Shown in pieces: positions 1 to 64,000 of a DNA stretch of 64,000 nucleotides. Origin of the DNA: Magnolia sinica (Eukaryota > Streptophyta > Magnoliopsida > Magnoliales > Magnoliaceae); assembly GCF_029962835.1 (NCBI RefSeq), contig NC_080588.1:65124001-65188000 (forward strand), read 5' to 3'. Positions within the stretch are counted from its first letter, which is position 1, and each line of letters starts with the position of its first letter. The notes under the pieces were generated by a model. The model was not told the DNA's origin and made no database searches. It was given only the letters and a program-made list of their open reading frames with translations. The position numbers were made by a program, and so were the translations under genes.

Positions 1-190
1 GTTGGTTCATTATCCCACATCAGTTTGAGGGGAGGTATGAGAATATTGTGTATATGACTGTCATGGATTATCATTAGTTGTAACATACTATATATAGAGA
101 AGCTCTAAATAGGTTTCCTTGTTTAGAATTGTAGAGTAGTTATTTAAACCCAACTTTAGGTTGAAGCAATATAGAAAAATATCAAGGAGA
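1..190 (+). mobile_element. 3' tail of a Ty1/copia element: polypurine tract and start of LTR (truncated by window)
   Basis: The first bases read like a copia C-terminal tail (codons for H then a stop, followed by a purine run GAGGGGAGG near 28-36), as in the complete copia at 5296-9489. What follows looks like an AT-rich 3' LTR. Its right limit is obscured by the LINE fragment. The left part lies outside the window, so family and LTR ends cannot be fixed. Confidence 0.35.
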
Positions 191-1180
191 ATTTTCCAAA
201 ATCTTGTTCTATCAGGGAGATCAAGACAGCCTCATATTATGGAGCTTCAGGTATTTGGAAAGCCATTAATTCAATTGCTCCTTTGTTCAATCATGGTGTG
301 GTCTTCTCTCTCAGGAATGGGTCGCGTATTCGCTTATGGGAGTAGTCTTGGTGTGGAGAAAGGCCTTTGGAGGTAAATTTTCCATCCTTGGCAAGGTTAG
401 CACCCATGAGGAATATCTCAATTGCCAATTGTTTCTCCCATACAAATGGCGGAGGAGCATGGTGTTCCCCATGTCGAAGAGCCTTAGGCCCTTAACAGAC
501 GATGAGGCAACAGATCTAGCAATTCTTTTGGGGCTGCTCCACAACATTCATCCTTCTCCGGCTATTCAAGATCAATGGGTATCTAAGAGATCATTGAATG
601 GAAGATTTTCAATCGGGTTCTACATGATGCTTAGGAAACCGTCAACTTCGAGCTCACCAAAAAAATTTCATGCATTCTGGTTCTATGGGGCACCCCCCAT
701 GGTGGCATTTTTTGCTTGGCTAGTCAATCGAAACAGAATCTTAACCATAGATAATCTCCAGAAAAGATTAATGGTCCTTCCCAACATTTGTCTATTGTGT
801 ATGAGCGATGTAGAGTCTATAGATCACATCCTTTTCATTGCTCATTTATGCAACATGTATGGAACATGTTCCTACAAGCATTTGGTTCTCGGTGGGCCAT
901 GCCTCAATCAGTCACTGAGTTATTTTGGGTGTGGCATGGAAGTCCAATGCCACAGGTTTTGCTTCTGACATGGCGCCTCGTCTCACTAGCAGTCCTGTGG
1001 AATATTTGGAGATAACACAATAATCGATGTTTCTGTAATAAACATCGATTGTTGGAAGAGATAATGTGGCAATCAAAAGTCTATGTTTGGGTTGTGATTC
1101 TAGGTTGTAATCTGATTAACTATTTGGGATGTATTTTTTCTGCTTTGTCAGTTGTCAGTGTAGCTTCTCAATAAAAAACA
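190..1180 (+). mobile_element. Degenerate L1-type LINE, 3' end of ORF2 with zf-RVT domain
   Basis: Translation in shifting frames gives the C-terminal part of a plant non-LTR reverse transcriptase. A stretch around 290-350 resembles the region after the RT domain (VFSLRNGSRI). The zinc-binding zf-RVT domain lies at about 660-1015, with CLLC followed by ESIDHILF and, one frame further on, CSFMQHVW and VLWNIWR. A frameshift near 830-845 and an internal stop near 374 disable it. The 3' trailer runs to an A/T-rich tail near 1170-1207. It sits between a copia LTR and the copia gag at 1208, so insertion order is unclear. Confidence 0.65.
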
Positions 1181-1207
1181 GTTACTATTATCCTTTTTTT
1201 AAAAAAA

Positions 1208-3034
1208 TGAGTTGTTTTCTGTGGAAAATGTCGACTACAAGTGGTTCAGAGGTTACTTTTAATGTTTCTGGGACCACAAGTTCCATATCAACCATCGGTG
1301 TTTATGGTAACAATCCTTGTGTGCAGATCACAACTGTGAAATTGAATGGCACTAATTTCCATGAATGGTCTTAATCCACCAAAATGTGTATTGGCAGGCA
1401 AGGAAAACTAGGGTATGTGAACGGCCGGGAGAAGGAACCAGCTACTAATGATTTTTCATATGATAAGTGGGAGCAAGAGAACTTGATGGTGATGTCTTGG
1501 TTACTTAACTCCATGCAACCTCATATTAGCAAAGGATTATTGCTCATGTGGACAGCCAAAGAAGACTGGGATAAAGTTACTAGAACTTATTCCCAGTGGC
1601 AAAATATTGCTATATATCAGCAACACCATGAAATTGCTATTATTCATCAAGGGGAGAAGATCTTAGCTACTTATTATTCCACTATTCAAAGTCTATGGCA
1701 AGAGTTGGAACATTATCAATTGTTACAATGGGATACTAACGCTAATAGGGACAGACATAAAAAACAGGTCGAACAGATTAGAACATTTGATTTCTTAGCT
1801 GGTTTGAATTCTACGCAAGAGTAGACAATGTATAGATTTTGGCAAAGATGAGCTTCCGTTATTGGACTAACTTTATTCCCTGGTTTAGAGTGAAGAATAG
1901 TAGAAGAAAGGCATGCAGCCAATTTCTTCCAACAGCAATCATTCAGCTCTTGTAGTCTCTTCTAGCTCCTCTTGAGGGTGCAAAAGGAATCAGTCAAAAG
2001 AATAGAGCACCGAATAAGAAGGATAAGATGAGATGCAATGCAACCATTATGGGAAAACTCATCATACATGGGAGACTTATTAGCCATGGTAGGCTAGTGA
2101 AGTTCAACCATCCTAGACAGCCCCCCTTCCCCCTCTTTGAAAAGTATAAAGCCAAACTTATCACTAAGGGGTACCCACCTGATGACTACAAGGAAACGTT
2201 TGCACTTTTAGCCAAGATGAACTTTATATAGGTTATACTCCCTTACAGCTAATTTTTCTAGGCCACTATTGTTGAAGTGATAAAATCCCTTGATATACAT
2301 TGATACACCACAGTCCGACAGCTTAAGCTTTTGGAGTAAATGGTTGTTTGACATGGTATCAGAGCCGAAGGTCCTATGTTCAAATCTCGAGAGTAGCAAA
2401 TATGCCTCGCTAATATATTATTCTCCCATGGGGGGTCAGGAAAAATCAGGTCCGGCCCAGGGACCGGGAAATCAAGCCCGGCCTATTTATGGTGTAAGTG
2501 TCCCTCCACCCTTGTCAGTATGTTCCCGTGTGGAGTTCCCACCCCACATGTGTGGGGGGTGTTGAAGTGATAAAATCCCTTGATATACATTGATACACCA
2601 CACTCAGACAGCTTAAGCTTTGGGAGTAAATGGTTGTTTGACAGCTATATCAACTAGATGTGAAGAATTCGTTTCTCCATGGAGACTTGAAGGAGGAAGT
2701 GTAAATGCCTCCCTCACCCGGTTTCATATTCCCCAACAATGAAGGACAAGTTTGTAGGTTGAAGAAGTCCTTTTATGAACTTAAACAATCTTTCCAGGCT
2801 TGATTTGAGAGGTTCAATTAGGCAGTGAAGAAGAGTGGATATTCCCAAAGTCAGGCCAACCATACACCTTTTGTGAAGCGATGGGAACAATCGATTATGG
2901 TTTTGATTATTTATATGGATGATATTGTGATGACAGAAAATGATTTCAGAAGATCCAAAAATTAAATGATGTTTTGGCAAAAGAATTTGAGAATAAGGAT
3001 CTAGGACATGAAATATTTTTGGATATAGAGATCA
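1208..3034 (+). mobile_element. Old Ty1/copia element A, 5' part: gag and first half of reverse transcriptase (interrupted)
   Basis: The reading from 1208 gives a copia gag N-terminus (KLNGTNFHEWS), a stop, and then a UBN2-type gag core at 1384-1824 (EKEPATNDFSYDKWEQENLM). After decayed sequence, RT motifs appear at 2136-2225 (YKAKLITKGY). They continue beyond the TRIM at 2644-2960 with QLDVKNSFLHGDL and IYMDDIV. Stops and frameshifts are frequent, and zinc knuckle, protease and integrase are missing here. The RT reading breaks at about 3034 and is taken up again at 10393 with ARSKKRIFIS, so these two pieces are one element split by a later insertion. Confidence 0.75.
2270..2643 (+). mobile_element. 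TRIM (terminal-repeat retrotransposon in miniature), 374 bp
   Basis: Two direct repeats of 84 bp (2270-2353 and 2560-2643) differ at only a few sites. Both begin TGTTGAAG and end TTTGACA. Directly after the first comes TGGTATCAGAGCC, the classical initiator-Met-tRNA primer site (2354-2366). Directly before the second is a G-rich polypurine-like run (2551-2559). The internal part is about 206 bp and has no coding capacity. The element interrupts the copia RT reading frame: flanks ACTAT (2265-2269) and GCTAT (2644-2648) are a 5-bp target duplication with one change, and removing element plus one copy restores the RT frame. Confidence 0.88.
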
Positions 3035-4335
3035 CGGTTATGAATGTCAATATTAAATTGCGTTGAATAGTCTATCACAGCACGTGGAAGCTTGGCGGAG
3101 CTATAGAATGAATGGCTAAGCCCTAGAGGGATAGGACCAATTAAAACACAATTACGTAACTTAAACTAATTTACCAATTAAACTAAGTAAGGCAATTTAA
3201 TACTATGGCCTTCCAAGCCAATAGTAGGTCCAATCACATAGACTACAATAGATACGCAAATTCTAGCAACTAGTCTATAAACGATAGTATGCTTGTGTGT
3301 GCTTTATAAGTTAGGTGCCTAACATATAATCTGATTCAAGCATTCATATGATTTAACTAATGAACACATAAGCAAGAATAGAATTGCAAACATTATTCCC
3401 AAACACAAGCATATATAGTGGTTCAGTTTCTCTACTCTACTCCCGGCAAACGCACTCTCCATGAGTGTACTAGTATTCATTTTCGGAGGTTTTAAATCAG
3501 GTTCACCTCTAACCTTTACAGCCTTACACAAGGACACAGGTCCTACACAAGAACCTAACGTACACTCCCGCCAAAGGCTCCCCGTAAGAGACTTTAGTTG
3601 GTTTTCTATCGGCTAACAAAAAACCTCGGTCCTAGTCCAAGGACCTACGTTTACTCCCGCTAGAGGCTCTCACGAAGACTAACACGTATGCACTTGTGTC
3701 CAATGAATTCGGCCATACACAAGAGCCTAGATCCTACGTAAGAACCTATCAACTTTGGGTTACAAACTCTTATTATCAATCCTACATAAGGAAAGAAAGT
3801 ATATGGACTCACTAATTGACAGTTATCGAATTGAGCCCCTTTAACGCATCGTGCTTGAGTCGCTTCTTCAAAGCTCTCCCGTGTTTGAATCTGCACCTCA
3901 ATTGCTCCACCAATCGTTGATGTCGATGCTTGCCAGTGCTTCAGCTCCAAGATCAAATAGCTTGCATGCGATGCTCCATTTGAGGTGACCAAGGTGATGA
4001 GAGGGTGGTAGAATCTCCTAAAACTAATGGGATTGTTGAAATCCTAGGGGATTCACCTATAAGAGGCTTCTAGAGGATTTAGACAAAAGATGTGCCAATG
4101 AGATTGAGTCTAAACTCTAGAAAATAGTGGAGCTAAATATCATCTTCAGGATGGAGGTTAAAATCCTCATTAGAGTGAAAATCTCAAGGAAGATGACTTG
4201 GAACTCATGGGATTAAAGGTCTAGGATGTGTGGTTTGAGTGAGAAAACACCTAATCTTCTATTGCACAAAAACCCCATCAAAAAGCCCAAATACCGAATG
4301 CCCTATATATAGGAACCAAGTTCCAACGATAAAAA
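3035..4335. other. Unassigned 1.3 kb segment inserted in copia element A
   Basis: No protein domain is recognisable; ORFs are short and on both strands. The text is rich in short phrases repeated with variation (ACTCCCGC, AGGCTC, CCTAC near 3430-3750). This, and its continuation at 4934-5295 and 9490-9640, suggest a single older non-coding or LTR-like insertion later split by two copia elements. No clear TG...CA ends were found. Confidence 0.3.
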
Positions 4336-4933
4336 TGTTAGACAAACTGAAATATACCTTATATAGCTAGCATACCTTGTATCAAAGCTTCACTGATCCA
4401 AATCCAGCACCACCTGTCAGATCCGACCATCTCCGCTGCGTGTAGTGAGCTTTTTTGGTTACGTGGACTTCTTTCCGACTTGGGCGTTCCTGTGCAGAAT
4501 CCTACTCCACTCCATGTTAATAATCTCAGTGTCATTCAGATTGCCTCTAACCCGGTTTTTCATGAACGGACGAAGCATATTGAAGTTGAATGTCACTTTA
4601 TCCGCAAGAAATTTCAATCTGGGCTCATTTCTCTACCACATGTTGCATCCCATGATCAGATTGCAGACATTCTCACCAAGTCCCTAACTTTTGCACGTCA
4701 CTCATTTCTCGTTGGCAAACTATTACTTGTCGATGACCCGCATTAGTTTGAGGGGGGATGTTAGACAGACTGAAATATACCTTGCATAGCTAGCATACCT
4801 TGTATAGTTGGTTTCCATAGGTAGAGGATTCTGATTTTATTACTTTCCTTGTATAGATGTTGTAATCTCTATATATTCAACCCTTTTGCGTTGTCTCAAA
4901 TACACAAAAGCTTTCAGCTCTTCTCGGTTTACA
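4336..4933 (+). mobile_element. Strongly deleted Ty1/copia element (598 bp) with TSD AAAAA
   Basis: The element starts TGTTAGACA and ends TTTACA, with AAAAA on both sides (4331-4335 and 4934-4938). It is a relative of the full copia at 5296-9489. The 5' LTR breaks after about 48 bp, inside CCTTGTAT, and fuses to a primer-site-like TATCAAAGC plus leader (4380-4430). The leader then fuses directly to the RNase H coding end (CTGCGTGTAGTGAGC onward). A purine tract GAGGGGGGA precedes a complete 175-bp 3' LTR (4759-4933). Both deletions fall at short homologies. Gag, protease, integrase and RT are absent. Confidence 0.88.
4434..4746 (+). pseudogene. RNase H C-terminal remnant of the deleted copia
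   Basis: The reading from 4480 onward gives the end of a copia RNase H domain, with AIQIASNPVFHERTKH-like text and DILTKSL. It matches the end of the full copia at 9026-9273. A frame break occurs near the segment's start, and only about 90 codons remain. It ends at the stop just before the polypurine tract. Confidence 0.75.
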
Positions 4934-5295
4934 AAAAAAATGAGCAGAAATCAGCTGGATCGACCGTCGAGCGATGCCTTCGATCGATCGAACTCCCCTT
5001 CAATCGATTAGGTGATGTATCGATTAATCGCTCTAAATCCAGCATTTAGTGAGTTTGTTACTGGACAATTTGGGCCATGTTCGATCACTCGAGCCCGATC
5101 AATCGGAGTCGATCAATGACACCTATGAGTCTATTGTTTTTGGGCAGTTTGGTTTAACAGCAACTCGAGACCTCTATAGCTTATCTAAGTATGTTCAAAT
5201 GAGGCTTCTAAGGCTAATGGATGATCAAACAAGGTTTACCTATTAGGCCATGATCATATAGAGGTTCAAGGGTTGTTTTGGGTCAAGGTTAGGGT
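4934..5295. other. Continuation of unassigned segment, between two copia insertions
   Basis: No coding domain seen. The text is rich in CGATCGA and CGATTA words (4955-5100). It ends with AGGGT, the target site of the full copia. It joins seamlessly in character to 9490 onward. Confidence 0.3.
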
Positions 5296-5507
5296 TGTTA
5301 GACAGACTCACATGCCTTGTATATCTTATATACCTTGTATAGCTAGTATACCTTGTATAGTTCATTTCCATAGGTAGAGGATTCTGATTTTATTATTTTC
5401 CTTGTATAGATGACTGTAACTCTGTATATCCAACCCCTTGGGTTGTCTCAAATACAGAAAATCATTCAGCTCCTCTCTAGTATCAGATACTGTAATCTTT
5501 GTTTACA
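5296..5507 (+). repeat. 5' LTR of full copia
   Basis: TG...CA ends. It contains CTTGTATA-type repeats at its start and shares nearly all its sequence with 9287-9489. An extra TATCTTATAT-like segment is present only here. Confidence 0.93.
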
Positions 5508-5519
5508 TAATATCAGAGA
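5508..5519 (+). promoter_or_regulatory. Degenerate tRNA-iMet primer binding site
   Basis: TAATATCAGAGA follows the LTR directly. It differs from the canonical TGGTATCAGAGC at three positions. Confidence 0.65.
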
Positions 5520-5559
5520 TTCACTGATCCAAAACCAGCACCACCTGTCAGATCCGACC

Positions 5560-5810
5560 TTCCCTGCATCCGGCCACCATCTCTGCTGTGTCTGGCCTCC
5601 ATCCCTATTGCATCCGGCCACCATCCCTGCTTGTCCCTGCTGTGTCCGGCCACTATCCAGTCGTACCTGCTCGTCCCTGCTGCGTCCGGCCACTATCCGA
5701 CGATCCCTGCTCGTCCCTGCTCATTCGGCCACCATCCGACCATCCCTACTCGTCCCTGCTGCGTCCCTGCTCGTCCGGCCATCATCCGACCCTCTGCTGC
5801 TGCACGCCCT
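5560..5810 (+). repeat. C-rich minisatellite in the copia leader
   Basis: The phrases TCCGGCCACCATCC and CTGCTCGTCCCTGC alternate about seven times with small changes. In frame this gives Pro/Ser/Leu-rich nonsense. It occupies the place where gag should be. Confidence 0.8.
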
Positions 5811-5849
5811 ACTGCATGATTTTCCAAATCCAACCCATGGGTCCACTCC

Positions 5850-8800
5850 TTTGACTTGTCGTGGCTGCAACAAGGTGGGTCATGTCGTCGCTCAATGCAA
5901 AGAATGGTGCCCTTATTGTCGACGGACTGGTCATGGTATTCAGGACTGCCGTACACATGCCTATGCATCTTCTTTCGACCGTGGACGTGGTGGTTGTGGT
6001 GGGCGGTGGTCGTGCTCTTTCTGCTACTGCTGCCACTATTTCTTCCGAGCCATCTGTTACTAATACTGCATCTACTGTTTCTGTTGAAGGTCTTTCATCA
6101 CCTTTGACTCCTACGATGCTCCAGCAAATCGTTCAGGCCCTTTCTGCGGCCGGAATGTCAAGTATATCCCCATCTTCTACATGGTTCTTCAATTCGGGTG
6201 CTTCCAATCATATGACTGGTGCTGTATCCCATCTTCATGACATTCGTCCCTACACCGAAAATCAGGCTATTTCTACTGCGGATGGCACTAGACTACCCAT
6301 TCAGTCTGTTGGATCATTGACTTTCTCTCCTTCTGCTCATCGCCAGTTCACCCTTCGTGATGTGTTTCATGTCCCTCACCTCTCCAATTTAATTTCAGTT
6401 GGTCAACTCACATCCAATAACTACTTAGTCATATTTCTTCACAACTGTTGTTTTGTGCAGGATCTGGCAACGGGAAAGGTACTTGGGATGGGTAGGCCGC
6501 ATGGTCGTCTGTACGTACTGGACTTTGATTCATTTGTCACTCCGGCTCGTTGTTTCTTTTCTCCATCTTCATCAGATATTTGTTCAGCAAATAAATTGTG
6601 GAAACTGTGACACTTTCGCCTGGGTCATCCACATTCCGATAAGTTAATTCAGTTATTTTCTTCTGGCATGTTAAGGAACATTTCTCTTAATAAAAAAGAT
6701 TTGGATTATTCTTGTACATCTTGTTGTCTTTCAAAAAGTAAGTGTATTCTTTTTCCTCTAAATACTACGAAATCCTCTTCAATGTTTGAACTAGTGCATA
6801 CCGATGTCTGGGGTCCTTCACCAATTATGTCTCTCTCTGGGTTACGATACTATGTTATATTCATTGATGATTTCACACGTTACACCTGGATTTACTTTCT
6901 GCACTCGAAGTCACAGGTTTTTGAAAAATTCAGGATATTTCACTCTATGGTGGAGACTCAATTTCGGGTTCCAGTTCAAACTCTCCGCTCTGACTCAGGG
7001 GGGGAATATCTCTTAACAGATTTTCGTACATTTCTTCAAGGTCATAGGATTATTCATCAGACCACCTGTTCTGATACTCCACAACAGAACGGGGTGGCTG
7101 AACGAAAAAATCATCATATTGTTGAAACTGCCAACACCCCGATGACAGCTATGAGTGTTCTTCGTTCTTTATGGGCGGAAGCAATGTTACATTCAATTTA
7201 CTTAATTAACCGGATGTCAACCAACGTTCTGAACAGTAAATCTCCACACTTTGTTCTCACCGGCTTACCTCCTGCATATTCCACATTTCGTGTTTTTGGT
7301 TGTGTCTGTTATGTTCACCTGGCTTCACGTGAGCGTAACAAACTTTCTCCAAAATCGATCAAATGTATGTACTTGGGATTTAGAGAAACTCAAAAGGGTT
7401 TTAGATGTTATGATCCGATTTCTCATCGTGTTCGGGTTTCAAGACATGTTGTTTTTCTTAAACATATTGCCTTTCATTCATCTCTTCCTCCTCCGCACAC
7501 CCAAAACTCTCCTGGTCTAACCACCTTTCCTGATATTCCTCTTGCCTCGCGTACTCTCCCTCGTCCGTTGCAGGTTTACTCGCGTCGACCACGTACAGAT
7601 CTACCACCTATTACTTATCCTGAACCTACTGTACCTGTTGCAAATCTTGAACCTACCTTGATACGTCGTTCCGATCATGTACAATGAGCGCCTGATCGCT
7701 TGATATGCTCTATGTCTGCCATGAATGCTACTCTGAACACTGTTTTTATTCCTACTTCATACTCTCAGGCAACCACTCATGATTGTTGGAAGAAGGTTAT
7801 GGCAAAAGAACTTGTGGCATTGGATGAAATTCATACGTGGGACATTATCACTCGACCCGCTGACCAACAGCTAATTGGTAACAAGTGGATTTATTCTGTC
7901 AAGCTCAAGTCTGATGGATCATTGGATCAATACAAGGCTCGACTTGTCACTCAGGGATACAAACAAAAATGCGGAATTGATTATGATGAGACATTCACTC
8001 CTGTGACCAAGATGAAAACCGTTCATACTCTTCAGGCAATATCTTCCTTTCGCTCTTGGCCACTTGCTCAGATGGATATGAAAAATGCTTTTCTTCATGG
8101 AGACCTCCAAGAAACTGTATATTTGAAACCTCTTCCTAGCTCTTTAATCCCTGACAATAAGGTATGTCGCCTAAAGAAAGCCTTGTATGGCCTCAAACAG
8201 GCACCTTGGGCATGGTTCCAACACTTTCACGATGTTGTTACAGGTGCTGGCTTTACTCAAAGTAGTCATGACCCAAACTTATTTTTGCGCACCACTGCTT
8301 GCAGCATTGTCATTGTTATCGTCTATGTTGATGACCTCCTTCTGACTGGTAGCGATGCTACTGGCATCTCAGCTTTAAAGGATGTTCTGCAATCATCCTT
8401 CAAGATGAAAGACCTCGGCAATCTCACATACTTTCTTGGACTTGAAATTTCACGTTCTAAACGTGGGATCCTGGTCAGCCAGCGCAAATATACCAAGGAT
8501 CTTCTCGCCTTGGTATCATTGACGGATCAGAAGACAATTCAGACTCCCTTAGAACTTAACGTTCAATATGGCCGTGACGATGGTGATCTACTTGCGCAGC
8601 CCGACTTATACCGTCGTTTGGTTGGGAGTCTGGTTTACTTAACTATGACTCGCCCTGATATTGTCTACGTTGTCCAAGTCGTCAATCAGTTTGTTTCTGC
8701 TCCTCAGACTCTTCATATGACTGCGGTGTTGCGCATCCTACGGTACCTACGTGGAACTCTAGATCGATCACTGTTCTTCTCCTCCACGGCGTCTCTGGAC

Positions 8801-9273
8801 CTTCGTGCTTATTCGGATGCTGATTGGGCCGGTTGCGCTCTCACACGAAGATCTACCACAGGCTACTATGTTTTTCTCGGCACTTCTCTCATCTCTTGGA
8901 AGTGTAAGAAGCAGGTCACTGTTTTCAAATCGAGCATAGAAGCCGAGTATCAGGCAATGTCCGCTGCGTGTAGTGAGCTTGTCTGGTTACGTGGACTTCT
9001 TTCCGACTTGCGCATTCCTCTGTAGAATCCTACTCCACTCCATGTCGATAATCTAAGTGCTATTCAGATTGCCTCTAACCCGGTTTTTCATGAACGGACG
9101 AAGCATATTGAAATTGACAGTCACTTTATCCGCGAGAAATTTCAGTCTGGGCTCATTTCTCTTCCACATGTTGCATCCCATGATCAGATTGCCGACATTC
9201 TCACCAAGTCCCTCACTTCTGCACGTCACTCATTTCTAGTTGGCAAACTATTACTTGTCGATGACCAACATTA
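5850..9273 (+). pseudogene. Copia gag-pol polyprotein remnant: zinc knuckle, protease, integrase, RT, RNase H
   Basis: A double CCHC-like knuckle reads CRGCNKVGHVVAQC then CPYCRRTGH (about 5855-5950, frame 1). After a one-base frame change near 5990-6010, one frame runs from 5861 to the stop at 9271-9273. It carries the protease motif WFFNSGASNHMT, with the catalytic Asp replaced by Asn (codon 6191-6193). Next come the pre-integrase LGHPHSDK, the integrase core (HTDVWG, SDSGGEY, NGVAERKN), RT (MDMKNAFLHGDL, YVDDLLLTG near 8320) and RNase H (YSDADWAG, DILTKSL). In-frame stops occur at 6608-6610 (TGA at a Trp position), 7685-7687 (TGA) and 9023-9025 (TAG). All are single transitions, so the element died by point mutation rather than rearrangement. 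Confidence 0.93.
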
Positions 9274-9286
9274 GTTTGACGGGGGA
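9272..9286 (+). promoter_or_regulatory. Polypurine tract of full copia
   Basis: GACGGGGGA precedes the 3' LTR directly. The related deleted copia has GAGGGGGGA at the same place, so a single C now interrupts the run. Confidence 0.7.
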
Positions 9287-9489
9287 TGTTAGACAGGCTC
9301 ACATGCCTTGTATACCTTGTATAGCTAGTATACCTTGTATAGTTCATTTCCATATGTAGAGGATTCTGATTTTATTATTTTCCTTGTATAGATGACTATA
9401 ATCTCTATATATTCAACCCCTTGGGTTGTCTCGAGTACAGAAATCATTCAGCTCATCTCTGGTATCAGATACTGTAATCTTTGTTTACA
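9287..9489 (+). repeat. 3' LTR of full copia
   Basis: TG...CA ends; matches 5296-5507; followed by the target duplicate AGGGT. Confidence 0.93.
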
Positions 9490-10392
9490 AGGGTCACCAA
9501 GGCACCTCATATACTTGATCTTTGCTCCCTGATGCTCCATGTCCTCTTGAGTCTTCGGTCTTCAGCTTCCAAGAGCTCAACCGACTCCCTGACACAAGGA
9601 CTCACGTGATTGACAAACAAGGTGTACAAATAAGTGCACTAAGAAGTATCGGTCGACACACCGGCCTAACGAAAATATGATATGATACAACGTCACGTAT
9701 CAATATCAGGGCCATATCAGCCCATATCGGTCAGGATTTTTTCTTGAAGCCAAAGAATTAAGAAAAATATCATGAAAAAAGAGAATGATAAGATATTCAA
9801 TAATCAATTATTTTGTGTATGTTGGACAAGCATATGATGGTGTATCGGACCATTTTGATGAGAATATTGTCTGTCAATTTGACTTGTTAAAGGTTAACTA
9901 AATGGGCCCTAATTGAACACAAATCAAGCATGATTTGGTGAACTGGGGCCCATTACATTGAAATACAACAAAAATAAGATGAAAATATCAAAAAGAAAGT
10001 GAATGTTTACCCTTCTTTTTGATTTTTCTCATTATCGTCCACTTTGCTTCGATTTGTCGAATCCCAGTCAAATCATTTGTTTTTATCCCAAAATAGGTCT
10101 AGATCTAGCCTAAAATGAGTTTTTAAGCTTCTTCCATAATTTAAATGGAAAAAAAAAAAAAAGCGAGAAGAGTGCAATTTTGAAGGAAAAAAAAATTCAA
10201 AATTAGACTTCAATGAGCATATTGGCCTTTATCGGCCATATCGGTGCTGATACGCCCTGTATCGGCCATATCAGGTCAATTTTTTCAAATCGGGCCAATA
10301 TGACCCTGTATTGCATATTGTCTTGCATCAATATGGATATGACATGGCCGTATCGGCGAATACGATACCGATATTCATATCCATGAGAGAGA
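9490..10392. mobile_element. Element with TATCGG/CGATA-rich ends (unclassified MITE-like), preceded by tail of unassigned segment
   Basis: From about 9645 the text carries repeated TATCGG, ATATCGG and CCATATC words. An AT-rich core follows, and TATCGGCC words return at 10220-10375, partly in inverted orientation. This is the same style as the MITEs at 57.4-62.9 kb, but I could not fix TIR ends or a TSD. The copia RT reading resumes immediately after it at 10393. No ORF of interest. Confidence 0.45.
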
Positions 10393-11389
10393 CTGCTCGA
10401 TCAAAGAAACGTATCTTTATATCTCAAAGAAACTACACCTTAGACTAAAGGAGATTGGTAAGCTAGGCTCCCGACCAACAAACGCTCCTATTGATCATAA
10501 TCATAAGCTACGCCGAAGTGAGGGGAACTGTTACCGAATAAAGAGATGTATCTAAGGTTGGTTACCCGACTGCTCTTATCTCTCTCACCAAATCTGATAT
10601 AACATATGCAGTAAGTGTGGTGGTAGGTTTATGCAGGCTCCACGGGTTCCTAACTTGGAGGTGGTTGATAGAATCTTGAGATATTTGAAGACATCTCCTA
10701 GGAAGGGTCTTTTGTTTGTAGATATGGCCATCTATGCATAAAGAGCTACATAGAGGCAGATTGAGCTGGTGGTAGATGATAGAAAGCTGACTACAGGATA
10801 TTGCACTTTCGTGGGAGGAAATTGATCACTTGGAGAAGCAAGAAACCAATGTAGTGGCTAACTCTAGCATTGAAGCAGAGTACATGCCTATGGAAAATGG
10901 TGTAGTAGAGTTATGATGGCTGAAAATTCTGTCGTGTGGCTTGGGAGTCAAGGCAGATGCTCCTATGAAGTTGTTTTGTCAGAACAAGGCAACCATTAGG
11001 ATAGACAAAATCCAATTTAGCATGATCATACCAAGCATATTGAAGTTGATAGGCCCTTCATCTGTGAGCAAGTTATCTCCCAAGATCTTTGTTTACCATT
11101 TATACCAACTTGAGAATCAACTTGTTGACATTCTCACTAAGGGAACCATTAAGACAGCATTAGAATCTGTTCTTAGACAAAATCCAGTTTAAGATGATCA
11201 TACCAAGCATATTGAAGTTCATAGGTACTTCATTTGTGAGAAAGTTATTTCTCAAGATCTTGTTTACCATTTATACCAACTGAGAATCAACTGGTTGACA
11301 TTCTCACTAAGGGAGCTATTAAGACAACATCAGAATATGTTCTTAGCAAGCTAAGCATGATAGATATCTATGCTCAACTTGAAGGGGAG
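10393..11389 (+). pseudogene. Copia element A, 3' part: end of RT and RNase H
   Basis: The reading resumes with ARSKKRIFISQRNYTLD, then NAPIDHNHKL, then the RNase H region in broken frames (ADWAG-like at about 10760, SIEAEYMPM at 10870, DILTKGTIKTALE near 11130). It is the continuation of the RT that stops at 3034. Stops and small indels are abundant. A 172-bp tandem duplication (11003-11174 and 11175-11346) repeats the last part of RNase H. A tract GAAGGGGAG precedes the LTR. Confidence 0.75.
11003..11346 (+). repeat. 172-bp tandem duplication inside copia A RNase H
   Basis: The phrase AGACAAAATCCA followed by ATGATCATACCAAGCATATT occurs at 11003 and again at 11175. The following text (TTTACCATTTATACCAACT, GACATTCTCACTAAGGGA) is repeated in the same order with about 10-15 differences. 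Confidence 0.85.
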
Positions 11390-11631
11390 TGTTGAGAAAT
11401 GAGGTTAGAATGGCTTTTTTTTGTAATACTAGTACTAATAAGTTGTTTTTTGGTCAGGCGAGTACTAGGAGGGTGTTATTTGTAATCTTTTCCAAAGTTG
11501 CCTATAAAAATAATGAGGGGGCTGACACATCTAGGTTTAAGCTCTCCAAAACTTCTCCTTTTTTCCTTCTTTTCTTCTCTCCTCTTTCATCTCTCTTACT
11601 AGTTCTTTTCCATTTATTTCTTCTGATATCA
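11390..11631 (+). repeat. 3' LTR of copia element A
   Basis: The LTR starts TGTTGAGAAATG directly after the purine tract and ends near TGATATCA. It contains a TATAAAAATA box around 11500 and a C/T-rich stretch (11555-11625) typical of the R/U5 part. The 5' LTR is not present in the window. Confidence 0.6.
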
Positions 11632-12158
11632 TTTTGAATTTGGCCAAGGCAATTGGCAATTGATTTCATTGAAAAAATAAAATGTCGTATATGCACAATA
11701 TGTCCAAAGGCAATATGACCAAAAATATGTTTGTCCCTCCAGAGTGCAATAATGAGTCAACTAATATATTGTGATACATTGAATCTAGAAAATTTCACCT
11801 TTACTCTTGCAGAACTTGGATATTTCTACCCTCCCATATCTATAAATCATAGAAATCGTCATTATTATGGACACATCAAACATTTGGTTTCCACATTTAC
11901 ATACAACATTGAACATGACAAATTCTGTTTTCTCGAACACATGAATACACACAGACTTGCAAAAGTCAAGATTGTGCAGATTCTAAAAAGAGACAGCTGT
12001 GTAATCTCTTCATACTGATGATCTTGCTTTCTTTTTTTTTCATGAATAATGAACAGTTGCATTAGCCCCTGATAATATAGTGGAATTACATGCTTATTAT
12101 TGTAACTTATTCTCTGGTAAAAACAGTAAGCTCTTAAAAGGAAGTACAATAATTTACC
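11632..12158. other. SS5 intron 12 (part), no further feature seen
   Basis: AT-rich unique-looking DNA between the retroelement nest and exon 12. Small ORFs on both strands have no recognisable domain. Confidence 0.4.
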
Positions 12159-39639
<27,481 letters not shown>

Positions 39640-40916
39640 CTTTTCTTATGTTACAGTTGTACACGCGTTTCCACTTCTGAAAAGTGGAACCCATATTCCA
39701 GAAATCCAGACCGTTAATCTATTGTGTCCAAAGATTGATGGATCCTCTATAGAATCCTGTAATATTCGATTTTTATATTTGGGAGATTTTTGATAAGGGA
39801 AATTAAGCAATGTTGTACTCTCAACTGAAAAGGTTACTAACGTTGGTCCCTCAAATAATTAGATCGATGAGATTTTGGTGAGATCTCCATCCACTGTGGG
39901 CTACAACAAATCAATGGTCTGGATTGGCGTAAGGTTGACTTTGTTTGGAAAGTTTAAAACGAGTGTGTACTATGAAAAGGTACGGTGCAACGTATCATAG
40001 CATTCTCCGTTTACGAATTCGAGCAAGTGCAGTTGGATCCCGTGATTCGTTGGGAAAAGAAGAAGCGCATTTGTATACTGAGTAACTCAGCACGCTAAAA
40101 CGTACTGAGTAGACTCGTTGTGGCCCACCTAGAATGTCTGTCTAACCCACGCCGTCCATCCGTTTTTTCAGATTATTTTATTCTACGATTAAAAAATTGA
40201 ACCATATCTAACTCTCAAGTAGAGCACACCATAGTAAACAGTAGGGATAATGATATCCACCCTTGAAACCTCCCTGAAGCCCACAGTGATGTTTATTTGT
40301 CATCCAAACAGATCATAAGGTCATAGAGACATGGATGAAAAGAAAACACAAATATCAGCTTGATTTAAAATATCTGTGGCACTCAGATAAGTTTTCAACA
40401 ATAGATATTCAATTGACACTGTTTCTTATGGTATGGCCCACTTAAGCTTTAGATATGCTTCGATTTTGAAATCATCCCCTAAGATAAGCTAGTAAAACGG
40501 ATGGACGGAGTGGATAAGACACATACATCACGATGGGCCCCGAAGCGTTTACTAGGTACGCCAAAGCGTAAGGAGAAGTGGAGTTGCCAAGTGTTCGTCT
40601 CATTGCAAGAGCGAGTGAAATCGAGCTAGTGCAGTTGCGAAGTGTTCTCGCGTGAGTGGAGAGTGGAGACACGCGAGCGAGGGAGACGAGCTGCTCTGAA
40701 TCCTCTGATCATTAGGTGGAGCATACGCGTGTAAGATTAACGCATAATTAAAGAGAGATTCACCCACGGCTGTGTGGCCCACTTGATGATCAAATCAACC
40801 TGAATTTTGGTATGTACAGAACAGAGGCCCTCTTTTGAGCAGCTTCCGCACATACCTCAGATGACGTGCGTGTACTTGCAAAGTGCCCGATTTTTATCTT
40901 TTTCTTTGAGTTTTTT

Positions 40917-41050
40917 CCGAGAAATTTGGGACTAAGGACCCTACCTTATATCCACTGTTTTTATGAAACGCCACAAACTTTGTTTTGGAACTTAGGCCTG
41001 CACGTGCGGAGACCGAATTTCAGGACGAAAATACCCCTCCTTGTCACTGA
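40917..41050. repeat. Left arm of a distant inverted repeat
   Basis: AAATTTGGGACTAAGGACCC, CACAAACTTTGTTTTGGAAC and GAAAATACCCCTCCTT recur in inverted orientation at about 49303-49432. Confidence 0.75.
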
Positions 41051-41287
41051 TGTGGCTTTTCCTCTCCCTTTCAACGGTTTACTTTTCCTCTCCCTTTCCA
41101 ATGTTGTTTCATCGCCGTTGTTTTCACCCCCTTTCCTCACCCCGTTAGAAAGACCAAAAAAATCCTTTTTATAGGCCCCCTTATCAACATTTCATCTTCT
41201 TCTAAAAATGGTTAGTCTAGTGAAGAAAGCACGCATCACAGGTATATTTTAAACTCAGTTGGGCCCACATTGAATGTATGTAGTATA

Positions 41288-41812
41288 GAAAATGGATTGG
41301 CTATTCCCCCTGACACCAGCCCTGCGGCTGGTGGTCGGTGCTCTGTGGGCCCCACCATGATGTATGTGTTTCATCCATTTTAAAGTTCATTTTAAGGCTT
41401 TATCCTAAAAATAAGAGGGATGTAAATCTTAGATGTACCACACTACAGGAAAACAATACTGATTGGATATCCATCATTTAAATCCTCCTGAGGCCCACTG
41501 TATTGTTTATCTGAAATCCAATCTGTTTATTAGGTCATAAAGACCCAGATGAAGGCTAAAAACAAAGATCATCTTAGTCCAATACTTTTATGGCCACCAA
41601 AAAGTTGTTAATTGTCGATGTTCATTAAACACTGTTTCCTATAATGTGGTCCAATTGGGATCAGGATATACCTCGTTTTTTGTATAATATCATAAAATGA
41701 TATATAAAAATAGATGGATGGCATGGTTGAAACACATACGTCATGATGGGGCCCACAGAGCACCGAACACCAACCATTGGCTGGTGGCAGGGGGAGTAGT
41801 CAATCCATTTCC
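41288..41812. mobile_element. Long-TIR MULE-like MITE, 525 bp, TSD TGTAGTATA
   Basis: Inverted ends of about 85 bp: GAAAATGGATTGGCTATTCC onward against the reverse complement of GGAGTAGTCAATCCATTTCC, continuing through GTGCTCTGTGGGCCCCA. A perfect 9-bp target duplication is at 41279-41287 and 41813-41821. Non-coding core. Confidence 0.92.
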
Positions 41813-41821
41813 TGTAGTATA

Positions 41822-43060
41822 TCCACGTCGTCCATCCATTTTTCTATCTAATTTAAGGGGTTGAGCCCCAAATTGAAGCATATCAAAATATCAAGTGAAT
41901 CATACCACGGAAAACAGTGGGCATAATGATTTTCTAGTTTGCCTCGCTGATTTTATTTTTCCCCGCTCAATTTCATATAGACCTCGCTGATTTTTCAGTT
42001 TGTCCCGCTCAATTTCATGTTTGCCCCGCTCAATTTCATGCTTGCCCCGCTCATTTCCTTGTTTGCCCCACTCAATTTCATGTTTCCCCCGCTCAATTTC
42101 ATGTTTCCCCCGCTGAATTTCATGTTTGCCCCGCTGAATTCCTAGTTTGCCCCACTGAATTCCTAGTTTGCTCCATTGATTTTTTAGTTTGTCCCGCTGA
42201 ATTTCATATTTCTCCCGCTCATTTTTCAGTTTTTCCCGCTGAATTTTTTGTTTCCCCCGCTGAATTTCATGTTTGTCCCGCTGATTTTTTAGTTTACCCC
42301 GCTGAATTTCATGTTTCCCCCGTTGAATTTCATGTTTGCCCTACTCATTTTTCAATTTTTCTCGCTGAATTTCCTGTTTCCCCCGCTGAATTTCATGTTT
42401 GCCCCGCTCAATTTGCAGTTTTTCCTGCTAAATTTCATGTTTCACCTGTTGAATTTCATCATTTGCCCCACTGAATATCATGTTTCCCCCACTGAAAATC
42501 AAGTCGATTTCATGTTTTCCCCGATGAATTTAATGTTTCCCCCGCTGAATTTCATGTTTGTCCCGTCCAATTTCATGTTTACCTTGTTTAATGTCAAGGT
42601 TCCCTCCCTTGAATATACGTGTTCTCAAATGTAAAAATTACAGCATCTATTTAATTTATCCTGATTCAAGATAATATCCCATAAGACCCATATTTGTCAT
42701 TTCAAATTTACGATCTAGCCTTTATAAACTCATCAATTATAACACTATCATTGTCTGTGAAGATTAAATCACCAATGTATAAGGATATCAATAATACATC
42801 ACTATAGTCATTGTGTTAACATGGATAACATGCTCATTGAGATAACTTCTTTGTTTGTTATTAAGCCTATTCATAAGATCATACAAACATGAATTAATAG
42901 AAAACACAATTGTAAGCTTGATCTAAAACTTCTGTGGCCCCTAAGAAATGATGAACATGAGAAGTTCAATTCAAAATTTTCATGTACTGTGGTCCATTTG
43001 AACATTGGATACGTTTAGATATTTGGGATCAAGCCATGAAATTATCTGTTAAGTTTACCT
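41822..43060. mobile_element. Remains of a GGGCCCAC-type MITE split by minisatellite array 1
   Basis: Text typical of the family (CCATCCATTTTTCTATCTAA, ACCACGGAAAACAGTGG) runs to 41930. It then gives way to the 21-bp array, and similar text returns at 42860-43050 (AACACAATTGTAAGCTTGAT, CTGTGGTCCATTTGAACATT). Array 2 begins right after. Confidence 0.5.
41930..42611 (+). repeat. 21-bp minisatellite, array 1
   Basis: About 32 units around the consensus GCCCCGCTGAATTTCATGTTT (here written 21 nt in total), with variants CTCATTTTTCAGTTT and GATTTTTTAGTTT. The period of 21 is kept almost everywhere. Variants are shared with arrays 2 and 3. Confidence 0.95.
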
Positions 43061-43690
43061 CGTTGATTTTCCAGTTTGCCCCGCTGAATTGCATGTTTCC
43101 CTCTCTCAATTTCATGTTTGCCTCGCTGATTTCCTAGTTTACCCCACTCAATTTCGTGTTTGTCCCGGTCAATTTCATGTTTGCCTCGCTCAATTTTCAT
43201 ATTTGCCCCGCTCAAATTCAAGGTTGCCCCGCTCATTTTTATGTTTGCCCTGCTCAATTTCATGTTTGCCCCGCTCAATTCCTAGTTTGCCCTGCTCAAT
43301 TTCGTGCTTGCCCCGCTCATTTTCATGTTTGCCTCATTCAATTCCTAGTTTGCTCCGCTCATTTTCATGTTTGCCCCGCTCAAATTCGTGCTTGCCCCGC
43401 TGAATTTCATGTTTGCCCCGCTTAATTTCATGCTTGCCCCGCTCATTTTCTTATTTGCCCCACTCAATTCCTAGCTTACCCCGCTCAAGTTCCAAGTTTG
43501 CCCCGCTCAATTCCTAGTTTGCCCCATTCAATTTCATGCTTGCCCTGCTCATTTTTATGTTTGCCCCACTCAAATCCGTGCTTGCCCCGCTGAATTCCTA
43601 GTTTGCCCCGCTCAATTTTATGCTTGTCCCGCTCAATTCCTAGTTTGCCCCGCTCATTTTTATGCTTGCCCCGCTCATTTTAATCAATGA
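43055..43690 (+). repeat. 21-bp minisatellite, array 2
   Basis: About 30 units, with AATTCCTAGTTTGCCCC and CATTTTCATGTTTGCCC variants frequent. Starts directly within MITE-like text. Confidence 0.95.
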
Positions 43691-44430
43691 AAAAGCATTA
43701 CCTGATGGTTAAGATGTTTTCAACAATGCAACACTGATTCCAAAGCTCAAAATCTCTAATTTTTGGGTGTTGGGTACAAAAGAGATTTTAGGAATCAGTA
43801 CTCTCAGCTGACTGATATCATACACCAAAGAAATATGTATGTACTTCAATAATGCAGATTGGGTTTTCTAGAAGCCACTTAACCGCATTAAAAAAAAAAA
43901 AACAATCTTGATAATTGATCGATTCAATTGTGTTGTGTCAATGTGAATCATGGCCGTGAATGGGATTATTCTACCACAACTCTTGAGGTTTTGTGGGAAC
44001 CTCTGGATGACCACTAGAGCATCGAAACGAAAGTTCTCTTTAAATCCATAGAGTTATGACATCTTGTGGAGAATGGCTATACCAATGTAACTGTAGCTAA
44101 GACACAGGCATTCGAAGGCCTTCCAAACAAGGGAAGAAAAAATTGTTGTATTAGGTGCAACCATGCAGGTGCTTGGATCTAAACTAATCACCCTCTCAAT
44201 CAACAAAGTAGCAATGATAAAAATAGAGACAATGGACAAGAAAATAACAAATCTAACATCTCTTATTCACTTTCAAAACCAAGATGCATGTATCACGTTT
44301 AACACCAACTAATACTCATATTATTAACATAATCTAGATGCATGTAAGTTTCTAAGTTGCAACTTGCAAGTGATTTTCAATTGTAAGTCACTTACAGTGA
44401 AGTGAGCTCATTTTTAGTTTTTTTATATAT
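43691..44430. other. Spacer DNA, nothing recognised
   Basis: Includes a 61-codon minus-strand ORF (44054-44239) without a domain that I recognise. Confidence 0.35.
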
Positions 44431-44438
44431 ATATATAT

Positions 44439-44981
44439 GGGAAAAGGTAATATGCTCTCGACCTCACGAGTCCGTCCCATGAGGTCAAGTTGTGTGGGCC
44501 CCACCGTGATGCGTTTCGAACATCTACCCCATCAGTCAAATGCATCATTCCATCGTGGGCCTAGGTCTCAAAAATCAAGTCAATCCGTGACTTATGTGGG
44601 CCACACCACATATAGAAGTGGAGAGGGGCCGTGCACCATTAAAAATTCATAACCATTTTTTGGGCCCACCGAGATGTGGTTTGCAAATCCAGCCCATCCA
44701 TTATGTGTGTCCCACTTGGATGAGGGTTCAGACCAAGTTTCAGACGCATGCAAATTTCAGGTGGGCCCCACCAAGTGCTTTTATATGTTTTAACGGTGTC
44801 TTCACATGATTTTAGATGGTATGGCCCACCTGAGTTTCGTATACGGCTGATTTTTGGGATATCTCATAATTTAAAGGGGACCCATCAAATGCACGGTGTT
44901 GATGGTCGACACGCATCACGGTGGGGCCCACACAACCTCACGGGAGCTTATCGTGAGGTCGAGCGCATAGTGCCTTTTCCC
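44439..44981. mobile_element. Long-TIR MULE-like MITE, 543 bp, TSD TATATATAT
   Basis: GGGAAAAGGTAATATGCTCT and the reverse complement of the right end (GGGAAAAGGCACTATGCGCT) begin about 75 bp of inverted repeat through GACCTCACG and GTGTGGGCCCCACCGTGATG. Both sides show TATATATAT, 9 bp, although this could be microsatellite. Confidence 0.85.
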
Positions 44982-44990
44982 TATATATAT

Positions 44991-45376
44991 AGGTGTGTGC
45001 TTAGCAAAACTCTATATTATATGATGCAAGTGATTTTGGATGTAATTTTATCACTGATCTAGGTTTTGTCATTTTTGAAGGTCAAGATAAGATTGCTGAT
45101 TTTAAGATGAAGTTCATGGTCATTGACAGCAAGCATCTTGGTGGAAATGGATTCCAATAGGAAACTAATTCCAAGTATTTATATGGGCCCAAACGCATGT
45201 AAGTTGACATGTTTGATCAATGGTTGTTTTGTCTTTATAGGCACTAGCATCTCAATCTCAATGACTCAACTTGTTGCAAGAGTTGTTCGCCGATATAGCT
45301 TTAGAGGTTGATGTTCGAGCTAGGAGTAAGGAGCCAATGCATTATCTGTTTTTCTTTCGACTTGAAAGGTTTTCAA
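44991..45376. other. Spacer DNA, nothing recognised
   Basis: Short ORFs only. Confidence 0.35.
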
Positions 45377-45888
45377 TTTCATGTTCGCTCCGCTGAATTT
45401 CATGCTTGCCCCGCTCAATTTCATGTCTGCCCTACTTAATTTCCAGTTTGCCCCGCTCAATTTCATGCTTGCCTCGCTGAATTTTCAGTTTGCACCACTC
45501 AATTTCATGCTTGCCCCGCTCAATTTCATGTTTGCCCCGTTGAATTTCATGTGTGCCCCGCTCAATTTCATGCTTGCCCCGCTCAATTTCATGTTTGCAC
45601 CGCTGAATTTTCAGTTTGCCCTGCTCAATTTCATGCTTGCCCCGCTCAATTTCCAGTTTGCACCGCTCAATTTCATGCTTGCCCCGCTCAATTTCCAATT
45701 TGCCCCACTCAATTTCATGTTTGCCCCACTCAATTTTATGCTTTCCCCGCTGAATTTCATATTTGCCCCACTCAATTTCCAGTTTACCCCGCTCAATTTC
45801 AGGTTTCCCCCGCTCAATTTTCAATTTGCCCCGCTCAATTTCATGCTTGCCCCGCTCAATTTCCAGTTTGCCCCGCTAAATTCTTGTG
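45377..45888 (+). repeat. 21-bp minisatellite, array 3 (most regular)
   Basis: About 24 units, mostly GCCCCGCTCAATTTCATGCT plus T. The 21-bp period equals seven codons. The plus strand therefore reads APLNFMF/APLNFML repeats (open 45381-45980) and the minus strand reads GKHEIER repeats (open 45432-45824). Confidence 0.97.
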
Positions 45889-46119
45889 AAAATCCTTTCA
45901 AAGAAAAAAGATTCCTAAATAATATACTTGAGAAAAGAACAATTGGGCATTTTTTAGCTAAGACATACGAGGAAACTTAATATTTTACTAATATAGTGAG
46001 GAACTCATGTACTTGTTAATGAAATAACATGTTCATGTCCACCAATTAAATGATATGAAAAAATCAAGTGCCAAAATCAATGATACTGAGAAAGACTTGT
46101 GCATATTTAGAATTTCCAA

Positions 46120-46619
46120 CAACATTCTCCAAAGACTAGTGCATGAAGCTTTTCTTCCTTGAGACTTTTCAATTCTTCTCTCATTAGCACTGACAAATGA
46201 GCTTTCAAATATGATTCATTAAGAGGAATTCCACAGAGAATCATTCTCAACGCAAGAAAATCATCCATGTCTCTGTGATTCAATGCAGCTGCAATTGTAA
46301 GGACTAGTAATTTGTGGCATTTATCATAGAAGGTGTCAAAAATGTTTTTTTAAAGAACAAATTGCCTAAAGAACATTTTTTAGGTTATTCAGCTGGAACA
46401 AGTGGATGAACAGGTGCATTTCATCTTGCCTTCAACAGCACATCTAATAAGTCTTAAGTAGAAAACATACCTCTCAATGCAATGTGCTTATTGGAACGAA
46501 CATTTCGAGCATCATTCAAAGCATTCCTTAGAAGATCTATAAAATATTCTTTTGGGACACCTCCATAGTTTAGTAGTGAAATAAAAGTCTTATTTAGGTA
46601 CGTTTTTCTTGGCTGGTTG
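46120..46619 (-). pseudogene. Fragment of an RNA-dependent RNA polymerase gene (RDR3/4/5-like), two exons
   Basis: Exon a (46471-46619) reads KTYLNKTFISLLNYGGVPKE then FIDLLRNALNDARN and ends AGAG|GTATGT. Exon b (from 46288 down) follows acceptor ACAATTGCAG and reads AALNHRDMDDFLALRMILCG, IPLNESYLKAHLSVLMREEL, KSLKEEKL. Phases fit. This resembles the segment of plant gamma-type RDRs just before the catalytic region, but what should follow (the GTADPTG and DFDGD parts) is absent here, and so are upstream exons. The intron is retained, so it came as DNA, not as a processed copy. Probably a gene remnant or captured fragment. Confidence 0.75.
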
Positions 46620-47380
46620 CTAAAAAAGGAAGACAAGTAATTTGGATCCAATCTTCACATCACCTTTGCAGATAACAAATAACCGTTACATACAAGCACT
46701 AAAAGTTTGCCTTGATAAATTTCATCGAGGCTTATTTAATGTTTGCCCAGCTTAATTTCATGGTAGATAAGGTCAATTTCATGTTTGCCCCGCTCAAGAC
46801 CGTGACAACCTGAGTGAACCTGACCCCAACTCAAGTTGGGCCAGTTGATCCAAACCCAAGTTGTAGTGAGGGGTAGGTTGGGTTGGGTTGAGGGCAACTT
46901 GAGCCCAACGTGACCTCTAAAGGACCCAACATGACCTCGGGCCTTTGGTATCTACAAAGTTCAACTGCTTTATGGGTTCTTTTTCTCCTCCACTTGACAC
47001 TTTGGTTATTGAAAACTCTTCCAGATATGGTTTGTTGGAGCCAAAGGGAGAACACTTTGGTTATTTGGATTTATATGTATGATTTATAAGGTCATGCTTG
47101 AGTTGAGTATAGGGTTTGTGCACGTGTTTTGCTATGGTTATCGGGAGAATGGTGACCTCTAATCAGCTCTCAGGTGTCCCTTGGACTATCATGATCTTGA
47201 AGCTCAGATGGGCAAAACATTGCCTTTTAAGGTTACATTCTCTATGGTGTCCTAATATTTTGTTTATTTCTTCCTTTTTTCTTTTGTTTTGTTTTGCTTT
47301 ATTCATTTATTTATTTTTGCATCAGGTGTGAAGAAGAAAGTTAATAAAGTAATAGTACTTGTAGGGAAAATAGAGGAGAA
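46620..47380. other. Spacer with a scrap of the 21-bp repeat and an AACTTGAG/GGTTGGGTT stretch
   Basis: 46737-46800 has three diverged 21-bp units. 46800-46940 carries CAACTCAAGTTGGG and GGTTGGGTTGGGTTG words, a style seen in another MITE-like family. Confidence 0.45.
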
Positions 47381-48775
47381 AATGACCGTAGAGCTATGGC
47401 TACGGATTATAACCGTAGCGATAGATTGTCGATAATATCGACCATAGTTCGATAATATCGAAGATGAATGCCAAATTATTCAACAACAAACTCAGAAAAT
47501 GGATGAATTTTTTATAATATCGAGATATGTTCGATAGTATCGAGCATAAGTCATCGATAATATTGAGACATGATCGATAGTATCAATAATTAAAATTAAG
47601 TAAAGAGCGTAGACTTATAGCTACGGATTATAACCGTAGCAATAGGTACTGTAGCCGATCTGGCATTAACTACAACAGGAAAAAAAATTTATAGCCTTTT
47701 AGGGACTACAATTATGGCTACGTCTATAATCCGTGGCTATAGCTTCAATACATATCGAAAACATTACAATATGTTTCGAAAATTGCAGGATTTTTTAGGC
47801 AAACTCGTTGGACAGTTCTAGACTTTTTCGAGTAGTCGATCTGGCATCAATTGCAACAGGAAAAAAAATTTATAGCCTTTTAGGGACTACAGTTATGGCT
47901 ACGTCTATAATCCGTGGCTATAGCTTCAATACATATCGAAAACATTACAATATGTATCGAAAATTGCAGGCTTTTTTTAGGCAAACTCGCTGGACAGTTC
48001 TAGAATTTTTCGATAATATCGAAAGACTTTTAATATATTGAAGCTACGGTTATAGCTATGGTTATAATCCATTCAACTTTTTTACTTAGAGTTACTTAAT
48101 CAATTCAGCTTATGAAGTAGAAACCAAGATAAGCTGCTTAATGCATAGGTAGCTTATATCAAGTTACTTACAACCCAAACTCCTCCGTATCGACACTATT
48201 TTCCCAACTTTTATCTCATATTAAGGCTAAAGTAGTTGACCTGATGGAATCTTGGAAAATAATCAAGTTGGTTGGCTAAAGTAGCTTCTCCTACCCCAAA
48301 ATCATATTTGGTAAGTCAAGTAACTAATTTTGGTTTAGTACATATTCTTGTTAAATGAATAAAGAAAGAAGTGAAAAAAAGAGAGAAAAAAAAAATTATA
48401 TGCTTATATGTATATATTTATATAAATATGTATTAGAGGAAATTGTAGGTAGCATAAAGTTCTCCATGTAAAAAAAAAAAATTTGTAGACTTGTACGAAC
48501 TGCAGTTATTGCTACGGCTATAATCCGTAGCTATAGCTTCAATACATCTCGTAGTATCAATTTTCGATATACTGCGATATATATCGAAAATTGCAGGATT
48601 TTTTAAAGCAAACTCGCTGAACTGTTCTGGACCTTTTTTAATTATGTCAAAAGACCTTCAATAGATCGACGTACATATCGAAAGATCTTCGATACATGGC
48701 AAAGGACATATCCAAAAAGCATGGCTGCGGTTTTAGCTACGGTTATTATCCGTAGCCATATATTCCTGGCTCTTT
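47380..48775. mobile_element. Element with GCTACGG...CCGTAGC palindromic subterminal repeats
   Basis: Words GCTACGGATTATAACCGTAG and GCTACGGCTATAATCCGTAG occur near both ends (47395-47440, 47615-47640, 48505-48535, 48735-48760). A 183-bp unit is tandemly duplicated (47651-47833 and 47834-48016), with a third diverged copy at 48460-48620. A phrase ACTACAACAGGAAAAAA resembles CACTA termini, but no ends or 3-bp TSD were fixed. Includes a scrap of the Tourist family (48060-48190). Confidence 0.5.
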
Positions 48776-48794
48776 TTTTTTTTTTTTTTTGGGT

Positions 48795-49302
48795 TTTAAT
48801 CCCCACCGCTTTTTGTGGGTCCTTTTATGAGGTATGTGTTATATCCAAACCGTCCATATATTTGGTGAACTCATATTAAGGCTTCAGACGAAAAATAATA
48901 TAGATCAAACTATCACGTGGACCACACTGTAAAAGGAAGTGGGGAATTGAACGTCTACCATTGAAACCCTTTTAGGGGTTACAGAAGTTTTGGATCATTA
49001 TGAAATTTGTTTTTCCTCTTCATTCAGGTCTTTGTGACCCTATGGATGAACTTAGAGAGCATTTCTCACAAACATTACAGTGGGCCCCCGAAAAGTTTTT
49101 AATGGTCGACGCTCATTCAACACTATTTCCTGTAATGTGGTACACTTGAGATTTGGATATACCTCATTTTTGGTCTCATACCATAAAATGATCTGGAAAA
49201 ATATATGAGCGGCATGGATAAAATGCATACATCATGGTGGGGCCCACAGACCACCGAATATCCACCATTGGCTGGTGGCAGGGGAGTACCCAATCCGTTT
49301 CC
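48795..49302. mobile_element. GGGCCCAC-type long-TIR MITE, left end truncated
   Basis: The right end ATGGTGGGGCCCACAGACCA to CAATCCGTTTCC matches the end of 41288-41812. The left end is replaced by a T18 run. Confidence 0.75.
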
Positions 49303-49432
49303 GCGAAAGGAGGGGTATTTCCGTCCTCAAATTCGCTGTCCGTACGAGCATGTCTAAGTTCCCAAACAAAGTTTGTATTGCGCTGGATAAAAGGTGGGGT
49401 CCACAGTCCCAAACTTCAAGTTTTTTCCGACT
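49303..49432. repeat. Right arm of the distant inverted repeat
   Basis: Reverse complement of 40917-41050 at about 75-80 percent by eye (AGGGGTATTTCCGTCCTC, GTTCCCAAACAAAGTTTG). Confidence 0.75.
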
Positions 49433-49779
49433 GTACAGCTCACGTTTGAGCCCCGCACGTTGTTACGCCCGTCCAAACTTAACTTATCAGACTGGAAGCG
49501 GATTGGCTGGTGTACCCGAGTTCCGAGTTGTACAAACGGTTCAAAGTAGATCAAAGTTATATGGACCCCACAGTGATGTATTTATTATATTTACCCTGTT
49601 CATATATTTTTAGAGATCATTACATAGCATTCTCCAAAAAATGAATCATATCCAAAAATCATCTACACCACACCACAAATAGCAGCAGAGATAATGATTT
49701 TCACTGTTAAACAACTCGTAGGGCCCACCATAACGTTTATTTTCCATCCAATCTATTCATAAGGACACAAAGACATGGA

Positions 49780-51335
49780 GATGAAGCCTGAAGACGAGTC
49801 GGATATATTTCATCTTTTCTTATGTTACAGTTGTACACGCGTTTCCACTTCTGAAAAGTGGAACCCATATTCCAGAAATCCAGGCCGTTAATCTATTCTG
49901 TTCAAAGATTGATGGATCCTCTGTAGAATCCTGTAATCTTCGATTTTTATATTTTGGAGATTTTTAATAAGGCAAATGCAGCAATGGGATACTCTCAACC
50001 GAAAAGGTTACTAACGTTGGTCCCTTGGATAATTAGATCGAAGAAATTTTGGCAAGATCTCCATCCACCGTGGGGTACAACAAACCAATGGTCTGGATTA
50101 GTGTAAGGTTGACTTTATTTAGAAAGTTTAAAACAGGTGTGTACTGTGAAAAGCTGCGGTGCAACGTATCATAGCATTCTCCGTTTTCGAGCAGGCGAAG
50201 TTGTATCCCGTGATTCGTTGGGGAAGGAAAAAATTTGTACAGTAGACGCTTACTTTTGGTGCTCTTTTTTTTTCTTTTTTTTTTAAAATGGTCGAAAATT
50301 TATGTTAGGAAAGAAGATTTTTCATGTACGGAAATAAGGATTTGAATAAAACTACCTCTGATTTTTAGATAAAAGTAGCTCAAAAGTAGGGCATTTTCAT
50401 CTTTATTGGGTTGTACGTACAGGTAAAGGTATAGATTGGTAAGGTAGATTTTGCTGGGGTTCAAAAAAGAAAGGTGGATGGAAGGTCAGGTCTACCGAAA
50501 AAATTACCCTGATTTGTGTACTGCTGAGTACGTGTACCGAGTAGAATCTTTGTGGCCCACCTAGAATGTCGTCTTATCCACGCCATCCATCCATTTTTTG
50601 AGATTATTTTATTGTAGATTAAAAAATTGAACCATATCTACCTCTCAAGTAGACCACACCATACAAAACAATAGGGATAATGATGTCCACCGTTGAAACC
50701 TCTCTAAAGCCCACAGTGATGTTAATTTATCATCCAAGCAGATCATAAGGTCAAACAGACATGGATGAAAAGAAAACACAAATATCAGCTTGATTTAAAA
50801 TTTCTGTGGCACTCAAATAAGTTTTCAACAATAGATATTCAATTCACAATATTTCTTATGGTATGGCCCACTTGAGTTTTAGATATGCTTCAATTTTGAA
50901 ATCATTCGACTGAAATAAGCTAGTAAAATGGATGGATGGAGTGGATAAGACACATACATCACGGTTGGCCCCAAAGTGTTTACTAGGTACGCCAAAGCGT
51001 ACTGAGAAAGTGGAGTTGCGAAGTGTTTGTCTCATGACAAGAGCGAGTGAAATCGAGCTAGTGCAGTTGCGAAGTGTTCTCGCGTGAGTGGAGACACACG
51101 AGTGAGAAAGCCGAGCCGCTGTGAATCCTCTGATCATTAGGTGGAGCATAAGCGTGCAATATTAATGAATAATTAAAGAGAGATTCACCCACGGCTGTGT
51201 GGCCCACTTGATGATCAAATCAACCTGAATTTTACGTGTCCACAACAAACGCCCTCTTTTGAGCAGTCTCGGCACACACTCCAGATGACGCAAGTGTACT
51301 TGCAAAGGGCAGATTTTTTTCTTTTTCATTTTTTG
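49780..51335. repeat. Second copy of the SS5 5'/upstream region
   Basis: Collinear with 39590-40905 in the same orientation: GATGAAGCCTGAAGACGAGTC, GTTACAGTTGTACACGCGTT, TTCTGAAAAGTGGAACCCAT and many more. Only about 12 codons of exon 1 are copied, then the copy ends. It holds about 250 bp extra (50225-50510). No SS5 coding sequence lies on its left, so it drives no recognisable gene. Confidence 0.9.
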
Positions 51336-51479
51336 CTTTTTCATTTTATTTATTTTTTTAATTTTCTTTTTTGGGTTAGCTTGTTAGTGCACACCCCATT
51401 GTTAGTACACACCCGTAGGACTTCTCTAGATGGGTGACGGGGACCATTCAACATGTATTATCAATCGTGGGGCTTTGGA

Positions 51480-52025
51480 GCACTAGAGCTGGGCAGGGAC
51501 GACTCGACTCAGCAGACTTGACTTATCTGACTCATTCAGACCCAACTCAACTGAACCGAGTGGGTGAATCCATCCAATCCGAGTAGACTTTGTCCAATCC
51601 AAACTCAAATCGATCAGAGTTCGGGTCACCCAGTAACTCAACTCAACTTGACTCAAAATCCGAGTTGGTACTGACTCGACTCAATTGGAAACCCAACTCA
51701 TACATATATATAAATCAAATTTGACAATTCGGATCTGAGATGCCGTGTAGCTGATGAAAAGGCTGCAATTCCAGCCGGTGCACCTAGTTTCTAAGCTGTG
51801 AGTTTAGCCTGCGGATACCCGCTGCACCCGACCCAACTCGATGTTGACTCAACCCAATTCCAACTGGGTCGGACTCAATCCGAGTTAGTCCAGGGCAAAC
51901 CTGGACTCGGATCATGCTGGACTTGTTACCGAGTCGAGTCGAGTTCGGGTTAGGTCTATTTCAAAACTAGGTCAAGTCGGGTCAGCACTAACTCGGTCCA
52001 ACTTAACTCGATGCCCAACCCTAAT
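51480..52025. mobile_element. GACTCGACTC-rich MITE-like element
   Basis: Many GACTCGACT, CAACTCGA and ACCGAGTCGAGTC words in both orientations. Ends TAGAGCTGGGCA and (inverted) TTAGGGTTGGGCA resemble hAT-type TAGGGNTGGGCA. TSD not found. Confidence 0.5.
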
Positions 52026-52559
52026 GACCTATGAACTCACGTTTATTAACAAACAAAGTGCACATGCACTAACTATCCGCTCCCACGATTTTTCTACCAT
52101 CTTTGAGATGCCAGTACGGTCAAAATCCCAATTATCTTTCCAGCTGACATGATACTTGTGTTGGTTATCCATACCTTGGAAACGGTGGGCCCCACAATGA
52201 AATAAACAGTCCCAATCGTCCAGTCAATTGCTGTCCACAGACAATGGGTTGCAGTTTGTATTCATAACATGCGTGGCGCCACTACTGAGAGCACAGACCT
52301 TTTCTTTTTCTTTTTTTCTTTTTCTTTTTATACACACGAGTACTCGAACCCATGACAATGAGTCTATTGGGACGGGAAAAGCAAACCCATCAGATGGCTA
52401 GGATTGCCCTGAGGAAATTCCCCAGACTATATGCCACATTCCATTAATTACAGATCGCCCTATAAATTGCCAACGGCTATGATTTTCAACTAATCAAGAC
52501 CTCGGAAATTCATTCTCAAAATTACAGGTTACACGCCCAACCAAACACATGTTCTTATT

Positions 52560-52875
52560 AAACATGCTCTTAGATTGGACACAGGGACTAGAAAGAAATT
52601 AAAAAAAAAAAAAAAAAAAAAAGGGCGCGGAACTACCCCCTTTGATCAATCTATGAATACAGCTATGGTACAATCCTTTGCGCCGCAGCAGGATGAAGAA
52701 CCCTATTCTCAATCATCGATTCATCATCTGAAATTCCATCCGTCGATGGAAATTTAATGGAATCCCTGCATCTCGTGGGGCACCAATTGTTGGCGCTTTA
52801 GTAGAGGAAACCATGGGTCGGGGGACCCACACTTGAAGGTGCTCTGTTAAGTATGGATTTTTCACGTCTCGGATG
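52560..52875 (-). other. Likely ESP4 3' UTR and downstream
   Basis: Follows the stop codon on the minus strand. A run of A23 on the plus strand (52600-52622) closes it. A 60-codon plus-strand ORF here has no known domain. Confidence 0.4.
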
Positions 52876-52993
52876 TCACGTTAGGGTCGCACCATGAACA
52901 GAAGAACTTGTGTCTGAAGTATGCAACACACTAGGCAAATATGATCGCGGTGTCTGTGATTCATTTACGAGGCCAAGGACCACCAGTGTTGAT
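52876..52993 (-). CDS. ESP4: ESP4 last exon
   Basis: Acceptor TTACCAATGCAG. Reads STLVVLGLVNESQTPRSYLP then SDTSSSVHGATLT and TGA at 52876-52878. The SSVHGATLT end is as in other plant symplekins. Confidence 0.94.
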
Positions 52994-55900
52994 CTGCATT
53001 GGTAATGGCATGTTAGATGTTACAAAGAATGCAAATGCATTCAGTTACAAAGAATGCAAATGCAGTATTCTGAATGCATGAGTAGATTTTCCCAGAGAAG
53101 GATGCGTGTTTTAAAACTGTCAGTTGGCCCACCAGTAATAAATCACCACGAAACAAATTTAAATAAAATTGCCACTTTACATGCCATACAGGGGTTTCAT
53201 GTTCCCAAAGGGCACAATCTGTCCCCAACGCTTAAAAAAAAAAATCTAAATCCATTGGGTGGGAGGGATAGCAGAAAAGAAAAATGACATCTGTTGTTGT
53301 TGCTTAGTTCTGGATTCTGGCATTGAGAGAGAGAGAGTGAGAAGAGAAAAAGAAAAAAAAAATTGCATGTTGTTGTTGCTTAGTTCTGGATTCTGGCATT
53401 GAGAGAGAGAGAGTGAGAAGAGAAAAAGAAAAAAAAAATTGCATGTTGTTGTTGCTTAGTTCTGGATTCTGGCATTGAGAGAGAGAGAGTGAGAAGAGAA
53501 AAAGAAAAAAAAAATTGCATGTTGTTGTTATTGCTGCTTGGTTCCAAATTCCAGCACTGAGCACAAATGCCTTCAAAAAGATTCACGGAACGTAAACACC
53601 CTAGAGCTTATTCTTAGTATGGCGAGCATCTGGGAGTGTTAATGTTTGCTGGGGTTTGTTGGGTAGTCAAAGATGTGTCAAGAAAATACCTTGGCAACGT
53701 AGTTCTTATGTTAGGCTGGTTAGCATGGGCGGCAAGAGGACCTCTGAGGTTGGCGTATTTATTCAGAGCACTCTCTAGTTGCGCAGGAGGTAACTGCAAG
53801 CAAATAAATGGCCATCAGGGCAAACTAAAATAATCCAACAGTGTCAAGGAAAGCAAAGTTATCTGATGGACGGCCCATATCAATACCTTTAACAGAACAT
53901 GAAATGAGTGAGGCTTTGTCTGAGAAGCACATTTCAAGAACCCCACCCACAATTTTGGCATCTTCCATATCTGCAGATAAAATTCCACGAAAAGTCAGTA
54001 CACCTGACCCGCAAGGCACAAAATAAGAACCCAATACGGTTTTAGATTCCAAATGTAGTCAACGAAAGAATGGAAGCCACTTTGCATAAGCTTTAAACAA
54101 CATAGCATCTTAGAGGAATAATATGATCCTCAACCCAAAGATACTGTAGTGTCCTCAGGTCAGTTTCTACATGCATGGACCACGCATTTCAGTGATCCCA
54201 ACCCCTGATCTGATGGGACCCAATGAATGGACTAGGAGTCTAGGTCCCCAAAAAAAAAAAAAAAAAAAAAAAAAACTCCCTGATTGTTACAACCCTAGCT
54301 ATCAAACATTTTGGCAGTTTTCTCACTGAATGTTGACCTTTCGTGCTTTTTCCTTCCTCAACTGACAATTTGCAGGCAACAAGCTAAAGTTAGGATCATC
54401 CTATCAGGACGATATTTAGGACATGGTCTATCAATGGTGGGGTGGGGCTTATCAGATCAATGGGTCTGGATAACCAAAGTGTGGCTCTGCTTTTGTGAAC
54501 TGACAGTCCTAGCTAGTTAAGCTATACTCAGAACAGATAAAATCTGATACAGGCACAAGTCGCAAAGGAACATGAGCAAATGATAAACATATGACAGCAA
54601 TAGCATCTAAAAGACAGGAATAGTGTCTAAAGGAAATGTTTGGAGATGTACGGCTTGAGTATGCATTAACCATGAGAAATGTGTACCCAGAGAATGTTAA
54701 TAAATTACCTGCTTACTCACAAGTTTGGCAAGTATTTCCATAACAAAATCAACCTGAAAAATGTGTAAACAAGCGTGTTAAGATTGCTCCCGCCTAAAGA
54801 AGGTGGTTAAAACATGATTAACTCAAAGAAAACAAATAAAGCCAAAAGAATCTCTAAGACATCTTGATGCACCATCCCTTAGCCAATTCAAGATGAGAGT
54901 CCAACCCATGAATCAGGCCCAAGCCTGGGTATCTAGCCCGTTATTTCCAGCCCAAGTGCATTTATTCAAGGGACTCATGATGCATGGATTTGGGACCATG
55001 TCACGTGCATGGGAAAAGACAGTTTTTTTTTTTTTTTTTTGAAATTTCATTTCTTGGGAAGGTCTTTTGCATGGTCTTGATAGTTGTATTTTCTTTTGGA
55101 AATGTAGCATGCATTGAGAATCATGGTTGTTGTTGCTAAGTAGAGTTAAAGAGGTGTTGGTGTAATAGATCTACATAAGCAACTATTTTGCAATGAGAAA
55201 GTCATTTCATTCTGAGTTCAAAACATGTATATAGTTTTCCTGCAAATTTTCAGCCGAAGAAAGAGTCGAGTGATTCCTCTTTGGTTGTGAGTGATTCCAA
55301 CCAACACCAGTTAAGTGATTCCCAGTCCATCAGCACTATCTTTCTGCTTGCAGAAATTTTCACTTCTGACAGCTCTATCGCTTGCAACGTTTTTGCCATT
55401 TCTAATTTTTGACTGATTTTTATAATTTTTCTGATAAATTCTCGTCAAGTCTACTTTCATCCTACAAAAGTTCAGTCCATTCCAACTTTCAGAGAAATTA
55501 TTAAATTTATTGAAAGCTGTCTAAAACTGACGATCCCATCAGGTTCACTTTGGCTTTTGAATAAACCGCCGAGTTGTATTCAAAGAGAGAGCACTTTGAA
55601 GTCAGTGTATTTAAGCTTCCATTGTGAATTGGGGCAAAATCTGTGACCATGAATAAGAATCAACATAGCTGAATGCAAAAACTGCACTATGGAAAACACT
55701 ACCAAAGGTCCAAAACACAAAGCAATGACCCCACTCTGCATTGATGCCTTTCAATTCCACCCTCCAGCATCTTGTCCGAACTCGATTAATTGACCACTGA
55801 AATGCAGGTTGCAGAAACCCCAATGGAAACCCGGACATATTCTTGAAATTTCCTACATTTTAATCCTTGGCAAGCTGGTTGTTAGCATGTTTTGGACATA

Positions 55901-58900
55901 AGTTGTATACAGCATTTCATCACCTTATGGTTGAAGGAACATCAAATTCTTCCCCACAAGGTTGTCAATTGTCAAGTCAAATTCTCTAAGCGGGCATAGT
56001 AGAGGGCTGTTTGGATACAACGAATCTATGGGAAAACAAACGGTTTTCCCTTGATTTGATGTTTATGGATGTTTGGATTGAAAAGAAAACCATGGATTCC
56101 ACGTAGTAATCATTACTTTATTCACAATTGGTGCAAGATACAAGGTGACCATTGTCTTATGAGAAATTGGATTTCTACTTTCTATCCAAACAGACCACCC
56201 CTTTGGGAATCCACCGGTGAATTGTCCCGGAGATAATAATAGTTACAGTTTTCCATGTCCACACCATGGATTCGTCATCATCAAACAGGCCCTTAGTCAC
56301 TTTGTGTGGTCATCCAAATGACCGGCAATCAAAATGGGGACAAAATTAGGTAACATATGTACAGTCTTCTGCACTCGGTGGTAACCTGTGACATGGAACT
56401 AAGAAGCAAAACTGGAGTCGCTTAATCCTACAGGGGAGTTAAATATCATGTCATGGCTCATATAGCCTGCATGATTATATGATTTGGCACAGATTAATGA
56501 TGTGACAGAGAAGACATGAAAATCAAGCTGATATTCAATTGCAGCAAATCCAGCACTTCAACAGCAAGAAGGCAGATAAACATGGACTTAGTTTATCAGA
56601 ACAAGGGTTGCTTCCGAGGAGATCAGGAAATATGTGAAGTTTCAAGACCAACTTGATGATGTTAACACTATCTTAGTAGGGCAATGCTTCAGTCATTTTA
56701 GCCAAGGCATATCTATACACCAATTTGAGGCGGAGCATTGAATGATACACTTTCATAGGAGCACCTCATTTCGTCTTTAGATGATAGGCTGGTGGTCCTC
56801 AGGGGCATTTATATAACCTGGAACCCTAGTTTAATTAAAATGTGTAGTGAAACATAGCACACACCAAATAGCTGGAACTGTGATAATGATGACACCGACG
56901 ATGATGCGAGATGTATCTACATGCAACTTCATCTTAGTACCATATGCATCATGTCAGCACCTCAAACTTGCCAGGAAGTTTGGGCTCTGAGGATTCCATG
57001 CGATGCAACGAAAATAAAATAGGAAATGCCCTACGGAGACACATGAACATGTCCAACAGATACACAGACTATAGTTGCATGACGTGTGAAGCAAAGCAGA
57101 AACATATTCAGGTACAGGACCAGGGAAGCGTCCAGTTCAAGATGTTAGCAAGTATAAATGGCTAGGGAAGCAAAAGCAGGAGCAGGATTCAAATCAGGAC
57201 CATCAACTGATTAGTAGGATGGTGTAACCAACTAAGACTAAAATGGCCAGGACAAGTCTATGATCATGATACTGAGTTGATGATGTATATAGGCAAAAGA
57301 TGTAATGCACAAGGTCATTTCCTTTAGGGGGGAAAAATAAAAAGGAACCATGTAAGTAATGATCATTACATCTTTTGCCTCAAGGAAATGACTTCAATGC
57401 ATCATCTTTCGCCTAATGCTTTCCGTATTGTTATCGCGTAATGTACCGCACCCTTGGGATACGGATACATATCGGTTATCACATGGGATATATCGGTTGT
57501 ATCATGAAATTTATCGCTACTGTTGGAAAACATCGGGAAACATTGGGAAATTGGTTGAATTTTTCAATGAAACTACAGGGATTAATAAAAAAGACACCAA
57601 TACACACTTATATTATATATATATATATATATATAAAATATATTCCTTTGTATAGGGTCTTAATGCATGCATTGTCTAACTGAACTGATGCAACTACATT
57701 CAAAGTTGATTCATAAAATTTATAAATGTAAGAAGATATGTATAGAAACACAAGCATTATATTCAAAAGCAAAAGAAGTAGAAAACTAGAAATATACTTG
57801 TGTATCAATGTCGTTGAAATTGTTATCGTATCACAAATCGTAATGTGCGTTGCATCGTATCGAATCATAAATCGTAAGTTTTTTTATGATTTTCTCAAAA
57901 ATATGAAAAATATAAATAAATCATTAAAAAAAATAAAATAAAAACTTACCAATCATCCTTTTTTCATCAATATGCACCAAGTAATACCATGTCATAATAG
58001 TGTTAAAGGATTCATATCTTTAAGTCTTTCAAAAACATGTCTTTAAAGCATACAAGGATCCTTTAATAATTTATGTTCTCGTTAGACTTTTTTCAATGTA
58101 GAATTGCGTTGGAAAAGCAACATTTGATTATGTAGACCAACAAAAAAGGATATTTTGATTTCTAACCATCATTCCACAATACATATAAAAGTTAGCATGA
58201 TCGTGACCATCAATAAAAACATTCCAGATAAGTCATACATCAATTTGGTGTTTTGACCAGTTAAGAAATAAGAAATTTAGAAAAAAAAAAAAAACTCTAC
58301 AATTTAATGTTGATGAGAATATATATCATTAAATCTCTTATAGAACAAAATAAAGTAATTTACCTTTTCTAAACGATTCTTTCTTTTTCTTTTTTTGAAA
58401 GGTTCTAAATGATTCTTAAAGCCATAACCAATTCAAAAACATAAAATGAAAACCAAGTGAAGCTTAAAATAGAAGAGAACAAGTACAATTTGAATCGTAA
58501 ATGGTAGGATTCAAATCATAAAATCATAAGATTCATATTAAAAAGGATTCAAAGGTGGGATTCATCCTTTTGCTTAAGAATCGACTCAAATCTTAAGATT
58601 TTGACAACGTTGTTGTGGATTTTATTATATTTATATATAAACATTTTTTAAATATTTTTAATTAAAAAATTAATTTTTCTGAAAAATCCCCAAATTGGAA
58701 TGAATGTGTAGATCAGGTTATATATGTTTGATTTCATGTTTGGGCACTAAGATTGCAATCGATTTGAGAAAAATTGAGGAAATTTCAATTTTTCTCCAAG
58801 TTTTTGCAACTTGGCCAATCTCCCCTAAATCTCAAAATAAAAAGCTCCAAATCCATAAATTTTCATGCAAAACATGAAAAATCATGGATTTTTTTTATCA

Positions 58901-59079
58901 TTTGACACTATTTACAACATATAAAAATGGAAAAAAAAAAAAAAAAAACCAAATCAAAACTAAAAAATGCACACCTTCTAGAATCCGGCCACAAAAAGCT
59001 TTCAATCGAGATTTTCTTCCAACAAACTAGAGTGGATTGGTCGAAATCACCTTATAATGTACTAGGAAGAATTTTTTTT

Positions 59080-59115
<36 letters not shown>

Positions 59116-62100
59116 TGAATTTTTTAGGATTTTCCATACAAAACAGCATCGGTTTTCTTTTATCCCTTTCGATATCAATATATCGCATGATGCGTTAAGA
59201 ATTTTAAAAGTGGGAGTGTGGATATATTGCACGATATCGCGATATCCATGAAATATCACGATATCATGCGATATATTACATGATGCCATGAAAAATGGAT
59301 GTTAAAGCTAAGTTTCATATCGCCCAGCTAGAATAACGGATATCTTGTGGGATATATCAGTGATATCGCAAGATACTGAAAACACTGCTTTCGCCTAAAG
59401 GAAGAGCTTCCTGCATCACGTCTTTCACCTAAAGGAATACCTTTATACATTACTTCTTTCACCTAAGGGGAATATTTGTTGTCCTCAAAGCTTCCACTTC
59501 TTACTCGTCATGGTCTAGATCCACATCTTAATTTATGCCTAGCATTCACCTTCTGATCAAAGTAGAATCTTTGAAGGAGGTCATGTTGTCTATAATCTTG
59601 TCATCTCCCAAAGCCCACTAGTGTAGAGAAGCATTGACATTGCAAAAATACAAGCGGCGCCCATTTGCCAGAACCATCCTAAGAATTGTAGAATATTTGC
59701 TTACTGAGCTTGTGACTTTTTCCTATGAATGAGATCTGCCACTTCTTCTAGCTTCTCACAACCAGTATTCGAAGTATCGGTATCATTACAAGTTTTGTTG
59801 GTCAGGGATACAGAAACAATATTGATATCGCCAATAATATTGCCAATAACCGGAAATGCAGGAAAACATCAGGGACACATAGCGAAAGCAATGGAATTTT
59901 TCAACCAAACTTCGGGAGATGCTAAAATACACATTTGCATATTTAGGAATCAAAAAATTGCAAAAAGAATGCATACATAATAAGCTTCTATTTAATGGGG
60001 GCCTACAAGCATGTGTTGTCATAAGAAATCAGTCTAACCATCCCATCTATCCATCCAACCATCCAACCTTTTATCCAAACATCCATCGATATTTTAGAAT
60101 ATTGACAGCGCACGTCAACAACTGGAAAGGAAACAAAAGATCGTGGTCTCGATATCGGCCTTATTGTAATAACAATAATATTAAGATATTATCGTCGACA
60201 AATTGAACACTGCATACAACCATGTGCCCATTAAAAGAAAAAATGAAATGGAATTTTTTTTAATAAACAGATTTTTGGCAAGAGCGATACGTTGATGATA
60301 TTATCGAAATATCACCAATACATTCCCAATATAAGAGACACCGGGAATCTATACAGTAAAAAATATTAGCGATACATTAGCGATATCGATACACTAGCAA
60401 TACAAGCGACGCCTGAAATTTACACAGTCGAAAATATTGGTGATATCGATACATTGGCGATACTTAATGATACATGGCCGATACCTGAAATTTCCGATAC
60501 TGCCAGTGTTATCGGTATCGCAACCAGCGTTATTGATATTGCCACCAGTGTTATCGGTATAACCGAGCTAGAGATACAGATAATATTGGGGATATTTCGA
60601 TAATATCAGGGATACTTCAAACAATGCTCACAACCAATATTTGGTAGCACTACATACTTTCTTGGAATGAGCCAGTGGCAATCAAACCAGATATCAAAAA
60701 TTTACATCAGTGCAATAAGAAATTGTCCTTTCCCCTGTATCTACTATTACTTAATTTTACAAAGCATCTATCACTCATCTGATCTATGGTTTAACTGAAG
60801 ATACGGTCCTTCATAAAGTGGAATGGCAAAACAGCATTCACATTAGCTGACCCCAATTAATTGGGAAAAGGCTTAGATGATGATGATGATCTATCATTCA
60901 TCTCACTGGAGAAACTTTTAAATGGGTCTTCTTGACTCTCAATCCATCCAGTCGAGCTGTCTGATGTGCTAACAGCTTCAAACCATGAACTTTACTATGT
61001 CACAAGGCAATCTGAGTAACCCATCTCAGCATCACAGGTCTTCTAAACAAGGCAAGCAAATGAAAAGCAAAGAACACGAGAAAGAAATTTACCAGAGAAG
61101 GAAAAGCATCAATAGCTTGAATAACTGTTCTCATGAAAAGCAAAGGTAGAGGAGTTTGTTCAACCTGAAAAGGTATTTGTTCAAGTAATCAATGTTGCTA
61201 TAAATAACTCTGAATTAACCTTCGGAAAAAATAAATAACTCCAAATTAGCATAGAGCAGCATTTACATACCAGCAGGTTCAAAGCTTTTACTAAGACGTG
61301 CTGAGTAAAAACTGTGCGTTGCTCAAAACAAGCTGTGCAAGCATCCGTTATCTGGAAACATATCACAGTTTCACCAACATCTGACATAAATAACTACAAA
61401 AATAAGAACAAATGACATGATGTTCAAAAAACATGCCTTCTTAAGTGCAATCCCATCCTTCTCGGGATTAATGTCATGAATAGCAACCAACACTTCTGCA
61501 GGTGTTAATGCTGGACCTGTATGAGCTGAACCCTGCCACGCAACATTCCAGTACATTCAGAATGCATTTAGACAGAATTTTGTTTATGAATGACTGGATT
61601 TAAGTAAAAGAGAGAACAAGGAAACAAGTAACAAAGGCTGAGATCAAGGTATTCCATAATGGTAACAGTGGTTGTAACAGGCACCGCCGTCACCCGTTAT
61701 GATACGGGCCATTACAGCCCTCGCAACAGCCATTAAGCTTTTTTATACCTATTTCGGCCCCATAAAGGACCATTACGAGGCCGTTATAGGCTGTTATGAG
61801 TCATTTTTTCTGTAACGACCGTTATGACCTCGTAACATGTAACAGTTACCACCGTCGCCATTACATAACCGTTTTGGAATACCGGGGCTGAGATAGAGGG
61901 AGCAAGCTCCGAACTACGAGTAACCATCTTAACAGTCCATCTCCCACAGGGGAGGTGGCTACCTCATTGGCCGCTATAAATACATAAGTAGAAGAAACGA
62001 TCCAAAAAAGGCAAGATTTTTGGATTTTTAAAAAAATAATAAAGGAAGATGCATTTATAGTGAATTGGTTCTAAAACTTCATATGAATATCTATACTATC

Positions 62101-63164
62101 TGTTCGATAGTTGCTAATAATCCATCTTATTTGGATTTGATCCAATTTGATATTATGACCAATGTTTTAAATATCTTTATCGCGTAAAGTATTGCACCCT
62201 AGGGATACAAATAAATATCGGTTATCGCATGGGATATATTGGTTGTATCACATAATGTATCATTGTTGTTGGGAAACATGGGAACATTGGGAAATTGGTC
62301 AAATTTTTCAATGAAACTTCAGCGATGATTGAAAAAGACATCAATATACACTTCGAAATCAAAACATTACAAAAAAAGAACACAGAATAGGGGTTTCCTT
62401 TGCATGGGGTCCTAATATGTGTGCTTTCCAACTGAACTGATGCAAGTATATTCAAAGTCTATTCATATAGTTTATAAAAGTAAGAAGACATGTATGGAAA
62501 CACAAGCAATACATTCAAAAACAAAAGAAGGATCACTAGACCAGGTTACATACATGTTTAATTTTGTTTTTGGATACAAAAATTGCAACTGATTTGTGAG
62601 AAATTGAGAAATTTTAATATTTCTCAATTTTCCGCAACTTGACCCATCTCCTCCAAATCTCGAAATCGAAGTTCCAAATCCATGATTTTTCATGGAAAAC
62701 ATGAAGAATCATAAATTTGTAACCATTTGACACTGGTTTAACATGATTTGCATCGAAAACATGAATCGAAAATTGAAAATGCTCACTGGATCGAATAGGT
62801 GAGATATAACGGCACTACTTGTGCGTTTCATATCGCACAAGTGAGATACAAGATATATCGTGGGATATATCGGCTGATATCATCGATATTTAAAACATTG
62901 ATTATGACTTCAATTGAATTACCTTAAACTGAAATTAGGTTGATCCAACTGTATACAGAAAGTTTAGTGATTGATCCAAAAGAGAACAAGAAGTCGGAAC
63001 TACTTTCAACTTCTACCCAGAAAGGCTCCAGGAGACTTTCGAGTTATTCCCTCAAACATGAAAAAACAATATAAGGTAAAGATCCATACCCGCAGAATGT
63101 GATCAAGTGCTGACTGGAACTTTTCTAATGGAAGATCAACAAGCCGAGGAAAAATAGGCAAAAC
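52876..63164 (-). CDS. ESP4: Symplekin / ESP4, C-terminal nine exons (gene continues right of window)
   Basis: Nine exons join in one frame of about 250 codons to a stop: 63090-63164, 61437-61532, 61271-61351, 61093-61164, 54709-54753, 53887-53970, 53690-53793, 52876-52993, all with fitting phases (the ninth, upstream, lies outside the window if present). The protein text is the Symplekin C-terminal domain: VLPIFPRLVDLPLEKFQSAL, GPALTPAEVLVAIHDINPEK, ACTACFEQRTVFTQHVLVKA, PLPLLFMRTVIQAIDAFPSL, VDFVMEILAKLVSKQ, IWKMPKLWVGFLKCASQTKP, LPPAQLESALNKYANLRGPL and the tail STLVVLGLVNES with SSVHGATLT. Symplekin is the scaffold of the nuclear cleavage and polyadenylation machinery; Arabidopsis ESP4 acts in 3'-end formation and RNA silencing phenotypes. 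Introns range from 85 bp to 6.3 kb; one is GC-AG. Eight exons are actually seen here. Confidence 0.95.
53288..53515. repeat. 76-bp tandem repeat, three copies
   Basis: The phrase TGCTTAGTTCTGGATTCTGG starts at 53301, 53377 and 53453, and intervening text is practically identical, including GA and A runs. Lies in the last ESP4 intron. Confidence 0.97.
53690..53793 (-). CDS. ESP4: ESP4 exon
   Basis: Acceptor TTGCTTGCAG, donor CCAAG|GTATTT. Reads LPPAQLESALNKYANLRGPL then AAHANQPNIRTTLPR. Confidence 0.96.
53887..53970 (-). CDS. ESP4: ESP4 exon
   Basis: Acceptor TTTATCTGCAG, donor TTAAAG|GTATTG. Reads IWKMPKLWVGFLKCASQTKP then HSFHVLLK. A longer open frame in another phase across this place is a shadow. 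Confidence 0.95.
53971..54708. other. ESP4 intron with A-run
   Basis: A24 near 54250-54273; otherwise nothing recognised. Confidence 0.5.
54709..54753 (-). CDS. ESP4: ESP4 exon (45 nt)
   Basis: Acceptor CATTTTTCAG, donor AGCAG|GTAATT. Reads VDFVMEILAKLVSKQ. Confidence 0.95.
54754..56002. other. Large ESP4 intron, left part
   Basis: T-run at 55022-55040; short ORFs, no domain. Could hold decayed repeats that I cannot assign. Confidence 0.4.
56003..56293. mobile_element. Tourist/hAT-like MITE, 291 bp, 3-bp flank TAG
   Basis: Left AGGGCTGTTTGGATACAACG with ACGAATCTATGG; right end inverted reads AGGGCCTGTTTGATGATGAC with GACGAATCCATGG. TAG on both sides. Confidence 0.7.
56294..57300. other. 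Large ESP4 intron, middle; nothing recognised
   Basis: No element ends or domains seen. Confidence 0.35.
57310..57413. repeat. Degenerate tandem repeat, continued at 59388-59475
   Basis: CATCTTTTGCCTCAAGGAAA, CATCTTTCGCCTAAAGGAA, CACGTCTTTCACCTAAAGGA and CTTCTTTCACCTAAGGGGAA follow each other at 33-37 bp once the MITE 57414-59387 is removed. Confidence 0.7.
57414..59387. mobile_element. hAT-like MITE (TATCG family), 1,974 bp with a nested MITE, TSD CTTTCGCC
   Basis: Left start TAATGCTTTCCGTATTG and right end GATACTGAAAACACTG are diverged inverted repeats of the family type CAATGTTTTAAATATC. The 8-bp CTTTCGCC is perfect at 57406-57413 and 59388-59395. Subterminal TATCG, ATATCGG and GATATC words lie in the first 130 and last 240 bp. 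The 807-bp element 57806-58612 and AT-rich text expand the core. Confidence 0.88.
57806..58612. mobile_element. hAT-like MITE (AATCGTAAG family), 807 bp, nested, TSD TTGTGTAT/TTGTGGAT
   Basis: Left CAATGTCGTTGAAAT and right ATTTTGACAACGTTG pair at 12 of 15 positions. The 8-bp flanks have one mismatch. Subterminal words AATCGTAA, CGTATCGAATC and ATCATAAATCGTAAG at left and CTTAAGAATCGA, TCTTAAGATT at right. Confidence 0.82.
59764..60627. mobile_element. hAT-like MITE (TATCG family), 864 bp, TSD TCACAACC
   Basis: Left AGTATTCGAAGTATC and right end GATACTTCAAACAATGC are inverted repeats. TCACAACC is perfect on both sides (59756-59763, 60628-60635). The last 330 bp are packed with GCGATAC, GATATCGATAC and TTATCGGTAT words. 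Confidence 0.9.
60780..60890 (+). mobile_element. RTE LINE 3' tip
   Basis: GATCTATGGTTTAACTGAAG, CATTAGCTGACCCCAATTAA and the tail GATGATGATGATGAT. Ends as at 14930. Confidence 0.7.
61093..61164 (-). CDS. ESP4: ESP4 exon
   Basis: Acceptor ACCTTTTCAG, donor CTCTG|GTAAAT. Reads VEQTPLPLLFMRTVIQAIDA then FPSL. Confidence 0.96.
61271..61351 (-). CDS. ESP4: ESP4 exon
   Basis: Acceptor ATGTTTCCAG, donor CTGCTG|GTATGT. Reads ITDACTACFEQRTVFTQHVL then VKALNLL. Confidence 0.96.
61437..61532 (-). CDS. ESP4: ESP4 exon with GC donor
   Basis: Acceptor GCGTGGCAG, donor AAGAAG|GCATGT. Reads GSAHTGPALTPAEVLVAIHD then INPEKDGIALKK. No in-frame GT donor is near. Confidence 0.93.
61645..61885. mobile_element. 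MULE-type MITE (GTAACGG family), 241 bp, TSD GGCTGAGAT
   Basis: Left CAAGGTATTCCATAATGGTA, right CCGTTTTGGAATACCGG. Perfect 9-bp GGCTGAGAT at 61636-61644 and 61886-61894. The whole element is a quasi-palindrome of GTAACGG, GGCCATTACAG, CGTTATGACC words. This is the complete reference copy for the pieces at 15893, 16915 and 17071. Confidence 0.93.
62160..62900. mobile_element. hAT-like MITE (TATCG family), 741 bp, perfect 16-bp TIRs, TSD ATTATGAC
   Basis: CAATGTTTTAAATATC and its exact inverse GATATTTAAAACATTG close the element. ATTATGAC is perfect on both sides (62152-62159, 62901-62908). Subterminal GATATAT, TATCGGTTATCGCATG and ATATCGTGGGATATATCGG words. Non-coding core with a T/A-rich middle. 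Clear sister of 57414-59387. Confidence 0.95.
63090..63164 (-). CDS. ESP4: ESP4 exon, first one seen in the window
   Basis: Acceptor CGATATCAG, donor TGCGG|GTATGG. Reads VLPIFPRLVDLPLEKFQSAL then DHILR. Upstream exons are to the right of 64000. Confidence 0.95.
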
Positions 63165-64000
63165 CTGATATCGCCAGAACAGAAAATTTTGTGAGGCACT
63201 ATTAATCAAATATTAGTGAAAAGAACCTTGAAACATAGGAATTGTTTTCTCTATTGAATGGACAGAATAAAAGCAAAATCTCTCTCCAAAAAATTACAAA
63301 GGTATGACATTTATAGACTTCCCAAGTCTATCTAGGAAGATTCTAGAATCTTCTCAAGCTTACCTAGAGATATCATAACCATGCAGTGAACATGGAGAGA
63401 GGAAGTTAAATGCTAGTAGGGGGAAGGATCATATACATTCAACCTCATGGTAGTGTGAGCCCACTGGGACTTGTAAGTGCCATGTGACCCGTCCATTAGA
63501 TGTGCATCCCAATATTATGCCTATATCCCAAAACCCATCTTGATCCGTGACTTAGTTGGCCCACACCAAACGGAACAATGTGGAACATTTGGGAGGGTAA
63601 TGCCCTATGTCATACAACCATTCATCAGGTCCACAGCAAGATGAAGGAACAGTCCAAAAAGCAAGCCATTGAAAAACACAAATAGGCCTAACCACGTGAA
63701 TATATAGCTTTTAGGAGTGACTTTACATTTCTCCTTATGATGTGTCCCACATTAGTTTTGGATCATGATTATTATTAGGATGTATTGTGAATATGAGAAG
63801 GCACAACCAATTCACAGTTTCAAATCTACCTCAACTCGTACATACAATAATTACCACACTTTACCAGTGTATTGAATGTTTTTCAGAGGAACAGACATCA
63901 AACAGCCAAATGGCAGTATGGCTCTACAAAATTACATTAGTGCCCAATCTTTTTATCTAAAACCCTCTCACTTAATAGCCCAATGTTTTAGCTATTCCTA
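63165..64000. other. ESP4 intron, runs off the window; contains a MITE-like block
   Basis: 63430-63780 has GGGCCCAC-style text (GTGAGCCCACTGGGACTTG, GACCCGTCCATTAGATGTG, GGCCCACACCAAACGGAAC) but no clear TIR ends. Confidence 0.45.

What the first reader, a model, noticed from the sequence alone, without database searches (positions are those of the whole stretch)
57414..62900. A MITE superfamily with common CAAYGTT-like ends but family-specific palindromic subterminal repeats
Elements at 62160, 57414 and 59764 (TATCG words), 57806 (AATCGTAAG words) and 17309 (CATATGCG words) all have 8-bp TSDs and related termini (CAATGTTTTAAA, CAATGTCGTTGAAA, CAACGTTGTTAAA), yet each carries its own short repeat in the terminal 100-300 bp. 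Such repeat arrays look like arrayed binding sites for different transposases. Most of the element consists of these motifs, and I do not know a named family with this design.
Basis: partly seen in the sequence, partly recalled or inferred. Interest (0 to 1): 0.85.

Follow-up and report, generated by a model that had tools for sequence, protein, structure and literature searches.

The report
Magnolia hAT MITE families, word-arrayed ends
Several families of short jumping-gene relics in a magnolia genome share almost the same tips, but behind the tips each carries its own repeated DNA word; longer relatives, one with one of these words and one with a further word, carry the hAT enzyme that presumably reads it, so this is a rich case of a known design rather than a new kind of element.

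Summary
Confirmed, with corrections. All five elements exist with 8-bp target-site duplications (8/8 for three, 7/8 for two) and CARTGTT-type ends. They are non-autonomous hAT elements (three of the families shown to be abundant) in a 1.84-Gb genome that is almost certainly Magnolia sinica. Family-specific words crowd into the terminal 150 bp in four of the five; the 59763 element is an exception.

I found the autonomous-type partner of the CATATGCG family: 4,816 bp, same ends, word arrays at both ends, a perfect 8-bp TSD, and a transposase with a BED-like finger, DUF659 and the hAT-dimer signature. A second DUF659-hAT lineage has CAGTGTTTTAAATA ends like the 62160 family but another word, GTAGCG. 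So one genome holds several word "dialects" under one terminus type. Partners of the TATCG and AATCGTA families were not found.

Transposase-binding subterminal repeats are described hAT biology (Ac, Tag1, Tol2, Herves, Hermes), so these are new families of a known kind. The interesting residue is the testable split between constant tips and switching words.

The parts
62160..62900 (+). Family A MITE, 741 bp; TIR CAATGTTTTAAATATC both ends; TATCG/ATATCG words in terminal 150 bp
   Evidence: TSD ATTATGAC 8/8; all 40 genome places scored (window copy included) match at 89-100%, 5865 first-look candidates; words 14 of 14 in terminal 150 bp of the family consensus
62152..62159 (.). Left TSD of the family A copy (ATTATGAC); right copy at 62901-62908
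57414..59387 (+). Family C element (TATCG words), 1974 bp including nested 57806-58612 element; ends TAATGCTTTCC / CAGTGTTTTCAG
   Evidence: TSD CTTTCGCC 8/8; 79-83% identity to family A over about 360 bp
57806..58612 (+). Family D MITE, 807 bp, nested in C; TIR CAATGTCGTTGAAA / CAACGTTGTCAAAA; AATCGTA words
   Evidence: TSD TTGTGTAT/TTGTGGAT 7/8; 5739 first-look candidates for a query holding most of it, the 40 scored matching over the D part; family consensus CAATGTTGTCAAAATCGTTATCGTATCGCAAATCGTA
59763..60626 (+). Element B (TATCGG/CGATAC words spread through the 3' half), 864 bp; ends CAGTATTCGAAGTATCGG / CATTGTTTGAAGTATC
   Evidence: TSD CTCACAAC 8/8; only 8 of 21 TATCG words in terminal 150 bp; genome copy search unanswered, so its family is not shown; 275 bp at 78% inside the 3230-bp element of L090
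17309..18003 (+). Family E MITE, 695 bp; ends CAACGTTGTTAAATG / CAATGTTGTCAAACCG; CATATGCG(ATCGCATATGC) arrays
   Evidence: TSD GCCATTAC/GCCGTTAC 7/8; 1255 first-look candidates; left end 56 places vs 0 control; partner element G000:C7:47905619-47910434

Best explanation
These are non-autonomous hAT transposons (MITEs) of Magnolia sinica, moved in trans by DUF659-type hAT transposases. The catalytic part of the transposase acts at the short, conserved tip (CARTGTTKTYAAA) and makes 8-bp target duplications. [quoted passage not shown] Shown: ends, TSDs, arrays, abundance of A, D and E, and a complete-looking partner element for family E. Inferred: binding of the words by the BED finger, cross-mobilisation, and the same scheme for families A-D.
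For: 8-bp TSDs and tips. The 4816-bp E-type element: TSD GGTGGGCA 8/8; 20 of 23 CATATGC words within 200 bp of its ends, 8% of its length; 598-aa ORF with DUF659 at 3.6e-58; a separate frame with the hAT-dimer signature, whose counterpart in the degenerate relative L089 scores just over the Pfam cut-off (21.7 vs 21.4 bits). The E MITE's last 100 bp align to the partner's at 91% over 92 columns, gaps allowed (200 shuffles: mean 70, max 84). By eye, E/E2 right-end places (list covering C1 to part of C4) lie 1.2-3.3 kb from 5 of the 150 listed E-type transposase hits. Lineage X: ends CAGTGTTTTAAATAGCGG and CAGTGTATCAAATAGCG, 19 of 20 GTAGCG words in the two terminal stretches, ATTTGAAG beside each end (the two ends belong to two tandem copies, so this is a TSD only if the copies are a segmental duplication); end pattern 1180 places vs 8 control; exact end pattern 1.92-1.97 kb downstream of 3 of the 5 high-scoring (X) DUF659 hits on the stretch covered by that list and at this place in 0 of the 26 others (25, one checked by eye). 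Literature: hAT BED fingers bind subterminal repeats, cooperatively at a palindromic pair in Hermes (PMC10368747 passages), and related fingers differ widely in motif (PMC8097297 passages).
Against: No binding or transposition data. No transposase was found for families A, B, C or D; the D right-end list (65 places), read by eye against the listed transposases, gave none close; one exact A left end lies 2.9 kb from an E-type transposase (C14), nested or chance, not followed. Element B breaks the terminal-array rule. The E partner copy has Phe where relatives have the fourth zinc-ligand Cys, and Pfam does not recognise its BED, so this copy may be inactive. In alignments as permissive as those, A and D ends also reach 83% to the E partner, within the shuffle maximum. 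Among relatives the BED region (median 35%, n=35) is less conserved than DUF659 (56%, n=45), but the linker (30%, n=39) is less conserved still and the C-terminal part is similar (39.5%, n=44), so this is no sign of specially fast BED change. Hermes work found that inner repeats may not be bound in cells, and some maize Ds1 elements move without the hexamer.
Confidence: 0.85

Rival explanations
1. The word arrays are not transposase sites but host-protein or chromatin sites (or grew by local slippage/duplication) and hitch-hike in hAT MITEs whose mobility depends on the tips alone.
For: CpG-containing words and CpG observed/expected of 1.0-1.5 in the elements could bind host factors; some mobile maize Ds1 elements lack the Ac hexamer and still move (PMC3260210 passages); words of element B run deep into it.
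Against: The same word is found at both ends of the element that encodes a transposase; a second transposase lineage has a different word at both ends; known hAT transposases bind such repeats.
Confidence: 0.1
2. The families have unrelated transposases and their tips resemble each other only because hAT tips in general read (T/C)A(A/G)NG.
For: The general hAT tip consensus is short (PMC6027215 passages), and 2766 first-look hAT-dimer candidates exist in the genome.
Against: Similarity runs 13 bases (CARTGTTKTYAAA) in the A, D and E consensuses, and both partner lineages found carry DUF659.
Confidence: 0.2
3. Chance or assembly artefact.
For: The loose window scan alone is near its null.
Against: Strict scan 25 rows vs 0 in four controls; end patterns at 51 to 1180 places on many contigs against 0-8 in controls.
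Confidence: 0.01

Closest known systems
maize Ac/Ds (hAT)
   Same: 8-bp TSD, short TIR, autonomous 4.6-kb element, hexamer AAACGG repeated in the terminal 200 bp and bound by the transposase, many non-autonomous derivatives (PMC3260210 passages)
   Different: Different tip and words; partner transposase here is of the DUF659 type; several words under one tip type in one genome
Arabidopsis Tag1 (hAT)
   Same: Transposase binding subterminal AAACCC and TGACCC motifs (PMC3143072 passages and its reference to Mack and Crawford 2001; the Tag1 papers themselves not read); its TIR beginning CAATGTTTT is recalled, from no call
   Different: Words differ; relation of the transposases not tested
Hermes (housefly hAT)
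   Same: BED fingers bind subterminal repeats, two of them cooperatively at a quasi-palindrome (PMC10368747 passages); weak collinear profile match of the E-type transposase to Hermes, E=0.0097
   Different: AAGT-type repeats, five in the first 55 bp of each end, mostly not paired as palindromes; sequence similarity marginal (QacR chains scored as well)
CGGBP/hAT-19 DNA-binding domains
   Different: Animal and fungal proteins, largely domesticated

Membership tests
hAT superfamily (DNA transposon) | 8-bp target-site duplication | tested here: met
hAT superfamily (DNA transposon) | TIR matching (T/C)A(A/G)NG | tested here: met
   CAATG/CAGTG/CAACG/TAATG tips; consensus from PMC6027215 passages. 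One tip of the E partner (CATTG) and both tips of the 59763 element (CAGTA, CATTG) deviate, and the narrower plant consensus of that paper, (T/C)AGNGNNG, is not met by CAATGTT tips
hAT superfamily (DNA transposon) | RNase H-like transposase with hAT C-terminal dimer domain in the autonomous element | tested here: met
   CATATGCG family: DUF659 3.6e-58; dimer signature in a separate frame; Pfam dimer hit just over cut-off in relative L089; DUF659 is described as a hAT transposase domain (PMC3985635 passages). GTAGCG lineage: DUF659 hits, dimer not read. A-D: partner not found
hAT superfamily (DNA transposon) | N-terminal BED zinc finger | tested here: inconclusive
   C34, C37, H51 and C63 columns nearly invariant among relatives, but no Pfam zf-BED hit for the E-type ORF and the last ligand is Phe in this copy
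MITE (non-autonomous derivative) | Short, high copy number, no transposase, termini shared with an autonomous element | tested here: met
   A, D, E: 0.7-0.9 kb, thousands of first-look candidates; E-type transposase has no tblastn match in the window; shared termini shown for E only. Copy number of B and C not tested
Ac/Ds family proper | AAACGG subterminal hexamer and Ac TIR | not tested
   AAACGG was not counted in the window elements; their top-scoring words are other words
Tag1 family proper | Tag1 transposase homology, AAACCC/TGACCC motifs | not tested
   No Tag1 sequence at hand

The most novel reading that the evidence does not exclude
One genome carries a radiation of DUF659-hAT elements in which the tip read by the catalytic core stays nearly constant while the subterminal word switches with the BED finger (TATCG, AATCGTA, CATATGCGATCGCATATGC, GTAGCGTACGCTAC), giving mutually insulated transposase/MITE dialects: word switching as the speciation step of transposon families.
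Probability: 0.35. Interest if true: 0.6.

Novelty: new member of a known kind. Interest (0 to 1): 0.42.

Why it matters
It gives a natural series - same host, near-identical tips, different words, thousands of candidate copies and at least two transposase lineages - in which the specificity of hAT BED fingers and the way MITEs stay tied to one transposase can be read from sequence and tested directly. The pieces (subterminal repeats, BED binding, MITE cross-mobilisation) are known; the side-by-side switching of words behind one tip is what a specialist would look at twice.

Tried and rejected
Loose TSD/TIR scan as proof: rejected, near chance. L090, a 6.6-kb candidate for an autonomous E element, is an E MITE holding nested elements, including a 3230-bp TATCGG-type hAT element with TSD GGGCCACT. 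L089 (E2 ends at both sides) is two inverted degenerate transposase halves around other sequence, without matching TSDs. A hAT fragment beside an A copy in L053 has no TATCG, AATCGTA or CATATGC array around it. D right-end list against transposase coordinates: none near, compared by eye. Family A right-end search did not complete. Element B genome search did not complete. Other word clusters in the window: 41.9-45.9 kb is a minisatellite-like array; 10.2 kb looks like a B-type fragment. Papers: I read only passages of PMC12595863, PMC6027215, PMC10368747, PMC8097297, PMC7761493, PMC3985635, PMC3260210 and PMC3143072, plus search listings. No listed title or abstract opening names Magnolia hAT MITEs of this kind; but PMC12550479 (MITEs of 207 plant genomes) holds the word Magnolia and was not opened, so these families may already be in its annotation. 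Odds of the novel case were lowered from 0.4 to 0.35 on re-reading (the linker is less conserved than the BED region).

Full report
What is there. The window is G000:C16:65124001-65188000 of a 1.84-Gb genome with 127 contigs. A protein named Magnolia sinica in public data lies on a contig of 82,624,792 bases, exactly the length of this genome's C14, so the host is almost certainly Magnolia sinica. Duplications are perfect for A, B and C and 7 of 8 for D and E.

More than chance? The loose scan of the window is not convincing alone (12 pairs; 4-11 in eight shifted controls). Genome copies settle it. Of copies inspected, 20 of 30 (A), 25 of 30 (E) and 15 of 27 (D) have duplications matching at 7 or 8 of 8 after a small boundary search without its own control (A and E counts include the window copy). 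A strict scan of the 355 kb then held gives 25 rows (24 distinct places, mostly loci fetched as copies) and none in four shifted controls. First-look candidate counts, which are not copy counts, were 5865 for A, 1255 for E and 5739 for a query containing most of D; 40 were scored in each. End patterns against reversed-pattern controls: E left 56 vs 0, E/E2 right 267 vs 0, A left 36-mer 51 vs 0, D right 37-mer 65 vs 0.

Anatomy. Consensus tips: A CAATGTTTTAAATATCG / CAGTGTTTTAAATATCG; D CAATGTTGTCAAAATCG / CAGTGTTGTCAAAATCC; E CAATGTTGTTAAATGCG / CAATGTTGTCAAACCGC. Words sit in the terminal 150 bp on each side: A 14 of 14, E 15 of 15, D 12 of 14 (consensuses), C 10 of 13 (window copy), but B only 8 of 21 (window copy) against expected shares of 0.40, 0.43, 0.36, 0.26 and 0.35. 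B is an exception, and I did not obtain its genome copies. So the statement that most of the element is motif does not hold. A and E (and X below) words form perfect palindromes; D's does not.

The partner of family E. A transposase fragment found between E2-type ends (L089) led to 1937 first-look candidates, 150 scored. The one at C7:47905619-47910434 (minus strand; L091, L092) is 4816 bp long with GGTGGGCA on both sides, ends CATTGTTGTCATGTGCGG and CAATGTTGTCAAACAGC, and 20 of 23 CATATGC words within 200 bp of an end. It encodes a 598-aa frame with DUF659 at 3.6e-58, described as a hAT transposase domain with conserved active site (PMC3985635 passages), followed in another frame by the hAT-dimer signature. 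Its last 100 bp align to the E MITE at 91% with gaps (shuffle maximum 84). In this copy the fourth zinc-ligand cysteine of the BED-like finger seen in relatives is a phenylalanine, so I do not claim that it is active.

A second dialect. DUF659 hits of the genome (150 listed of 2821 first-look candidates) include a high-scoring group, X. The stretch between two tandem X copies (L093) shows a 3' end reading CAGTGTTTTAAATAGCGGTAGCG and a 5' end CAGTGTATCAAATAGCGTACGCTACG, with ATTTGAAG beside both and 19 of 20 GTAGCG words in the two terminal stretches. The ends belong to two neighbouring copies 917 bp apart, so the duplication reading assumes a segmental duplication of one insertion. The tip is that of family A up to CAGTGTTTTAAATA, then the word differs. 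The X end pattern occurs 1180 times against 8 in the control. On the stretch covered by its 100 listed exact places (C1-C3 and C4 to 24.9 Mb), 3 of 5 X hits have it 1.92-1.97 kb downstream; of the 26 other DUF659 hits there none has it so placed, one having it 5.8 kb away in another orientation (coordinates copied by hand; the hit at C4:24550837 was left out of that script and checked by eye, nearest place 367 kb off). The X protein was read only in its C-terminal part; relatives of that part in other plants form a supported clade apart from E's.

Mechanism. The simplest reading is the hAT scheme: tips cut by the catalytic core, words bound by the BED finger, MITEs moved in trans by the transposase that reads their word. 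In Ac, 200 terminal bp with AAACGG repeats are needed for full activity and are bound, though some Ds1 elements move without the hexamer (PMC3260210 passages); Tag1, Tol2 and Herves have their own motifs (PMC3143072 passages); Hermes BED fingers bind a palindromic pair cooperatively, although some inner repeats may not be used in cells (PMC10368747 passages); and related hAT BED domains differ in motif (PMC8097297 passages). Among relatives of the E transposase, median identity is 35% in the BED region (n=35), 30% in the linker (n=39), 56% in DUF659 (n=45) and 39.5% in the C-terminal part (n=44): the BED region is less conserved than the catalytic domain but not unusually so. Binding itself is not shown here.

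What remains open. Whether these families are already in Repbase, Dfam or a published plant MITE set could not be checked.

Verdict. Real, abundant and well formed; families not named in anything I could search, of a known design. The part worth following is the constancy of the tip against the change of the word.

Noticed in passing
17071-18039 and 61645-61886: Two elements with CAAGGTATTCC ends that also carry arrays of a family word (TAACGGT/ACCGTTA type); E is inserted in the first. Duplication length unresolved: the first fits 9 bp (GGTCCCCAC/GTTCCCCAC, 8 of 9), the second 8 bp (GCTGAGAT) with ends in register or 9 bp with one end a base shorter, so Mutator-like or hAT-like is open. The arrayed-word design may reach beyond the CARTGTT group.
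   Followed up: partly
41945-45877: Three clusters of a ~20-bp minisatellite-like unit (around TTTCATGTTTGCCCCGCTGAA) in the window; not transposon ends.
   Followed up: partly
protein P0001: A protein filed under Mycobacterium kansasii (partial, 564-bp contig) is 76% identical to the magnolia hAT transposase piece over 51% of a 129-aa query: probably plant contamination of a bacterial assembly.
   Followed up: no
L090:1529-4758: Nested 3230-bp element with CAGTGTTCGAGTTG ends, TSD AGTGGCCC 8/8 (GGGCCACT on the other strand) and TATCGG words: a further tip variant.
   Followed up: partly
L040:53-1491: 1439-bp C-like element, ends CAATGTTTTTTGTATCG / CAATGTTTTCAGTATCG, TSD CTTAATAC 8/8, directly beside an A copy.
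   Followed up: no
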